Assembly: GCF_029338255.1 (NCBI RefSeq)
Contig: NZ_CP119787.1
Coordinates: 744,001-808,000, forward strand
DNA: 64,000 nucleotides
Source: Haloarcula halobia
GTDB lineage: Archaea; Halobacteriota; Halobacteria; Halobacteriales; Haloarculaceae
Reading direction: 5' to 3'
Shown here: one piece after another, positions 1 through 64,000 of the stretch
Layout of the letters: the number at the start of each line of letters is the position of its first letter
Numbering within the stretch: the stretch's first letter is position 1
The notes under the pieces: model-generated
Told to the model about the DNA's origin: nothing
The model's input: the letters and a program-made list of their open reading frames with translations, nothing else
Databases searched by the model: none
Program-made: the position numbers and the translations under genes

Positions 1-792
1 GAGCTGGTGGAGGGCGTACGTCATCGCCAGCGCGGTGGTCTCGTGGCCGGCAAAGAGCATCCCGACGACCTGGTCGAGCACCGCCGACTCGTCGAAGCCC
101 GACGTCGGGTCCTCGCGCAGCGACGCGAGCGTCGCGAGCAGGCTGTCCGCGTCGGGGTCGGTCCCGGCGGCCGACAGGAGCGACCGCGCTCGCTCCCGCA
201 ACGCGGCCGACCCACGGCGGAACCGTCGCCGGGCCGGCGTCGGCACCCAGTCGGGCAGCACCCACGACGTCGGTTCGAACCAGCCGTTCAACGCGTGGGC
301 GGCCTCGGTCAGCGACGCGAGTTCCGCGCCCGCGATCGAGTGTCCCAGGACCACCTCGAACAGGTTCTCCAGCGCGAGGACGCGCATCTCCTCGTCGAGT
401 CTGACCGTCGCCGGGGCGTCCCACCCGTCGAGTCGATCGTGGGCGAGCGCGGACATCGTCGACGCGTACTCGCCGATGCGGGTGGGACTGAAAAAGTCCT
501 CCATGGCGTGGCGCTGGCGCCGCCACTGGTCGCCCTCGACGGCGAGCAGCGCTTCACCGAAGGCGACCGTGAAGTCGTCGAGTTTCGCGAACCGCTCCCG
601 GTCACGCAGCACCGCCCCGACGTGGTCCGGGTGGGCGACGACGGTGACGTCCTTGCCGAGCAATCGCATACGGAAGACGTCGCCGGTCGATTCGACGGCC
701 TCCGCCACGAACCCGAACGGGTCTCTCGCGAAACCGACCGTGTGGCCCAGCGCCGGCCACCCAGGCGGCGCGGGCGGGGATTCCTCTGCCAT
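1..792 (-). CDS. Cytochrome P450 (3' end beyond window)
   Basis: Reads on the minus strand from ATG at 792 to the window edge without a stop, so 264 residues are visible and the C-terminal half is missing. The visible part opens with a Pro-rich segment (PPAPPGWPALGHTVG) typical of soluble P450 N-termini. The edge region carries the I-helix oxygen-binding motif AGHETT, which is diagnostic of the family. The heme-ligand Cys loop would lie outside the window. P450s are heme monooxygenases; the substrate cannot be inferred. It is divergent from the membrane-protein gene at 914, with about 120 bp between starts. Confidence 0.9.
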   Translation of the reverse strand, partial: MAEESPPAPPGWPALGHTVGFARDPFGFVAEAVESTGDVFRMRLLGKDVTVVAHPDHVGAVLRDRERFAKLDDFTVAFGEALLAVEGDQWRRQRHAMEDFFSPTRIGEYASTMSALAHDRLDGWDAPATVRLDEEMRVLALENLFEVVLGHSIAGAELASLTEAAHALNGWFEPTSWVLPDWVPTPARRRFRRGSAALRERARSLLSAAGTDPDADSLLATLASLREDPTSGFDESAVLDQVVGMLFAGHETTALAMTYALHQL

Positions 793-913
793 GTTCCCAG
801 CGGTGTCGGCCCCCGGACAAAAGTGTTGAGTTCGTCGCCCGGCCCCGTGTCCCACGGCCATCCCGCCGCCGAACCGAAACCGACAGGTGGGATACCTGCG
901 GCCACACGACCGT

Positions 914-1522
914 ATGCTCACGGAGGTCGCACAGACGTACTCCGACGTGTTCGCCCCCGAGATATTCGTGCTCGTCTGTGGCCTGTTGCTCATCGGCTAC
1001 GAGTGGCGGGCGGTACCCGACCGGTCACTGGCGACCCTCGGGGCGCGAGTCGCCACCCTCGGCGTCGGGTGGGCCGTCGCCTTCCTCGTCTACCAGGGCG
1101 TCCCGCGCCTCGTCGCCCATCCGCCCACGTGGGCACCTGATGCGACGGGCAGCGCCGGCCTCGGCCTCGGTGTCCTCCTCATCTGGGCAGTCTGGCGACG
1201 ACGGCGCTGGGGGACTCTGGTGCCGGGCTTTGCGGCGCTGCTGGTCGGCGTCACCGTCCCCCACCTCCTGGTCACCCCGTTCTGGGACGTCTCGAGCCAC
1301 GTCCTCTACGCGGTGGTCCCGGCAGGCTACCTCGGCCTGGTCGACTGGCGATTCGCCCCGCTTTCTGCCCTCGCCCTCGGGATGGTCGTCGCCCGGCCGC
1401 TCGCCGGGGCTCACACCTTGCTCCAGTCGATCGGCGGCCTCCTCCTCGGTGTGGTCTTCCTCTGGGCCGCCGTCCGGGTCTGGTTCCCCGACCGACTCTC
1501 GATGCCGGCGGCGGCTGCCTGA
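914..1522 (+). CDS. Polytopic membrane protein, diverged PAP2-like
   Basis: About 202 residues, mostly hydrophobic, with around six predicted membrane segments. Two segments resemble the second and third phosphatase motifs of the PAP2 superfamily: WDVSSH (compare PSGH) near residue 125, and ARPLAGAHTLLQSIGGLLLG-like sequence near residue 165 (compare the R..H...D...G motif). The usual Asp is replaced, so catalysis is uncertain. The start was taken at ATG 914 rather than upstream because the added N-terminal residues would be an unlikely hydrophilic leader. It may act on lipid phosphates, or may be a non-enzymatic relative. Confidence 0.65.
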   Translation: MLTEVAQTYSDVFAPEIFVLVCGLLLIGYEWRAVPDRSLATLGARVATLGVGWAVAFLVYQGVPRLVAHPPTWAPDATGSAGLGLGVLLIWAVWRRRRWGTLVPGFAALLVGVTVPHLLVTPFWDVSSHVLYAVVPAGYLGLVDWRFAPLSALALGMVVARPLAGAHTLLQSIGGLLLGVVFLWAAVRVWFPDRLSMPAAAA

Positions 1523-1746
1523 CCGCTCACACGTCGTTCTGCGGCAGGGGCGTCCGACCAGAACCCTCTTGCTGTAGAAATAGATGTGGAAGTCCGATAT
1601 ATGTAAAAGAACTCTCTAATAGGGTACAAAAATAATAATATGCCAGTACTTTTCCCAATTACGTATCTAAATACACGAGAGTGAAAGCATACCCCTCCAG
1701 AATACGTTGATATAGTGTATATATCGATACGTATGGTGGGTGACGA
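1523..1746. other. AT-rich intergenic DNA
   Basis: Clearly AT-richer than its surroundings from about 1570, with several A/T runs and no coding region. It sits directly upstream of the decayed aldolase fragment and may mark an insertion or recombination boundary. No inverted repeats or IS ends were recognised. Confidence 0.5.
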
Positions 1747-2061
1747 ATCCCCGGTACCGGCGACGGTCCAGTCGTCGGACTCGGCGGCCGCGTCCCGTTC
1801 GTCGGCGAGGTGTGAGACGATGTCGGTGATGAGGTCCTCCTGGCCGACGACCAGCACCCCATCTGGGCGTTGCCCGAGCCGGCGCCCAGGCCCAGGTTGC
1901 CGTGGGCGTGGAAGCCGACGTCGATGGAGAGCTCGTCGGCGAGCAGTCCCACCCGGTCGCGGACGTCGCTGGGGAGCATCGCCCCCGCCGAGTCCATGAC
2001 GTAGACGGCGTCGGCCCCGTACTCCTCCATCAATTTCGCCTGTTCGAGGACGGTCTCGGGC
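1747..2061 (-). pseudogene. Decayed fragment of the DmpG-type aldolase gene
   Basis: Nucleotide-level copy of parts of the aldolase gene at 12842-13879. Block 1 (about 1747-1854) matches 12822-12930. After a deletion of roughly 235 bp, a short block matches about 13167-13212. After a second deletion of about 62 bp, 1890-2061 matches 13277-13449. Both junctions fall at short shared sequences (GCCGAC-type and CCCAGG), as expected for microhomology deletions. The recognisable peptide includes [18 protein letters not shown] and the segment before the HAHDNLG motif, here changed to HAHGNLG. No intact product is possible. Confidence 0.85.
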
Positions 2062-3137
2062 GTCTGGCCGACTATTACGTTGACCGTCCCTCAAAATAAT
2101 GGACGTACGCGTGTTAGGTGGGGGTTCCGTTCCGGGATCTCCCAGTACAGCGCTACGGTCGCACCGGAGGTTATGTCGGCCAGGAGGAACAGTTGTTCAG
2201 ACAGTATAAATATCTATTCAATAGATGTAGCGGATAGGACCGCTGTTCACTGAAACTGAACACATCTCCGTCTCTGGTAGAGTGCTCTCCTTGCGACCGT
2301 TCGCTCAGATGTCAGCGAGGCGGCGCCACTGTGGGTCCGGTCGAGGTCGACACGTATCGGTATCGTCTCGCGCGTTTCCCGTCACCACGGCCCAGTGAGC
2401 AGATTCGACGAATCCCCGAGCAGTTCCGCTGTGACCGTGGCTGATTTCGGGCTCGTCGTGTCGAGTGGCCCGAACGCGGAGCTGGTCGCCGGTGGTGTCT
2501 CTCCCGTCCGGCTCCATCTCCCGGTCGCGTGTTCTCACCGAGTCGGGGGTCGGATTCCGGGTGAGCACTCAGTGCTCGATCGGGTAGCGCTTCGCGACCG
2601 GCAGGTGTGTCGGGAGTGTCACGGAGCGCATTCAACGATCTTGATTTCAGGTGTGAACCAGGGTGTGGCCCAGTCTCTCTGCAGTCTCGACGCGTTACCG
2701 GATACTGACCGTCGGTCAGATCCGGCGCCTATCTTTGGCTCGTCCCTCGATGTCACAAGGCGCCGAAACGTCCGTTCACTTGTACTGAACCGTCCCTGAC
2801 GAGGGATACCAGAGAACATACGCTTCCGGACGGCGCTGACGGTGCTCAGCGCAGCATCCCCGCGTTCACGATATCTCACTCGACGCCGGCTCCGGACTTC
2901 CGTTGTCGGGGCCGATGTGAGAGACGGTCATCCGGCGGTATCGATGTCGCTGTTCCGTCCTCAGTCGGTCGGTTCGGTATTTCGAAGTGAGTTTGGTCTT
3001 CTGAGCCTGACCGGAGTCTCCGATACCCTGGTCTCTCTTCCCGGGTATCGCTTCACAGGCCGACATGGCTGTCGTAACGTCTCGCACCTGTGACCGAACT
3101 CCGAACAACGGTGCCAGACGAAGCGGGGCCCCGACAC
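2062..3137. other. Intergenic kilobase without a convincing gene
   Basis: About 1.1 kb between the aldolase fragment and the cupin gene. Short open frames exist on both strands, but none has a recognisable domain, promoter spacing or haloarchaeal codon bias. Composition is somewhat lower in GC than the flanking genes. Probably remnant DNA at the edge of the catabolic island. Confidence 0.5.
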
Positions 3138-3145
3138 AATATTTA
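3138..3145 (+). promoter_or_regulatory. TATA box of the cupin gene
   Basis: AATATTTA lies about 31 nt before ATG 3173, so transcription would begin a few bases upstream of that codon. This argues for the 3173 start over ATG 3146, which overlaps the box. Confidence 0.55.
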
Positions 3146-3172
3146 ATGTCACAGTTCGCGTTGGATACGTCG

Positions 3173-3592
3173 ATGGCGAGCGATAACCGATTCATAGAGC
3201 CACAGGACGTCGAGACGGTACAGTTCGACTGGGGCAAGAGCAAGTGGATGAGTTCCCCGGCCGTGACCGGTTCCGAGTCGTTCAGCGCCGGTGTCGTCGT
3301 CCTCGAGCCGGGTGCGGCACACGAGCGACACGTGCATCCTGACAGTGAGGAGATCCTCTACTTCATGACCGGTTCAGGGGTCCAGACAGTTGCCGATGAG
3401 GAACGCGACGTGTCGGCTGGACATATGGTATACATCCCGGCCGGCGTCGAGCACAGCACACACAATACGAGCTGGGAACCGTTGCGGTTCATCGCGGTAT
3501 ACGGGCCACCGGGACCAGAGTCGGGGCTCGCTGACATGCCGGAGAGTACGGTTCTTCCACCCGGTGTCGCGAGTGATACGGACTCGTCGTGA
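3173..3592 (+). CDS. Single-domain cupin protein
   Basis: 139 residues. One conserved barrel with metal-ligand pattern H53-x-H55, E59 or E60 and H94 (HVHPDSEE, then IPAGVEHSTHN), which is the classic cupin 1/cupin 2 arrangement. Small cupins of this type act as sugar isomerases or epimerases, ligand-binding proteins or dioxygenases. It is the first gene of the catabolic island and is followed in the same direction by the PEP_hydrolase-like gene, so a role in sugar or acid-sugar metabolism is inferred. Start chosen by the TATA box at 3138. Confidence 0.85.
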   Translation: MASDNRFIEPQDVETVQFDWGKSKWMSSPAVTGSESFSAGVVVLEPGAAHERHVHPDSEEILYFMTGSGVQTVADEERDVSAGHMVYIPAGVEHSTHNTSWEPLRFIAVYGPPGPESGLADMPESTVLPPGVASDTDSS

Positions 3593-3670
3593 GGGAAGGT
3601 AGCCGGGGCAGCCACCGACGAACGGGGCATAGATTATTATGCCTGCCGAGTCTCCGTGCCGACACGGCGT

Positions 3671-4501
3671 ATGAGTATGAAATTCAGTCGCGCGGAATCA
3701 ATGCAAATGCTCCAAGAGACCGTCGACGCCGGCGAGCCGATCATCGGGTCGGGCGCTGGCACCGGTATCTCGGCGAAGTTCGCCGAGCGAGGCGGGACTG
3801 ACTTGATCATCATCTACAACTCGGGGCGCTACCGCATGGCCGGGCGGGGTTCCCACGCCGGGTTGCTCGCCTACGGCGACGCGAACGAGATCGTCGTCGA
3901 CATGGCCGGCGAGGTGATCCCGGTCGTCGAGAACACGCCGGTCCTCGCCGGTGTCCACGCGACAGACCCGTTTCGCGACATGGACGTCTTCCTCGACGAG
4001 ATCAAGCGCCTCGGCTTCTCCGGTGTCCAGAACTTCCCGACGCACGGACTCATCGACGGGAAGTTCGGCGAGGAACTCGACGAACTCGGACTGGGCTACG
4101 ACAGGGAAATCGAGATGATCGAGATGGCGAGCGACAAGGGCCTTCTCACCGCACCGTACGTCTTCGACGAGGAGCAGGCCCGTCGGATGGTCGAGGCCGG
4201 TGCCGACATCGTCGTCGCCCACCTGGGCCTGACGAGAGGCGGTGACATCGGCGCGGCGGACGTCTCGCCGCTCGAAGAGGCCTCGGAGACGGTCCAGCGA
4301 CTCCGCGACGCTGCGGTTTCGGTCGACGACGAGGTCCTGGTCATCTCTCACGGCGGTGCCCTCGCAGAGCCCGAGGACGTCGCCTACTCCATGGAACACA
4401 CCGAGGGCGTCCACGGCTTCTTCGGCGCGTCGAGCGTCGAACGGCTCCCGACCGAGCGCGCCATCGAGCAGCAGGTCGCGGATTTCAAGGACGTCCTGTA
4501 A
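3671..4501 (+). CDS. PEP_hydrolase/TIM-barrel signal family protein
   Basis: 276 residues matching the TIM-barrel family PF09370 (phosphoenolpyruvate hydrolase-like): IGSGAGTGISAKFAERGG near the N-terminus, the YNSGRYRMAGRGSHAGLL block, NFPTHGLIDG in the middle and a C-terminal HGFFGASSVERLP. Family members are usually adjacent or fused to UPF0261 proteins; the plant virus-resistance protein Tm-1 is such a fusion. The UPF0261 partner lies 7 kb away at 11196 in the same island. The reaction in archaea is not established. ATG 3671 lies about 30 nt after an AT-rich TATA-like stretch (3631-3642). Confidence 0.85.
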   Translation: MSMKFSRAESMQMLQETVDAGEPIIGSGAGTGISAKFAERGGTDLIIIYNSGRYRMAGRGSHAGLLAYGDANEIVVDMAGEVIPVVENTPVLAGVHATDPFRDMDVFLDEIKRLGFSGVQNFPTHGLIDGKFGEELDELGLGYDREIEMIEMASDKGLLTAPYVFDEEQARRMVEAGADIVVAHLGLTRGGDIGAADVSPLEEASETVQRLRDAAVSVDDEVLVISHGGALAEPEDVAYSMEHTEGVHGFFGASSVERLPTERAIEQQVADFKDVL

Positions 4502-4627
4502 CCGGGGGCGTCACTCGGGCGTTCGGTGAGTCGGACCGGCCGTCCGTTCGGCGAACCCGGGCCCGCGGGAGTCGGCCCCGTGGCGCAGTCGCACCGCGTG
4601 ACGACCAGCAAAAGGCGCGCCGCCCGC

Positions 4628-5368
4628 TCACACCATCTGTTCGACGATCTCGTCCGTCGAGAGGTTCGCCGGCGTCCCCGACAGCGTCTTTTTCCCCTCG
4701 TTCAGAATCATGATATCGTCGACGAGGTCCCTGACGATCTCCAGGTCGTGTGAGACGAGGATGATCGAGGTATCCGTCTGATCTCGCAACGACTTCACGA
4801 ACCGGATCACCGACTCCCTGTCGCGCCGCGAGAGCTCGGTCAGCGGTTCGTCGAGCATCAACACGTCGGGTTCGGACTCGATCGACCGACTGATCGAGAG
4901 GATCTGTTTCTGCCCGCCGGTAAGGTCTTCGACGCGGTCTCGCGGATCGAGCGACTCCACCCCGTACTCGTCGAGTTTCGCTTCGACCTGCTGGATCATC
5001 TTGCCCTTCCGGAGCGTCTTGATCGGGCCACGCGAGTTGGTCATCTCCCGACCCATGAAGAAGTTCTCCCAGACGGTCGCCTTGTCGACGAGCGCCATGT
5101 ACTGGTAGGTCATCGCGATACCCGCGTCGGCCGCGTCCTGTGGACTGTCGAACGAGACGGGCTCTCCGTCGAGCACGATCTCCCCGGAGTCCGGCTTGAG
5201 ATAGCCGTTCAGGACCTTCAGCAGCGTCGACTTCCCGGCACCGTTGTCCCCGACCAGCCCCATCGCGGCGTTGCGGTCCAGGGAGAACGAGACGTCGTCG
5301 AGTGCAAGCACCGGGCCGTAGCTCTTCGAGATGCCCTTCACGTCCAGGACGACGTCCGCGTCGCTCAT
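4628..5368 (-). CDS. Sugar ABC transporter ATPase, catalytically complete copy
   Basis: 246 residues, one nucleotide-binding domain of the ribose/fructose (RbsA/FrcA) type. Visible: Walker A GDNGAGKST (40-48), Q-loop Gln89, signature LTGGQ (149-153), Walker B LMLDEP (170-175) and switch His207 (VSHDL). Its ATG overlaps the stop of the upstream ATPase gene by 4 nt, so the two are co-translated. Both are single-domain proteins of equal length, whereas bacterial RbsA/MglA is one fused double-domain protein. Last gene of the importer operon 8678-4628. Confidence 0.93.
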   Translation of the reverse strand: MSDADVVLDVKGISKSYGPVLALDDVSFSLDRNAAMGLVGDNGAGKSTLLKVLNGYLKPDSGEIVLDGEPVSFDSPQDAADAGIAMTYQYMALVDKATVWENFFMGREMTNSRGPIKTLRKGKMIQQVEAKLDEYGVESLDPRDRVEDLTGGQKQILSISRSIESEPDVLMLDEPLTELSRRDRESVIRFVKSLRDQTDTSIILVSHDLEIVRDLVDDIMILNEGKKTLSGTPANLSTDEIVEQMV

Positions 5369-6108
5369 GCCTCGCCCTCCATCATCAGCCGGTTACACTC
5401 CTTGCTGTCGACGGCGTCGTTCGCGAACTGGCCCACCTTGTGGCCCTGCCTGAAGATGGCGACGTCGTCGATGTTCTCCTCGACCGAGCTGTACCACTGG
5501 CTCGTGATGATCACCGAGCCGGTGTCGGTGAAGTCGTGCAGGATGTCCCAGAGCTGGTTGATCGCCCGCTCCGAGAGCCCCCGGAACGGCTCGTCCAGCA
5601 ACAGGAGCTTCGGATCTGACTCGATCGCTCGACTGACGACGAGGATCCGGCGCTGACCGCCCGAAAGCTCGCTCGCCTTCTTCTCGACGCCGAAGTCGAA
5701 TCCGTACTCGGCGAGCTTTTGCTCTACTTCCTTGCGCATCTCGCCCCCGCGGACGGTCTTTATCGGGCCGTACGAGTTGGCCTTCTCCCGTCCCATGAAG
5801 AAGTTCTCCCAGACGGGCGTGTCGTCGACCAGGGCGAACTCCTCGTAGGTCATCGCGACGCCCGCTCGACGGGCCTCCTGTGGGTTCGCGAAGACGACCT
5901 CCTCGCCGTCGAGGACCACCTCACCCGAGTCGTGCTGGACGAAGCCGTTGAGGATCTTCAACAGCGTGGACTTCCCGGCGCCGTTGTCACCTATCAGCCC
6001 GAGGATCGAGTTGCGCTCCAGGTCGAACGAGATGTCGTCGATAGCCACCACCGGGCCGTAGCTCTTCGAGAGGTTGCGTACCGAAAGGAGCGGGTCGTCT
6101 GCCGACAT
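5365..6108 (-). CDS. Sugar ABC transporter ATPase, Q-loop and H-loop altered
   Basis: 247 residues and colinear with the 4628 product, clearly a paralogue. Walker A GDNGAGKST (40-48), signature LSGGQ (148-152) and Walker B LLLLDEP are intact. The Q-loop residue is Glu89 (MTYEEFALVD against MTYQYMALVD) and the switch His is Gln204 (ITSQWYSS against LVSHDLE). It probably forms an asymmetric heterodimer with the downstream ATPase, contributing structure and one signature motif. Starts 3 nt after the permease stop; tightly translationally coupled. Confidence 0.92.
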   Translation of the reverse strand: MSADDPLLSVRNLSKSYGPVVAIDDISFDLERNSILGLIGDNGAGKSTLLKILNGFVQHDSGEVVLDGEEVVFANPQEARRAGVAMTYEEFALVDDTPVWENFFMGREKANSYGPIKTVRGGEMRKEVEQKLAEYGFDFGVEKKASELSGGQRRILVVSRAIESDPKLLLLDEPFRGLSERAINQLWDILHDFTDTGSVIITSQWYSSVEENIDDVAIFRQGHKVGQFANDAVDSKECNRLMMEGEA

Positions 6109-6111
6109 CGT

Positions 6112-7119
6112 TCAGGTCCACCCTCCAAAGAGCTTGTCGCGGCGCTTGAGTTCCATCAGCACGACCGCCACGAAGACGAGTATCCCCTGGGCGAGCTGGA
6201 ACTCGTAACCGCTGACCCCAGCGACGCGGGTGATCGTCAGGATGACCTGGACGAGGAGTGCACCCGCCGGGACGTTGATGATCTTCCCCGTGCCGCCGAA
6301 CAGCGAAATCCCGGCGATGACGGGTGCCGCGATGGCGGGCATGAGCAAGTTCGTCCCGGTCCCCGACGAGAGGACGCCGACCCGGGTGATGAGTACGAAC
6401 CCACCGATGGCGGCGAACAGGCCGCTGATGAGGAAGGCGTGCATCTTGTACTTCGAGACGTCGATACCCATCCGCTGGGCCGCATCGGGGTCCCCGCCGA
6501 CGAGAAAGAGGCGCCGTCCGCTCACGACGTGCGTGCTGTAGTACCACGCGATCAGCACCACGGCGAGTGTGACAAAAAGGATGTTACGGAACGGTCCGAC
6601 CGACCCGCTCCCGACCTGGTAGTACAGGTCGGGGAAGTCCGCTATCGATCGACCCTGGGTGAGAGACAGGACGGCACCCTGGAGTATCCACCAGGAGGCG
6701 AGCGTCTGGATGAGCGACGGGACCCCCACTTTCGTGATGACGATCCCGTTCCAGGCGCCGATCAACAGGCCGACCAGCGCGGTGACGAGTAACCCGACTA
6801 CCATCGGTGCGCCGGCCTGGACCGCGAAAAGCCCCATCAGGGGCGCAAAGAGGAGCGCGCTCACGATCGAGAGGTCGATCTCGGCCACGACCAGCGTGAA
6901 CGCCATCCCGATGGCGAGGATGATGACGGTGGTACTCTGGACGATGACGCTCTCGAGCGTGTCCACCGCGAACAGGTCCCTGTAGAAGACCCCCGCGACG
7001 AGGTAGATCGCGACGACGAGCATCCAGGGGAAGTAATCGCCGACGAAGTCCCTCGCGCTCATCTCTCTGCCTGTCAGAATCTCACTAGCGGTCCCGAAGC
7101 CGGTCCTGCCTGAAGACAT
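6112..7119 (-). CDS. Sugar ABC transporter permease (BPD_transp_2, RbsC type)
   Basis: 335 residues, polytopic, with about eight to ten hydrophobic segments and the family motif VAEIDLSIVSALLFAPLMG near residue 100 (RbsC-type E-x-DLS-x-G/S block). It has a long hydrophilic N-terminus. It forms the membrane channel of the importer encoded with the two ATPases and the lipoprotein at 7263-8678. Family knowledge points to pentose, hexose, deoxysugar or nucleoside substrates. No second permease is present, so it presumably works as a homodimer. Confidence 0.92.
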   Translation of the reverse strand: MSSGRTGFGTASEILTGREMSARDFVGDYFPWMLVVAIYLVAGVFYRDLFAVDTLESVIVQSTTVIILAIGMAFTLVVAEIDLSIVSALLFAPLMGLFAVQAGAPMVVGLLVTALVGLLIGAWNGIVITKVGVPSLIQTLASWWILQGAVLSLTQGRSIADFPDLYYQVGSGSVGPFRNILFVTLAVVLIAWYYSTHVVSGRRLFLVGGDPDAAQRMGIDVSKYKMHAFLISGLFAAIGGFVLITRVGVLSSGTGTNLLMPAIAAPVIAGISLFGGTGKIINVPAGALLVQVILTITRVAGVSGYEFQLAQGILVFVAVVLMELKRRDKLFGGWT

Positions 7120-7262
7120 AGTAGGACTCTCTCCCCTATCGATTATTAAAATTTGTGTTAGAGGCCGAACTCCCGCCGAGGGGAATCGACCGACGACGCG
7201 TCACCTCGAGTCGGGTGTGGAATAGAAGACGTGGCGGAAAATCTGACGCCGTCAGCGCGCTC

Positions 7263-8678
7263 TCAGAACTGGCTCAGGTAGTCGAGCGTCTCGCCGTACT
7301 GTCCACCCTCGAGGTTCTCCTCGAACTCGTCGACGAGACCGGCGTATTCGTCGGGCTGCTGGTTCCCGACGTCGAAGCTGACGTCCATCATGTCCGTCCG
7401 CTCCATGATCGCCGGGAACACGTTACCCCAGTGGTTCTCGGTGTTGACGTTGTCGGCTCTGATGCCGTACACCTCCGGCGGTGCGTTCGCGATGGGCACG
7501 TCGAAGTCGTCGGCCATCTCCAGCGTGATCGAATCGCCGGGCCCCCAGTAGACGTCGACGGGGTCCGTCACGGACGTCACCTCGGTGCCCACCTCGGCCT
7601 GCGGGATCTCCTTCCCGGACTGTTGGACCGAGGGGTCCAGTATCTGCTCGTAGAAGATCTTCGAGATGTTCTGGGTGATGTTGATCGGTACCTGTGTCGC
7701 GTCGAGGTCCTGGAGCCCCTTTCTGATGTACTGGAGGGCGCTGGGATAGCCGTCGATGCCACCGACGTAGATGTGGTCCTCGTGGCCCTTGTAATAGAGC
7801 ATGTCGTTTGCCGCCATGGCGTTCATGATGCCACGCGTATACGCGCCGGAGCTGTCGGAGATGACGGCATCGGCGGTGTTCGAGGAGAAGTACGTCCGGG
7901 CCGAGTCGGCCCACCCGGCGACCGTCCCGTCGGTCGCGACTTCGACGTACTCCACGTCCGGGTAGTTCTTCATCGACTCTCGGACCTGTTCCATCCGGCG
8001 ACGCCACCCCGTGAAGTCGGGGTTCCCCTGGAAGTGTACGATGGTCTTGCCCTGTCGGCCGCCGCGGTTCTCGTCGAGGAAGTTGATGGCGTCCTCGACC
8101 ATCAGTTCGGCGAGCTCGTAGTCAGCGGACTGGATGTTGTGCGAGACGGCGCCCCCGACCAGGTCCTTGTTCCCGACGACGGGCGTGTTGTACTCCTTCT
8201 TGGCGCGCTCGATGGTCTGGACGTGGGACTGGTACGCGACCGGATTGACGATGAGCGCGTCCTTGCTCTGGGCGTAGTTGGTGATCTGGTCGTTCACCTG
8301 CGCGGGGTCCCATCCGGGCGCGGTAAACGAGAAATCCCAGCCGTTCTTGTGCGCCTCGATCGCGTGTCCGGCCGGCATCAGCCGCCACCACGTCGACTCT
8401 GTCGGTGGGCCGATGTAGTGGATGGATTTTCCGTGTTCCCACTCGAGGCTCTGGGTCGACCCGCCGTCGCCGCCGTCACCGCCACTGCCGCCGTCGCCGC
8501 CGTCACCGCCACTGCCGCCGTCGCCGCCACTGCCGCCGTCGCCGCCACTGCCGCCGTCGCCGCCACTGCCGCCGTCGCTCGAACAGCCAGCGAGTGCAAC
8601 GGCAGACGCCACGCCTGCGCTCTTTATGAACGATCGCCTGTTGATCCGGGAGAACCGGTCGTTACTGTCATTCGCCAT
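7263..8678 (-). CDS. Tat-exported sugar-binding lipoprotein
   Basis: 471 residues. The N-terminus has the twin-arginine motif RRSFIK followed by a hydrophobic stretch and lipobox ALAGC, so export is by Tat and the Cys is lipidated. A Gly/Ser/Asp linker of about 45 residues then leads to a periplasmic-binding-protein fold of the Peripla_BP_4 (ribose-type) class. It delivers substrate to the 6112 permease. The gap of 143 bp to the permease is larger than elsewhere in the operon. The substrate is not inferable by eye. Confidence 0.92.
   Translation of the reverse strand: MANDSNDRFSRINRRSFIKSAGVASAVALAGCSSDGGSGGDGGSGGDGGSGGDGGSGGDGGDGGSGGDGGDGGSTQSLEWEHGKSIHYIGPPTESTWWRLMPAGHAIEAHKNGWDFSFTAPGWDPAQVNDQITNYAQSKDALIVNPVAYQSHVQTIERAKKEYNTPVVGNKDLVGGAVSHNIQSADYELAELMVEDAINFLDENRGGRQGKTIVHFQGNPDFTGWRRRMEQVRESMKNYPDVEYVEVATDGTVAGWADSARTYFSSNTADAVISDSSGAYTRGIMNAMAANDMLYYKGHEDHIYVGGIDGYPSALQYIRKGLQDLDATQVPINITQNISKIFYEQILDPSVQQSGKEIPQAEVGTEVTSVTDPVDVYWGPGDSITLEMADDFDVPIANAPPEVYGIRADNVNTENHWGNVFPAIMERTDMMDVSFDVGNQQPDEYAGLVDEFEENLEGGQYGETLDYLSQF
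8463..8577. repeat. Tandem repeat encoding Gly/Asp/Ser linker
   Basis: Roughly 18-bp units (gccgccgtcgccgccact) in tandem, with the last four nearly identical, encoding repeated SGGDGG on the minus strand inside the lipoprotein gene. The unit keeps frame, so length changes by slippage would alter linker length without breaking the gene. Confidence 0.85.
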
Positions 8679-9006
8679 AGCAACAAGAACTGAATATAAT
8701 GAACAACGTCATAAAACTTTGGTAAGGGGCTATCGCGGTGGTTCGGAACGTGAGACCGGCGGTACGCAGCCAGCCATCTCCAGCCTCGCAACGTCGGTTC
8801 GCGGGCCACTGGGCCGTCCTTCGAGAGGGTGGACCGTCCGCCGCGTCGCCCGTTGCCCGTCGCGGGTTGCGCGCCCGCACGTGGCCTGCGGTCCGCTCAC
8901 GATCCCGGGATCCGCTCCGGATGGTGTACCGACAGCGGGCCCCGGTTCGAAACCGCGGGTGGTTCGGACCCGGGCACGACGACTGTGTCGATGTGCCTGC
9001 CGGTAC
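8679..9006. other. Intergenic region
   Basis: Upstream region of the binding-protein gene. AT-rich words (ATATAAT around 8694, CATAAAAC around 8712) near its start are candidate promoter elements for the importer operon. The rest is GC-rich with no supported gene. Confidence 0.45.
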
Positions 9007-10074
9007 CTACGGTTCGACGAGCACCTTCACGTCGTCGTTGTCGCGCTCCAGGAGCGACTCGAACCCGTCGACGACGTCGTCGAGACCGATGCGTCTCGTC
9101 ACGAGGGGGTCCGCCCGCAGCTCACCCCGGTCCAGCATCGAGACCGTCATCTCGAACTCCCGTTTCGACAGCGGCCCGCCGAGGAACGCGTTCGCCCCGC
9201 CGACGGTCCGCTCGACCAGCACCACCTCGTTGGGGTCGAACGATACCGGCTCCTCGTAGATGCCGACGAGCGTGAGGTGGCCGTCGTGTACGGTCGACCG
9301 GAGCGCCTGGTCGTAGGACGGCTCGACGCCGGCGACCTCGAACGCGACCTCGACGCCCGACCCGGTCTCGCTCCGGATCACCTCTACCGGGTCCTCGTCC
9401 GTCGGGTCGATGGGTCGGTCCGCGCCCACCACGGCGCTTCGCTCTCTGCGCTTCCGGTTCGGTTCGGAGACGAATATCTCGCCGGCGCCGGCGGCGCGCG
9501 CGGCCTGGACGATGGCGAGGCCGATGGGGCCGCTCCCGAAGACGGCGACCGAATCGCCGGCGTCCATCGGCGACCGTCTGACGGCGTGGAGACCGACGGT
9601 GAGCGGTTCGACCAACGCCCCTGCCTCGAGCGGGACGCTCGACGGGAGCGCCACGACGTTCCGGGCTGGCACGGTGACCTGTTCCGCGAAGCCACCGCCG
9701 TTCCCGGAGAGTCCGACGAACCCGAGGTGCTCACAGACGTTGTACTTCCCCTCGTCGCAGTATCGACACTCGCCACACGGCAGCATCGGGTTGACGGTGA
9801 CGCGCTGGCCCGCTTCGAGGTCCGAGACGCCGGCCCCGACGTCGCTGACGACGCCGCTCATCTCGTGTCCCAGCCCGACCGGGATGGTCTCGCCGGTGAC
9901 GACGTGGGGCTGTTCGCTGGGCGTGAGTATCGGCCCGGCGGCGTACTCGTGGAGGTCGGTCCCGCAGATACCGGCGGCCTCGACGTCGAGTGTCACCTGT
10001 CCGGGGCCGGTCTCGGGGGCGGCGACCTCCTCGACGCGGATATCCCTGTTGCCGTAGTACTGGGCTGCTCGCAT
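9007..10074 (-). CDS. Zinc-dependent MDR alcohol/polyol dehydrogenase
   Basis: 355 residues. Catalytic zinc residues C37 (GICGTD), H70 and E71 (GHE); structural zinc cysteines C100, C103, C106 and C114; Rossmann motif GSGPIG. The closest family types are sorbitol, threonine and 2,3-butanediol dehydrogenases, which oxidise a secondary alcohol with NAD(P). ATG 10074 is preferred over a TTG 18 nt upstream because an ATTAAG box lies about 26 nt before it. In this island it probably oxidises a sugar, polyol or hydroxy-acid intermediate. Confidence 0.9.
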   Translation of the reverse strand: MRAAQYYGNRDIRVEEVAAPETGPGQVTLDVEAAGICGTDLHEYAAGPILTPSEQPHVVTGETIPVGLGHEMSGVVSDVGAGVSDLEAGQRVTVNPMLPCGECRYCDEGKYNVCEHLGFVGLSGNGGGFAEQVTVPARNVVALPSSVPLEAGALVEPLTVGLHAVRRSPMDAGDSVAVFGSGPIGLAIVQAARAAGAGEIFVSEPNRKRRERSAVVGADRPIDPTDEDPVEVIRSETGSGVEVAFEVAGVEPSYDQALRSTVHDGHLTLVGIYEEPVSFDPNEVVLVERTVGGANAFLGGPLSKREFEMTVSMLDRGELRADPLVTRRIGLDDVVDGFESLLERDNDDVKVLVEP

Positions 10075-10203
10075 AGTCGGTTGAGCGGACAACGCTCACT
10101 TAATCATTTCGGACCGTGGGTAACGGTCACATTCGACGTGGCCGACCCAAGACCGGGCCGGGACCCGACCGCGGCCGGCGACGGCGTGACGGGTCTCTCG
10201 GCG

Positions 10204-10983
10204 CTACTGGACCAGGTACCCACCGTCGATGACGACGGACGACCCGGTCATATACTCCGACGCCTCGGAGGCGAGGAAGACTGCCAGGGGACCGATGTCC
10301 TCGGGTCGTGCCATCTCTTCGAGCAGCATCTCGTCGAACCACGCCTCGGCCATCTCGGGGTCTTCCTCGAGGACCTGATCGATCATCTCCGTCCGGACGT
10401 ACCCCGGGTTGATGTTGTTGACACGGATACCGTGCTCTGCCCACTCGGAGGCGAGCTGGTTCTTGAAGCCCTCCAGCCCGGCCTTCGAGGCGTTGTAGGA
10501 GACCTGTGGCTGCGGGTGGTTCGCCATGAACGCAGAGATGGACGACACGTTGATTATCGACCCGCCGTCGCCGTCGATCATCTCCCGGCCGACGTACTTC
10601 GCGCAGTTGAACGGGCCGGTCAGGTTGATGTCGATGACCCGCTGCCACCCCTCGAGGGTCATCTCCTCGGCCGGCGTGTTCAGCGTCACCCCGGCGTTGT
10701 TGACGAGGACGTCGATGTCTCCGAACTCCTCGACCGTCGCGTCGACGAGCGCCTGGACCTCCTCGACGTCCGTGATGTCGACGGAGATCGCTTCGACCGT
10801 CGCGCCGGTGTCGTCGGCGATCGCTTCGGCGGCCTCCTGTCCGGCCGCTTCGTCGCGGTTCGCGATGACGACGTTCGCACCCGCCTCCGCGAGCGATGTC
10901 GATATCCCGCGGCCGATACCGCGGTTCCCGCCGGTGACGATTGCTGTCTGTCCATCGAGTCGGAATCGATCGAGCACTGCCAT
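10204..10983 (-). CDS. SDR family oxidoreductase
   Basis: 259 residues, classical short-chain dehydrogenase. Cofactor motif TGGNRGIG (17-24), NNAG (95-98), catalytic Ser near 147-148 and Y163-x-x-x-K167 (YNASK). The C-terminus ends SSVVIDGGYLVQ as in gluconate 5-dehydrogenase-like and glucose-dehydrogenase-like SDRs. ATG 10983 is supported by a TTTAGTA box about 26 nt upstream; longer frames to 11067 would add a non-conserved leader. Likely oxidises or reduces a sugar or sugar-acid intermediate. Confidence 0.9.
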   Translation of the reverse strand: MAVLDRFRLDGQTAIVTGGNRGIGRGISTSLAEAGANVVIANRDEAAGQEAAEAIADDTGATVEAISVDITDVEEVQALVDATVEEFGDIDVLVNNAGVTLNTPAEEMTLEGWQRVIDINLTGPFNCAKYVGREMIDGDGGSIINVSSISAFMANHPQPQVSYNASKAGLEGFKNQLASEWAEHGIRVNNINPGYVRTEMIDQVLEEDPEMAEAWFDEMLLEEMARPEDIGPLAVFLASEASEYMTGSSVVIDGGYLVQ

Positions 10984-11195
10984 CACTCCTCTCATCTTCC
11001 GGCGTACTACTAAATGTAGGGGTGGCTGGGGAGCTGTACACTTTTGTCGCTCGGTCCGTGTTACCAATGTACTGTGCTCGCGACCTGTCTCTGCCGCGCA
11101 CCCACGGGACCGCTACCGATTGACTGTCCGGGTCCGAAACGGACCCGCCTCGGCGGCGGCACAGCTCGTCGCCCGAATCCGGGAGTGAGGGGACG

Positions 11196-12413
11196 ATGAG
11201 CGTCGTCATCGTCGGGACGCTTGACACGAAAGGCGAGGAGATCGGGTTCGCGCGCGACGTGATCGAGGCCGAGGGTCTCGACGTCCACCTCGTCGACGTC
11301 GGCGTGATGGACGAACCCGAGATCGAACCGGACACCTCGGCAGCGGTCGTCGCGGAGGCCGGCGGGTCGAGTCTCCAGGCGCTTCGCGAGGCGGGGGATC
11401 GCGGCGAGGCCGTGACGGCGATGGGCGAGGGGGCGGTCGCTGTCGCGAACCGCCTCCACGACGACGGGACCCTGGACGGTATCCTCGGTCTCGGCGGGTC
11501 GGGTAACACGTCCATCGCGACGGCCGCGATGCGGGCCCTGCCGATCGGGGTGCCGAAACTGATGGTCTCGACCGTGGCGTCGGGCGACACCGAACCCTAC
11601 GTCGGGTGTCGCGACGTCGCCATGCTGTACTCCGTCGCGGACCTCGAGGGTATCAACCAGCTCTCGCGGACGGTGATCGCGAACGCCGCGCTCGCGATGG
11701 TCGGCATGGCCTCGAGGCAACCCGACGTCGACGTCGAGGACAGGCCAACCGTCGCCATCACGATGTTCGGCGTCACCACGCCGTGTGTCCAGACTGCCCG
11801 TGAATGGCTCGAAGAGCGGGGATACGAGACGATCGTCTTCCACGCGAACGGGACCGGCGGTCGCGCGATGGAGGGGTTGATCCGCGACGGGGTCATCGAC
11901 GCCGTGCTCGACGTGACGACGACCGAGTGGGCCGACGAGGTGGTCGGTGGGGTCCTGTCGGCCGGCCGGGACCGCCTCGATGCGGCCGCCGAGCACGGTC
12001 TCCCGCAGGTCGTCTCGACGGGTGCGCTCGACGTCGTCAACTTCGGGCCCAGAGAGACGGTTCCCGAGAGGTTCCGCGACAGGGTCCTCCACGCGCACAA
12101 TCCGGAGGTGACGCTGATGCGAACGACTCCGGACGAGGCGGCCGAGATCGGCACGAAGATAGCCGAGAAGCTCAACGCGGCGGCGGGGCCGACGGTGCTC
12201 GCGATCCCGCGCGGGGGGACGTCGATGCTCGATTCCGAAGACGGACCGTTTCACGACCCGGCCGCCGACCGGGCGCTCTTCGAAACCATACGCGGCGCGC
12301 TGAACGACCGGGTCGAGATCGTGTCGGTCGACGCGCACATCAACAGCACGGAGTTCGCGGTCGCCATCGCCAGCCGTCTCCACGACCTGATGCAGGGCGG
12401 CCCGGTCGACTGA
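11196..12413 (+). CDS. UPF0261 / Tm-1-like ATP-binding protein
   Basis: 405 residues. The N-terminus VVIVGTLDTKGEEIGFARD is the hallmark of the UPF0261 (Tm-1 N-terminal) family, with GLGGSGNTSIATAAMRALPIG and MFGVTTPCV blocks following. The tomato Tm-1 protein fuses this domain to a PEP_hydrolase-type TIM barrel; here the barrel is the separate gene at 3671. The tomato N-terminal domain binds ATP. The physiological role in microbes is unknown, but linkage to catabolic genes is consistent. Diverges from the SDR gene at 10983. Confidence 0.88.
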   Translation: MSVVIVGTLDTKGEEIGFARDVIEAEGLDVHLVDVGVMDEPEIEPDTSAAVVAEAGGSSLQALREAGDRGEAVTAMGEGAVAVANRLHDDGTLDGILGLGGSGNTSIATAAMRALPIGVPKLMVSTVASGDTEPYVGCRDVAMLYSVADLEGINQLSRTVIANAALAMVGMASRQPDVDVEDRPTVAITMFGVTTPCVQTAREWLEERGYETIVFHANGTGGRAMEGLIRDGVIDAVLDVTTTEWADEVVGGVLSAGRDRLDAAAEHGLPQVVSTGALDVVNFGPRETVPERFRDRVLHAHNPEVTLMRTTPDEAAEIGTKIAEKLNAAAGPTVLAIPRGGTSMLDSEDGPFHDPAADRALFETIRGALNDRVEIVSVDAHINSTEFAVAIASRLHDLMQGGPVD

Positions 12414-12841
12414 CATAATTGGACAGTCCAGATCTTGATAACTCGGTCTTCCTGCTAGTTAGACGAATTTTACTTCTCAAGTCGATACAATATAGATATA
12501 GTTTCCGCGATACTCTAGTAGATACCACTCTCTACACTCGTAGGTGTGTCTCTGAACGTATATGGCGTATTTTATGGCTACATACCACGAGAAATACCTC
12601 TCGATGCGTGATAGACCTCGCGACTGTCCGCGGCCGGGCGGAAGACGCGGACGAAAGGGCCACCGCGCAGGTGCTGAACGGGGACGGCCCGCTCGATGGG
12701 AACGCCCCCTGGACACCGCCCCGTCGTCTCCGATGCGAGGGGCCCGAGACGGCCGACCGACGGCGGCCAGCACTCCCTCTCGGGTCTCTCACTGTCCAGC
12801 CGAGCGACTCGGGGGAAGCGAGTCCCGGTCCCGTCGCCGTC
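12414..12841. other. Convergent intergenic region, AT-rich half
   Basis: Lies between the convergent 3' ends of the UPF0261 and aldolase genes. 12419-12620 is strikingly AT-rich for this genome; 12620-12841 returns to high GC. No gene, hairpin or IS end was recognised. The long plus-strand frame through here is antisense to the aldolase. Confidence 0.45.
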
Positions 12842-13879
12842 TCAGTCGTCGGACCCGGCGGCCGCGTCCCGTTCGTCGGCGAGGCGGGAGGCGACGTCGG
12901 TGATCAGGTCCTCCTGGCCGCCGACGACCTCCATCTCGCCCAGTTCCAGCAGGATCTCGCGCGGATCGATGCCGTACTTCTCGCCGGCGCGGCGGGTGTG
13001 GCGGAGGAACGACGAGTAGACGCCGGCGTATCCCAGCAGCAGCGAGTCGTTGTCGATCTCGGGCATCTCGTCGTCGGATATCATCGGCACGAGGACGTCC
13101 TCGGCCGCGTCCATGACGCCGAAGAAGTCCGGCGTGACCTCGTAGCCGGCCTTCTCAAGGACGCCGACCAGCACCTCCATCTGGGCGTTGCCCGAGCCGG
13201 CGCCCAGGCCGCGCAGGCACCCGTCGATGGTCGTCGCGCCCGCTTCGATGCCGGCGAGGGTGTTCCCGATGGCAAGCCCCAGGTTGTCGTGGGCGTGGAA
13301 GCCGACGTCGATGGAGAGCTCGTCGGCGAGCAGTCCCACCCGGTCGCGGACGTCGCTGGGGAGCATCGCCCCCGCCGAGTCCATGACGTAGACGGCGTCG
13401 GCCCCGTACTCCTCCATCAGCTTGGCCTGCTCGAGGACGGTCTCGGGTGCCGCCATGTGCGACAGCATCAGGAGGCCGGTCGCCTCCAGCCCGCGGTCGG
13501 TGACGTACTCGAAGTGTTCCTGGGAGACGTCGGCCTCCGTCACGTGGGTGGCGATGCGACAGACGTCCGCGCCGCGGTCGACCGCCAGGTCCAGTTCCTC
13601 GACGGTGCCGATGCCCGGGAGCAGCAAGACGGACAGTTTCGTGTCGGTCAGCTGGGGTACCACCGCGTCGAGGTACTCGCCGGTCTCGGCGGCCGAGAAC
13701 CCGTAGTTGATCGAGGACCCGCCCATCCCGTCGCCGTGGGAGACCTCGACGACGTCCATCGACGCCTCGTCGAGTGCGGCGGCGACGTCGGCCATCTCCT
13801 CGGGGGTAAACGAGTGGTCGACGGCGTGCATCCCGTCCCGCAGCGTCATGTCGACCAGTCTGACGTCCCGGTCAGTCAT
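12842..13879 (-). CDS. 4-hydroxy-2-oxovalerate aldolase family (DmpG/MhpE type)
   Basis: 345 residues. HMGL-like TIM barrel opening with [10 protein letters not shown], the metal-site motif [16 protein letters not shown] near residue 200, then a C-terminal DmpG communication domain (about 270-335). DmpG-type enzymes split 4-hydroxy-2-oxo acids to pyruvate and an aldehyde that is channelled to the partner DmpF. The partner gene is immediately upstream and overlaps by 8 nt, so both are co-translated. No 2-oxopent-4-dienoate hydratase is nearby, so the substrate may come from sugar-acid dehydration rather than aromatic meta-cleavage. A decayed partial copy lies at 1747-2061. Confidence 0.92.
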
Positions 13880-14813
13880 GGGCCACCTCCCGGGTCGTCC
13901 CGTCGAGCAAGCCCTGTTCGGCGATGCGTTCGCCGGTCCCCAGGGCCGCGCTGGTCATGATGTCGAGGTTGCCGGCGTAGGGGGGCAGGTGCTGGCCCTC
14001 GCCCTCGACTTCGAGCATCGTCGTCAGGATGATGGCGTCCCCGAGGTCGAAGGCCACGTCGTCGCCCGTCTTGACCTCCGGTTCCATCGTCACCTCGTAG
14101 CCCGGTACGTAGGTCTGTATCTCCGATTCCATCCGCCCGATGGAGTCCCGGACCGCGTCGACGTCGGTGTCTTCGTGGACCTGGGTGTGGACCGTGTTGC
14201 GCATCATGATCGGTGGCTCGGCCGGATTGAGGGTGATTATCGCCTTCCCCTCCCGTGCGCCGCCGACCGTCTCCAGGCCGTCGGCCGTGGTCTGTGTGAA
14301 CGAGTCGATGTTCTGTCGGGTCCCCGGCCCCGCGCTCTTGGAGGCGATGTGTGAGATCATCTCGGCGTACTCCACGTCGGCCACCCGGTCGACGGCGTAG
14401 ACGAGGGGGATCGTCGCCTGCCCGCCACACGTGACCATGTTGACGTTGTCCGTCTCGCCGACGACGTCGTCTAAGTTGACGACCGGGACGGTGTACGGGC
14501 CCACCGCCGCGGGCGTCATGTCGATCGCGAACAGGCCCAGGTCCTCGTAGACCGGCGCGTTCTCCCGATGGACGTGTGCGCTCGTCGCCTCGAAGACGAC
14601 GTCGAACTCGTCGGCGTGTTCCCTGACGCTGTCGATGCCCTCGGTGCCGACGGCGACGTCGTTGTCGACGGCCGCCTGGAGCCCCTCGGACTCCTCGACG
14701 GGGAAGATGCCGATCATCCGCTCGAGCTCGATCGCGTCTCCACGGTCGAGTATCTTGTACATCAGATCGGTCCCGATGTTACCTGGACCGACGATTGCTG
14801 CTTTGACCGCCAT
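13872..14813 (-). CDS. Acetaldehyde dehydrogenase (acylating), DmpF/MhpF type
   Basis: 313 residues. Rossmann motif [21 protein letters not shown] with the catalytic Cys, and the C-terminal dimerisation domain ([18 protein letters not shown]). It converts acetaldehyde (or propanal) plus CoA and NAD+ to acyl-CoA and partners with the DmpG-type aldolase encoded next. ATG 14813 is preferred because an ATTTAAG box sits about 27 nt upstream; the upstream open frame has no family similarity. Confidence 0.93.
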
Positions 14814-14921
14814 GCGAGTGCCTTTTCGATGGAGGCATTTAAGCGTACTCCTGGCCGTGGAGCGGCTATCCCGGCGCGGTCCTGGAGTGTGTCGGCCCAT
14901 CGGACCGGGGCCGACCGCAGG

Positions 14922-15680
14922 TCAGTTGTCGACGGCGTCCGCGACCTCGGCGAAGCGGTCCTGCAGCAGCGAACAGTCCACCGAGACGGCGACGTACTGG
15001 ACGCCGCTCTCGATCCACTGGTTGGCGATGGCCGGCGTGTCGGCGTAGGCGCCGACGACGGTGTCGGCCGCCCGGGCGCGGTCACAGATATCGCTCATCG
15101 TCTCGACGACCTGCTCTGAGGTGACCTCGCCGGGCACGCCGAGTGCCTGGGAGAGGTCGTACGGACCCAGGAATATCACGTCGATGCCGTCGACGGCGAG
15201 GATGGCGTCCAGGTTGTCGATACCGTCCTGGCCCTCGACGTGGACTATCAGCAGGGTCCGTTCGTTCTGGGTCCCCGTGTAGTCGTCCTGCAACCCGTAC
15301 TCGCCGGCGCGCACGTACGGGGAGAGCCCCCGTCCGCCCTCCGGGGCGAACCGGGCGGCCTCGACCGCTGCCTCGGCGTCGGCCCGGCTCTCTACCTGTG
15401 GAATCTGGACGCCCTCGGCCCCGACGTCGAGTGCGCGCTGTATCTCCGGCGCCTCGTTACCTCTGACGCGGACTATCGGTGCGCCGCCGCCCACCTCGGC
15501 GCCCATGCACATCGAGAGGCTCGTCTCGGCGGTCAACGGGCCGTGCTCCTGGTCGATTATCGTGAAGTCGAGTCCGGCCAGCGTCGCCGCTTCGGTGACT
15601 GCGGGCGAGTCGACGTTGACGAACGTCCCGACGACCGTTTCTCCGTCCGCGAGGCGCTGCTTGAGACTTCGAGGAGGCAT
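14922..15680 (-). CDS. HpcH/HpaI aldolase (class II 2-keto-3-deoxy acid aldolase)
   Basis: 252 residues. Family landmarks: FTIIDQEHGP (catalytic His and neighbours), VRVRGNEAPEIQRALDVGAEGVQIPQV, metal-ligand Glu in VHVEGQ and FLGPYDLSQALGVPG with the metal-ligand Asp. Such enzymes cleave 2-keto-3-deoxy sugar acids to pyruvate and an aldehyde; the rhamnonate enzyme yields lactaldehyde. ATG 15680 is fixed by an ACATAAAA box (15704-15711) about 27 nt upstream. A second, diverged member of the family is at 17202. Confidence 0.92.
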   Translation of the reverse strand: MPPRSLKQRLADGETVVGTFVNVDSPAVTEAATLAGLDFTIIDQEHGPLTAETSLSMCMGAEVGGGAPIVRVRGNEAPEIQRALDVGAEGVQIPQVESRADAEAAVEAARFAPEGGRGLSPYVRAGEYGLQDDYTGTQNERTLLIVHVEGQDGIDNLDAILAVDGIDVIFLGPYDLSQALGVPGEVTSEQVVETMSDICDRARAADTVVGAYADTPAIANQWIESGVQYVAVSVDCSLLQDRFAEVADAVDN

Positions 15681-16215
15681 ACATCCACACTCGCTCCCGT
15701 CGTACATAAAATACCCGCTGAACCCCCGGTTCGGCCCGGGGAGTCCACCACTGCCGGACATCGCGGTGCCGGAGACACGGCAACGCCGCCCCTGGGAGAC
15801 TCGGCTGACCGGTGCGGTGTTCGGTCCGGGGGTGCGTGTGTCCCCGCCTCACCGACCGTTCGTCGCCACTGAGACACGCGGGCCTCGCCGGCCGACGACG
15901 GGGTCACTGCGTCGGATGGGTCTCGCCGATGGTGATCGGTGCCCCTCCGCGCGTCCTGGCTCGGAACTGCAGTTCGATCCGCGTCCCGCCTCACCGGCCA
16001 CCGAAACCGTTCTCTATTTCAGAATGAAGTCTCAACTGGCCGCTCGGTGGGCGGGGCCGACCGTCGGCCCCGGCCAGAATTTCTAACATGAGTACGTATG
16101 TTACTGAAAGGGTGTATCATCGATTGGCACGGCGGGATTCGTCACGACCGTCGCCGACCGGAGATGACTCCCCCGTTCGGACGTCCCTGAACGCGTTCTC
16201 TATACCCAAATGCGG
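15681..16215. other. Intergenic region with two CGTTCTCTAT words
   Basis: About 535 bp between the aldolase start and the 3' end of the IclR gene. It contains the aldolase promoter and two copies of a 10-mer (16009-16018, 16194-16203) repeated once more upstream of the IclR gene. No gene is supported. Confidence 0.45.
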
Positions 16216-17111
16216 TTACGAGTGTGCGATATTCAGCTCGATGACGTTGGCCGCGCTGATGACCTGGTCGGGGAACTGCTCCTCGAGGCGTTTCCCCTTG
16301 AGGCGGCTCGTCGGCGCCGAGATACTGATGGCGCCGACGACCTCCTCGTCCGAGAGAATGGGGGCCGAGACACAGCGGAGCCCCTTCATCAGCTCCTCGT
16401 CGTCGACGGCGTAGCCCTGGTCCCTGATCTGGGAGAACTCCTCACGTAACTCCGCCGGGTCCGTGATCGAGTTCGCCGTCGCGGGGTCGAACGATTCCTC
16501 GGCCAGTATCTCGTCGACTCGCTCGTCGGGCATGTGGGCCAGCATCGACTTCCCGAGTGCCGTCGTGTTCATCGCGGCCCGGAGGCCGGCGTAGATGTCG
16601 AGGTTCACCGCCTTGGTCCCGCGCGACCGGTAGAGATAGACACAGCGGCCGTGTTCCTCGACGGCGACGTTGACCAGTTCTCCCGTCTCTTCGGCGAGTT
16701 CGTCGACCTGTGGCTTGGCGATTCCGAACAGATCCATCTCCTTGCGGGTGTACCCGCCGATCTCGAGGAACCGCAGGCCCAGCGAGTACTCGCCGTCCAC
16801 CTTGCTCACGTACTCGTACTCCTCGAGCGTGCTGAGGTGGTTGTGGACCGCACTCTTTCCCATCGCTACCTCGTCTGCCAGTTCCGTCACCCCCGCGCCG
16901 CCCAGGGATTTGATCGCCTCGATGATCTCGAGGGTTTTCGCGGTCGTCTGGACCGGGTGTTTGGCTTTTTTTCCCATGTTCTCCTGTGTATGCCGAACCC
17001 TCAAAAACGTTGTTCTATAATACCGAATTGGGGACTATTGGCTTACACGCGACTCTGTACGCGACTCCGGTCCTCTGGTGAACGGTTGGGCCCTCGTAGA
17101 GCGTTCTCTAT
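16009..17111. repeat. Three dispersed copies of CGTTCTCTAT
   Basis: Exact copies at 16009-16018, 16194-16203 and 17102-17111, flanking the IclR regulator gene. Two copies continue with TTCAGAATGA or TTGAATGA, giving an imperfect palindrome of the form TTCT...AGAA. They are candidate operators for the regulator; the third copy is about 90 bp before the aldolase start at 17202. Confidence 0.45.
16216..16977 (-). CDS. IclR family transcriptional regulator
   Basis: 253 residues. N-terminal winged helix (about 10-60: TTAKTLEIIEAI, VTELADEVAMGKSAVHNHLSTL) and C-terminal IclR effector domain (about 75-250), including AGLRAAMNTTALGKSMLAHM and VSAPILSDEEVVGAISISAP. In haloarchaea IclR proteins control sugar catabolism genes locally, and this is the only regulator in the island, so it is the prime candidate controller. 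A TATAATA box at 17015-17021 would give a leader of about 14 nt. Diverges from the aldolase gene at 17202. Confidence 0.92.
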   Translation of the reverse strand: MGKKAKHPVQTTAKTLEIIEAIKSLGGAGVTELADEVAMGKSAVHNHLSTLEEYEYVSKVDGEYSLGLRFLEIGGYTRKEMDLFGIAKPQVDELAEETGELVNVAVEEHGRCVYLYRSRGTKAVNLDIYAGLRAAMNTTALGKSMLAHMPDERVDEILAEESFDPATANSITDPAELREEFSQIRDQGYAVDDEELMKGLRCVSAPILSDEEVVGAISISAPTSRLKGKRLEEQFPDQVISAANVIELNIAHS

Positions 17112-17170
17112 TTGAATGACGGTCCCTGTCGCTGGTCCGGCCGGCCCGGACCCGTTCGACTCGGCCGGTA

Positions 17171-17178
17171 TTTTATAT
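17171..17178 (+). promoter_or_regulatory. TATA box for leaderless aldolase transcript
   Basis: TTTTATAT centred about 27 nt before ATG 17202, so transcription and translation start would coincide. This fixes the start codon of the downstream aldolase. Confidence 0.7.
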
Positions 17179-17201
17179 CCCGCTCGCGACTGGATGGACG
17201 T

Positions 17202-17972
17202 ATGCGTGACAAGTGCCTGCAGACGGTGACTGCAGACTCGGATCCGTTGATCGGCAGCTGGGCGGCCGTCCCCCACCCGCTATCGGTCGAGATGGCCGCC
17301 AACGCTGGCTACGACTTCGTCGCTCTCGACGCGGAGCACACGCCGATGTCCTACGAGACGATGGAACACATGCTCCGCGGGGCCGACGGTGAGACGGAGA
17401 CGCTGGTCCGCGTCCCCGACGGCGACCCGACCACGTTGAAGCGGACGCTCGACCTGGACCCGGACGGGGTCCTGGTCCCGATGGTCGAGACGGCGGCCGA
17501 AGCGGAACGAATCGTCGACGCGTGCCGGTATCCCCCGGACGGCACCCGGGGCATCGGCCCCTGGCGGGCCACGGGGTACACGACGACGCTGGTCGAGCAT
17601 CTGGCGGCGGGGGACGATTCGTTCGTCACGCACGTCCAGCTCGAGTCGCGCCGGGCGGTGGAGAACGCCGCCGACATCGCCGCCGTCGACGGCATCGACG
17701 GTGTCTTCGTCGGGCCACTCGATCTCTCGCTGTCGATGGACTGTTTCGGCGAGTGGGAGAGCGACGAGTTCCTCGCGGCCGTCGAGGCTGTCTTTTCGGC
17801 CGCCCGGGCGGAAGGCGTCACGACCGGGACGCTCGCGACGAGCGCGGCCGAACGCGAACAGCGCCTGGACTGGGACGTCGATTACGTCGCGACCGGCGTC
17901 GACCTGATGCACCTCGCGCAGGGACTCGACGAGACCCTCGAGCACAGTCGGGACGTCGTCGATTCCGGGTAA
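17202..17972 (+). CDS. HpcH/HpaI aldolase, second copy
   Basis: 256 residues, same fold family as the 14922 product but clearly diverged. Landmarks: DFVALDAEHTPMSYETME near the N-terminus, DPDGVLVPMVETAAEAE, GTRGIGPWRAT, VQLESRRAVEN with the metal-ligand Glu, and VFVGPLDLSLSM with the metal-ligand Asp. Predicted to cleave or form a 2-keto-3-deoxy acid with pyruvate as one product. Two paralogues in one island suggest different chain lengths or stereochemistry. Divergent from the IclR gene with the putative operator word between them. Confidence 0.9.
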   Translation: MRDKCLQTVTADSDPLIGSWAAVPHPLSVEMAANAGYDFVALDAEHTPMSYETMEHMLRGADGETETLVRVPDGDPTTLKRTLDLDPDGVLVPMVETAAEAERIVDACRYPPDGTRGIGPWRATGYTTTLVEHLAAGDDSFVTHVQLESRRAVENAADIAAVDGIDGVFVGPLDLSLSMDCFGEWESDEFLAAVEAVFSAARAEGVTTGTLATSAAEREQRLDWDVDYVATGVDLMHLAQGLDETLEHSRDVVDSG

Positions 17973-17988
17973 CCGACCGGTTGGGCCC

Positions 17989-18687
17989 TCAGAGGAACGC
18001 GAAGGCCCGGACCGAGGACCCGCTCGTCCCCTGCAGGTTCAGCGGCGGGTAGAAGAAGTACGCGCGCCGGGAATCGGCGCCGTCCAGCACCTTATCGAGG
18101 TTCCGGACCTCCTCGACGGGGATGATGTCGTTTTCGAGCAGCGGCAGGTGTGACTCGTCGGCCCCGACGTCCGTCGCCGGCCCGTGACCCGGCACCTCGC
18201 CGGTCCACCCGCCGACGCTCGCGCCTTCGGTGCCGACCGCCTTGGGCCCCCGCTCCCCGAGCCACTCGGCGGCCTCGGCGGTGAGATACGGGAACTCGAA
18301 GGCGTACTCCGGCGAGTTGCCGTAGTACTGGTCCCACGCGGTGTGGAGCATCACGACCTCGCCCTCGTTGATCTCGTCGTCGTACTGTTCCAGGTCGTCG
18401 ACCGTGATGGCCTCCTCGGGTTCCTTGGGCGTCAGGTCGACGGCCACGCCCGGCCCCATGAACTTGCTCACCGGGAAGTCGTCGAGCGTCTTGCCCTCCG
18501 GGATGAAGTGGCGCGGCGAGTCGACGTGGGTCCCGGTGTGCGTGCGCATCTCCAGGCGCTCCATCGTGTAGGCGTCTCTGGAGGCCCAGGCGGTCTTGGT
18601 CAGCTGGACCTCGGGGAACGTCGGCCACACCGGCATGCCGTCTTCCACCGGATTGCTCAGGTCGATGATTTCCTCTGGTTCGAACAT
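17989..18687 (-). CDS. Cyclase family metal-dependent hydrolase
   Basis: 232 residues of the cyclase/kynurenine-formamidase family (PF04199). The metal-binding signature H50-T-G-T-H54-V-D56-S-P-R-H60 is complete. Family members hydrolyse amides, lactone-like rings or formyl groups (kynurenine formamidase, isatin hydrolase). Here, among sugar dehydrogenases and dehydratases, a lactone or ring-opening step is possible but unproven. ATG 18687 is supported by an ATAAAT box (18713-18718). Convergent with the aldolase gene at 17202. Confidence 0.88.
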   Translation of the reverse strand: MFEPEEIIDLSNPVEDGMPVWPTFPEVQLTKTAWASRDAYTMERLEMRTHTGTHVDSPRHFIPEGKTLDDFPVSKFMGPGVAVDLTPKEPEEAITVDDLEQYDDEINEGEVVMLHTAWDQYYGNSPEYAFEFPYLTAEAAEWLGERGPKAVGTEGASVGGWTGEVPGHGPATDVGADESHLPLLENDIIPVEEVRNLDKVLDGADSRRAYFFYPPLNLQGTSGSSVRAFAFL

Positions 18688-18712
18688 GCTGGAACAATCA
18701 GACGGAGCCGAG

Positions 18713-18718
18713 ATAAAT
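18713..18718 (-). promoter_or_regulatory. TATA box of the cyclase-family gene
   Basis: ATAAAT (reads ATTTAT on the coding strand) centred about 28 nt before ATG 18687; indicates a near-leaderless transcript and sets the start. Confidence 0.6.
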
Positions 18719-18904
18719 GTTTGCTCGCCGGTCACACTGACAGCCATCTCGGGGCACGTACGCGCGGGCCTGCACATATCTGGCTCACTCGCCGCAGGGG
18801 CCGCCCGCGTTCTGCGGGACGGAGTCGCGGGTGGCGACGGGACACCGACTCCGCGTCGGTGGACACGTCCGCACGTCGGGGCGAGAACGGGTCCGGTGCC
18901 GGGT

Positions 18905-20008
18905 TCAGTTGAGCCGTTCGGCGGCGTCGTCGTGGCCGTCGAAGAGGTGGAGACTCTCGGCCTCGAAGGTGAGATACCCCTCCATGCCCTCCTCGAGGAC
19001 GCCGGTGTCGACCTCGGCGGTGACCTCGTGGTCCGCCGGGGTCTGACAGCGGACGACGTCCTCGGTGCCGATCTTCTCGACCACGTCGACGGTGACGGGC
19101 ACGGCGAAATCGCCCCCCGACCCGTCCTCGGACCAGCGAAGCCGCTGGGGCCGGACGCAGGCGGCTATCTCGTCGCCGCTCGCCCTCTGCAGGGCGTCGG
19201 TCAGCGGCCCGTCGACCTCGAAGGTCACCTCGCCGTCGTCGAGGACGGCGGTCTCGCCGTCCCACGAGAGGTGACAGTCGAACCGGTTGATCTGTGGCGA
19301 CCCGATGAACATCGCGACGAACAGCGACTGGGGTTCGCTGAACACCTCGTCGGGGTCGCCGAACTGGGCGACGTTGCCGTCGTTCATCACGACCAGCTTG
19401 TCGCCCATCGTCATCGCCTCCTCCTGGTCGTGGGTGACGTGGACCATCGTGACGCCGAACTCGTGCTGGAGGCGGACGACCTCGGCGCGCAGCTGCCGTT
19501 TGAGCAGCTCGTCGAGGTCGCTGAACGGTTCGTCCATCAGGAATACTTCGGGGCGGCGGACCAGCGCCCGCGCGAGGGCGACGCGCTGTTGTTGCCCGCC
19601 AGAGAGCTCCGTGATCTTCTTCTCGAGGAAGTCGGCACAGTCGGCGACCGCCGCGATGTCCTCGACGGCCGCCTGGATCTCGTCCTCGCTGTGGCCGTCC
19701 TCGGCGCGCAGCGGGAAGGCGATGTTCTCTTTCGCCGTCATGTGCGGGTAGAGCGCGAGGTCCTGGAACACCATCGAGATGTCCCGGTCCTGTGGCGACT
19801 TGTCCGTGATGTCGACATCGTCGAACGTGATCGACCCGCTCGTGGGCGTCTCCAGCCCGGCGATCGAGCGCAGCGTCGTCGTCTTCCCACAGCCCGACGG
19901 GCCGACGAGGACGACGAGTTCGCCGTCACCGATGTCCAGCGAGACGTTGTCTGTCGCGACTAGCGAACCGTACTCCTTCGTCAAATCTTGAACGTGTACT
20001 TTAGCCAT
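18905..20008 (-). CDS. ABC transporter ATPase, Ugp/Mal type
   Basis: 367 residues. ATPase domain: Walker A GPSGCGKTT near residue 38, signature ELSGGQQQR near 135, Walker B VFLMDEP near 158, and switch His in VTHDQEEAMTMGD. A C-terminal TOBE/OB regulatory domain occupies roughly residues 240-360, as in MalK/UgpC. It powers the importer with the permeases at 20011 and 20844 and the lipoprotein at 21849. Family substrates are di- and oligosaccharides, glycerol 3-phosphate or polyols. Begins 2 nt after the upstream stop. Confidence 0.94.
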   Translation of the reverse strand: MAKVHVQDLTKEYGSLVATDNVSLDIGDGELVVLVGPSGCGKTTTLRSIAGLETPTSGSITFDDVDITDKSPQDRDISMVFQDLALYPHMTAKENIAFPLRAEDGHSEDEIQAAVEDIAAVADCADFLEKKITELSGGQQQRVALARALVRRPEVFLMDEPFSDLDELLKRQLRAEVVRLQHEFGVTMVHVTHDQEEAMTMGDKLVVMNDGNVAQFGDPDEVFSEPQSLFVAMFIGSPQINRFDCHLSWDGETAVLDDGEVTFEVDGPLTDALQRASGDEIAACVRPQRLRWSEDGSGGDFAVPVTVDVVEKIGTEDVVRCQTPADHEVTAEVDTGVLEEGMEGYLTFEAESLHLFDGHDDAAERLN

Positions 20009-20010
20009 GG

Positions 20011-20847
20011 TTAGATGTCAGTCATGCCGAGGGTCATCCCCTCGATGATGTTGTCGCGGAAGGCGATGAGGATCAGCGTGGGCGGGATGGCGACGACGAC
20101 TGCCATCGCCATGATGCGGTTCCACTGGATCTGGTTCGACTCGATGAGCGTCGGGATGATGGTCGTTATCGTCGAGGTGTTGTTCCCGGTGATGATCCAC
20201 GCGAAGAGGAACTCGTTCCAGGCGAAGACCCAGGCGAGCATCATCGTCGCGACGAGGCCGGGGCGCACGAGCGGGAAGACCACCTTCCGGAACGTCTCGA
20301 AGCGCGAGTAGCCGTCGACGTAGGCCGCCTCCTCGAACGAGACGGGGATCTTGTCGAAGAAGTCCCGCATGAGCCACGTCGTCAGCGGCAGGTTGAAGGT
20401 CAGATACAGCAGGATGAGTCCCAGCAGCGTGTCCTGGAGGCCCAGCTGGCCGTAGATGAAGAATATCGGAAGGACGACGGCGACCGGCGGGAACATCCGC
20501 GTCGAGAGCAGCCAGAACGAGACGTGGCCGCCGGGGTCGATCCGTGAGGCGAACCGCGAGAACGCGTAGCCCGCCAGCGCGCCGAGTATCACCGAGAGGA
20601 TGGTGGTCCCCGAGGCGATGATGAGGCTGTTGGTGATGGCGTTGACCGCCCGGGAGTTCGTGAGCACCCAGACGATGGAGTCGAGGGTGAACCCGCGCGG
20701 GTACAGCGTCGGCGGGAACGTCCCGATGTAGTTGAGCGGTTTCAGCGCCGTGTTCAGCGTCCAGTAGAGCGGGAACGCGACGAACAGCGCGTAGAGCGCG
20801 ACGAAGCCGCGACCGAACCACTGGAAGCCCGAGGTGTCGGAGCTCAT
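20011..20847 (-). CDS. ABC transporter permease, MalG/UgpE type
   Basis: 278 residues, six hydrophobic segments, with the binding-protein-dependent EAA loop (FEEAAYVDGYSRFETFRKV) near residue 190 contacting the ATPase. ATG 20847 overlaps the stop of the partner permease by 4 nt (ATGA), so the pair is translationally coupled. Longer frames to 20919 lie inside the partner gene and are rejected. Confidence 0.93.
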   Translation of the reverse strand: MSSDTSGFQWFGRGFVALYALFVAFPLYWTLNTALKPLNYIGTFPPTLYPRGFTLDSIVWVLTNSRAVNAITNSLIIASGTTILSVILGALAGYAFSRFASRIDPGGHVSFWLLSTRMFPPVAVVLPIFFIYGQLGLQDTLLGLILLYLTFNLPLTTWLMRDFFDKIPVSFEEAAYVDGYSRFETFRKVVFPLVRPGLVATMMLAWVFAWNEFLFAWIITGNNTSTITTIIPTLIESNQIQWNRIMAMAVVVAIPPTLILIAFRDNIIEGMTLGMTDI

Positions 20848-21779
20848 GCCATCTCCTCCGTGTTCATCGTGCGCCAGAACAGCAGCATGGCGATGACCGA
20901 CCCGAGTCCGATGACCCACGTCAGGGCCGCCGCGCGGCCGATGTTGAACTGGCTGAAGCCGACCAGGTACGTGAAGTAGGTCGGAAGTTCAGTCTGGGTG
21001 CCGGGGCCGCCGTTGGTCATGATGAAGAGTTTGTCGAAGAACTTGTACGCGTCCATGAACCGCAGCAGGAACGCGATGGCGATGAGGTTGCGCAGCTGGG
21101 GGAGCGTGATGCGGCGGAACTGCATCCAGCGCGACGCCCCGTCGACCCGCGCGGCCTCGTAGAGCGTATCTGAGATGCTCGCACGCCCCCCGTAGATGAT
21201 CAGCAGCGGGAGGCCGACCCACTGCCAGGTGTCGGCGATCATGATAGCGGTCAGGCCGAGCCAGCGCGACTGCAGCCACGGCACGGCGCTGAAGCCGAGC
21301 ATCCCGAGGATGCCGTTGACCGTCCCGCCACCCGGCAGAAAGAGCAGCTGCCAGATGCGGCCGACGACCAGCGGTGCGATCATCATCGGGACCGCGAACA
21401 GCGTCAGCATCGCGATGCGGACGCCCGTGTTGTCGACGTAGTTGTACAGCGCCAGCGCCAGGAACAGGCCGAGCCCCACCTGCAGCGTCACGCCGACCCC
21501 ACCGTAGTAGGCGAAGTTCGCCACGGAGTTCCAGAACCGCCCCTGACTGAACAGCCAGGCGTAGTTCGCGCCCGCGTTGAACGACGGCGTCTGGTGAGCG
21601 ATGGAGGCCGGCGCCCAGCGGTTGAAGCTCAGCCAGAGCGACCAGAGCATCGGGCCGATGGTGATGAGAAAGACCGTGACGATGGTCGGCCCCACCAGCA
21701 GGTAGGGTGCGAGGTCACGGTCCGCGAACCGGTCGACCACCGGTATTCGTTGTCGTAGGTCTTCTTTGATTGTACTCAT
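20844..21779 (-). CDS. ABC transporter permease, MalF/UgpA type
   Basis: 311 residues, six or more hydrophobic segments. EAA loop LYEAARVDGASRWMQFRRI near residue 210. Forms a heterodimer with the 20011 product. The gap of about 70 bp to the lipoprotein gene contains a short AT-rich tract (TGATTGATTAAG) that could modulate downstream expression. Confidence 0.93.
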   Translation of the reverse strand: MSTIKEDLRQRIPVVDRFADRDLAPYLLVGPTIVTVFLITIGPMLWSLWLSFNRWAPASIAHQTPSFNAGANYAWLFSQGRFWNSVANFAYYGGVGVTLQVGLGLFLALALYNYVDNTGVRIAMLTLFAVPMMIAPLVVGRIWQLLFLPGGGTVNGILGMLGFSAVPWLQSRWLGLTAIMIADTWQWVGLPLLIIYGGRASISDTLYEAARVDGASRWMQFRRITLPQLRNLIAIAFLLRFMDAYKFFDKLFIMTNGGPGTQTELPTYFTYLVGFSQFNIGRAAALTWVIGLGSVIAMLLFWRTMNTEEMA

Positions 21780-21848
21780 GATTGATTAAGGTGTGTTCGG
21801 AATCACAGCAAGATAGATTATGAAGGTTATGCCATCGGTCGGGCTCGC

Positions 21849-23528
21849 TTACACGTAGCCCAGTTTCTTCGCCTTGTCGAGGAACCGGTTGTAGTGTTCC
21901 ATCTGGGACTCACGCCCGAGTTCTTCGACCGTCTGTCGCCACTTGTCCGCCACGTTGTCGAGGGCCTCCTGCGGGCTCTCCTCGCCGATCAGCGCGCGCT
22001 GGATGTGGATGGCGAAGTCCTCGGTGTACTGGGACGACCCGGGCCACTGGGGCTGTGGGAAGCCGTTCTCCATGTTGGTTCGGCCCGCGTCGAGGTGCTG
22101 CTGGGCTTGCTCCTGTGCACTGATGCCGCCGACGTAGTCGGTGTCCGGCGAGAAGATGGGTGGGTTCTCCGGGAACCCTTCGCCGGTCTCGCGAAGCGGG
22201 TTGGATTCGGTGTAGAACTTCGCGGCCTCCTCGGTGTAGTGGGACTCGTGCGACGGGTCGAGCCCGGTGTACGGGTCGGCCACTGCCTGCGTGAGGACCG
22301 GGTCGCGAGCCAGACGGTGGATGGCGTAGAACGCGGCGTCCTTGCGCTCCTGTGGGAGGTCGGCCGGGATGGAGTACAGCCGGTTGTACAGCATCATGGC
22401 GTTGCGCCGGATGCTGCCGTCGTCCTGTTCCCACCCGGGCATCGCCTTCGAGCGCTGGTCCCCGACGACCGGGAAGTCCCCGCGGGCGGTGAACTCCGAG
22501 AGGTCGATCCACCACGGCGTCATCACGACGTTGCCCTGCTGCCACTGGTTGATGGTCTCGGCGATGCCGAACTGGGCGGACCCCTCGGGCGCGTACTGGA
22601 CCGTCTCGACCATGTGCTCGAGGGCCGTGACGGCGTCGTCAGAGTTGATCTGGGGCTCCATCTCCTCGTCGAAGTAGATGACCCCGCGCGAGGCCGCCCG
22701 GTCCATGAACCAGCCGAAGTTCCACGGACGGGCGCCGAAGACCTGCGTCCCGAAGGTGCCGTCCTCCGTGTTCTCGGTGAAGTACTTCGCGACCTGGTTG
22801 AACTCCGGCCAGGTCTCCGGCGGACGGAGCTCCTGGCCGTACTCGTCCTGGTAGGCCTCCTGGTGTTTCTCGTCCTGGAAGAACGACGGCCGGTAAAACA
22901 GGTTGTGGATGTCCCCGTCGATGGGGATCGCCACCGTGTCCCCGCCGAACTTCATGTAGAACTCCTTGTACGGCTCGATGACGCCGTCGAGGTACTCCTG
23001 GGCGCCCTCGTACTGGGCGATGTAGTCGTCCAGCGGCTCGAAGAGACCGCGTGCCTGGAAGTCACCCAGGTACAGCGGGATGTTCAGGACGATGTCGTAC
23101 GGGGTCTCGCCCCCGCCGATGAGCTCGGTGTTCAGCGAGGAGTAGTAGTTGCTCGCCGGGAGCGTCTTCCCGTCGTTGAACGTGATGTTCGTCTCATCCT
23201 CGATGATGGGGCCGAACATCGCATAGACCGGTCCGGCCGAGTTGTCCGTCGTCCAGCGGAGCTCGACGTCTTCGAAGGCGTCCTCGTCCTCGATGGGGAA
23301 GGAGTACTGCGGCCCGCTGCTCCCGTCGCCGCCGTCGCCCCCGTCACCGCCGGAGCCGCCGTCACCGCCGGAGCCGCCGGAGCCGCCGTCACCGCCGGAG
23401 CCGCCGTCGCCGCCGCACCCGGCGAGGCCCGCTGCCAGGCCCGTGGCACCGAAGTATTTCACCCATTCTCGTCGCGTCATTCCGAACTGCCCGGGCTCGC
23501 CACCCTGGACAGGGCTGTTATCTGCCAT
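21849..23528 (-). CDS. Family 1 extracellular solute-binding lipoprotein (Tat)
   Basis: 559 residues. The N-terminus carries twin-arginine RREWVKYFG and lipobox LAAGLAGC, then a Gly/Ser/Asp linker and a large SBP_bac_1-type domain. Export by Tat with lipid anchoring is predicted. It is longer than bacterial homologues (about 420-450 residues), partly through the linker and N-terminal extension before the RR motif. ATG 23528 was chosen because the upstream open frame is non-conserved and includes the promoter region. It supplies the Ugp/Mal-type importer. Confidence 0.92.
   Translation of the reverse strand: MADNSPVQGGEPGQFGMTRREWVKYFGATGLAAGLAGCGGDGGSGGDGGSGGSGGDGGSGGDGGDGGDGSSGPQYSFPIEDEDAFEDVELRWTTDNSAGPVYAMFGPIIEDETNITFNDGKTLPASNYYSSLNTELIGGGETPYDIVLNIPLYLGDFQARGLFEPLDDYIAQYEGAQEYLDGVIEPYKEFYMKFGGDTVAIPIDGDIHNLFYRPSFFQDEKHQEAYQDEYGQELRPPETWPEFNQVAKYFTENTEDGTFGTQVFGARPWNFGWFMDRAASRGVIYFDEEMEPQINSDDAVTALEHMVETVQYAPEGSAQFGIAETINQWQQGNVVMTPWWIDLSEFTARGDFPVVGDQRSKAMPGWEQDDGSIRRNAMMLYNRLYSIPADLPQERKDAAFYAIHRLARDPVLTQAVADPYTGLDPSHESHYTEEAAKFYTESNPLRETGEGFPENPPIFSPDTDYVGGISAQEQAQQHLDAGRTNMENGFPQPQWPGSSQYTEDFAIHIQRALIGEESPQEALDNVADKWRQTVEELGRESQMEHYNRFLDKAKKLGYV
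23324..23420. repeat. Repetitive Gly/Ser/Asp linker coding sequence
   Basis: Imperfect tandem CCGCCGTCACCGCCGGAG units encode the GGSGGDGG-type linker of the lipoprotein on the minus strand. Same design as 8463-8577 but with a different codon pattern, so the two arose independently or have drifted. Confidence 0.8.
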
Positions 23529-23717
23529 ACGATAGCACACATTTGGTGCGGAGTAAAAACACTTTGGCTTCTTACCGGCAAAATTATGTACAATATCGCC
23601 GGAGGCGGGTTCGGAATCGAACCACGTCGGTTTGTTTCCCACGTAGGTTAAGATAATCCTCCAACCCTCCCCGGGCCCTCTCGAGCGCGGGCGGACAGGC
23701 CGTGTCGCCACACCCAC

Positions 23718-23725
23718 ATTTATTT
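23718..23725 (+). promoter_or_regulatory. TATA box, leaderless dehydratase transcript
   Basis: ATTTATTT centred about 27 nt before ATG 23749, the spacing expected for a leaderless haloarchaeal mRNA. Confidence 0.7.
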
Positions 23726-23748
23726 GTGTCGGTGGCAGACGTTCAGCT

Positions 23749-24921
23749 ATGGCGCCGGAGATAACCAAGATCGAGAGCATCGAGTTTTCGTTCCCAATCG
23801 AGGACGTCGGCTACAGTCCGAACGGCTTCTGCCTGGTGTACCAACCCGGGACCACGACCCGACGGAAGCTGTTCGGGTTCCGTGTCCACACCGACGTCGG
23901 CATCACCGGGGAGTACGTCGGCAGTAACTCGCCCGGAGCGGCACAGGTCAACATGTTCGCGAACTACCTCGTCGGGAAGAACCCGCTGGCACGCGAGAAG
24001 CACTGGTCGGAACTCAAGCGTGCCCTCCGGAAGTACGACCGGATGGGGATGGGCCCCATCGACATCGCGCTGTGGGACTTCGCGGGGAAGTACTACGACG
24101 CGCCCATCCACGAACTCCTGGGTACCTACCGGGAGCGCCTGCCGGCGTACGCGTCGACGTACGAGGCCGACGTCAACGGTGGCCTGGACTCGCCCGAGGC
24201 CTTCGCCGACTTCGCCGAGGAGTGTCTGGAGGCGGGCTACCAGGGGTTCAAGATCCACACCTGGGAGAACGACGCGTGGGGCGACATCGACCGCGAGGTG
24301 GAGACGGTCCACGCCGTCGGCGACCGCGTCGGCGACGAGATGGACCTGATGCACGACCCGGCCTGCCAGTACGAGACCTGGGCCGACGCCCTGAAGGTCG
24401 GCCAGGCCTGTGACGAGGAGGACTTCTTCTGGTACGAGGACCCCTACCGCGACGCCGGCACCTCACAGCACGGCCACAGGCGACTGGCCGACCACATGGA
24501 CACGCCCATCCTCCAGACCGAACACATCCGCGGCCTGGAGATCCACACCGACTTCATCGCCAACGAGGCGACCGACTTCGTGCGCGCGGACCCCGAGTAC
24601 GACGCCGGCATCACCGGCGCGATGAAGGTGGCCAACGTCGCCGAGGGCTTCGGCTTGGACGTGGAGTACCACGCGCCCGGCCCGGCACAGCGCCAGGTGA
24701 TGGCCGCGACGCGCAACTCGAACTACTACGAGATGGCCCTGCTCCACCCCGAGGTCGAGAACCCGGTGCCGCCGGTGTACAAGGGCGACTACAGCGACAC
24801 CTTCGACAGCATCGACGACGAGGGGACGGTCCCGGTCCCCGACGGCCCCGGCCTGGGCGTCGACTACGACTGGGACTACATCGAGGACAACGCGACCGGG
24901 AGCGTCCACGTCTACGAGTAA
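23749..24921 (+). CDS. Enolase-superfamily sugar-acid dehydratase (KxH type)
   Basis: 390 residues of the mandelate racemase/muconate lactonizing group. Capping domain about 1-130, then the barrel. Visible active-site candidates: K168-x-H170 (FKIHTW), metal ligands D203 (MHDPA), E230 (WYEDP) and E258 (QTEH), and H308 (VEYHAPG) on the last strands. Family members dehydrate sugar acids to 2-keto-3-deoxy acids, the substrates of the HpcH/HpaI aldolases in this island. Exact acid unknown. The next gene, an SDR, is convergent 21 bp away. Confidence 0.9.
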   Translation: MAPEITKIESIEFSFPIEDVGYSPNGFCLVYQPGTTTRRKLFGFRVHTDVGITGEYVGSNSPGAAQVNMFANYLVGKNPLAREKHWSELKRALRKYDRMGMGPIDIALWDFAGKYYDAPIHELLGTYRERLPAYASTYEADVNGGLDSPEAFADFAEECLEAGYQGFKIHTWENDAWGDIDREVETVHAVGDRVGDEMDLMHDPACQYETWADALKVGQACDEEDFFWYEDPYRDAGTSQHGHRRLADHMDTPILQTEHIRGLEIHTDFIANEATDFVRADPEYDAGITGAMKVANVAEGFGLDVEYHAPGPAQRQVMAATRNSNYYEMALLHPEVENPVPPVYKGDYSDTFDSIDDEGTVPVPDGPGLGVDYDWDYIEDNATGSVHVYE

Positions 24922-24942
24922 CGCCGCGAGACCCCGCGGTGC

Positions 24943-25725
24943 TCAGAAGACCTGCCAGCCGCCGTCGACCCACAGGAGCTCGCCGGTGACGTACGATGCG
25001 GCGTCGCTCGCCAGGTAGAGGTAGGCGGGCGCGACGTCTTCGGGCGTGCCCGCACGTCCCAGCGGGATCATCTTGACGAGTTCGTCGTTCTCTGCCTTCT
25101 CGGCCGCCTCCTCCGACCAGCCCTCGGCGAACTCGGTCGCGATCTGCCCGGGCGCGACGGCGTTGACGCGGATGTCGTGCTCGGCGAGTTCCAGTGCGGA
25201 CCCGCGGGTTATCATCCGGACGGCGCCCTTCGTCGAGTCGTACTGCACCTGGTCGTACTGCGCGTAGTGGGAGCTCATCGAGGCGGTGTTGATGATGGTC
25301 CCCGGTTCGCCGCGGTCGAGCATGTCGTTGGCGGCGACCTGCGTCCCGAAGTAGACGCCCTTCGCGTTGACGTTGTGGATGGCCTCGAAGTCCTCGGGGT
25401 CCAGTTCGAGGATGGAGCCCTCGATGAACAGGCCCGCGTTGTTTATCATGACGTCGACGCCGCCGTACTCGCGGGCCGCCTCGACCAGCGTCACGATGTC
25501 GTCGCGCTCGCTGACGTCCGTCCGGACGAACGCCGCCTCGCCGCCCTCGTCCTCGATGAGCTCGTGGGTCGGCGTGTCGCCGATCTTCGGTTCCTCGTCT
25601 AAGTCGGCGACGATCACCGTCGCGCCAGCGTCGCCGAACTGCTGGGCGATCTCCCGGCCGATGCCGGAGGCGCCGCCGGTCACGATGACTGTCTCGTCAG
25701 TAAAGTCGGGGTTCAGCTGTCCCAT
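24943..25725 (-). CDS. SDR family oxidoreductase, NAD-type
   Basis: 260 residues. TGGASGIG (16-23), D41 at the end of strand 2 (VIVADLDE) indicating NAD preference, NNAG (95-98), and Y162-x-x-x-K166 (YDSTK). C-terminus ELLWVDGGWQVF. Similar to sugar dehydrogenases acting before dehydration of the sugar acid. ATG 25725 is supported by a TATATTTT stretch about 25 nt upstream. Confidence 0.9.
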   Translation of the reverse strand: MGQLNPDFTDETVIVTGGASGIGREIAQQFGDAGATVIVADLDEEPKIGDTPTHELIEDEGGEAAFVRTDVSERDDIVTLVEAAREYGGVDVMINNAGLFIEGSILELDPEDFEAIHNVNAKGVYFGTQVAANDMLDRGEPGTIINTASMSSHYAQYDQVQYDSTKGAVRMITRGSALELAEHDIRVNAVAPGQIATEFAEGWSEEAAEKAENDELVKMIPLGRAGTPEDVAPAYLYLASDAASYVTGELLWVDGGWQVF

Positions 25726-25835
25726 ACCGGGGAGTGCGACGGACGGCTCTTATATTTTGTTCTCACGCGAGCCGTCCCACGGTGGACCCGTGTGAGCGCT
25801 CTCGTCGACGGCCGGTGGTCGTCCGCCGGCCCTGC

Positions 25836-26933
25836 TCAGTCGATGACGTCGATGCCGCCGGCGACGCGGTACGCCTCGAGGCCGTCGAACTCGATGCCGT
25901 GCCCGGGGGCAGACGGCGGTCGGAGGCCCCCGTCTGCGAGTTCCGGCGGCTCGGTCATCACGCCGTCGAGGACCGTCGAGTGGTGTTCGACGTAGGGGAC
26001 GTTCGGGACGGCCGCGGCCAGGTGGACGTGGAGCGGCTCGACGTAGTGTGGGGAGACGGGCAGGCCCCACGCGTCGGCCATCTCGGCGACGGTCATCCAG
26101 GGCGAGACGCCGCCGACCCGACAGACGTCCGGCTGAAGGACGTCGGCCGCCCCCGTCGCGAGCACCTGCGTGAACTGGCGCTCGGAGTAGAGGTTCTCCC
26201 CCAGCGCCACCGGGACGTCGATGCGGTCCCGCAGGTCGGCGTGACCGGTGTAGTCGCCCTTCGGCAGCGGCTCCTCGAACCAGTCGACGGGGACGTCGAT
26301 TCGGTCGGCCAGCCGCCGGGCCTCGGGGACGGAGTACGAACAGTTCCCGTCGATCATGAGGTCCATCTCCGGCGGGAGCGCCTCGCGGACGGCCGCGATG
26401 CGCGCCGCGTCCTCGGCGTGGCCGCGGCCGACCTTCATCTTCATTCCGGCGAACCCCCGCGAGGCAGCCGTGGCCGCGTTCTCGACGAGCGCCTCGGTGT
26501 CGTACTGGAGCCACCCTCCGTCGGTCTGGTAGGCCGGCACCGACCGGCGCTCGCCGCCCAGCAGTTCGTACAGCGGCGCGTCCAGCGCCCGCCCGAGGCG
26601 GTCCCAGAGCGCGACGTCGACGGCGGCGATGGCGAGCTCCGAGATGCCCTCCCGGCCGACGAAGGTGGTGTCAGCGAGCAGTCGCTCGCGCGCGGCCCGG
26701 GGGGCGGCCCCCGCGCCGACGACGTCTTCGCGCAGCGTCGACTCGAGGAACTCCCTGATCGTGGCCCCGCCGTCGCCGATGGTGTAGGTGAACCCCAGCC
26801 CCGAGTGCCCGTCGTCGGTGGTCACCGACGCGACGACGAGCTCCAGCGCGTCGAACGACTGGGTGGCGTCTTCGAGGGCCTCCTCGTTCGGGACGCGATA
26901 CAGACCGGTCTCCAGGTCCGTGACGGTCGTCAT
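25836..26933 (-). CDS. Enolase-superfamily dehydratase/racemase (KxK type)
   Basis: 365 residues. Barrel landmarks: K165-x-K167 (MKMKVG), metal ligands D195 (IDGN), E221 (FEEP) and E246 (GENL), then D269 and H296 (SPHY) as the His-Asp dyad. This is the mandelate-racemase subgroup pattern, unlike the KxH protein at 23749, so the two probably act on different epimers or chain lengths. ATG 26933 replaces a longer frame whose leader is not conserved; a TTGATAAG box lies upstream. Confidence 0.9.
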   Translation of the reverse strand: MTTVTDLETGLYRVPNEEALEDATQSFDALELVVASVTTDDGHSGLGFTYTIGDGGATIREFLESTLREDVVGAGAAPRAARERLLADTTFVGREGISELAIAAVDVALWDRLGRALDAPLYELLGGERRSVPAYQTDGGWLQYDTEALVENAATAASRGFAGMKMKVGRGHAEDAARIAAVREALPPEMDLMIDGNCSYSVPEARRLADRIDVPVDWFEEPLPKGDYTGHADLRDRIDVPVALGENLYSERQFTQVLATGAADVLQPDVCRVGGVSPWMTVAEMADAWGLPVSPHYVEPLHVHLAAAVPNVPYVEHHSTVLDGVMTEPPELADGGLRPPSAPGHGIEFDGLEAYRVAGGIDVID

Positions 26934-26999
26934 TGTTCTGTTACACGGGGCGACGCGACGCGGCCTTATCAATTCCCCCGTGACGCGGCCGCCCTCGTC

Positions 27000-28451
27000 T
27001 CACGCCTCGAGCGACTCGACGCGGTCCCGGATCCTGTCCCACGTCGCCTGGTTCTGCGGTTCGTACTCGGTCACCGGGAACTGCTCGGCGACGAGCTCCC
27101 GGCCCGCCTCGATGTCGGGGACCTCGTCGCCGGCCCGCAACTGGACGAGGAGGTTCCCCAGCGCCGTCGCCTCCGTCGGGCCCGCGTGGACGGGGCGCCC
27201 GATGGCCGAGGCGAACAGCTGGCAAAACGGCTCGTTCCGGACGCCGCCACCGCCGAGGTGGATCCGGTCGACGCGCTCGTCGGCGACCGACAGCAGGCGG
27301 TCCAGCACGAGCGCCGACCCCGCGGCCAGACTCACGAGCAGGCAGTTCGTCGTCTCGAACTCGTCTTCGGGCGGGGTCTGGCCGGTCCGCTCGCAGACGT
27401 CCCGGACGCGGGACCGGACGTCGCCGTCGAACTGGGCGTCGAGGAACTCGTCGCTGCGGATGTCGATTACCGGGACGTCGGCGTCGGGTTCCGCCACCCG
27501 GTCGAGCAGCGGTTCGTACTCGTAGGTCTGCCCGGTCTCGCGCCACTCGTCCCGGCAGTGCTCGAGCAGGCTGAATCCCGGCAGGTTCCGCATGAACCGG
27601 ACCCGTCCTTCGACGCCCACCTCGTTCGACCCGCCGGCGTCGTACACCGCGTCGGTGACGATGGGGTCGGGCAGTTCCAGCCCCGGGATGAACCACGACC
27701 CGGTGCACAGCCAGGCGTTGTTCGTCTCCGTCAGGGGTAGCGCCCCGACCGCCGAGGCGGTGTCGTGGCTCGGCGGGAGCACGATGTCGGGTTCGACGCC
27801 GTCCGGACCCGTCGGGTCGACCGAGCCGGCGACGGTCCCGGCGGGGACCGGGTCGGCAAACAGGTCGCGGGGCAGGCCCAGCGCCTCGATGAGCTCGTCG
27901 GCCCACGTCTCCGACCGGATGTCGAACACCTGGAGCGTCATCGCGTAGGACCGCTCGGTCTCGGCGGTTCCGCCGAGCTCGTGGCCGAGCAGCTGCGGGA
28001 GCGGGACGATGGTGTCGGCGTCCTCGAACAGGTCGGGCGCCTCGTTGTACTGGTAGTGGATGGGCCCCGGCGCCCCGTTGTAGCCGGTCAGGTGGAACGC
28101 CCGGCGCGCCGAACAGCGGGCGGTGGTCCGGTCCAGCTCCGACCACAGCGACGGGTCCCGATAGAAGTAGGGGTTCCGGAGCAGTTCGCCGTCGGCCAGC
28201 AGCCCGAAGTCCAGCGCCGTCGCGTCGATGCCGACCGAGGCGATGTCGCCGTACGCTTCGTTCGCGGCCGCGATGCCCTCGCGCAGGCCCTCGGTCAGCG
28301 CCGGGACGTCCCAGACGTGGCGACCGTCCTCCCACGTCGTCTCGTTGTCGAGTCGTGTCACCGGTTCGAAGGTGAGCTCGCCGTCGGTGAGCGACCCGGC
28401 GTGGATCTTGACGCTGCTGCTCCCGACGTCGATGGCCAGACGGTGTGACAT
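27000..28451 (-). CDS. FGGY family carbohydrate kinase (rhamnulokinase-like)
   Basis: 483 residues. Phosphate-binding loop AIDVGSSSVKIHAG at the N-terminus, VGIDATALDFGLL in the first domain, and adenosine-site HLGGGGVRNEPFCQ in the C-terminal ATPase domain. The overall pattern (DNETTWEDGRHVWDV, SHDTASAV) is closest in memory to RhaB-type kinases, suggesting phosphorylation of a ketose such as rhamnulose or fuculose. No obvious RhaA or RhaD partner is in the window. Confidence 0.88.
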   Translation of the reverse strand: MSHRLAIDVGSSSVKIHAGSLTDGELTFEPVTRLDNETTWEDGRHVWDVPALTEGLREGIAAANEAYGDIASVGIDATALDFGLLADGELLRNPYFYRDPSLWSELDRTTARCSARRAFHLTGYNGAPGPIHYQYNEAPDLFEDADTIVPLPQLLGHELGGTAETERSYAMTLQVFDIRSETWADELIEALGLPRDLFADPVPAGTVAGSVDPTGPDGVEPDIVLPPSHDTASAVGALPLTETNNAWLCTGSWFIPGLELPDPIVTDAVYDAGGSNEVGVEGRVRFMRNLPGFSLLEHCRDEWRETGQTYEYEPLLDRVAEPDADVPVIDIRSDEFLDAQFDGDVRSRVRDVCERTGQTPPEDEFETTNCLLVSLAAGSALVLDRLLSVADERVDRIHLGGGGVRNEPFCQLFASAIGRPVHAGPTEATALGNLLVQLRAGDEVPDIEAGRELVAEQFPVTEYEPQNQATWDRIRDRVESLEA

Positions 28452-28490
28452 TGACTGACACCTCTGCTGGCGATACCAAAAGTGTTCAGG

Positions 28491-28942
28491 TCACTCGCCG
28501 GCCAGCCAGCCGACGAGCGAAGCCCACAGCGTCGGGTAGTGCTCCCACTCGACGAACTCGGTCGGGCCCCAGTGGGGCGCACAGTCGCTCGCGAACGCCG
28601 CCGACCGCCCCTCGCCGTGGGGTCCGACGGCGAGCAGTGGGTCCTCGTCCAGGCGGGCCAGTTCGGTGGCATCGTCGTCGACGGTGAACCGGTTGTAGCC
28701 CAGGAAGTCGGGCCACTCCCCGTCGATGGCTTCCGTCACCGGGTGGTCGCCGTCGACCGTCTCCGCGACGACGCCGTCGGGTCGCTCCACCCGGTCGTCG
28801 TGACGCCGTCGGCCTCGAGGGCTGCCTGGACGTGGTCGATGGCCTCGGTGTAGGAGGCACTCGAGAAGGTGACGAACCTCTTCGTGTGGTACTCGACCGT
28901 GTGCCAGGACTCGCCGACGAGCAGTGCGCTACCGTCACTCAC
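28491..28942 (-). pseudogene. Glutamine-amidotransferase-like (PF07090) gene with internal deletion
   Basis: The N-terminal part (from ATG 28942: ALLVGESWHTVEYHTKRF, SYTEAIDHVQAALEADGV) and the C-terminal part (28491-about 28790: DGEWPDFLGYNRF, DPLLAVGPHGEGRSAAF, DCAPHWGPTEFVEWEHY) both match the class I glutamine-amidotransferase-like family, but in different frames. About 100 residues of the usual 250 or so are missing between them. Direct repeats of GACGCCGTCGG flank the junction at about 28770-28812, consistent with deletion. Nonfunctional unless the two fragments complement, which is unlikely. Confidence 0.8.
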
Positions 28943-29005
28943 GTCACGAACTGTCGAACACCGGCCGCCAAGCCCTTTCGGTGGTCACCCGCCCGCCGCG
29001 ACGGC

Positions 29006-29695
29006 TCACTCGAACGTCTCGGCGATGGCGCGCAGTCGCGCCTCGGGGTCGTCGGCCAGCGAGATGGCCGAGGCCGCGCCGGTGGCGTCGGCGCCCTGCT
29101 CGAAGGCCAGACGGACGTCCTCGGCCGTCGAGATGCCGCCGCCGACCAGGACCGTGGTCCGGGGGTTCGCCTCGTCGATGGCCGCGACGAACGCCCGGAC
29201 GCGGTCGGGGTGGGTCTGGGTGATGGCGCGGTCGGTCGAGATGTCGCCTGGCTTCTCGAAGACGAGCGAGTCGGGGTCGAAGGCCGCGACGGCCCGCCCC
29301 ATCTCGACGCTGTCGACACAGACGATGGAGTCTACGTCCGCCTCGCGACAGCGTTCGATCTTCCGCTCGACGTCCGCGATCGTGTCGCGGTTCTCGGCGT
29401 GGTTGATCACCGCGCCCTGCGCGCCGGCCTCACGGATGGTCTCGGGCAGTATCTTCCCGATGCCGCGGCCCGGTTCCGCGCTGTGGACCACGGGCGTCGT
29501 CACGGTCAGGTCCGTCTCGGTCGCGATCATCCGGAGGTCGGGCACCTGGGGGGTAAGCACGAAGTTCGCGGCCGTCTCCGACTCGACCCGTTCGATCATC
29601 CGCGCGAACTCGAGGCCTTCCTCGCCGCCGGTCCCCGGGTAGATCTTGAAGTTGATCTGGAAGTAGGGGTAGGTCAGGTTGTGCTCGCGGGTCAT
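29006..29695 (-). CDS. Triosephosphate-isomerase-like protein
   Basis: 229 residues, the size of archaeal TIM. N15-x-K17 (INFKIYPG) fits the substrate-binding Asn/Lys; H99 (INHAENR) and E147 (VFEKPGDIS) fit the catalytic His and Glu; GGGIST (185-190) and GAASAI form the phosphate site. The Glu loop differs from the usual EPPELIG. A second TIM beside DUF1537 kinase and PdxA2 suggests it takes DHAP from four-carbon acid-sugar breakdown, or isomerises a related sugar phosphate. Confidence 0.85.
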   Translation of the reverse strand: MTREHNLTYPYFQINFKIYPGTGGEEGLEFARMIERVESETAANFVLTPQVPDLRMIATETDLTVTTPVVHSAEPGRGIGKILPETIREAGAQGAVINHAENRDTIADVERKIERCREADVDSIVCVDSVEMGRAVAAFDPDSLVFEKPGDISTDRAITQTHPDRVRAFVAAIDEANPRTTVLVGGGISTAEDVRLAFEQGADATGAASAISLADDPEARLRAIAETFE

Positions 29696-29758
29696 CGTGT
29701 GTACTCCAGCGTTCCCCCGGTTGTGTCCGTGCCACCGACCGCGCCGACGTCGCCGCGC

Positions 29759-30184
29759 TCACTCGAGGACAACGACGTCCACCTCCCGCTCGCGGGGCCC
29801 GCAGAGCTCGAACAGCATCACGGCCTCCCAGGTCCCGAGGTCGAGTTCGCCGTCCTCTAGCAGGGTGAGGACCGGCCGCTTGATCATCGCCGAGATGATG
29901 TGTGCGTGGGCGTTCGGTTGCTCGCCGCGGTTGATGTGGTCTAAGTCGTGGTAGTAGCCGTCGTCCGGCGGGGCCATCTCGATGAAGTGCTGTTTCAGGT
30001 CGAAGAGCAGCTTCTCCTCGAACTCGTTGGTCGACAGCGCCGCGGAGGTGTGTGGCGTCGACGCCCAGACGATGCCGTTCTCGACGTCGAGTTCCTCGAC
30101 GGCGGCGGTGACCTCCGGCGTGACGTTCTGGATGTCGAACCGGTCCGTGCTCTCGACGGCGACTGTGTGCTTGTGTATCTGCAT
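29759..30184 (-). CDS. YjbQ/UPF0047 family protein
   Basis: 141 residues. Characteristic motifs: VWASTPHTSAALSTNE, HAHIISAMI and the C-terminal LGTWEAVMLFELCGPRER with metal-binding His residues. Escherichia coli YjbQ has weak thiamine-phosphate synthase activity, but the true role is unsettled. ATG 30184 is supported by a GTTAAA box about 27 nt upstream. Divergent from the VOC gene at 30279. Confidence 0.9.
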   Translation of the reverse strand: MQIHKHTVAVESTDRFDIQNVTPEVTAAVEELDVENGIVWASTPHTSAALSTNEFEEKLLFDLKQHFIEMAPPDDGYYHDLDHINRGEQPNAHAHIISAMIKRPVLTLLEDGELDLGTWEAVMLFELCGPREREVDVVVLE

Positions 30185-30278
30185 ACTCCACGACTCTCGG
30201 AACCGACAGTTAAACATTCGTGTCTGTCAGATGACTGTTCACAAAACGGTTTTGTACTTCGGTGCGGTCGGTGCGTAT

Positions 30279-30779
30279 ATGTCTGATTCCGAACAGGCCT
30301 ACCCGCGCGTGATGGGACACGTCGGGCTGGCCGTCAGCGACATCGAGGCGGCATTCGAGTGGTACCAGGACGTGCTCGGCTTCACGCCGGTCATGGAACC
30401 CGACACCGTCGAGGCTGGCGAGGGCCACTTCGGGAAGCTGGCCCAGGACGCCATCGGCAAGGACTTCGGCGAGATGAAGATCGCCCACATGGCGACCGGC
30501 GACCACGTCGGGTTCGAGCTGTTCGAGTTCGAGGGCGTCGAGCAGAACGACCCGGACCCGACGGAGGCCGGCCTCTCCCATTTCTGTGTCCAGGACCCCA
30601 ACATCGAGGCGAAGGTCGAGGAGATCGTCGCGGCCGGCGGCGAGCAACTGTCCTCGAAGGTCTGGAAGATATTCCCCGAGGAACCCGAGTACAAGATGTG
30701 CTACTGTGCGGACCCGTGGGGGAACATCCTCGAACTCCACTCCCGGGGCTACGAGCACATGCACGCGAACAAGGCCTGA
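30279..30779 (+). CDS. VOC/glyoxalase superfamily protein
   Basis: 166 residues. Two beta-alpha-beta-beta-beta modules: HVGLAVSDIEAAFEWYQDVLGF at the N-terminus and DPTEAGLSHFCVQDPN followed by YCADPWGNILELHS. Putative metal ligands are H19 in GHVGLAV, a Glu/His in the central strands, and E in ILELHS. Likely an isomerase, epimerase, lyase or dioxygenase acting on a small metabolite; exact activity is not inferable. ATG 30279 is used because upstream frame residues overlap the promoter. Confidence 0.85.
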   Translation: MSDSEQAYPRVMGHVGLAVSDIEAAFEWYQDVLGFTPVMEPDTVEAGEGHFGKLAQDAIGKDFGEMKIAHMATGDHVGFELFEFEGVEQNDPDPTEAGLSHFCVQDPNIEAKVEEIVAAGGEQLSSKVWKIFPEEPEYKMCYCADPWGNILELHSRGYEHMHANKA

Positions 30780-30816
30780 GGCTGCGCGCTTCTCGCCGAG
30801 CCCCGGGATCGCCCGT

Positions 30817-32133
30817 TCAGTAGTCCTCGGACGCGAGGTCCCCGTCCTCGAGCGAGAGGTCCCGCAGTTCGCCGACCGTCACGTCCTCGTGTGCTTCCAG
30901 TTCCGGAACCACCGCCTCGGAGACGAGCAGGTGGCCCGGCTCCATCGTGTTCGGGATGCGGGCGACGCGCAACGCCTCGGGGTCCGGCGTGCCCGTTATC
31001 GACGGTGAGAGGAGGAGTGCGCTCTCGTCGTCGGGGACCACGAGCGGAATCTTCGCCCGCTTGGTCTCCCCGCTCGTGGCGATGTTGACGTACGTGTCGC
31101 CCAGGTCCAGCTCGCGCACGAGGTCCTGGTGGACCACGTCGGCGAGGCCGATGCCGAGGCCGTTGCCGTGTGAGGGCGGGGTGAGCGACCGGACGTAGAC
31201 CCGGGTGTAGGTCGGCCGGTCGGGTTCGACCTCGCCCTGGAAGTACGTCCGTCCGAGGACGTTGGTGTCCATGCCGGTGCCGCTGACCTCCTTGCCCATC
31301 TCGTCGACGATCAGCAGGTCCAGCTCGTCGACGGGCAAGGTCGGGAGCTCCTCGTAGGCCAGCTCCAGCAGCTCGGGTTCGCGGTCGAGTATCTCGTCGG
31401 TCGGGATCCCCTCGACGTGGGTGGCCCGATCGTGGGCGTTCTCCACGAGGGCGACGCCGCCGACGACCGGGAGTTCCTCGAAGAGCACCTCGGCCCGTGC
31501 GCGTATCTCCGCGCCCATGTCGCCTTTCAGCGCGGCGTTGTGCATCATCTCCGCGCCCCGGTGTTTCCCCATCCCGATGACGGCCATCTTACAGAGACCG
31601 GACTCGATGCGGTCGCTGAAGTCCGTGTGTGGCTTGACCCGGTTGGCGACGACGATGCCGTCGGCGTCCGTGGCCAGGCGGTCGGCGTAGACCGGACTCC
31701 CGTCGCAGGTCCCGACCACGGCGACGTCCATCGACGACCGGATGGGACAGCCAAGCGAGTCCTCGGTCATCCCGAGGTCGGCGAGCACCTCGCGCTGGCC
31801 CTCGGCCGTCGCGCCCCCGTGGCTCCCCATCGACGGGAAGACGAAGGGTTCGAAACCCCGCGCTTGCAGTGCCTCGACGACGCCCGCGATCATCTCGGGG
31901 AAGTCGTGGATGCCCCGACTGCCCGCGGTGACGGCGATGCTGGCGCCCGCCGGGAGCGAATCGAGGTCGACGAACTCGCCGACCGCGTCCCGGCCGGCCG
32001 CCCGGACGTCGTCGATCTCGGTGACGTCCCACTCGACGCTGGCCGGCGCGAACCGCGGCAGGTCGTCGGCGGTCACGTCGTTGGCCGTCGCGAGGTGCTC
32101 CGGGTCGGGTACCCCGAGAGGTATCTCTGGCAT
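30817..32133 (-). CDS. LarA-like protein (DUF2088, lactate racemase family)
   Basis: 438 residues. Contains SMGSHGGATAEGQ, VANRVKPHTDF, GLCKMAVIGMGKHRGAEMMH, which resemble the His/Lys residues binding the nickel-pincer cofactor in lactate racemase. No LarB, LarC or LarE cofactor-synthesis gene is in the window, so cofactor dependence cannot be judged. It may racemise a hydroxy acid such as lactate from deoxysugar breakdown, or act on a sugar acid. An ATTAAG box at about 32157 supports ATG 32133. Confidence 0.85.
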   Translation of the reverse strand: MPEIPLGVPDPEHLATANDVTADDLPRFAPASVEWDVTEIDDVRAAGRDAVGEFVDLDSLPAGASIAVTAGSRGIHDFPEMIAGVVEALQARGFEPFVFPSMGSHGGATAEGQREVLADLGMTEDSLGCPIRSSMDVAVVGTCDGSPVYADRLATDADGIVVANRVKPHTDFSDRIESGLCKMAVIGMGKHRGAEMMHNAALKGDMGAEIRARAEVLFEELPVVGGVALVENAHDRATHVEGIPTDEILDREPELLELAYEELPTLPVDELDLLIVDEMGKEVSGTGMDTNVLGRTYFQGEVEPDRPTYTRVYVRSLTPPSHGNGLGIGLADVVHQDLVRELDLGDTYVNIATSGETKRAKIPLVVPDDESALLLSPSITGTPDPEALRVARIPNTMEPGHLLVSEAVVPELEAHEDVTVGELRDLSLEDGDLASEDY

Positions 32134-32175
32134 ACCTGTGGATGCAGGCCGCCGGTATTAAGATGTGTTCCTCGC

Positions 32176-33180
32176 TCAGGCCGTGTCGGTGGCCATCTCG
32201 ACGGCGACCTGCGCGGCGTCGACGAGGCTCTGTTCGGAGGCGATGCCCTCGCCAGCGATGTCGAAGGCGGTGCCGTGGTCGACGCTGGTCCGGACGATGG
32301 GGAGGCCGATGGTCACGTTGACCCCGGAGACGGCGGCCCCGCCGGCGAAGCCGAGCATCTTGATGGGGATGTGGCCCTGGTCGTGGTACATCGAGACGAC
32401 GCAGTCGAACGCGCCGCGGGCCGCGCGGACGTAGACCGTGTCGGGTGATTCGGGCCCGACGGCGTCGATGCCCTCCTCGCGGGCCTGCTCGACCGCGGGC
32501 GCTATCTCGGCGTCGTCTTCGTCACCGAGCAGGCCGCCGTCGCTGGCGTGGGGGTTGAGGCCGGCGACCCCGATCGTCGGCGAGTCGACGCCGAGGTCCC
32601 GCAGCGCGTCGGCGGTCAGGCGAACCGTCGTCAGGACGCGCTCCTGGCTGACGAGGTCGCAGGCCTCCCGCAGCGGGACGTGGGTACTCACGTGGGTGAC
32701 GCGCAGTTCGTCCTCGACGAGCATCATCGCGTAGTCGTCGGTGTCCGTGTAGTCGGCGAGCATGCCGGTGTGGCCCGCGTAGGTGCTCCCGGCGAGCTTC
32801 GTCGCCTGCTTGTTTATCGGCGCGGTCGTGATGGCGTCGATGTCGCCGGCTTTCGCCAGTTCGATGGCGCGCTCGATGTACGCGAGGCTGGCCTCGCCGT
32901 TGGCCTGGGCCACCTCGCCCCGGACGAGGTCGGTGACGTTGTCGAGGTCCAGCACCGGAATCGCGTCGGGTGCGAACTCCGCGTCGGCGACGGACTCGAC
33001 CGGGTCGACGGTCAGGTCCGCCTCGCAGATGGCAATCGCGTCGGCCAGGACGTCCGCGTCGCCGACGACGACCGGGCGGCTGAACTCGCGGAGCCGCGGG
33101 TAGCCCTTCGCGATGACCTCGGGGCCGATGCCCGCGGGGTCACCCATGGTGATACCGAGTATCGGGGGAGACTCACTCAT
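32176..33180 (-). CDS. PdxA family dehydrogenase (PdxA2-like)
   Basis: 334 residues. N-terminus ILGITMGDPAGIGPEV, metal-ligand histidines in VSTHVPLREA and MYHDQGHIPIK, and LNPHASDGGLLGDED. It is encoded with a DUF1537 kinase (8-nt overlap), the arrangement of PdxA2 enzymes. Those oxidise and decarboxylate D-threonate or erythronate 4-phosphate to DHAP rather than acting in pyridoxal synthesis. ATG 33180 was chosen by the conserved start; an open frame further upstream lies inside the kinase gene. Confidence 0.93.
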   Translation of the reverse strand: MSESPPILGITMGDPAGIGPEVIAKGYPRLREFSRPVVVGDADVLADAIAICEADLTVDPVESVADAEFAPDAIPVLDLDNVTDLVRGEVAQANGEASLAYIERAIELAKAGDIDAITTAPINKQATKLAGSTYAGHTGMLADYTDTDDYAMMLVEDELRVTHVSTHVPLREACDLVSQERVLTTVRLTADALRDLGVDSPTIGVAGLNPHASDGGLLGDEDDAEIAPAVEQAREEGIDAVGPESPDTVYVRAARGAFDCVVSMYHDQGHIPIKMLGFAGGAAVSGVNVTIGLPIVRTSVDHGTAFDIAGEGIASEQSLVDAAQVAVEMATDTA

Positions 33181-34453
33181 CGTTCCCCGCGAGCGCCTCC
33201 AGGCAGTTAACGATGGTCTCTCGCTCGCCGAACCCGCCAGCCTTGGTCGCCAGCCGGGTCCCGGCCGCGTCGCCGTCTGCGACCCAGCCCAGCGGGATGC
33301 CCGTCTCGACGGCCTCGCCGGCGAGTTCGACGACGGCGGCGTCGAGCGCCCGCAGGCCCGCCACTGCGACGTCGCCACCGGTGTAGAACAGCCCCGCTGG
33401 GGCCTCCGCCCGGACGACGGCCGCCCCCGTCGCTGCCAGGCCGGTCGCGACGCGCTCGCGTATCTCGGCGTCCGAGAGCCCTCGGTCACGGCCGACCGCG
33501 ACGGTTCGCTCGACGGCGTCTTCGCCCGTCGCCGCCGTCACGACGGCGGGCCGGCCGCTGGCGAGGCGCTCGCTCGCCCGCTCGACGGCCGCCTCGGCGG
33601 GGCCCGGTGTGAGGACCGCCGAGGGGTCCAGTTCCACGATTGCCGCTTCGGGCAGTGCGTCCAGCTGCGTCAGCGTCGTCTCGCTGACGCTCCCGACGAC
33701 CCCAAGCGGCGCTCCGGCCCCGGGCTCGGGTCCGGCCCTGACCTCGGCCTCGGGGTCGGGAACGTGGACGTGTTTGGCCAGGCCGCCGCTGCCGACGTAG
33801 AGCGGGTCACGCTCGGCGCCCGCGCGAGCGATGGTCGACAGGTCGTCTTCGTCGCGGGCATCACAGACGACGACCGGCGCGTGCTCGGCGGCCGCGATGG
33901 CCGCGTCGAGGCGCTCGCGGACCCGCTCGGCACCCGCCTCGACGTCGCTCGCGGGCACGTGCTCGACGCGGCGCCCGAACCCCTCGAACAGCGCCGGCAC
34001 CGCGGCCGAGGATGCTCCCTTCTCGTCGTCGGCGTACTCCGTCTCGTCGAGCGGCGTCCCGTGGACGTAGTGGCGCCCGGCCTCGGTCGTCCGCCCCGCC
34101 TCGGGGAACGCCGGAGCGACCAGCGCAGCGGGGGCACCGGACGCAGCGAGTGCGGCGTCGGTTTCGGCCCCGATGTTCCCCCGGAGCGTCGAGTCGACCT
34201 TCTTGTAGACCGTCTCGGCGGGCACCGACTCGACCACGTCCCGCACCGCCGGGGCCGCGCGCTCGGCGTCGGCGTACCTGCTGTCGGTGTTGACCCCGAC
34301 CACCGGCGACGCCGGCGTCGCGTCGCCGTGCCCGTCGGCCGGGACCGGGACGACGGCCGTCTCGTGTCCCCGCACCGCGAACCCCTGTGCCGTGTCCAGC
34401 GTCCCGGTCAGGTCGTCGGCGACAATCGTCACGAGGTGCACGTTCGCGTTCAC
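33173..34453 (-). CDS. Four-carbon acid sugar kinase (DUF1537)
   Basis: About 426 residues. N-terminal domain with IVADDLTGTLDTA and YKKVDSTLRGNIGAE; C-terminal nucleotide-binding domain with LFYTGGDVA. The family phosphorylates D-threonate, D-erythronate and similar acids (DtnK, OtnK). It has no ATG near its conserved start: GTG 34453 lies about 26 nt after a TATAAAA box and is preferred over GTG 34465. First gene of a two-gene operon with PdxA2, probably feeding DHAP to the TIM-like protein at 29006. Confidence 0.9.
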   Translation of the reverse strand: MNANVHLVTIVADDLTGTLDTAQGFAVRGHETAVVPVPADGHGDATPASPVVGVNTDSRYADAERAAPAVRDVVESVPAETVYKKVDSTLRGNIGAETDAALAASGAPAALVAPAFPEAGRTTEAGRHYVHGTPLDETEYADDEKGASSAAVPALFEGFGRRVEHVPASDVEAGAERVRERLDAAIAAAEHAPVVVCDARDEDDLSTIARAGAERDPLYVGSGGLAKHVHVPDPEAEVRAGPEPGAGAPLGVVGSVSETTLTQLDALPEAAIVELDPSAVLTPGPAEAAVERASERLASGRPAVVTAATGEDAVERTVAVGRDRGLSDAEIRERVATGLAATGAAVVRAEAPAGLFYTGGDVAVAGLRALDAAVVELAGEAVETGIPLGWVADGDAAGTRLATKAGGFGERETIVNCLEALAGNDE

Positions 34454-34475
34454 GTCGGAGACCACCGTGGCCGCG

Positions 34476-34482
34476 TATAAAA
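34476..34482 (-). promoter_or_regulatory. TATA box of the acid-sugar kinase operon
   Basis: TATAAAA (TTTTATA on the coding strand) centred about 26 nt from GTG 34453; decides between the two candidate GTG starts. Confidence 0.6.
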
Positions 34483-34918
34483 ATGGTCCCCGTCTGCGAC
34501 GCGAGCCGCCGTGAACACAGCGACACGGCCGCCGCGCAGTACGGCTCTCTGCCGGCAGGCCGTCGGCACATCAGGTTCAATATCGGCATATGTACTATCC
34601 CTGCGACTCTTCGTGCTCTTCTAGTAGTATCGAATCCAGTTCGGATGTACCTCTACCGAATCTGAATCTACCTACTGTCGAATCCTCTCCACTATGTGTG
34701 TAAATACATACACTTTTCAGGAGAGTGTCGACGGAAGCGCTACCGGACGACGCTCGAATCTGCTCTCAGTCCCCCGGCACGACGACTGTCGGGCCGCCAG
34801 CGGCCGAGCGCAAAAACGTGTCTCACTGTCGCGTGCCGAGTCGCCACCCGATACTTTCGGTTCCACCTCCGGGGAATCCGACCCAAACGTATATGCGTAT
34901 CAAAACTAATATCCGGGC
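34483..34918. other. Intergenic region at the island's right edge
   Basis: Contains AT-rich words near 34690 (TAAATACATACAC) and before 34919 but no gene with family features. Three overlapping short frames in the same stretch look like chance openings. Confidence 0.45.
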
Positions 34919-35272
34919 GTGAGCTCCCCCGAATCGAACCACCTCTGTAACCGCGCTCCGGTCGTCGAAGTCACCTACCACCCGACGAGCGACCGGACCC
35001 CGCTCGAGGCCATCGTCCTGGGTCTCACCGAGGCGTCGGACGTCGATCCGACCGAGTTCCCGCCCCTCCAGCACTCCATCGACCTCGACGCCATCAACCA
35101 GCTCTTCGCGGGCGATTCGAAAGGTGAGAACCGGGACGCCGTCCTCAGTTTCACCGTCGAGAACTGGCTGGTCTTCGTCCGCGCCGACGGCACGATACGC
35201 ATCTGTGACCGCCGGCAACCGATGCAGCCGGCCCCCGTGTTCGACGCCACCCTCGCCGAGACGCCGCGCTAG
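34919..35272 (+). CDS. HalOD1 output-domain protein
   Basis: 117 residues matching the small haloarchaeal output domain found alone or after receiver domains: PLEAIVLGLTEASDVDP, PPLQHSIDLDAINQLF, and FTVENWLVFVRADGTIRI. The function is unknown, thought to be a signalling output. Starts at GTG 34919; an AAACTAAT box upstream fits a short leader. Confidence 0.8.
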   Translation: MSSPESNHLCNRAPVVEVTYHPTSDRTPLEAIVLGLTEASDVDPTEFPPLQHSIDLDAINQLFAGDSKGENRDAVLSFTVENWLVFVRADGTIRICDRRQPMQPAPVFDATLAETPR

Positions 35273-35357
35273 ACCGGTCCCGCGCCGGGCGACCGGTGTG
35301 TCGGGCGTGGTCACCGTCGGGCCACAGGCTTATCGCCCACTCGGCCGTAGGGGCGGT

Positions 35358-35777
35358 ATGCTCTCGCGTGTTCTCGTTCCCATGGCCGACCCGAAGATGG
35401 GCGAGCGAGCGCTCCGGTACGCACTCGAGGCCCACCCGGACGCGGACATCACCGTCCTCCACGTGGTCGGCGAACCGTCCGCGATGTTCGGCCGGGCGAC
35501 CAGCATCGCGCTGGCAGACGACGTCGAGGCGACCGCCCGGGAGTACGCCCGCGAGGTCCTCGACCACGCCGAGGCGGTCGCTGCCGAGTACGACGCCGAC
35601 GTCGACACCGAGGTCCGGACCGGCCGGCCGGGGCGGGCCATCGTCACCCGGGCCGAGGACTTCGATACGGTCGTCATCGGCAGCCACGCCGGCAAGTTCG
35701 TCGACCGCCTGTTCGTTGGCAACGTCGCCAGGACCGTCTTCCAGCGGTGTCCGGTCCCCGTCACCGTCGTCAGGTGA
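35358..35777 (+). CDS. Universal stress protein (UspA family)
   Basis: 139 residues. Starts VLVPMADPKMGERALRYAL, with TVLHVV after strand 2 and the C-terminal ATP-binding pattern GSHAGKFVDRLFVGNVARTV, close to G-2x-G-9x-G(S/T/N) of ATP-binding UspA proteins. A cytosolic small nucleotide-binding protein involved in stress responses. Confidence 0.93.
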   Translation: MLSRVLVPMADPKMGERALRYALEAHPDADITVLHVVGEPSAMFGRATSIALADDVEATAREYAREVLDHAEAVAAEYDADVDTEVRTGRPGRAIVTRAEDFDTVVIGSHAGKFVDRLFVGNVARTVFQRCPVPVTVVR

Positions 35778-35914
35778 CCCTACGGTACCGGGCTATTGAA
35801 CGCTCTGTTCTGACGGGTGCAGTATATAGCCGTCATAGCAAGTGCCTAACTCCAGGCGTCGTATCTCCCGAGCGAGTCGGTCGGCCGACCGCGACGCAGT
35901 CCCAGAACCCAGTC

Positions 35915-36685
35915 ATGCCAGCGACCACACAGCCACGAATCGAGCGCGCCCTCGAGATTCTGGACAGCGAGATAACGCTCGCCACCGACGAGCGGGCGGC
36001 CTTCCGTCGGTTCCGTGCCAGACTGACGAGCATCGACCCTGCAGCGTCCGCCACGCCGTCGTCGGTCGGGGCCGGCGGCGGGACGATAACGCTCGGCGGC
36101 GGCGACCCAGCTGCCTCGGAGGGCATCCGGGCCGTCCGGAGCGCGTACCGCGAGACCGTGATGGCCACGCCGCACTTCGAGCGAGAGTACGACGAGTCCC
36201 TCCGGGCGAACGTGGCGGCCGAACTCGGTGCCGAGGTGGCGGCCCAAATCGCAGACGGCACCCGTCTCACGCCGGTGCTCTACGGGGCCCTCGAGCGGGG
36301 GAGCGAGCAGGCGATCCTCGAGCGGACCGAGTTCCTGCGGGTGCTCGAGCGCGAACGCGAGTCCCTCCGTGCGATTCGGGACGCGCTCGACGACTGCGAG
36401 CGCGAGGCTCACGCGCTCAGCGAGGCAGTGACGGACGCGGCCGACAGCGCCGAACTCGGCCGCATCGACGAACGGCTGGTGGCGCTCGAAGGCGAGTGTG
36501 CGGACCTGGCCGAGCGGCGCCAGGCGTGCCTCCACGGCCGGACGGTCGGGTCGTTCTCGGGCATCGACGCCGACAGCCTCGTCGAGTTCCTCTACGAGGA
36601 ATGCGAGGCGACCTGTCCGGGCCTTGCCGCCATCACGGACTGTCTCTCCTCCATCCGGGCCATCCGTCAGCGCTGTCTCCGATGA
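35915..36685 (+). CDS. Haloarchaeal protein of unknown function
   Basis: 256 residues, soluble, rich in Ala, Arg and Glu, with predicted long helices (about 130-215) and four Cys in the C-terminal third. I recall similar haloarchaeal-only proteins of the DUF7260 type, but cannot verify. ATG 35915 was selected as the first Met giving a conserved-looking PRIERALEILDSEI segment; a TATA-like stretch at 35820 would give a leader of about 65 nt. Confidence 0.65.
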   Translation: MPATTQPRIERALEILDSEITLATDERAAFRRFRARLTSIDPAASATPSSVGAGGGTITLGGGDPAASEGIRAVRSAYRETVMATPHFEREYDESLRANVAAELGAEVAAQIADGTRLTPVLYGALERGSEQAILERTEFLRVLERERESLRAIRDALDDCEREAHALSEAVTDAADSAELGRIDERLVALEGECADLAERRQACLHGRTVGSFSGIDADSLVEFLYEECEATCPGLAAITDCLSSIRAIRQRCLR

Positions 36686-36743
36686 CGCGGGCCCCGCTCA
36701 CCTCCCGGTTCGCTTTAGGCCGTGCCGGCCCCAGCTCCAGCGG

Positions 36744-37556
36744 ATGAGGCGGTGGCTCGTGCACGCGACGGTGCTGGTGCTGGTCGCCAGCGCCGGCTGT
36801 TCGGCGGTGTTCGAGAGCACCCCCGACCGCGCCACCGTCACGCCGGTCGCGGTCCCCACCGTCGAGACGCCGCTCGCGCCCGGCGTGCCGGCGGCAGCCG
36901 ACGGCGAGTCGCGGACCGTCGAGACCGACCGCCTGCGACGGGCCGACCGCCGGGTCCGCAACGCCTCCTCGTACCGGCTGGACCGGACCGTCGTCATCGA
37001 CGGGCCCGACGGCCAGGTCCGCATCGAGCGCGAACGGCGCACCCAGCCGGACGGCGCCGCAGCCGAACACCTCTCGACGTCGACCACGGGACTGTTCTCG
37101 CCGGCCGTCGTCGAGAGCGCGCTCTGGACCGACGGGACGGTGTTCTGGAGCCGTACCAGACTCGCCGACGGCGAGACCATCGTCAACCGGCGCCACCCCG
37201 AGCCCCCGTCTTTCCACTCGCTGGGCCCCGCCCTCCCCGGACGCCTCCTCGATGCCGCCGACTACCGGGTCCTGCGGGCGGGCGAGGAGGGCGTCGTCCT
37301 CCGGTCGACGACGCCGGTCCGCCTCACCTGGCCCGCAGTGCCCGTGGTGCTCGTCGACCGGCGCAACGGCTCCGCCTGGTTGACCGTCAGGCGCGACGGC
37401 CTCGTCGTCGACGTCGTCTTCCGGTACCCGGCGACCTTCGACGACGACCCCGTGCTGGTCACCGTCCGCCAGCGGGTCTCGGCGGTCAACGAGACGACGG
37501 TCGACCGCCCCGCCTGGGCCGACGGCGACCGGACGCCGACGCCGGAGGGCGCGTAG
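36744..37556 (+). CDS. Putative lipoprotein
   Basis: 270 residues. A Sec-type signal with lipobox (VLVLVASAGCSAVF) puts the mature Cys at about residue 19. The rest is a beta-rich extracellular domain with repeated short strands, reminiscent of haloarchaeal DUF7537 lipoproteins (recollection, not checked). Likely anchored outside the membrane; role unknown. Confidence 0.7.
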   Translation: MRRWLVHATVLVLVASAGCSAVFESTPDRATVTPVAVPTVETPLAPGVPAAADGESRTVETDRLRRADRRVRNASSYRLDRTVVIDGPDGQVRIERERRTQPDGAAAEHLSTSTTGLFSPAVVESALWTDGTVFWSRTRLADGETIVNRRHPEPPSFHSLGPALPGRLLDAADYRVLRAGEEGVVLRSTTPVRLTWPAVPVVLVDRRNGSAWLTVRRDGLVVDVVFRYPATFDDDPVLVTVRQRVSAVNETTVDRPAWADGDRTPTPEGA

Positions 37557-37766
37557 ACGGTCGAGCTGTGGCGGCTGACGCGTAACCGCTACGGGCGTGC
37601 AGTGTACGACGCCCTCGTTCTGGTGACCGCCGACCCGCCCGTTTTCCCCCACCGGTGTGGGATCATCTGTCGGATTACCACCCCCGAATCGCTACGTTCT
37701 GCAGTAACTTCCCTGGTGAATGGCCGAACGTCCCCGCTCCGCGGCAGAAAGCGTTATACATTCCAG

Positions 37767-37774
37767 TATATTTA
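37767..37774 (+). promoter_or_regulatory. TATA box of the CHTC small-protein gene
   Basis: TATATTTA centred about 25 nt before ATG 37795; consistent with a leaderless transcript. Confidence 0.6.
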
Positions 37775-37794
37775 GTTCTCTATACCTCTCTACG

Positions 37795-38121
37795 ATGATT
37801 CGTATCTCCCCGACCGCTGCCCGGGCCCCGGCCGCCGCCACCGGCCTGACCGTCACGGACGAGGCGTGGCAGCTCGACCCCGACGAAGTCGCGCCGTTCG
37901 TCGAGGCGACGACCGGCTTCTCTCTCTCCAGTGACCTCGGCGCGACGGAGTGTTACCGCATCGGCAACCGACTCGAGGGCTTCATCGAGGCGCGCAAGCG
38001 CAACGGCGAGTGGACCTCCGCTCTCGTCGAGTCGCACCCCGACGTGAACTCGCTCGACGAGATCGTCGCGCTGGCGCGGTTCTTCCGCGCGTGTCACACC
38101 TGTTCGCTGGGCGAGTGCTGA
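37795..38121 (+). CDS. Small protein with C-terminal CxxC
   Basis: 108 residues, ending FFRACHTCSLGEC, a cluster of three Cys that could bind metal or be redox-active. Also contains SLSSDLGATECYRIGNRLEGFIEARK. No family recognised. A strong TATA box 25 nt upstream supports expression. Convergent with the response-regulator remnant. Confidence 0.6.
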   Translation: MIRISPTAARAPAAATGLTVTDEAWQLDPDEVAPFVEATTGFSLSSDLGATECYRIGNRLEGFIEARKRNGEWTSALVESHPDVNSLDEIVALARFFRACHTCSLGEC

Positions 38122-38143
38122 CCGGGCCCCGGCGAGCGCGTTC

Positions 38144-38311
38144 TCACTGGCTGGCGAGCACCCGCTCCAGTCGCCGCCGGTTGGCCGCGGCCGCCTCCGC
38201 GTTCAGCGGGACGTCGCCGACGTCGCTGACGAGGTCCGTCTCGGCGGCCCCGAGGTAGTACTGGAGGAACGACCGGACGACGGGACGCTCCAGGGCCTCG
38301 CGGGCGACGCA
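38144..38311 (-). pseudogene. C-terminal fragment of a PstS-like phosphate-binding protein
   Basis: The minus-strand peptide REALERPVVRSFLQYYLG followed by LVSDVGDVPLNAEA and RRRLERVL matches the C-terminus of phosphate ABC transporter binding proteins. Nothing of the rest of the gene is present. It abuts the response-regulator fragment at about 38311, in a different reading frame. Confidence 0.65.
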
Positions 38312-38507
38312 GACACGCGAGCACCTCGTCGCCCGACCGGCCCGGCATCTGCCGGTCGAGACGGACGGCCCCGATGCCGTCATCGACGGCCGCCAGCGCC
38401 TCGTCGCCATCCGTCGCTGTCTCGACGTCGTACTGTCCCTCCAACAAGGCGGCGTATAGCGACCTCAGGCCCGGATCGTCGTCGACGACGCGTATCCGCC
38501 GCGACAT
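38312..38507 (-). pseudogene. Response-regulator receiver fragment
   Basis: Starts at ATG 38507 with RRIRVVDDDPGLRSLYAALL and DGDEALAAV, then VRLDRQMPGRSGDEVLA carrying the phospho-acceptor Asp. After about 65 residues the receiver homology stops and the next sequence is a PstS C-terminus in another frame. The receiver lacks its last helices and any output domain, so it is probably dead. Confidence 0.75.
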
Positions 38508-38787
38508 GCTACGCCCTCCACCAGTCCCCCGATGGTAAGCAGGTGGTCCCCATCACGACGGAGGGAAGCACGCGCCGGTGTAAGCGGTTTATACTAGCCA
38601 CACGTAGCGCTATACTGCACTACGTTGGGATGTCAGGCTCACGTCTCGGCGCCATCGCCAGCAGCGCCCGCTCCAGGTCTCGGAACTGCGGAGCTCGAGT
38701 TCGTTTCCCGGTACTTCGTGACTATCCCTGTATGTACTGCTATATATGTGCGGGGTTTTTGAGGGATACCCGGAGATTCCCGGACGA

Positions 38788-41319
38788 ATGGCAAGTCGCA
38801 GTCCGCGCTCGGGTGGCGTCGACCTGTCGACGCTCGTCCCCGCGTTCGTCCGTCGCCAGTTCGTCAGGAAGTTCGTCGCCGCGGTCGTGGTCGCGATGCT
38901 GGTCGCCGGCGGCATCGGCGCCGTCTTCTACGTCGACGCGACCGAGACGCTCGACGGGCGGGTCGAGTCGCGGGTCGTCTCGACGGCCGAACTGCAGGCC
39001 GACGGCCTGGACAGCTAGGTCGACGGCTTCCGGCGCCAGACACGGACCCTCTCGTCGGTACGGGAGTTCCAGAACGGCCAGCCGGCGGTCATCCGGAACT
39101 ACCTCCGCCTGGAGGCGGGGGACGTCACCGCCGCGTTCGTCGCCGTCCACTACGTCCAGGCGGCCGACGGCACCGTCGAGGCCAGCACCGAAAGCGGCGT
39201 CCGGGGCCAGACGCTCGCGGACCTGGGGGTCCCCTGGGGGTCGAACATGTCGGCCGTCGACGCACGGACCGACACTCCCTCGACCGTGCTGGTCCCGGAG
39301 ACGCCCTACCGGTCCGCGGTGAGCAACGACACGGTCCTCGCGTTCGTCAGCTCGGCCCCGCAGAACACGGAGCACGTCCTCGTCGTCGAGGCGAACCTCT
39401 CGTCGCGCGCGACAGCCTTCCACCAGGGCTTTGCCGACGGTGAGACCAGCGTCCTCGGCCCCGACGGGACGGCCCTGCTCGGCGACGCGGTGCCCGACGA
39501 GACGGCCGCGACGGTCACGGCCGGCGGCGCCAACGCCAGCGGGTTCGCCACGTCCCCGGCGACGGTGACGGGATACGCTCACCTCTCGCAGCTGGACTGG
39601 AGCGTGGTCACGCAGGTGCCCGCCTCGAGCGCCTACGGCCTCCGGAACCAGATCGGGTCGAGCATCCTGCTGACGCTCGTGTCGGCGCTGGTCGTCCTCG
39701 GCGGCGTCACGCTCGCCGTGGGCCACCGCTCGGCATCGGCCCTCTCCCGGCTCTCGTCCCGGGCGGCGGCGATGAGAGACGGGGACCTCGACGTCGACCT
39801 CCAGTCGTCGCGGGTCGACGAGATCGGCCGCCTCTTTGGCGCCTTCGACGAGATGCGCGACTCGTTGCGCGACCAGATCGCCGCCGCCGAGACAGCGAAG
39901 CAGAACGCCGAGGCCGCCCGGGAACGCGCCGAGGTCGCCAGCGAGGAGGCCGAGACGGCCCGCCGGGCCGCCGAAGCGCTGAACGACCGCCTGGAGGCCC
40001 GGGCGACGGAGTACAGCGAGGTGATGGCCGCGTGTGCCGAGGGCGACCTCTCCTCGCGGATGGACACGGACGCCGAGAACGAGGCGATGGCCCGCATCGC
40101 CACCGCGTACAACGAGGTGATGGACGAGTGGGAGTCGACGATCCGGCAGGTCCGGTCGTTCAGCACCGACGTCCGGTCGGCCAGCGACGCCGTCGCGGAG
40201 CACGTCGCGGCCGTCCGTGACCGGAGCGACAGCGTCGACGACTCGGCCGCGGAGATGGCCGACGGGGCCGAGACCCAGTCCGAGCAACTCCAGTCCGTCC
40301 TGGGCGAGCTCGAGGACCTCTCTGCCACCGTCGAGGAGGTCTCCGCGACGGCCGACGCCGTCCGGACCCGGGCCGACGAGGCCCTCGAACGGGGTCGAAA
40401 CGGGCGGGAAGCCGCGAGCGACGCCGCCGAGGCCCTGGCGGAGATCGAGGACTCGACGACCACCGCCGTCGGGCAGGTCGAGGACCTGGAGGCGCTGATG
40501 GCCGACATCGAGGCCGTCACGGACCTCATCTCGGACGTCGCAGACCAGACGAACATGCTGGCGCTCAACGCCACCATCGAGGCGGCCCGCGCCGACGCCG
40601 GCGGCGAGGGGTTCGCCGTCGTCGCCGACGAGGTCAAGCAACTGGCCGACGAGACGGTCGAGGCGACCGACGACATCGAGGCCTCCATCGTCCGGATGCG
40701 CGAACAGGTCGACCGGACCGTCGACGAGATGCACGCGACCCAGTCGCGGGTCTCGACCGGGACCGAGACTGTCGAGGACGCACTCGCCGCCTTCGACGGC
40801 ATCGTCGACGACATCGAGGAGACCACCAGCGGCATGCGCGAGATAGACCGGGCCACGGCCGAACAGGCCGAGTCGACACAGGAGGTCGTCTCGATGGTCG
40901 AGTCCGTCGGTGACATCAGCGACACCACGGCGGCCGAGGCGTCGTCGGTCGCCGCGGCGACGACCGACCAGGTGGCCGCCGTCGAGGACGTCGAGACGGA
41001 CGTCACGCGCCTCTCGGAGCGGGCGGCCGAACTGGGCGCGCTGCTCGAGACGTTCGACGTGAGCGAGGACGCGACGGCCACCGGCGCGGCGAACGGGGCA
41101 GACGACGGGGGCGCGGCGGCCGACCGCCCGGCGCGGACTGTCGAAGTCGACGACACCGACGTCTTCGACCCTGCCGTTCAGGACGTCGCGGACGAGGGCA
41201 CCACGGTCCTTTCAGACGTCGATCCCACCGACGGGGTGATGGCCACCGGGGAGGGCACCGTCGAGGACGACGGTGAAACCGGCCCGCACCGGATGCAACC
41301 CGACGGGTCCGACGACTGA
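38788..41319 (+). pseudogene. Methyl-accepting chemotaxis transducer with in-frame TAG
   Basis: Frame 1 encodes membrane segment 1 (VAAVVVAMLVAGGIGAVFYV), a sensor region, membrane segment 2 (about 39660-39730), a HAMP domain, and a cytoplasmic signalling domain with [17 protein letters not shown] and [19 protein letters not shown] at 39016-39018 interrupts the sensor; the frame is otherwise intact on both sides, with [18 protein letters not shown] following. One transition from TGG or CAG would explain it. Downstream reinitiation at ATG 39247 would lose segment 1. Either a recent nonsense mutation or a sequence error. Confidence 0.85.
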
Positions 41320-41414
41320 CTACCCCGGGCGCGTCCGCTGGCCACCGCCATCCGGCGCGCTCGACGGCCGTCCCGCCGGCGACTATTTGAGGCCGCCCGA
41401 CGAACGACACCGAC

Positions 41415-42455
41415 ATGTCAGGTCGCCGTGCCCGCGTCGCCGAGATACTCCGGGCCATCGTCCACGAGGTCCGCACCGAGAAGCTGACCTTCCTCGCCGG
41501 GTCGATCGCCTACCACGCCTTCCTCTCGATCCTGCCGCTCTTGCTCCTCTTGCTCACCATCGTCCAGCGGACGGAGAACGTCGCCCTCTCGGACTCTATC
41601 GTCCGCATCATGGAGGCGGTGCTGACCGAACAGGCCAGCGGCGTCATCCAGCAGGGACTCGCCGAGGCCGACGCCTCCGTCTCAGTGCTCGGCGTGGCCT
41701 TCCTCGTCTGGGGTGCGCTCCGCATCTTCCGGGGCCTCGATACCGCGTTCTCCGACATCTACGAGAGCGAGGCCGAGAACTCCTTCGCCGACCAGATCGG
41801 CGACGGCCTCCTGTTGCTCGTCACCGTCGCCCTGGCCGTCGTCGCGACGAGTCTGCTCGGCCGCCTGGTGGCTCTCGACGGCGGCGGCCCCGGCCTCGCG
41901 CTGGCGCGTGTCGCCGCCACCGTCCTGGGCCTTTTCGTCGTCTTCTACCCGATGTACTACGTCTTCCCGGACCTCGACGTCGGGGTCGTCGAGGTCGTCC
42001 CCGGCGCGGCCTTCGCCGCCGTCGGCGTCACCGTCGCCCAGGCGCTCTTTACCACGTTCAAGGCCGGCGGCACGGGCGGGAACATCATCGCCAGCATCCT
42101 CGTGCTCCTGACCTGGCTCTACGTCATCGGCCTGGTCGTCCTGCTCGGGGCGGCCATCAACGCCGTGCTCTCGAACCGGTCCAACGACGTCGACATCACG
42201 CCGGTGCTCGGAGGCGTGCCGCGGCGCAAAGGCGAGAGCGTCGACAGCATCGACCGGGCCGAACTGGTCGCCGACCTCGAGGCACTCGAGGCGGCCGTCG
42301 ACGCGACACTGGGGACGATGGTCGTCGAGCTCGGCGGCGAGCGGTTCGTCCTCGACGGTCCCCAGCGGGCGAGCATCGAGCAGGCGACGGCCGTCTTCGG
42401 ACTCGATACCTCCGTCGCGCTCACGCTCCGGTGGTGGCCAAACGAGGGCGAGTGA
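41415..42455 (+). CDS. YihY/virulence factor BrkB family membrane protein
   Basis: 346 residues. Six hydrophobic segments with the family motifs GSIAYHAFLSILPLLLLL near the N-terminus and WGALRIFRGLDTAFSDIYE. The C-terminal 90 residues are hydrophilic and acidic, as in haloarchaeal homologues. Older annotation as ribonuclease BN is erroneous; the role of the family is unclear, possibly transport or envelope function. Confidence 0.9.
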   Translation: MSGRRARVAEILRAIVHEVRTEKLTFLAGSIAYHAFLSILPLLLLLLTIVQRTENVALSDSIVRIMEAVLTEQASGVIQQGLAEADASVSVLGVAFLVWGALRIFRGLDTAFSDIYESEAENSFADQIGDGLLLLVTVALAVVATSLLGRLVALDGGGPGLALARVAATVLGLFVVFYPMYYVFPDLDVGVVEVVPGAAFAAVGVTVAQALFTTFKAGGTGGNIIASILVLLTWLYVIGLVVLLGAAINAVLSNRSNDVDITPVLGGVPRRKGESVDSIDRAELVADLEALEAAVDATLGTMVVELGGERFVLDGPQRASIEQATAVFGLDTSVALTLRWWPNEGE

Positions 42456-42734
42456 CGCCGCTCCCCGGAACCGCCCCGACGGCGGCGCTCGCCGGCCAGT
42501 TCGGGCCGCCCACGGCGGTGACCCGGAGCAGCCACGCCCCGCTGCGGCCGGCAACGAGGGGGATGGAGACCCGCCGGAATCGGTGGGCGATGGCCGTCTC
42601 GACGCAGTTCTCGAGCGGCCGTCGGTCGTTGTCGCTCGACCTCGTCCGGTCCCGCTGTGTGCCCGTGCCGGCTCTCCATCTGCCAGGGGCGAAACGCGCT
42701 GTGAATGTGCGCCACGGCTCGCACTGCTGGTCGG

Positions 42735-43883
42735 TCACACCGCGCAGTTGTTCCGCCCCGTCTCGACGTCGATGGCGTCGATGGGGTCGGCGAGCGTCTC
42801 GACGCCCCGGTTGATGCGGATGATGCGCTCGTAGTTCGCCGGCTTTTCGGCGTCCGTCGAGGTCATCCGGTCGACGAAGGTCGCCTCGTCGAGGCCGTAC
42901 AGGTCCAGGGCCGCCCTGACCGACCCCAGTCGCTCGCCGACGAGGGCGCCCGGTTCCCCGACGCTGAAGCGGCCGTCCGCGTCGACGTCGACGTGTCCCG
43001 GCAGGACGAGCAGGTCCTCGTGGAGGGAACCGAACACGTCGTGGAGCGTCCCGTAGGCCATCCGCGCCCCCTCGGCGGCGCCCTCGTCGCCGAACTGGAG
43101 CTCGGTCCGGCCCAGCGAGTCGACGAACAGCGCGTCGCCGGTCAGGACGGCGTGGTCTCCGAGGCGGTAGCTCGTCATCTCGGAGGTGTGACCGGGGGTC
43201 GACAGCGCGGTCAGGTCGCGGTCGCCGACGGGGACGGACTCGCCGTCGGCCAGCGGGGCGTAGTCGACGGCGACGTCCCGGTCGGTCGCGTCGGCGCCCA
43301 GGTGGTAGGGCACGCCCAGTCGGTCGGCCAGCGCCCGGCCGCCGCTGACGTGGTCGGCGTGGACGTGCGTGTCGAGCGTCCGGGTGATGTCCAGCCCCAG
43401 CTCCGCCGCCCGCACGATGTACTGGTCGGTGTGGCGCCCGGCGTCGACGACGACGGCCTCGCCCGCTGTGCGCGACCCGACGAGGTAGGAGAGACACCCC
43501 TTCGCCCGGCGCTGGAACTGGACCACGACCAGGTCGTCGTCCGGTTCGCGGGAGGCCGTCTCGTACAGCTCGTTCCACTCGCGCATCCCGCCGCCGACGG
43601 CGAACACCTCGTCGAAGCCCTGCCGGTCTAGGTTCACCGCGAGGTTCGCCGACGTGACGCCCTTCCCGCAGATGGTCACGACGGGGTCCTCGTACCCGAC
43701 CAGGGCGGTCAGTTCGGGGAGCCGGCTCTCGGTGAGCTCCTCTGTCGGGCCGAACGGGAAGTGCACGGCGCCCGGGACGTGCCACGCCTCGTAGCTCTCG
43801 CTCGGGCGCGTGTCCACGAGCGTAAACGGGGTCCCGGCGTCGAGCATCGTTGCGAGCTGGCGAGCGGTGATGACTTCGAACAT
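42735..43883 (-). CDS. Rhodanese / metallo-beta-lactamase fusion
   Basis: 382 residues. Residues 1-110: rhodanese domain with VTICGKGVTSANLA carrying the active Cys. Residues about 120-340: metallo-beta-lactamase fold with THVHADH, PGHTSE, TGDALF and VLPGH metal ligands, close to ETHE1-type persulfide dioxygenases, though domain order is reversed from the usual bacterial fusions. Predicted to act in sulfide or glutathione-persulfide metabolism. Divergent from the DUF302 gene at 44024. Confidence 0.9.
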   Translation of the reverse strand: MFEVITARQLATMLDAGTPFTLVDTRPSESYEAWHVPGAVHFPFGPTEELTESRLPELTALVGYEDPVVTICGKGVTSANLAVNLDRQGFDEVFAVGGGMREWNELYETASREPDDDLVVVQFQRRAKGCLSYLVGSRTAGEAVVVDAGRHTDQYIVRAAELGLDITRTLDTHVHADHVSGGRALADRLGVPYHLGADATDRDVAVDYAPLADGESVPVGDRDLTALSTPGHTSEMTSYRLGDHAVLTGDALFVDSLGRTELQFGDEGAAEGARMAYGTLHDVFGSLHEDLLVLPGHVDVDADGRFSVGEPGALVGERLGSVRAALDLYGLDEATFVDRMTSTDAEKPANYERIIRINRGVETLADPIDAIDVETGRNNCAV

Positions 43884-44023
43884 GACCCGGCCTACGTCGT
43901 AGACGGTTTTGTACGTATTCCCCGTCGACCGGGCAGGGGCGGGTCCGACGACCCGGCCCACGGCCGGGTGTCGCGCGCAGGCCAGCCAAACAGTTTTGAG
44001 ACACTCGAACGACATGTCGGACG

Positions 44024-44464
44024 ATGACGCTCCCAATCGACCCCACTGCGCTCGCGGCAGACGACATCGGCGAGAAGCGCGCGACCCTGGAGATGGACCA
44101 CGAGGCGGCCGTCGACCACGTCCGCGAGGCCTTCGCCGACGCAGGCTTTGGCTTCCCCGTCGAGTTTTCGGCCTCGGACCTCCTCAACGAGAAGGTCGAC
44201 GCAGGCCGGGACCCCTACTCCGTGCTCGGGGCCTGCAACCCGACCGTCGCCGACAAGGCGCTGGACGCCTCCGACAACCGAATCGGGGGGCTGTTCCCGT
44301 GTAACGTCGTCGTCTGGGAGGAACGGCCGGGCGTCCAGGTCGTCTACCACGTCAGCATCATGCGGATCGCGCGCCTCGTCGGGATGGCGCCCGACGACGA
44401 GGCGATGGCCGACATCGTCGCAGAGACCGGGGAGTACGTCGAAGCCGCGTTCTCGAACCTCTGA
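44024..44464 (+). CDS. DUF302 family protein
   Basis: 146 residues. Contains the DUF302 core LGACNPTVADKALDAS followed by GGLFPCNVVVWEE and VVYHVSIM. Small single-domain protein of unknown function, often near sulfur or heavy-metal genes; here it sits divergent from the rhodanese/MBL gene, which fits a sulfur-related association. Confidence 0.85.
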   Translation: MTLPIDPTALAADDIGEKRATLEMDHEAAVDHVREAFADAGFGFPVEFSASDLLNEKVDAGRDPYSVLGACNPTVADKALDASDNRIGGLFPCNVVVWEERPGVQVVYHVSIMRIARLVGMAPDDEAMADIVAETGEYVEAAFSNL

Positions 44465-44516
44465 CGCCGTGGGGGTAAGGTATAAACCGTCGGTCGCCAA
44501 ATTTATTAGCACACTG

Positions 44517-44933
44517 ATGGAACGAGAACGCGACGGTCCCGACCTCCTGTCCGGGGTGGACTCCTGGGAGCTCGGTGACGACGTAGCCCCACCTCCGTCA
44601 CAGCTGTTCAAGGCGCTGGCAGGCACCCGTCGATGTCACGTCCTCTCTATCCTGCTCGACCGGCCGAACATCTCCGTCGACGAACTGACCGACATCATCG
44701 TCGGGTGGCAGACCACAATCGACGGCCCGTCCGGTCCCGACGAGTGGGCACAGGTGAAAATCGAGCTCGTCCACGCGCATCTGCCACTGCTGGACGACAT
44801 GGGTCTCGTGGCGTTCGACGACCGGGAGAGCGAGGTCCACCTCGAATCGCTCGCCGACCCCGTCGAGCACGCCATCCGTTTCGCCGAACAGTACGAACGG
44901 GTCCTCGACCGGAGCGATCGGCAGACCGAATGA
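44517..44933 (+). CDS. Haloarchaeal winged-helix regulator (DUF7344-like)
   Basis: 138 residues. Central wHTH: LFKALAGTRRCHVLSILLDRP then VDELTDIIVGWQ and VKIELVHAHLPLLDDMGLVAFD, the layout of small ArsR-like haloarchaeal proteins I associate with DUF7344. ATG 44517 is used; a GTATAAAC box at 44479-44486 lies about 33 nt upstream. Directly followed by the DICT-domain gene at 44954, so the two probably form a regulatory pair. Confidence 0.75.
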   Translation: MERERDGPDLLSGVDSWELGDDVAPPPSQLFKALAGTRRCHVLSILLDRPNISVDELTDIIVGWQTTIDGPSGPDEWAQVKIELVHAHLPLLDDMGLVAFDDRESEVHLESLADPVEHAIRFAEQYERVLDRSDRQTE

Positions 44934-44953
44934 CCGCCGGGTGAGTGCCGAAC

Positions 44954-45664
44954 ATGCCGTTCGACTCGCTTCTCGAGGCTGTCGCCGACGCCCGGAAGAC
45001 CATCATCATCTACACGCCGACTGACGCCGGGACCGAGCTCGCCGAGCGCTTCTCGACGCGGAACGCGTTCGTCCTGGTGCGCCAGTCACCAGCGGCCGTC
45101 CCGGCCGGGTTCGTCGTCGTCCGTGACGGCGACGAGTTCCTCGGCGCCCTCGCGCTCGAGGACCTGCTTTCCTTTCTCGCGCCGACCGTCCACCCGCCGT
45201 GGGAACTGGGCGAGACCGACTCCGGGTACCGGGCCATCTTCGACCTGCTCGACGACACGCTGTTCGTCTCGCTCGACCGCCGACAGCTGCTCGCGACTTC
45301 TCGCGAGATCGAGGACCGGGCCTGGCGGGTCGGCCGGGGGACGCTCCGGGCCGGGTTCCAGCGCCGACGGGCGTTCGAGCGCCAGCGCGAGATGTACCGC
45401 GAGCTGGCCGCGACGACCGACCTCGACGTCCACGTCTACCTGCGGGCGGACACGGTCGACGACGACTTCGACCCGGGGCCACTGACCCTCCACACGGCCC
45501 CGGCCGACACCGTCGGCCGGTACTGGTTCCTCCTGTTCGACGGCGGCGGGGACGCGCTCCAGGCCTGTGGCCTCGTCGCCGAGGAGTACAGTCCGGACCG
45601 GTACCGCGGGTTCTGGACCTACGACCCGACGCTGGTCGCCACCGCCACCGACTCGCTCCCCTGA
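44954..45664 (+). CDS. DICT sensory-domain protein
   Basis: 236 residues. Contains LEAVADARKTIIIYTP, FVSLDRRQLLATSREIEDRAWRVG-type sequence and the C-terminal GFWTYDP, all typical of DICT domains found with HTH regulators in haloarchaea and cyanobacteria. Acts presumably as a ligand or redox sensor for the adjacent wHTH protein. GTG 44945 is an alternative start 9 nt upstream. Confidence 0.8.
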   Translation: MPFDSLLEAVADARKTIIIYTPTDAGTELAERFSTRNAFVLVRQSPAAVPAGFVVVRDGDEFLGALALEDLLSFLAPTVHPPWELGETDSGYRAIFDLLDDTLFVSLDRRQLLATSREIEDRAWRVGRGTLRAGFQRRRAFERQREMYRELAATTDLDVHVYLRADTVDDDFDPGPLTLHTAPADTVGRYWFLLFDGGGDALQACGLVAEEYSPDRYRGFWTYDPTLVATATDSLP

Positions 45665-46149
45665 GAGACCGCCTCACGCCGGGGCGCCACGCCGAGTCCG
45701 GCCACCCGACCGTTCCCGACGATGGCTACCGGCGTGTGTCCGGTCTGCCCGAGAACGTATCGGGAACCGGACCATTTCACCGCCCGGCGTACTGCCGGCA
45801 TCTCCACTTGCTGGACGTTGAGAATCGGTGGAAAGATTCACTCGGGATAGAAGTAACATATTCCGTAGGTTATTTACCGCGCGATGCGATACACCGACAC
45901 CGGCAGGAGGTTGGGTCGGCGACCCCGTCGGGCCGACGCGCTCGCGGGGCTCGCTGTCATGCACATGCCAGTTCGGAGTCACGAACCGGGCTCCGTCCGG
46001 ACCAAACTGTGCCTGCCGTGTCAGTCAGAGGACGTCAGTCAGCAGGCGATGGGGTGACCCCCATCGTTTCCTCACTCGCGTACTTCGACGGTCCCGCGCC
46101 GTGCCAGCGGGGGGCCGTCCCACTCCACTCCATGCACTCGCCCGCCCAG
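45665..46149. other. Intergenic region
   Basis: No supported gene. An AT-rich patch at 45835-45885 (ATAGAAGTAACATATTCCG) lies inside otherwise GC-rich DNA between two convergent genes; its function is unknown. Confidence 0.45.
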
Positions 46150-46839
46150 TCACGACTGGTAGGCCCGCTCTATCTCCGCGACGGCCTGGGGGATGACCTG
46201 CCGTTCGGCGCGACGCATCGACCGCAGCGCCTCGTCGGTAAACTCCACCGAGAACGACGGGAGCGCCCGTGCGAGGCCGCCCAGGACGTCGCCGGGGTCG
46301 ATGTCCAGTTCGAAGGTGAAGACGCTTCGCTCCTCGTGTAGCGGCGCGCTGAACGCCAGATGTTCCTCGACGAGGTCGACGGCGGCCGTCCGGCCGTAGG
46401 CCTCGGCGACGGCGGCGACGAACTCGTCGCTCTCGGCGTCGACGATGGGAGCGATGTCGTCCCCGAAGGCGCGCTGGCGGGCCAGCAACCGGTCGCGGAC
46501 CGCCTGTCGGCGCTCGTCCCGGACCCCCTCTCGCAGGGCGTCCCAGTAGATGTCGTGTGCCAGAATCTCGTCGGCGTAGGTCTCGAAGGGCGCGTCGCCG
46601 GCCGCGTAGTCTACGACCGTCTCGAACTGTCGACTGATGGTCCGCTCGTAATCTGTGAGCCTCGGCCGGACGACGTGGCGCTCCAGCGGGCGGCTGTTTT
46701 TCAGCAGTTTGCTCACGACTTTACTCCCCCCACCCCGTGACCCCCGGATGACGGCGGCCACGTCGAAGGCGTCGTACGTCTCCTCGACGAGGTCCGCGAG
46801 GTAGCGTTCGAACCCACGTTCGATGGCACGTCGTGTCAC
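46150..46839 (-). CDS. Conserved haloarchaeal hypothetical protein
   Basis: 229 residues, soluble, alpha-helical with high Arg and Glu content, beginning at GTG 46839 (RRAIERGFERYLADLVEETYDAF). The RGSRGGGSKVVSKLL loop near residue 33 could bind nucleic acid or phosphate. No family recognised with confidence. Probably co-directional with the mgsA gene upstream, separated by 41 bp. Confidence 0.65.
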   Translation of the reverse strand: MTRRAIERGFERYLADLVEETYDAFDVAAVIRGSRGGGSKVVSKLLKNSRPLERHVVRPRLTDYERTISRQFETVVDYAAGDAPFETYADEILAHDIYWDALREGVRDERRQAVRDRLLARQRAFGDDIAPIVDAESDEFVAAVAEAYGRTAAVDLVEEHLAFSAPLHEERSVFTFELDIDPGDVLGGLARALPSFSVEFTDEALRSMRRAERQVIPQAVAEIERAYQS

Positions 46840-46880
46840 ACCTGCCTTTCAGGACCGGACGATAGTAGCCCTTGCGGCGG

Positions 46881-47261
46881 TCACGCCGACCCGCGGCGCT
46901 CGAGGCCGTCGAGGACGAACTCCGCTGCCGCCCGGGTCGTCGCCATCGGCACGTCGTGGACGTCACAGATGCGCAACAGCGCCGTGATGTCCGGTTCGTG
47001 GGGTTGGGCGGTCAGCGGGTCCCGGAGGAAGACGATGGCGTCTACGGCCCCGTCGGCCACCTCGGCGCCGACCTGTGCGTCCCCGCCGATGGGCCCGCTC
47101 TGTTTTCGTTCGACGTCGAGCTCCGTCTCGTCGATGATGCGCTGGCCGGTCGTGCCGGTCCCGACGAGTTCGAACGTCGAGAGGAGCTCCTCGTACTCCT
47201 GGACCAGATCTATCATCTCCGGTTTCTCGTCGTCGTGGGCGATGAGCGCGACGCGCGTCAT
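46881..47261 (-). CDS. mgsA: Methylglyoxal synthase
   Basis: 126 residues. Family landmarks: [44 protein letters not shown] and the C-terminal [11 protein letters not shown]. It converts DHAP to methylglyoxal plus phosphate, a bypass used when sugar phosphates build up. Asp residues in the [11 protein letters not shown] segment are the catalytic ones by family knowledge. ATG 47261 matches the family start. Confidence 0.94.
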
Positions 47262-47366
47262 GGCCCGACTGTGGCGGGGCACGAGTAAAGGTGGTCGGGT
47301 ACGGCGGGCCGCCGGCGCGTCGTCGCTTTCCGCCGTCGGCCGCTGGGCCCCGCCGCGCGAGCGTGG

Positions 47367-48026
47367 CTACTGCAGGTGTGACTCGACCAGTCGCCCCCCG
47401 CCGTTCGCGAGCGTGTTCTCGAGCAACGAACGCGTCCCGCGGCGCAGTCGTTCGGAGGCCGCCTGACTCGAGATGCCGAGGTCGTCAGCGAGGTCCGACA
47501 GCGAAGCGTCCCGGGGGACGGTGAAATACCCCTCGTCTAAGGCCAGCAAGAGCACCTCCCGCTGGGGGTCGGTGACGCCGTACTGGGTCGGTACCTCGGC
47601 GTCCTCGGTGAACGACTGGATGTCGACTTCGACGCCGCTGTCGGCCAGTTCGTCCCTGAACGCGAGCACCGTCCCCTTGTTCGGGAACTGGGCCCTGACG
47701 GCCCACGAGTCGTCCTGCCGTCGGGCGCCCTCGAACACGCTGTTCCCGCCTACGAGGCCCCGTCCCATCGTCGTCACGACGTGGTCCTGGGTGTCAAGCG
47801 AGTACAGGTGGCCCGGCCGCGTCGTCGAGACGTGGGTCATCCCGCCGACGCTCCCGTCGGCGGTCAGTGCCTCCTCCAGGCTCCCGCGGTCGACCGACCC
47901 GAACGCGACCACCGTCCGGCACCCGTCGCTGGCACAGTGGAGCTGCCGGATGCGGGCGGACGCCTCGGGGAGTTCGACGGCCGTGTGCTGGAGGAACGAG
48001 GCCGGGACGTGAAAATCGACTATCAT
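47367..48026 (-). CDS. Bat-type HTH-10 transcriptional regulator
   Basis: 219 residues. The C-terminal HTH-10 domain is plain: VTDPQREVLLLALDEGYFTVPR, then LSDLADDLGISSQAASERLRRG. The N-terminal 150 residues form a haloarchaeal sensor region of unknown ligand. Regulates unknown targets. A GATAAAAC box about 27 nt upstream of ATG 48026 supports the start. Confidence 0.88.
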   Translation of the reverse strand: MIVDFHVPASFLQHTAVELPEASARIRQLHCASDGCRTVVAFGSVDRGSLEEALTADGSVGGMTHVSTTRPGHLYSLDTQDHVVTTMGRGLVGGNSVFEGARRQDDSWAVRAQFPNKGTVLAFRDELADSGVEVDIQSFTEDAEVPTQYGVTDPQREVLLLALDEGYFTVPRDASLSDLADDLGISSQAASERLRRGTRSLLENTLANGGGRLVESHLQ

Positions 48027-48113
48027 GTTCTCTTGTGGGGGGTGAACCGTGATAAAACCCAATCAACGAACCAACACGTTCGGGCAGGGGCGGCTCCGGG
48101 CCGCCAGACGCCC

Positions 48114-48578
48114 TCAGTCCAGGTTCTCGTGCTGGTAGGACCCCTCGTAGGTCCCCTCGTGAGCGGCCTCGGCCAGCACGAGCTGCGCGATGCGGGCGCC
48201 CGTCTCGAGTTCGATCGGGTGATGCACCTCGAGCAGTCCCTCGCCACGCCCCTCGTAGCCCGCGTCCCAGACGGCCGTATCCAGCATACAGGAGTTGCGA
48301 AGCAGCGACGAGCGCGGGTAGAGGAAGCCGACGTGACCCTCCGGGACGACGACCTGGTCGGCGTACTCGACGACGTAGCCACCGGGGTCGAGGTGGTAGA
48401 CGCCGTCGTCGGCCTCGCACTCACGCCGCTCGCCGATGGTCTTCCCGCCACGTTCGATGCGACCCGGTTCGACCTGTTCGTAGACCGCCTCGAGCGTCAG
48501 GTCCACGCCGTTGGGCTGGACCTGCGAGTCTCGAAGTCCCTCGAGTCGTTCCGCGACGAACTGCCCGCTCTTGAACAT
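48114..48578 (-). CDS. dut: Deoxyuridine 5'-triphosphate nucleotidohydrolase
   Basis: 154 residues of the archaeal dUTPase/dCTP-deaminase fold. QPNGVDLTLEAV near residue 21, YPRSSLLRNSCMLDTAVWDAGYEG with the catalytic region, and HHPIELETGARIAQLVL. It hydrolyses dUTP to dUMP and keeps uracil out of DNA. Length and motifs fit the short archaeal form rather than bacterial Dcd (about 190 residues). Confidence 0.88.
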   Translation of the reverse strand: MFKSGQFVAERLEGLRDSQVQPNGVDLTLEAVYEQVEPGRIERGGKTIGERRECEADDGVYHLDPGGYVVEYADQVVVPEGHVGFLYPRSSLLRNSCMLDTAVWDAGYEGRGEGLLEVHHPIELETGARIAQLVLAEAAHEGTYEGSYQHENLD

Positions 48579-48719
48579 ACCGCCGGTCCGACCGGCCGAC
48601 CGATAGGCTTGCCGGTCTTCGCTACGCTGAATCGCCGGACGGCCGCGGGAGAAACTGCACGCAAAATAGGGAGGAATACGCGGGATTTATACGCGCGCGC
48701 CGTCGATTGTCGAACTGTT

Positions 48720-50693
48720 ATGGGACAGACACTCACGGAAAAGATTCTCGACGACCACCTCGTCGAAGGGGAGCTGACACCCGGCGAGGAGATCGGGATC
48801 GAAATCGACCAGGTGCTCACACAGGACACGACCGGGACGCTCGTCTGGCTGCAGTTCGAGGCGCTGGGCCTCGAGGAGGTCCAGACGGAACTGGCCGCCC
48901 AGTACTGTGACCACCAGACCTACCAGTTCGACTTCAAGAACACCGACGACCACCGCTTCCTGCGCTCCGCGGCCGGCACGTTCGGGGCCCACTTCTCGCG
49001 ACCGGGCAACGGTATCTGTCACAACGTCCACAAGGAGAACTTCGCCGAGCCCGGCAAGACGATGCTCGGTTCGGACTCCCACACGCCGACCCCCGGTGGC
49101 CTCGGCGAACTCGCCATCGGGTCCGGTGGCCTCGACGTCGCCGTCGCCATGGGTGGCGGCCCCTACTACATCGAGATGCCCGAAGTCGTCAACGTCCGCC
49201 TCGAGGGCGAGCTCCCCGAGTGGGCGACCGCGAAGGACGTCATCTTAGAACTGCTCCGTCGCCTCTCGGTGAAAGGCGGCGTCGGCAAGGTACTCGAGTA
49301 CACCGGCCCCGGCGTCGAGACGCTCACCGTCCCCGAGCGGACCACGATCACCAACATGGGGACCGAGCTCGGTGCCACCTCCTCCATCTTCCCGACGGAC
49401 GAGAACACCAAGGACTACCTCGAACGGCTCGGCCGCGAGGACGTCTACGAGGAAGTCGTCCCGGACGACGACGCCGAGTACCACGACGAGATCGTCGTCG
49501 ACCTCTCGGAGCTGGAACCGCTCATTGCCACGCCGTCGATGCCCGACAACGTCGTGCCCGTCAGCGAGGTCGAGGGCGTCGACGTCGAGCAGGTCATCAT
49601 CGGCTCCTGTACGAACGGCGCCTACGAGGACATCCTCCCGTCCGCGAAGATGCTGGAGGGCCGTAACATCGACAAGAAGACCGAGATGATCGTCGCCCCC
49701 GGCTCGAAGCAGGCCTCCGAGATGCTGGCCCGCGAGGGCTGGACCGCGGAGATGATGGCCGCCGGCGTCAACTTCTCCGAGGCGACCTGTGGTGCCTGTA
49801 TCGGCATCGGTCACGTGCCCGCGAGCGACTCGGTGTCGCTGCGGACCTTCAACCGCAACTTCGAGGGCCGTTCGGGCATCGAGGACGACAACGTCTACCT
49901 CTGTTCGCCCGAGGTGGCCACCGCCGCGGCGCTCAAGGGTGAGATCGTCGACCCGCGCAACCTCGCCGACGAGCTTGGCGACCTGGAAGCACCCGGCCTG
50001 GAGATGCCCGACTCGTACATCGGCAACTCGGAGTCCGACCTCATCGCGCCCGACGAGGCCGTCGACGACGAGCTCATCAAGGGCCCGAACATCGGGGACG
50101 TCCCGCTGAAGGACCCGCTCGAGTCCGAGGTCGGCGGTGAGACCCTCCTGAAGATGGAGGACAACATCACCACGGACCACATCATCCCGGCCACCCAGGA
50201 CATCCTGATGTACCGGTCGAACGTGCCGAAACTGTCGGAGTTCACGCTCTCGCGCGTCGACGATACGTTCGCCCAGCGCGCGCTCGACGCCGACGGCGGC
50301 GTCCTCGTCGCCGGCGAGAACTACGGCCAGGGCTCCTCGCGCGAGCACGCGGCCCTCTGTCCGATGTTCCTCGGCATCGAGGCCGTCTTCGCCCAGAGCT
50401 TCGCCCGCATCCACAAGGCGAACCTGTTCAACTTCGGTATCGTCCCGCTCGAGATCGACGAGGAAACCTACGAACGGATCGAGCAGGGCGACGACATCGA
50501 GATCGTCGACGACGTCGCCGAGGCCGTCCGCGACGGCGCCGAGGAGTTCACCATCCGCATCAACGACGACTGGGAGGCGACCGCGACGCTGGACGCCTCG
50601 CCGCGCGAACGCGAGATCCTCGCCGACGGCGGCAAGCTGCCCCACACGAAGATGCAGCACGACGAGGGCGGCGCCGCGCCCGCCGACGACTGA
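48720..50693 (+). CDS. acn: Aconitate hydratase
   Basis: 657 residues. Iron-sulfur ligand cysteines in GSCTNGAYED and CGACIGIGH (C-x-x-C), substrate residues in SDSHTPTPGGLGELAIG, and the swivel-domain GENYGQGSSREHAALC motif. Interconverts citrate and isocitrate in the TCA cycle. ATG 48720 is the first Met of the conserved MGQTLTEKILDDHL start; a GATTTATAC box at about 48683 lies upstream. Longer frames to 47781 are antisense to the neighbours. Confidence 0.95.
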   Translation: MGQTLTEKILDDHLVEGELTPGEEIGIEIDQVLTQDTTGTLVWLQFEALGLEEVQTELAAQYCDHQTYQFDFKNTDDHRFLRSAAGTFGAHFSRPGNGICHNVHKENFAEPGKTMLGSDSHTPTPGGLGELAIGSGGLDVAVAMGGGPYYIEMPEVVNVRLEGELPEWATAKDVILELLRRLSVKGGVGKVLEYTGPGVETLTVPERTTITNMGTELGATSSIFPTDENTKDYLERLGREDVYEEVVPDDDAEYHDEIVVDLSELEPLIATPSMPDNVVPVSEVEGVDVEQVIIGSCTNGAYEDILPSAKMLEGRNIDKKTEMIVAPGSKQASEMLAREGWTAEMMAAGVNFSEATCGACIGIGHVPASDSVSLRTFNRNFEGRSGIEDDNVYLCSPEVATAAALKGEIVDPRNLADELGDLEAPGLEMPDSYIGNSESDLIAPDEAVDDELIKGPNIGDVPLKDPLESEVGGETLLKMEDNITTDHIIPATQDILMYRSNVPKLSEFTLSRVDDTFAQRALDADGGVLVAGENYGQGSSREHAALCPMFLGIEAVFAQSFARIHKANLFNFGIVPLEIDEETYERIEQGDDIEIVDDVAEAVRDGAEEFTIRINDDWEATATLDASPREREILADGGKLPHTKMQHDEGGAAPADD

Positions 50694-51082
50694 CGGTACG
50701 TCGAACCACCGCATTTTTCGCCGGCCGACCCCGGAGCGGCGCGGCCGTCGGCCGCTGTGCCGTGTCGGGTCGCGGTCTGTCGCCGGTCCGCGCCACTGGC
50801 GGGTCAACGCGCCCAGCGCCGTCGCTGTGAGGGTCTCTGTCGGTACACTGGTCGTCGCGTTCGCTCGAGAGGGGGGGATACTGAAAGAGGGGTGGGGGTG
50901 GGGGTGGTGGCACCCAAAGTGGGTGCACTCTGAGCTTCGACGGTGATACGTATCAATCTTGCGGCCCGCAGGGGGGGCGTTCACTCCCCACGCCCGACTA
51001 TCAATCGTAAGAACGACCCGTCGGCACCGTGGTGCTCCGGCCGGCGACAACATCTATGTAGGCACCCGTCCTACGTCGGGAC
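50694..51082. other. Intergenic region with G-rich tract and hairpin
   Basis: Between aconitase and the acetyltransferase gene. A run of G blocks separated by single T (about 50889-50909) is followed by a perfect 6-bp stem GCACCC-AAAGT-GGGTGC (50910-50926). No gene is supported. Confidence 0.55.
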
Positions 51083-51568
51083 GTGACGACGACCGCGCCC
51101 GACGACGCCGTCGAGGTGCCCGCCATCCGTCAGGCCCGGCGGGCAGACCTGCTCGAGATCCACCGCCTCGAGCAGTCCGCGTTCCCCCAGCCCTGGCCGT
51201 TCTCGGCACTCGAGAGCTATCTGGGCGAACCCGGGTTCCTGGTCGCCGAGACGGACGACGAGACCCTGCCGGCGGTCGCGGGCTACGTCATCGCCGACAC
51301 GGTTCCCAACCACGGCACGCCGCTGGGTCACGTCAAGGACCTCGCGGTTCGGCCCGAGTGCCGCCGGCAGGGGGTGGCGACGGCGCTCCTGTCCCGCGCC
51401 GTCGCGGTCATCTCTGCGGCCGGCGCCGGGTCCGTCAAGCTCGAGGTCCGGGCCGACAATCACGGCGCTCGCCGACTCTACCGGCAGTTCGATTTCGAAC
51501 ACCGCAAGACCATCCCGAACTACTACAGCAACGGGAACGACGCGCTCGTGATGGTCCGCCTGCTCTGA
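51083..51568 (+). CDS. rimI: RimI-like N-acetyltransferase (GNAT)
   Basis: 161 residues. GNAT fold: IRQARRADLLEIHRLEQSAF, QPWPF, LAVRPECRRQGVATALL with the acetyl-CoA loop, VKLEVRADNHGARRLYRQF and a C-terminal YY motif. Matches ribosomal-protein or N-terminal acetyltransferases of the RimI/ArdA-like archaeal type. Starts at GTG 51083, with no usable ATG upstream. Confidence 0.88.
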   Translation: MTTTAPDDAVEVPAIRQARRADLLEIHRLEQSAFPQPWPFSALESYLGEPGFLVAETDDETLPAVAGYVIADTVPNHGTPLGHVKDLAVRPECRRQGVATALLSRAVAVISAAGAGSVKLEVRADNHGARRLYRQFDFEHRKTIPNYYSNGNDALVMVRLL

Positions 51569-51623
51569 GCGCCACCGCGAGACCCGGCCAGATTTACGCC
51601 TCCGGCCCTACGGGTACGACACG

Positions 51624-52046
51624 ATGGGGTACGCTTGTCCAGTGTGCGACCAGCCACAGGCCGACGCCGAGCACCTCGCGAACCACCTCGCCTTCACCGC
51701 GCTGACGGGCGGTGACGACCACGAGGCGTGGCTCGACGACCGCGTCCCCGACTGGGGCCAGCTGGGCGAGGCCGGCCTCGCGGACGTCGTCGTCGAGCAC
51801 GCCAGCGAGGCCGACTACCCGCAGGTGTTCGAGGACACGACCGGCGGGCACGAGGGCCACGGTCGCGAGCACGCGCACGGTCCCGGGCACGGCCACGACC
51901 AGCGGTCGCTCTCGGACGCCGACCGCGACGTGCTCGCGGAGGCCCGCGACCTGACCGAAGCGATGCTCCGGGACGACGAGGGGACCGACCGTGGAGAACC
52001 GGGCGACGGAGCGCCGAACGAGCGGTCCGGAGACGAAACCGAGTAG
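51624..52046 (+). CDS. DUF5810-like zinc-finger protein
   Basis: 140 residues. The N-terminal YACPVCDQPQADAEHLANHL looks like a C2H2-type finger with CxxC and HxxxH, followed by an acidic, His-rich tail (HGREHAHGPGHGHD). Probably binds zinc. I associate it with the haloarchaeal DUF5810 family; the next gene is the usual DUF5809 partner. Confidence 0.8.
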   Translation: MGYACPVCDQPQADAEHLANHLAFTALTGGDDHEAWLDDRVPDWGQLGEAGLADVVVEHASEADYPQVFEDTTGGHEGHGREHAHGPGHGHDQRSLSDADRDVLAEARDLTEAMLRDDEGTDRGEPGDGAPNERSGDETE

Positions 52047-52070
52047 TCCCGCGAGGTCCTACCGCCGTCC

Positions 52071-52484
52071 ATGGAGACAGAGGGGCAGTTCTCGCCGACG
52101 ACGGCCGAGGCGGCGCGCGAGCGCTACGAGGCGCTCGGGCCGACCGCACAGGTCGTGGTCAAGGAAGTCGCGAAGGCCATGGGTCTGGACGCCGACGAGT
52201 ACCGCAAGCGGATCACCGGCGAGGTGGTCGAGACCGCGCGTGACGTCCTCTTTGCCGAGTCGCTCGCGGTCACCGTCGGCACCCGCGCGGAGTTCGAGGA
52301 CTGGCGCGCCGACGCCGACCTCGAGGTGACCGTCGTCGGCGCCGAGAACGTCGACAACGTGGCCTGGCACGCCGCACCCTTCGCCGGGGAGGCCGTCGCC
52401 GCGACCTACCAGGGCGAGCGCCGCGCGGCCGTCGGGACGCTCCGACGGCAGGCCTTCGGTCGCATCTACGACGGGGTCGTCTGA
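52071..52484 (+). CDS. DUF5809-like protein
   Basis: 137 residues, soluble. Contains TAQVVVKEVAKAMGLDADEY and FAGEAVAATYQGERRAAVGTL. Conserved in haloarchaea beside DUF5810; function unknown. Its last base overlaps the next ATG, so the genes are coupled. Confidence 0.78.
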   Translation: METEGQFSPTTAEAARERYEALGPTAQVVVKEVAKAMGLDADEYRKRITGEVVETARDVLFAESLAVTVGTRAEFEDWRADADLEVTVVGAENVDNVAWHAAPFAGEAVAATYQGERRAAVGTLRRQAFGRIYDGVV

Positions 52485-52891
52485 TGCGGCGGGTCACGCG
52501 CGACCTCCTGGTCGGCCTCACGGTGGTACTCGTCCTCCTGCTGGCGCTGGGGGCGGTCCCGAGTCTGCTCAAGTCCGGCGACCCCTTCTACGTCGTCGCG
52601 ACGCCCGTCGACGACCAGAGCTCGAACGTCACGGCGGTCAACAGCACCGCCCTCGACGCCCAGTTCTACCCGTTCACGGCGACGGCGCTGTCGAACGCGA
52701 CGGCCGACGAGGCGGGCCGGTCGGGACCCTACTGGCGCGGCCCGGTCGGACTCAAGGGCGCGTTCACCCACTCGCCGTTCGACGAACACGACGCCCTCAG
52801 CCAGCAGTACCCCGCCGCGACCGACGGCGAGCAGGTCCGGGTCCGTCACAACGGCACGCTTTACCACGTCGCGGTCACACAGCCGGTATGA
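52484..52891 (+). CDS. Single-pass membrane or secreted protein of unknown function
   Basis: 135 residues: one N-terminal membrane segment (LLVGLTVVLVLLLALGAVPSL region, residues 6-26), then a hydrophilic extracellular domain rich in Asn/Ser/Asp. No domain recognised. Overlaps the NUDIX gene start by 4 nt. Confidence 0.7.
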   Translation: MRRVTRDLLVGLTVVLVLLLALGAVPSLLKSGDPFYVVATPVDDQSSNVTAVNSTALDAQFYPFTATALSNATADEAGRSGPYWRGPVGLKGAFTHSPFDEHDALSQQYPAATDGEQVRVRHNGTLYHVAVTQPV

Positions 52892-53430
52892 GCCGCGACC
52901 CGTCCCACGAGTGGCCCGTGGTCGAATCCGAGGCAGAGTACGAGACCGGCTGGTACACCGGCGGCTACGACCGCGTCCGCCAGCCCGACGGCTCCGAGAA
53001 GGACTACTACTGGGCCGAACTCCCCGACGCCGTCGTCGTCGTCGCGACGACCGGCGACGAACTGGTCATGGTCGACCAGTTCCGCCCGACCATCCGCGAG
53101 CAATGTCTGGAACTCCCCGCCGGCATCGTCGAGGACGGCGAGTCCTACACGACCGCCGGCGCCCGCGAACTCCGCGAGGAGACCGGATTCGACCCCGCCG
53201 GCGTCTCCCTGCTCGAGGACTTCTACTGCTCGACCGGCGTGTTGCGTCATCGCCGGGGCATCGTCTTCGCCGAGGGCCTCGAACCGGTCGAGGCGGATCT
53301 GGACAGCAACGAGTTCCTCGAGGTGACGACGGTTCCCGTCGACGAGGCGCTCGAGGTGGCCCGGCGCGAACCCGCCAACGACGCCACCATCGAAGGCATC
53401 CTGCTGGCGCGCGCCGAGGGTCTCCTGTGA
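52888..53430 (+). CDS. NUDIX hydrolase (ADP-ribose pyrophosphatase-like)
   Basis: 180 residues. The NUDIX box is complete: GIVEDGE, then SYTTAGA, then RELREETGF. Upstream MVDQFRPTIREQCLELPAG and downstream EVTTVPVDEALEVARR fit ADP-ribose or nucleoside-diphosphate-sugar pyrophosphatases. Metal-dependent hydrolysis of a nucleoside diphosphate linkage is expected. Followed by a decayed homologous copy at about 53444-53820. Confidence 0.9.
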   Translation: MSRDPSHEWPVVESEAEYETGWYTGGYDRVRQPDGSEKDYYWAELPDAVVVVATTGDELVMVDQFRPTIREQCLELPAGIVEDGESYTTAGARELREETGFDPAGVSLLEDFYCSTGVLRHRRGIVFAEGLEPVEADLDSNEFLEVTTVPVDEALEVARREPANDATIEGILLARAEGLL

Positions 53431-53443
53431 CCGACCGATCGGC

Positions 53444-53820
53444 CTGAACGACCTCCCCTTCGTCGACCAGCACCGCCCCCGCACGAACCGGCACGCTGGA
53501 ACTGCCGACCGGCGGCGTTGAACCCGACGCGTCCCCCGTGTGGCCGCCCGCCACGAGCTCGAAGCGGAGACCGGCTACCGCGCCGGGACGCTGACCCCAC
53601 GTCGAGTCCTGTTCTGTCGGGGCGGCTCCGGTACTACCGCCACGGCTTCGTCGCGACGCCCCTCACGTCCGGCGACCCCGACCCGGAGGACGACGGGGAC
53701 GTCGAGACGGTCACCGCGCCAGTCGACGCGGCGCTGTCCCGGGCGCGGGCCGATGGACCGCCCGTGGAGAACGCTCTGGCGCCGCCCTTGCTCGCCCGGG
53801 CCGACGGTCTGGTGTCGTCC
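53444..53820 (+). pseudogene. Decayed NUDIX gene copy
   Basis: Pieces of the intact upstream gene recur in shifted frames: PFVDQHRP and LELPTGGVEPDAS, then RHELEAETGYRAG (NUDIX-box remainder), and finally VETVTAPVDAALSRARADGP and LLARADGL matching the intact C-terminus. Frameshifts and missing central sequence prevent translation as one protein. A tandem duplicate that has decayed, immediately before the rhodanese gene. Confidence 0.7.
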
Positions 53821-53856
53821 GAAGACCGTTTACGCGTCGACTGCTATCGGTGCCAC

Positions 53857-54207
53857 ATGGACGGTGAAATCGGCCTCGAGGAACTGAAAACGCTCCTCTC
53901 TCGGGACGGCGTCCGCGTGGTCGACATCCGCTCGCCGGCCGCCTTCGCACGCGGCCACATCCCCGGCAGCGAGAACGTGCCCTTTCCCACGCTCGTCGGC
54001 GACGTAGAACGGTTCACCGGCACAGACCACGTCGTGACCGTCTGCCCGCACGGCGAGTCGAGCGTCCAGGCCGCCCGCCTCATCGCCTCCTACGAGGGCT
54101 TCGACGGCGACGTCGAGAGCTTCGCTCCCGGGCTCGACGGGTGGGACGGCCCGCTGGAGGCTGGCGGCGACGAGACCGCCGACGAGGGCCCCGAAGCCCC
54201 GTTCTGA
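53857..54207 (+). CDS. Single-domain rhodanese (sulfurtransferase)
   Basis: 116 residues: VVDIRSPAAFARGHIPGSENVPF and VTVCPHGESSVQAA with the catalytic Cys in CPHGESS. Such proteins transfer sulfane sulfur. ATG 53857 gives a normal rhodanese N-terminus; the longer frame to 53518 reads into the decayed NUDIX copy. Confidence 0.85.
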   Translation: MDGEIGLEELKTLLSRDGVRVVDIRSPAAFARGHIPGSENVPFPTLVGDVERFTGTDHVVTVCPHGESSVQAARLIASYEGFDGDVESFAPGLDGWDGPLEAGGDETADEGPEAPF

Positions 54208-54280
54208 GCGGTCCGGCGCGCCGTCGCTCAGTGTTGGATCGTGGTGGCTCGGTCGAAAACGCTCTCATCACACGGGGCTG

Positions 54281-54370
54281 AGCGGGGGTAACATCTCGTC
54301 ATCGCCACCATCACCTGGTATCCCTTCATCGGTGAAAAGTTCGTCTATTATCGAGTCGTGATTGAGAGTA
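54281..54370 (-). pseudogene. C-terminal remnant ending GDDEMLPPL
   Basis: On the minus strand this reads SIIDELFTDEGIPGDGGDD then EMLPPLSPV and stop. The 30 nt at 54281-54310 match 59733-59762 with one mismatch, and the encoded end GDDEMLPPL is shared. The parent protein is not recognised. Confidence 0.5.
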
Positions 54371-54461
54371 GCGCGAGAAGCAACGGCACTCCGGCTCGAC
54401 CTATAACAGAAACCGACCACCAAAATGAGTTAGATGGGCCCACTCGATGAATCTGAAAGCA

Positions 54462-54469
54462 GGTATGTC
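54462..54469. repeat. Target-site duplication, left copy
   Basis: GGTATGTC immediately outside the left inverted repeat of the IS; the identical right copy is at 55539-55546. Confidence 0.93.
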
Positions 54470-55538
54470 GAGGGTGTCATAGAAGAGTTCTCACACCGTG
54501 ATCACGGTACTTCCTGGATTATCTCCGCGTTCGTAGTTGGTGATTGCGACGACGAGACGAAGACACAACGCGAGAAACACCTGTGCTCGCGCGTGGACAC
54601 GGCCTCGGGCGTGCGTTCGCCCGAGGCCGCAGTCCTTCACTGATTCGTTAGTTCGCTCGACTCCTGTGCGGCGATTGTACGTCTCGTCTAGCGTCGATTG
54701 CTTCAGCCGTACATCCTCGCTGTGTTCGGTGATGCGGTCTTCGACTCTGTACTCGATATCTTTCGGCTCGTCGGTGTTTCGCGCGTTGTACGGGGCGACT
54801 GGCACGACCCCTGCGGCCAGCAGGCGGTCGTGCCAGTCGAGTGTGTCGTAGGCACTGTCACCGACCATCCACATCGGCTTGGCGACGGCGAGCGCGTCAC
54901 ACGTGACGCGCATCGCCGTCTCCTCTGGTGCTTGCTTACTCTCGGTGAACTCTGCTGCAATTGGGATCTTTGCCCCGGTCGAAACGATCGTGCAGCCGTA
55001 TCCGTGGTAGTACTCTTCGGCGGTTGGATCGTAGCACTTCGACGCGTCTTGATCGGCTGGCAACGCCCTGATATCCGTTGAATCGATGCAGTAGGTCAAG
55101 TCGAGCAGGCCGCGGCGGGCGGCCTGCTCGACGAGGTTGTCGAAGACATCGTCAACAACGTGTTCGAGGTCGGTGAGAAAGCGATCGACCGCGTCTCTCG
55201 ACGGCGGTCGATCGAAGCCACAGCTCAACCAGACAACCGTGTTCCGAAGCTCTCGTTCAACGGGACGGATGCCGTAGATATCGTGGTAGTAACAATGGAG
55301 GAACCCACGCATCATCTCTGGTGGTTCGTGCTCTCGTGTTCGCCCCGTCTGCGCCGGGGCGAACACGTCGAACTCTTCGAGAAACTCGAAGGAGAGATGC
55401 TCAAACAGCGCTAACGTCTCGGTCTCCGCGACATTGAAAAACGTCTCTACCGAAGGATCATCTTGCAGGGTCGCTGAGGCCATACCATCTCAGCATTCAC
55501 CCTGCTCTTTGGTGTGGTAATCGTTCTATGACACCCTC
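54470..55538 (-). mobile_element. Complete insertion sequence, IS5/IS4-type DDE
   Basis: 1069 bp bounded by perfect 15-bp inverted repeats GAGGGTGTCATAGAA (54470-54484 and complement 55524-55538) and flanked by an 8-bp direct duplication GGTATGTC (54462-54469, 55539-55546). Encodes one DDE transposase. Intact ends, open frame and perfect duplication indicate recent transposition. Exact IS name not assigned. Confidence 0.95.
54491..55483 (-). CDS. IS transposase (DDE_Tnp_1 type)
   Basis: 330 residues. DDE catalytic region visible: CIDSTDIRALP (first Asp), VGDSAYD (second Asp) and YNRRTGVERTNESVKD, the Y-2x-R-3x-E-6x-K signature with the catalytic Glu. A helical N-terminal region precedes it. 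Fills most of the IS; the start (ATG 55483) lies 41 bp inside the right end. Confidence 0.93.
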   Translation of the reverse strand: MASATLQDDPSVETFFNVAETETLALFEHLSFEFLEEFDVFAPAQTGRTREHEPPEMMRGFLHCYYHDIYGIRPVERELRNTVVWLSCGFDRPPSRDAVDRFLTDLEHVVDDVFDNLVEQAARRGLLDLTYCIDSTDIRALPADQDASKCYDPTAEEYYHGYGCTIVSTGAKIPIAAEFTESKQAPEETAMRVTCDALAVAKPMWMVGDSAYDTLDWHDRLLAAGVVPVAPYNARNTDEPKDIEYRVEDRITEHSEDVRLKQSTLDETYNRRTGVERTNESVKDCGLGRTHARGRVHARAQVFLALCLRLVVAITNYERGDNPGSTVITV

Positions 55539-55546
55539 GGTATGTC
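55539..55546. repeat. Target-site duplication, right copy
   Basis: GGTATGTC immediately outside the right inverted repeat of the IS ending at 55538. Confidence 0.93.
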
Positions 55547-55600
55547 GGTTAGATTAACAGCCAAGCCGGGACCGATGGTATGAGAGACCGACCATTGCGG

Positions 55601-56086
55601 TCAGCAGAGACACTCGTGACGTACTCGACTCCCGTCAACCAGGTCTCGATGCATCTCCGTAGCGAGTTCGTGCATCGCCTCTGCTTGCGCCTCGGTAGCA
55701 ATTCCGAGTCGGTAGTACGTTTTCGTCCGGTTTTGGTTCCACAGTTCGGCTAGTCGCTCCCCAAATGCATCATCATAGAGTCCGACCTCTGCACCTCGCT
55801 TGTAGAGTCTCCGGTGACTGCTGATTACTTCGGAAGCCTCCATTGCGCCGTCGTGGATCAGTCGGAACTGGATTGTCCGCTCGATCGCCACGAATGATGA
55901 CTCAATGACGACCGTATAGTAGCCGTCGTCAAGGAGACGAGACGCAGCTGCCAGAAGTCGACACGCCCGACGTAACTGTACGAGTTCGGCCTCCTCGACA
56001 TCGAGCCCCTCTTCGACGTTCCGGGGCGCTTGCTCGAAGCTACGCTCGGAAGCCTCGAGTGCGTTGACGACGGAGTTATTCTCCAT
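55601..56086 (-). CDS. HEPN-domain protein (partner of MNT)
   Basis: 161 residues, all-helical. Motif R120-T-K-T-Y-Y125 (RX4Y) near the C-terminal third fits the HEPN RNase or toxin-like consensus. It overlaps the nucleotidyltransferase gene by 11 nt, the standard order of MNT-HEPN toxin-antitoxin modules, in which HEPN is the toxin and the MNT protein AMPylates and silences it. ATG 56086 is preferred over a longer frame that runs inside the partner gene. Confidence 0.85.
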   Translation of the reverse strand: MENNSVVNALEASERSFEQAPRNVEEGLDVEEAELVQLRRACRLLAAASRLLDDGYYTVVIESSFVAIERTIQFRLIHDGAMEASEVISSHRRLYKRGAEVGLYDDAFGERLAELWNQNRTKTYYRLGIATEAQAEAMHELATEMHRDLVDGSRVRHECLC

Positions 56087-56744
56087 TCGCGTACACCTCC
56101 CTACGAATATCGGAGAGTTGCTCAGACCGGACAAGTATGAGTCCCTCGTCGAACTGCTGCCGTAGCCTATCGCCGATCCGTTTCGCGCTTTCGGTTGATT
56201 CAACGAGGACTTCGAAGTTGTAGCGGTCACCTACAAACTTCGTTTGCTGGAGAGTGCTCACAATCGACTGGACAGTTCGGCGAGCCTTTGTCTTGTCATC
56301 CTCAACGAAGACGAGAATGTCGATGTCACTCGCGCGATCTGCCGTGCCTCGTGCGACGCTGCCAAAGAGAAGCACACCAACTAAATCATCAACTTCTGCC
56401 TGAACCCTGTCGACAAAGGCTCTGATGGGCTTGTGAAATTCAGACTGGGGGATAGATAAGACTGGATCAGGTTTCGTGAGCCGGTCACGATGGATACTCA
56501 CGTACTGCTTACGGCCTTCTTGCCGCGTTTGGACAGTACCGAGTTGTTTGAGCAGTTTGACGGCCTTTGAGACGGTCGCCTGATTTCCGTCGACCATCTC
56601 AGCCAACTGCCCAATAGTGAATTCGTCATACGGCTCCTCAATCAACCGCGACAGCACGTCTTGCATCGCCTGATACCGAAAGACGCGCTCATCGGGAAAC
56701 GGATACTCCAGAGCGAGTGTTGTCGTCTCTTTCCTATTGGGCAT
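56076..56744 (-). CDS. HTH-MNT nucleotidyltransferase (antitoxin-like)
   Basis: 222 residues. Residues about 20-85: winged helix (FTIGQLAEMVDGNQATVSKAV). Residues about 105-220: minimal nucleotidyltransferase with G128-S129-(10)-D140-x-D142 (GSVARGTADRASDID). Combining DNA-binding and transferase domains suggests it both represses the operon and modifies the HEPN partner. A perfect 15-bp palindrome sits at the predicted transcription start, 4-18 nt before ATG 56744. Confidence 0.88.
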   Translation of the reverse strand: MPNRKETTTLALEYPFPDERVFRYQAMQDVLSRLIEEPYDEFTIGQLAEMVDGNQATVSKAVKLLKQLGTVQTRQEGRKQYVSIHRDRLTKPDPVLSIPQSEFHKPIRAFVDRVQAEVDDLVGVLLFGSVARGTADRASDIDILVFVEDDKTKARRTVQSIVSTLQQTKFVGDRYNFEVLVESTESAKRIGDRLRQQFDEGLILVRSEQLSDIRREVYANGE

Positions 56745-56747
56745 ACT

Positions 56748-56762
56748 ATTCCTATTAGGAAT
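56748..56762. promoter_or_regulatory. Palindromic operator of the MNT-HEPN operon
   Basis: ATTCCTA-T-TAGGAAT, perfect 7-bp arms, overlapping the expected transcription start; a half-site TTCCTATT recurs at 56731-56738 inside the first codons. TATA-like GTATAAAG at 56769-56776. A likely binding site for the winged-helix domain of the nucleotidyltransferase. Confidence 0.65.
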
Positions 56763-56942
56763 GGTTCCGTATAAAGCCTCCTCCCTGAGGCTTAGGTGGA
56801 ACCCTTAGAGACAGACATGAATCGCGTGCAAGATACAGAGGATCAAGTCAGCACGGCGCTCACCTTCATTCCACGCTCTCTCGAACGAATCGGCTGCTCA
56901 CTGCGTGTGCAAACCTCGCAAACGTCAGTCAGTTCTTAGAAC

Positions 56943-57137
56943 CTACGAGTTCGGTGAACCAGAGCGACGATTCAGGATAATTTCGCCAGAGAACATGGTT
57001 ATCCCGGCCAATATTAGAAGCACCCCGATGACGACCCAGTACGAGATAGTACAGGCGTTACACCCGTTGTAATAGACGACGGCTCTGTTGAAATCCTTTT
57101 GCACAGACACTATGCTCAGAGTAAATAGTCGATACAT
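56943..57137 (-). CDS. Small single-pass membrane protein
   Basis: 64 residues, with a CNACTISYW segment and one strong membrane helix (WVVIGVLLILAGITMF). An ATG at 57137 follows a GTTTATAA box (about 57168-57173), which supports transcription; TTG 57140 is the alternative start. No family recognised. Divergent from the next small membrane protein with about 80 bp between. Confidence 0.45.
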   Translation of the reverse strand: MYRLFTLSIVSVQKDFNRAVVYYNGCNACTISYWVVIGVLLILAGITMFSGEIILNRRSGSPNS

Positions 57138-57183
57138 CAATTGTGCGAATGAAACAGTTGGCTCATGTTATAAACTGGAACAA

Positions 57184-57191
57184 ATATTAAA
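57184..57191 (+). promoter_or_regulatory. TATA box of small membrane protein 57216
   Basis: ATATTAAA centred about 28 nt before ATG 57216; leaderless spacing. Confidence 0.55.
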
Positions 57192-57215
57192 TAACAGACG
57201 GTTTTTGTTCTGTAC

Positions 57216-57506
57216 ATGACTCGTGTAGTATTCCGTGACCTGCTTGCGAGGCGAGAATCGCTAGCAGGTCTATTCTTTCTTGGTGCGCTACTAATACCGG
57301 TCGGACTTGTGATTTTTAATGCTGGAAGAACGGTCATGAAATGCTCTCCTGGATCGACGGGGCTGCCGGGAATCGAGGAGGTATACGGAGGGATTTTGGT
57401 CGTGACGGATGGCTGTAATCTATATGAAATACCGTTTCTTAGCCTCTTTGGAGTTGTCTTAATGGTTTTAATCCTTGGGTTCGTTGTGGTACGTGGCGTC
57501 AAATGA
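57216..57506 (+). CDS. Small two-pass membrane protein
   Basis: 96 residues: membrane helices at about 15-36 (SLAGLFFLGALLIPVGLVIF) and 73-93 (LSLFGVVLMVLILGFVVV), with a two-Cys loop (MKCSPG, DGCNLY) between. The loop would face outside if the N-terminus is inside. GC content is lower than the chromosome average, like the whole mobile patch. Function unknown; the promoter supports it being real. Confidence 0.6.
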   Translation: MTRVVFRDLLARRESLAGLFFLGALLIPVGLVIFNAGRTVMKCSPGSTGLPGIEEVYGGILVVTDGCNLYEIPFLSLFGVVLMVLILGFVVVRGVK

Positions 57507-57593
57507 CGACGTGTGGCTTATTTACGGACACCACTACTACTTCTCCCCTCAATAGCGTCAACAATTCCTCTATTAACACCCTATATCTGCCAA

Positions 57594-57841
57594 TTAGAGT
57601 GATCGGTCGATGTTGTGAGAGAGACAGGCAACGACCAGTTCACGAAACTGCTTCCACCAGTGCCGTGAGCGGACGAATGCGCCGTATTTTCGCTTGAGGC
57701 GAGAGTTCACCGTTTCGTTCTGACTGCGCTGACCGTAGAGATCGTCATCCAGCCGAACATTCCACGCCCTGTGAAGTGCCGAGAACTCTCGGTGTTTGAT
57801 AAGCGGACGAAGATTCTCCTCACGGGCTAACGCCCGAATCT
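57594..57841 (-). pseudogene. C-terminal transposase remnant (DDE)
   Basis: A peptide of about 80 residues with QNETVNSRLKRKYGAFVRSR and WKQFRELVVACLSHNID, matching the C-terminal end (E-6x-K region) of an IS5-type transposase unlike the one at 54491. It stops where the ISH6-like inverted repeat begins at 57842-57845. The N-terminal two thirds are not found on the other side of that element. Confidence 0.7.
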
Positions 57842-59295
57842 TTTGGTCGCGTCGCAAAGCGGTCTAGAGTTTGCCTCTGGTGCTCTCAATTGAGAGGTCA
57901 CAGCTCATTGCTGTTTTGGTCGATCGCTGGAGCAGTTCGTCGAGGAACGATTGGTAGTGCTCTGGATCAGCGTACTTCACCAGCCGAAGCTGGAGTATCG
58001 CCTCTAATCCCTCCGTTGTCCAGCGCATCCACTGGTTCTTGCACCGTTTGCTGACCTCCCCCATCAACCGTTCGACGGGGTTCGAGGTCCACGGCACCTC
58101 GAACCCCTCGACAGCCTGATCGGCAAACGTCACGATTGACGGCAGCCACCGCCGAAGATACCCCGCCGCCTTCTCTGACCCGTACTGATCCAACTGCCAC
58201 GCTGTCTTCTCGATACGCTCGGTCGTTCGCGCGATCCGTTCGCGGATCGCCGCGAACTCCTCGTCTGGACGGTGTTTAGCGACCGAGTTCTTCAGATGGA
58301 ACACCTCGTCGATCACCTCCGAGACGATCTCGTTCCGCCGATCCAAGGAGAACACGCCGTCGTCCCAAAGGTTGTAATCAAGCGTCCGACCGACGTGGAC
58401 GAGATCGAGTTGGTGATTACGATTTTCGTCGGTAAATGCCGTGACGATACCCTCATCAGCGTCACTGACGACCGTCGCGTCGTCAGTGACTGCGTCGATG
58501 TCTTCGAGTTCGGCGGCTGTTTCGTCCCAGTCAGCGTTGACCGAGAGATCCAGCAGGGAGCGCGACTCCTCGGCAGTATCTTCGCCGAGCGTGGCCTGGA
58601 CGGAGTGGTACGAGCGGTCGTCGTCTTGACTGTGGCACTTCGTGCCGTCAGGAATAACAGCGTCAGCGTCTGTGTCAGCGACACAGTCTGAAAGGAACTG
58701 CTTGAGCTTGCTGCCGTATTCTCTGGCGCGGCGGTTGATGGTGGTCGGCGACGGCATCTCCGGGAGGATGCCATCGCCGTGGTCAGCAGCATCCCGATAG
58801 CTGAGCGAGGTGGCGAGATCGACGCTTTTGGCGGCGATGTCCTGCTGATAGCGGTTTTGCCCGTCGAAGTCGAGAACGTCTTCGACGGGGCGGAAGTAGC
58901 TGGGTTCGTCGTGGTCAGCGGCGGTATCTTCGACGTAGTGAAGGTCGAAGTCGTGTTCACCGGCGGTTGTGACGGCTGTACGGGTGTCGGTACCAGCTCG
59001 TTGGAAGCGTCGGTCACCGTTGCCAGTAGCGTGTTTCTCACCACAGAGCGCCTCGACGCGGCTCGCGTCGAGGCTCTCGACCAGTCCTTCGAGAAGAACT
59101 GATTCGACGTTCTGGTCGGTGATGAACTCGGCGAGCGTGGCGAGCGGTACCGTTTTGTCCTCGTCGATGCTAATCGTCAACCGCACGTCGATTGTGGCGT
59201 GCATGGGACACCTCTTGGGTGGACACCAGAGGCGTCCCGTTCCTCACGGGAGCCAGTTGCTACTGAACTCTAGAGGACTTTGCGACGCGACCAAA
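57842..59295 (-). mobile_element. ISH6-like insertion sequence
   Basis: About 1450 bp with imperfect terminal inverted repeats (left TTTGGTCGCGTCGCAAAG onward, right complement 59266-59295; about 27 of 30 match). It encodes a single long transposase. Length and one-ORF layout fit the haloarchaeal ISH6 family, which makes 8-bp duplications. No matching duplication is present here (57834-57841 against 59296-59303). Confidence 0.8.
57864..59204 (-). CDS. ISH6-family transposase
   Basis: 446 residues, uninterrupted. Contains DGTKCHSQDDD, VVSDADEGI and the C-terminal WTSNPVERLMGEVSKRCKNQW with a likely catalytic Glu. Domain layout and length match the transposase of ISH6, a family restricted to haloarchaea. 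The gene spans most of the element. Whether it is active is unknown. Confidence 0.85.
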   Translation of the reverse strand: MHATIDVRLTISIDEDKTVPLATLAEFITDQNVESVLLEGLVESLDASRVEALCGEKHATGNGDRRFQRAGTDTRTAVTTAGEHDFDLHYVEDTAADHDEPSYFRPVEDVLDFDGQNRYQQDIAAKSVDLATSLSYRDAADHGDGILPEMPSPTTINRRAREYGSKLKQFLSDCVADTDADAVIPDGTKCHSQDDDRSYHSVQATLGEDTAEESRSLLDLSVNADWDETAAELEDIDAVTDDATVVSDADEGIVTAFTDENRNHQLDLVHVGRTLDYNLWDDGVFSLDRRNEIVSEVIDEVFHLKNSVAKHRPDEEFAAIRERIARTTERIEKTAWQLDQYGSEKAAGYLRRWLPSIVTFADQAVEGFEVPWTSNPVERLMGEVSKRCKNQWMRWTTEGLEAILQLRLVKYADPEHYQSFLDELLQRSTKTAMSCDLSIESTRGKL

Positions 59296-59454
59296 TCCTT
59301 GGACTCCAATACCTTGGAAGCCAGAACCAGCCGATGGGGGACACCCTGCCACTTCACATTGGAGTGTGATTCCGGTTGCAATCCCGATTAGTGTGGAAAG
59401 GGCACCGATGCCAATGATACCGAGGCCGTACTGGCCAAGACGCCGCAAGGTCAT
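59260..59454 (-). CDS. Small membrane protein, truncated by the ISH6-like element
   Basis: 64 residues as read: GLGIIGIGALSTLIGIATGI membrane helix, then CEVAGCPP with two Cys, then GFQGIGVQGF, after which the frame enters the terminal repeat of the IS at 59295. The true C-terminus is therefore lost. Two-Cys loop resembles the loops in the small membrane proteins at 56943 and 57216, but similarity is weak. Confidence 0.4.
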   Translation of the reverse strand: MTLRRLGQYGLGIIGIGALSTLIGIATGITLQCEVAGCPPSAGSGFQGIGVQGFGRVAKSSRVQ

Positions 59455-60115
59455 GTCTCAATGATAGTGAACCTCTTGAAAGGCCTTGCGGGCACAAAAT
59501 CAAACGCAATAACCTGAACTCCTCACTAACCAGATTGTTATTTCCAACCGCTGGACTGACCGAATCAGACGACCCCGATTCTCGGTTTGCGACGTGCAAG
59601 ACTCGCGCGCTGTATTCAGCACGTCTGTCGAATCATCTCAACAATCGGAGTCTTCGAAATGCTCCACTGACATTCAACACGAACAGCTGGTTCCACACCA
59701 GCGCACAAATCTATTAATAGAAAATGTGTCTCAGCGGGGGTAACATTTCGTCATCGCCACCACTGATGAGTAACCTGCCGATGGTGAAAAACTCGTTCAT
59801 CGAACGATTGCGTGAACTGCGCTCCCATCTTCTGCGAGGTCGGCCTGCCCTGTTCAGCTATCTGGGTCTGTACCGTTCGAGCTGTCGCTGCGTGTTCCCG
59901 GATGTCTGGTACGTCGCTGCCCTCGTCGCGACGCTGGGGAGCCTCGACAATCATGGGGGACGTAGATCGGTGACGATGGCTCCCTCGCTACGCACGGCTG
60001 GCTCTCTTGGCCAGTCGATGTCCACGGTAGAGGCTAGTAGTATAGCCCGCTTCCGGCAGCGGTATCGACAGATGTAGTGGAATCGTTTCAGTTGGGTGGT
60101 CCCCAACACCGGTGT
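59455..60115. other. Low-GC, gene-poor stretch with remnant repeat
   Basis: No supported gene. 59733-59762 repeats 54281-54310 and encodes, on the minus strand, the ending GDDEMLPPL, so it is probably another decayed C-terminus of the same unknown protein. Codon use is unlike the neighbouring chromosome. Confidence 0.5.
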
Positions 60116-60523
60116 ATGAGTCATCTGCTCCCACAGAAACCACTCGTCGACCGCCCAGATCCGGATTCCCGGATCGTCACCCTCGACGACGAGGATGCCG
60201 ACGAAGTATTTACCACGCTCGGCTCAGATATCAGCCGGGCCGTGCTGGCAGAACTGTATCGAGACCCGGCGACGCAATCGGAACTTGCCGAACGGGTCGA
60301 CACCTCCATCCAGAACGTCGGCTATCACGTCGAGAACCTTCTCGAGGCAAACCTCATTACCGTCGTCGAGCAGTGGTATTCGAAAAAAGGCGTCGAGATG
60401 GACGTCTTCGCTCCGGCTGGGGCCCCGCTGGTCCTTGTCGCCGGCGGTCACGAACGGACCGTCACCGTCGAGACCAACACGACTGCTCCCACGGTAGACA
60501 GGCTGGCGAACGGTGACGACTGA
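60116..60523 (+). CDS. ArsR-like winged-helix regulator
   Basis: 135 residues. Winged helix about 35-95: FTTLGSDISRAVLAELYRD, then SELAERVDTSIQNVGYHVENL and the wing YSKKGVEMDVFAP. A small C-terminal tail. Controls unknown genes. Start ATG 60116 gives MSHLLPQKPLVDRP; the ATG at 60077 would add a poorly conserved leader. Convergent with the HTH gene at 60602. Confidence 0.8.
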   Translation: MSHLLPQKPLVDRPDPDSRIVTLDDEDADEVFTTLGSDISRAVLAELYRDPATQSELAERVDTSIQNVGYHVENLLEANLITVVEQWYSKKGVEMDVFAPAGAPLVLVAGGHERTVTVETNTTAPTVDRLANGDD

Positions 60524-60601
60524 CCCCGCGTCTGGTGGTGAACGAGCAGGACGCTAGCACCCCGCCCCACGCTCTCCCGAACACTGCAACCGTTACCAAC
60601 T

Positions 60602-60991
60602 TCAGTCACCAGCGGCCGATGGCCGCGACCCGGTCGAGGAGTGGCCTCCACCGGCGCCGCTAAACGTCACCGTGAGTCCGTCGACGGTCATCTCCAGGGC
60701 AAGCGATTCGAAGTTCGTTTTGAACACGGTCCGATGATGACCCCTGCCATCGTACTGCATCTCCGTCTCGACGAGTCCTGCCTCCTCGAGGGAATTCAAC
60801 CGTCGATACACCGTCGCCCGGGAGGCGCCACACTCGATAGCGATCTCACGGGCGGGCTTGGCCTCTGTACTGATCATCTCCAGGATCTCCTGTGCGTATG
60901 CTGCGTTGAGTCGCGTGAGAATCTCTCTCGACGGGAGCGTGTCCGTGCCCCTCTCTGAGTCCTCGGTCGCTGTCGTGTGGGTGGCTGACAT
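60602..60991 (-). CDS. HTH transcriptional regulator (TrmB/ArsR-like)
   Basis: 129 residues. Helix-turn-helix: AYAQEILEMIST, then PAREIAIECGASRATVYRRLNSLEEAGLVE, followed by a wing GRGHHRTVFKTNF. The tail is Gly/Ser-rich. Short haloarchaeal one-component regulator; targets may include the divergent 61318 gene, whose start is about 330 bp away. Confidence 0.8.
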   Translation of the reverse strand: MSATHTTATEDSERGTDTLPSREILTRLNAAYAQEILEMISTEAKPAREIAIECGASRATVYRRLNSLEEAGLVETEMQYDGRGHHRTVFKTNFESLALEMTVDGLTVTFSGAGGGHSSTGSRPSAAGD

Positions 60992-61317
60992 CTTCTGCGC
61001 TGAGTAAGACTGTCCCACGACAGCATCCCAAACCTACTGTCAACTGACGTTGTTTCGCCAGGAACCCCCCTGGCTAGTAGTATTGTGTTGTGGCTCTGTG
61101 ACACGGGCTGTGGATCGCCGTCACTGCCACTGCCCGGTGTTGCGGTCAGTGAAACACGGCGCGGGGACTTAGATGCGAGGCGGACCGACCGGAACAGCTG
61201 TATGCGGATCCGTCGGCCCTCCGAACCGCGTCGCCACCTCACACGCCACCTGGACGCATCGATCCCCGGCAGCGCAAGTCACCGCTACTGCTCGAGTCGG
61301 CGAGGGAGTCCAGCGAG
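60992..61317. other. Divergent intergenic region
   Basis: Lies between the HTH gene and the FAD-like gene. It should hold both promoters, but no clean palindrome or TATA box at the right distance was identified for the 61318 start. A TAGTAGTATTGTG stretch near 61075 is the most AT-rich part. Confidence 0.4.
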
Positions 61318-62634
61318 ATGACCGCCGGCCAGTGTCCGGACTCGGCGGCTCCCCCCGCAACTGACGAGGGAGCCGAGCCAGCTACCACGCGGGAGACACA
61401 CACTGCCGACAGCGTCCCGGAGCAAAACTGGTTACTGGAAACCGACGCCAGCGACCCCCGTCGCGATAGACAGGTACTCGTCGTGGGAGATACCGTCGTC
61501 GGGCTCACACTCACCAGCTTGCTCCATCGGCAGGGCTACGATCCCCTCCTCGTGTGCCAGTCCGGTGGCGCTATCGAGTCGCGAGCGACGTTCCTCTCGC
61601 AGCCAGCGTGTCGGGTCCTGGATACGCTCGCGATCGACACAGCCTCGTCCGATAACGGAGTTCCGGTCCAGCGTGTCTCGTTCGCACAGGCCAGCGACTC
61701 GGCGGAACCGTCGTCTGTCAGTTCGGTGTCCAGCGGTCGAGACGATCCAGGCGCAGTCGTCGTGGATACGCGGTGGCTCACAGACGCTCTCGAAGCGACG
61801 CTTCCGGATCGACAGCGCAGCACGGATCGCGCTCTCGCCACGCTCTCGGCACGAGACGATGGGTTGGAAGTCGCGTTCGAGGATGGCATCACCGAGTGGT
61901 TCGACGTGCTCGTCGATGCCACTCTCGACGGCGTGGCGCATCGTCTGACACGCACCGGGACGTCAGACCCAGCGACGCTGGCACAGTACGAGGCGGTGGT
62001 CGACACGCGGACAGTCGACTCGCCACAGGTTCGGGAGGTCTGGTATTCGAACGCTGTCGCACAACGACTCCCCGTCGCCGGCGGCGCGGAAACACTCGTC
62101 CGTCTCACGATCCCTCGGACACCAGTTGCTTCGACCTCGCCCGGCGAGGTCTTCCACGCCCTGATCGACGAGGGCGTCCCCGGGACCCGGATCGACCTCC
62201 CCCCAGCGGATGAGTGGGAGTCGACGATGGTTCGACAGTGCGTCGACTGTGGCGACAGCGACCGGATACGGTGGGGAACCGATCGGGTAGTGGCCTGTGG
62301 CACAGCGGCCTATCCGACGGTGCCAGCGACCGGGTTTTCGCCCTGGTTCGGCATCGAGAGTGGTCTCGGATTTCTCTCCGAACTGATTCGCGAGACCCGC
62401 CCGGTGTCGGACGTGATCGATGCGTACACGCGCCAGCGCTCCCAGCGGCTCGGCGCGCTTCGACGGACAGTCCGAGAGACGAGGGAAGACCACGCGTACC
62501 CGGCCCTGGAATCGGCCCCGACGGTACTGGAGCGGGTCGCTGAACTCCGACAACTGACGCTGGGCTCGTTCCTCGACAGTCGGCTCCGGGCGATCCAGTC
62601 GGACGGAGCCAGCCCCGCTGATCAGTCCCGGTAG
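61318..62634 (+). CDS. FAD-dependent-oxidoreductase-like protein, degenerate
   Basis: 438 residues. The Rossmann start VLVVGDTVVGLTLTSLLHRQG matches class A flavoprotein monooxygenases, but reads G-D-T-V-V-G instead of GxGxxG. The second FAD contact GDAAH is CGTAAYP here, so the conserved Asp and His are lost. It may bind FAD poorly or serve as a sensor or scaffold. Neighbours are three regulators, not pathway genes. A 45-residue non-conserved acidic N-terminus precedes the fold. Confidence 0.75.
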   Translation: MTAGQCPDSAAPPATDEGAEPATTRETHTADSVPEQNWLLETDASDPRRDRQVLVVGDTVVGLTLTSLLHRQGYDPLLVCQSGGAIESRATFLSQPACRVLDTLAIDTASSDNGVPVQRVSFAQASDSAEPSSVSSVSSGRDDPGAVVVDTRWLTDALEATLPDRQRSTDRALATLSARDDGLEVAFEDGITEWFDVLVDATLDGVAHRLTRTGTSDPATLAQYEAVVDTRTVDSPQVREVWYSNAVAQRLPVAGGAETLVRLTIPRTPVASTSPGEVFHALIDEGVPGTRIDLPPADEWESTMVRQCVDCGDSDRIRWGTDRVVACGTAAYPTVPATGFSPWFGIESGLGFLSELIRETRPVSDVIDAYTRQRSQRLGALRRTVRETREDHAYPALESAPTVLERVAELRQLTLGSFLDSRLRAIQSDGASPADQSR

Positions 62635-64000
62635 TCAGTCACCCTCGCCAAATAGCAGTTCGAACGTCTGTTGCTCTGCGAGACGGAGGTGTTTGTTGAA
62701 CGTCGGCTGTGTGATATTCAGCCGAGTAGCGACCTCGCTCCCGTCGTGTTCACGGGGCCACTCGAAGTACCCCGCGGAGAGTGCCGTTCGGACCACCTCG
62801 AGTTGCCGGTCGGTGAGCGCGGTTCGGACCTGCTCGTTCAGCTCGGACGGTGTCCGGTCCTGGCGCTGGTGCTGTCGCTGGGCGGTGAGTGCAAGCGACG
62901 GGGAAACGTCCCGAATCCGTTCGACAAACGAGCGGACATCTGCTTCTCGCGGGACCTCGACGAGGATGGTCGTCTCGTCCGGGTCTGCGACAGCCTCCCG
63001 GAGAATACCCCCGTACTCGGCGATCGGGGAGCCAAACCAGTCAGTCGCATGCGCCTCGACCAGGGTCGATTCCGACCCGTCAGTGACGACGTCGACTGGC
63101 CCGGGGAGGCGCTGTTCGGCGATCTCGACCACGTCGGTCGGTGCATCGCCTTCGAAATTGAAATACAGGCTCGTGGAGCCCTCCTGTCCAGCAGCGGTCC
63201 GTTCGAGCCTGACGCGACAGTCCGCTTCGGTCGCCGCCTGCGCGAACGGGAGCCCTTCGCCCTCACCGCGGAACTCAAGTTCGACGGTCTCGTCGGACTC
63301 GAGGGCCCGGCGGCGCTCGATCGCCGCCAGCGCGTTTGCGATGCTGGCGCCAAGCTGGGAGAGGACGTCCCGTTCGCGCTCGCCGAACTCGTTGGGTGAC
63401 TCGGCGCCCACAGTCAACACGCCACGCGTGATGTCGTCGTATGTCAGCGGGACCGCACAGAGGGACTGGTACCCCTCGGAGAGACCAATCCGCCGCCAGT
63501 CGTCTGCTGGCCCGTCGGCGACGAGCGAGTCCGCTACCTGCAGCTGGTCGCTCGTCCAGGCCTCGACTGCGGGGTGTGGATCCACAGTCTCACCCGCCGT
63601 CGTCAGATCCATTGATTCGACGTGTTGCGCCGTCGTCCCGACGATAGCGCGAGGTACGAGACGGTCGGATCCGGCGTCGACGCCGCCGATCCACGCCAGA
63701 TCGTACGGGCCCGTATCGACGAGGCGTTCACAGACTGCCTGTTCAACGTCGGCACTGCTCGAGGCTTCGGTGATCGCGGCCTCGACCCGCTGTGTGAGGC
63801 GAGCGATGCGGTCCAGCAGCTCCGCTCGCTCTGTCTGTGTCTGCAGTTCCGCCTCTCGAGCGGCGAGCCGTCGCTGTCCTTCGAGATGATTGAGTGCTGC
63901 CTCAAGCGTCGCGGCGAGCACGTGGGCGGCCTGCACCGACTCCGCACCTAACGATCCGTCGTGAGTGCCCACGAGGAGGGTGCCGTGGCTCCCCAGCGAG
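62635..64000 (-). CDS. GAF/Bat-type regulator with HTH-10 (5' end beyond window)
   Basis: Open on the minus strand to the right edge, so the start is not seen; at least 455 residues. Two GAF-like modules: one at the edge (SLGSHGTLLVG...) and one at about 95-235 (DLAWIGG, YQSLCAVPL, GVLTVGAESPNEF). A bacterioopsin-activator (BAT) domain follows and the C-terminal HTH-10 reads LTDRQLEVVRTALSAGYFEWPRE with TRLNITQPTFNKHLR. A one-component sensor-regulator, probably sensing redox, light or a small ligand. Confidence 0.9.
   Translation of the reverse strand, partial: SLGSHGTLLVGTHDGSLGAESVQAAHVLAATLEAALNHLEGQRRLAAREAELQTQTERAELLDRIARLTQRVEAAITEASSSADVEQAVCERLVDTGPYDLAWIGGVDAGSDRLVPRAIVGTTAQHVESMDLTTAGETVDPHPAVEAWTSDQLQVADSLVADGPADDWRRIGLSEGYQSLCAVPLTYDDITRGVLTVGAESPNEFGERERDVLSQLGASIANALAAIERRRALESDETVELEFRGEGEGLPFAQAATEADCRVRLERTAAGQEGSTSLYFNFEGDAPTDVVEIAEQRLPGPVDVVTDGSESTLVEAHATDWFGSPIAEYGGILREAVADPDETTILVEVPREADVRSFVERIRDVSPSLALTAQRQHQRQDRTPSELNEQVRTALTDRQLEVVRTALSAGYFEWPREHDGSEVATRLNITQPTFNKHLRLAEQQTFELLFGEGD

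Follow-up and report, generated by a model that had tools for sequence, protein, structure and literature searches.

A haloarchaeal HEPN-nucleotidyltransferase gene pair in which the nucleotidyltransferase carries a winged helix and a conserved putative operator marks its start

Two overlapping genes on the minus strand make up the module described here, which lies in a 64,000-nucleotide stretch of Haloarcula halobia DNA (the window, to which all plain coordinates refer). The first gene (56076..56744) encodes a protein of 222 aa in which a winged helix is joined to a minimal nucleotidyltransferase of the MntA kind (NTase), as judged from its open reading frame, a PF01909 match and the predicted structure. 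The second lies downstream (55601..56086) and encodes a protein of 161 aa that we assign to the HEPN fold from its reading frame, the gene order and the predicted fold. The overlap amounts to 11 nt, with the HEPN ATG (56086-56084) inside the NTase gene. A preliminary description of this DNA had placed both genes, the overlap, a palindrome and a half-site exactly where the sequence and the open reading frames put them, and the module is real and well defined. Transposase-like genes are present on both sides of it, at 54491-55483 and 57864-59204 (DDE_Tnp_1/DUF772; UPF0236), together with a transposase fragment at 57594-57857.

The NTase is readily recognized by sequence, matching PF01909 with an E value of 4.3e-10 (40.3 bits, cut-off 21). 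In its AlphaFold model (mean pLDDT 88.9) the residues from about 100 to 222 align, among the best matches, with MntA/MNT antitoxins (7bxo, Z 12.2, rmsd 2.3 over 109 residues; 8xeo, Z 11.4, rmsd 2.6 over 100 residues), and aminoglycoside nucleotidyltransferases align with the same part. The catalytic GSX10DXD motif, by which the MNT of class I HEPN/MNT pairs is defined, is present at residues 128-142 (GSVARGTADRASDID; 56319..56363, minus strand); among 111 relatives no substitution is seen at G128, D140, D142, R174 or E182, and 110 have S129. The NCBIfam model MntA_antitoxin (NF047752) is missed with 31.5 bits against a cut-off of 60. PDC-M05A is matched at 1e-12 across both the winged-helix and the NTase parts, and 45 of 45 NTase members match it at E<=0.001 (best 1e-18), in a library that shows no curated cut-off. 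The winged helix that the preliminary description had attributed to the NTase itself is borne out by structure: about residues 13-90 (56475..56708, minus strand) match winged-helix chains of the ArsR/MarR/Fur type with Z scores of about 9-10. HTH_metalloreg is matched at 3.4e-9, yet below the family cut-off.

The HEPN assignment could not be made from sequence alone and was dropped on that basis, since library and sequence searches with the window protein gave no significant match; it was resolved through structure prediction. Pfam returned E values of 0.08 (HEPN_AbiV) and 0.28, both below the cut-off, and a profile search of the PDB a single row at chance level. PF05168 was missed by the window protein, while 17 of 47 of its relatives match that family at E<=1, the best at 7.5e-4. 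The AlphaFold model (mean pLDDT 92.4, pTM 0.88) has its best fold match in the HEPN protein 2hsb (Z 15.2, rmsd 2.5, 123 residues), followed by 1wol (Z 12.7, rmsd 2.9, 115 residues); Shewanella HepT (6m6u) aligns with Z 10.1 (rmsd 3.1, 112 residues) and AbiV (9bj6) with Z 9.0 (rmsd 3.7, 112 residues). Helical bundles demand high Z scores, and 2hsb exceeds the warning level of the tool, which is about 13. The rows that rank above unrelated helical bundles in the fold search are mostly HEPN or HEPN-like proteins. Four helices are predicted at residues 33-54, 57-78, 106-125 and 132-151, preceded by an extra N-terminal helix at residues 4-18. A HEPN fold, as required of class II HEPN/MNT modules, is thus what the model predicts. 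The earlier identification of the locus as an MNT-HEPN module holds by fold and gene order, but the HEPN label finds no support in sequence libraries for the window protein.

Upstream of the NTase gene, sequence and clade conservation point to a TATA-box-like element, TTTATA on the minus strand (56770..56775). Conservation was assessed in a clade of NTases with at least 58% identity to that of the window, those outside 220-229 aa being left out of the operator count; both this set and the family-wide one used below are made up of upstreams of at least 100 nt that have an ATG or GTG start. Around the TATA-like element, 27-28 of the 29 clade upstreams have T at -29 and -27 and A at -22. Between it and the start codon lies the putative operator O1 (56748..56762), ATTCCTATTAGGAAT, a palindrome of 15 bp which we confirm as a perfect 7+1+7 dyad. 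Since about four such dyads are expected by chance in 64 kb ((1/4)^7 per position), the palindrome alone is weak evidence, and the case for O1 therefore rests on conservation and not on the palindrome itself. The 13-bp core of O1, TTCCTAATAGGAA, is found exactly in 25 of the 29 distinct clade upstreams, with one mismatch in three and two in one, and its best match starts at -17 in every one of them. Mean column conservation over these upstreams is 0.96 in the operator versus 0.44 in the flank (-70 to -32). A scan of the whole 3.48-Mb genome at up to one mismatch finds the core at a single site.

A second copy, the putative operator O2 (CCCAATAGGAA; 56731..56741, minus strand), occupies codons 2-5 of the NTase gene, with its centre 18 bp from that of O1. 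This half-site, also noted in the preliminary description, is real: its clade consensus CCTAATAGGAA is found with 0-1 mismatch in 20 of 29 upstreams and is carried by rare synonymous codons. Pro2 is encoded by CCT in 21 of 28 cases versus 7% elsewhere in those genes, Asn3 by AAT in 23 of 24 (41% elsewhere), Arg4 by AGG in 15 of 15 (5.5%) and Lys5 by AAA in 23 of 23 (57%); the probabilities computed for this codon bias are too small because the sequences are related.

Other branches of the family show a comparable arrangement. In 166 family-wide upstreams the best dyad near the start has a mean score of 6.10 versus 4.61 in an upstream control, and a score of at least 8 is reached at the start in 35 of them versus 2 in the control. 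When 163 NTases of 200-260 aa were clustered at 58%, 16 clusters resulted, six of which have fewer than three members and are not shown. Each of the ten others possesses its own conserved element around the start and its own recognition-helix sequence. Most clusters display clear dyads, for example TCaGA.AGTGTC.GA, GGTCCGTGatACGG and GGACACTc..AgTGT, and in some the dyad is weak, as in the 16-member cluster that includes L082; TCAGACAGTGTCTGA is an example of an element belonging to another NTase cluster. It is very improbable that the dyads near the start arose by chance or are mere features of leaderless translation starts. The frequency at which 15-bp dyads are expected at random would allow for it, but not their fixed position, their conservation against diverged flanks, the uniqueness of the core in the genome, the rare codons at O2 and the cluster-specific sequences. 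Self-repression by the winged-helix NTase, which the preliminary description had implied, is strongly supported by this comparative evidence (operator conservation, uniqueness, codons and clusters), and we regard autorepression as a well-supported prediction.

The NTase clusters were also considered as a means of insulating coexisting modules through differing operators, an idea that we rejected: the two modules belong to different clusters in 54 of 58 within-genome pairs, a proportion nearly equal to that expected by chance, and pairs sharing a cluster number 4 of 58 versus 7.5 expected (P 0.11, NTases under 180 aa left out). The locus L134 (2799-5291, G024:C12) contains two modules whose NTases belong to different clusters; they are arranged head to tail within 2.5 kb, and each has an upstream element of its own.

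Conserved residues of the HEPN protein were counted in 117 complete sequences, 10 of 127 aligned rows having been dropped as incomplete and frames outside 120-300 aa having been dropped from one of the two sets. The RX4-6H RNase motif is missing, a histidine in that spacing occurring in only 1 of the 117 complete sequences, and so is RX4HXY, the acceptor motif of characterised HepT toxins and a defining feature of class I. Their place is taken by R120-x3-Y124-Y125 (55712..55729, minus strand), in which R120 and Y124 are each kept in 116 of 117 sequences and Y125 in all; Y125 occupies the position of the histidine in the class I RX4HXY motif. In addition there is a near-invariant set of cysteines and histidines, with C42, H91, H146 and C161 in 117 of 117 and C159 in 116, the last two cysteines forming a C-terminal C159-x-C161 (55604..55612, minus strand). 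E62 and E69 are likewise present in all complete sequences. In class I toxins RX4H is described as serving RNase action and the tyrosine of RX4HXY as accepting AMP (PMC7641770). RNase action of the window protein is not predicted by the known rule because it has no RX4-6H motif, and with both motifs missing the RNase/AMPylation mechanism is not simply transferable to it. Going by the order of the helices in the model, R120-Y125 would sit at one end of the bundle, and the opposite end would carry C42, H91, H146 and the CxC tail. What sets the module apart most is this Cys/His set in a HEPN protein devoid of the usual catalytic motif. We put forward, as a tentative idea only, that C42, H91, H146 and C159-x-C161 form a metal or thiol site which gates or replaces the RX4-6H centre, so that the toxin would be triggered by the metal or redox state while the NTase would act as enzyme, antitoxin and operator-specific repressor.

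Among known systems, the module is nearest to class II HEPN/MNT (PF05168/PF01909), which section 22 of PMC7641770 defines by a missing RX4H and a retained tyrosine, because the window HEPN protein has no RX4H and a conserved tyrosine. The likeness extends to the GSX10DXD motif, which class II keeps, and to archaea, where class II is given as commoner than class I (PMC7641770); the best fold match, 2hsb, is listed under HEPN-T/PF05168 (PMC3710099). On the other hand, the window HEPN protein scores below the PF05168 cut-off (11.8 versus 22 bits), and the class II description in section 22 of PMC7641770 mentions neither a Cys/His set nor a winged helix on the NTase. The toxicity tests described in that section are those of class I pairs. 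With type VII HepT/MntA, the class I system of Shewanella (SO_3166/SO_3165), the module shares an NTase gene in first position, overlapping genes, GSX10DXD and a HEPN partner (PMC7641770, PMC4621449), but its HEPN protein has no RX4HXY and possesses the Cys/His set, the N-terminal helix and the CxC tail.

The PADLOC candidate PDC-M05, an archaeal-enriched pair of NTase and HEPN proposed for defence with an antiviral role given as unconfirmed (PMC12988326), resembles the module in architecture and through the PDC-M05A match. However, PDC-M05B does not match the window HEPN protein and matches at most 6 of 47 relatives, weakly (best 3.3e-4). AbiV, a HEPN RNase of a two-component anti-phage system according to the title of PDB entry 9bj6, has the HEPN fold in common with the window protein and provided its best Pfam hint, but the score is below the cut-off, archaeal HEPN structures such as 2hsb fit better and the partner here is an NTase. 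We would place the module with the class II HEPN/MNT kind, as a haloarchaeal variant with ties to PDC-M05. A literature search, with most subscription papers beyond its reach, returned no paper dealing specifically with MNT-HEPN pairs of haloarchaea.

An MNT-HEPN operon that represses itself is already known from Shewanella, where MntA binds its promoter and represses it (PMC4621449). SO_3165 does so without a predicted DNA-binding domain (PMC4621449), in contrast to the window NTase with its winged helix. What is added here is the winged helix fused to the NTase and a set of cluster-specific putative operators. According to an earlier survey, MNT-HEPN pairs are mobile and widespread; its authors assigned the toxin role to MNT and the antitoxin role to HEPN, judged the putative antitoxin unlikely to be a transcription regulator and considered a DNA-binding component in trans possible (PMC2701414). 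A later one noted that MNT is encoded upstream in nearly all cases and proposed HEPN as the toxin (PMC3710099).

Relatives of the NTase occur in 81 of 146 genomes of the window's family (E<=1e-10) and relatives of the HEPN protein in 76 of 146 (E<=1e-5). The HEPN profile matches 214 of 392 genomes of the order and 45 of 392 in a phylum-wide draw, all 45 being its own or of the same genus, family or order, the order membership of the non-matching genomes being mostly unlisted. The 80 named loci found with the NTase as query bear haloarchaeal titles, and NTase relatives are found on 94 plasmid records. A viral origin was rejected, as no NTase relative was found in viral contigs (24 pattern matches, none confirmed); a phage search gave no HEPN match. 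A more distant type of NTase-HEPN pair is seen at G073:C1:227652-228882, G051:C2 and C4, G097:C21 and G100:C1:235934-237149, in which the NTase match (34-36% identity) ends at about residue 165 and the HEPN protein is 35-39% identical. Long frames suggestive of a natural NTase-HEPN fusion (L198, L218 and L227) contain stops and were discarded as artefacts of frame reading.

DNA comparison of 16 loci revealed that most pairs share only the two genes and the core promoter, a unit of about 1.1-1.2 kb (~1.17 kb) where neither gene is damaged; sequence shared beyond this unit, as longer or additional stretches, is found in, for example, L159/L162 and L124/L127. The nearest relative of the window NTase, 99% identical, is that of Halomicroarcula rubra F13 (L121/L153), where the NTase gene and operator are intact and an inserted element (L121 about 8930-10290, G024:C19) interrupts the HEPN gene close to the second codon; we take this element to resemble a TnpB-type transposon. 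HEPN remnants with 82-85% identity to the window protein and no NTase nearby (L131 5791-6100; L132, minus strand, 5498-5762; L133 5991-6228) are traces of lost modules.

Loss of the two genes is one-sided. Of 168 distinct intact NTases (HMM coverage of at least profile positions 45 to 205), 132 are followed by an intact HEPN gene; in 34 cases that gene is either broken (24) or absent (10), and two lie at a contig edge. Conversely, 132 of 135 distinct HEPN frames are accompanied by an intact NTase, one lies at a contig edge and two stand without it. Both of these look decayed: in L151 R120 is replaced by Q and the CxC end is missing, and L152 lacks any ATG/GTG start yielding 80 aa or more. A HEPN gene counted as intact when HMM coverage reached position 155 (NTase-side count) or 140 (HEPN-side count), and frameshifts from sequencing error are indistinguishable from real ones among the broken genes. 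The overall count of 34 versus 2 is biased because the 80 loci were fetched with the NTase as query; in the family set alone, with both proteins as queries (loci up to L152), it is 20 versus 2. All loci counted are related and not independent. Since the HEPN gene is lost and the NTase kept, the gene counts lend indirect support to the NTase as antitoxin and HEPN as toxin.

Nucleotidyltransferases can also be toxins, as MenT and those of the AbiE type are. We nevertheless find it quite unlikely that the roles are reversed here, with the NTase as toxin and HEPN as antitoxin or substrate-binding subunit. Such a reading would agree with the lack of an RNase motif in HEPN, with the strict conservation of the NTase catalytic residues and with the description of HEPN-like bundles as substrate-binding domains of nucleotidyltransferases (PMC3710099); it is at odds with the NTases that persist without an intact HEPN gene, the converse being confined to two decayed-looking frames, and with the DNA-binding domain on the NTase, the usual place for it being the antitoxin. 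It is also unlikely that the pair is no toxin-antitoxin system at all and that a self-regulated NTase/HEPN enzyme modifies a cellular or viral substrate, HEPN being the targeting subunit. The near-invariant Cys/His set, the missing RX4H and the HEPN-less loci which retain NTase and operator (e.g. L002 and L160) would suit such an enzyme, but the tight pairing in 132 loci, the loss of HEPN but not of NTase and the patchy distribution of what is a bare cassette are more in keeping with a selfish or defence module.

The reading we prefer, and consider likely as a whole, is that of a mobile two-gene module of haloarchaea of the toxin-antitoxin type with built-in repression. The arrangement appears to be that of an autoregulated toxin-antitoxin operon, with the presumed antitoxin gene first, an overlap, a predicted DNA-binding domain of its own and a putative operator. 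The winged-helix NTase would be made first and, probably as a dimer, bind the dyad between the TATA box and the start codon, aided by O2 in codons 2-5, thereby blocking its own promoter. By analogy with MntA, it may neutralise HEPN through binding and through AMPylation of a conserved tyrosine, for which Y124 and Y125, adjoining R120, are the likeliest candidates. Should the NTase be lost or outcompeted, the operon would be derepressed and free HEPN would arrest growth, whether through RNA cleavage at a non-canonical centre or through some other activity. DNA binding, dimerisation, AMP transfer and toxicity are all properties that we infer for the module proteins.

Few two-gene modules are as abundant in archaea as MNT-HEPN pairs. 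In a large haloarchaeal branch of them the NTase is fused to a winged helix, and several pairs of operator and recognition helix can be read from the sequence. The analysis also flags a subfamily of HEPN proteins in which a Cys/His set is conserved and no known catalytic motif is present, and both the autoregulation and the antitoxin function of class II-like modules become directly testable. The NTase clusters may moreover offer a natural set of archaeal repressor-operator pairs.
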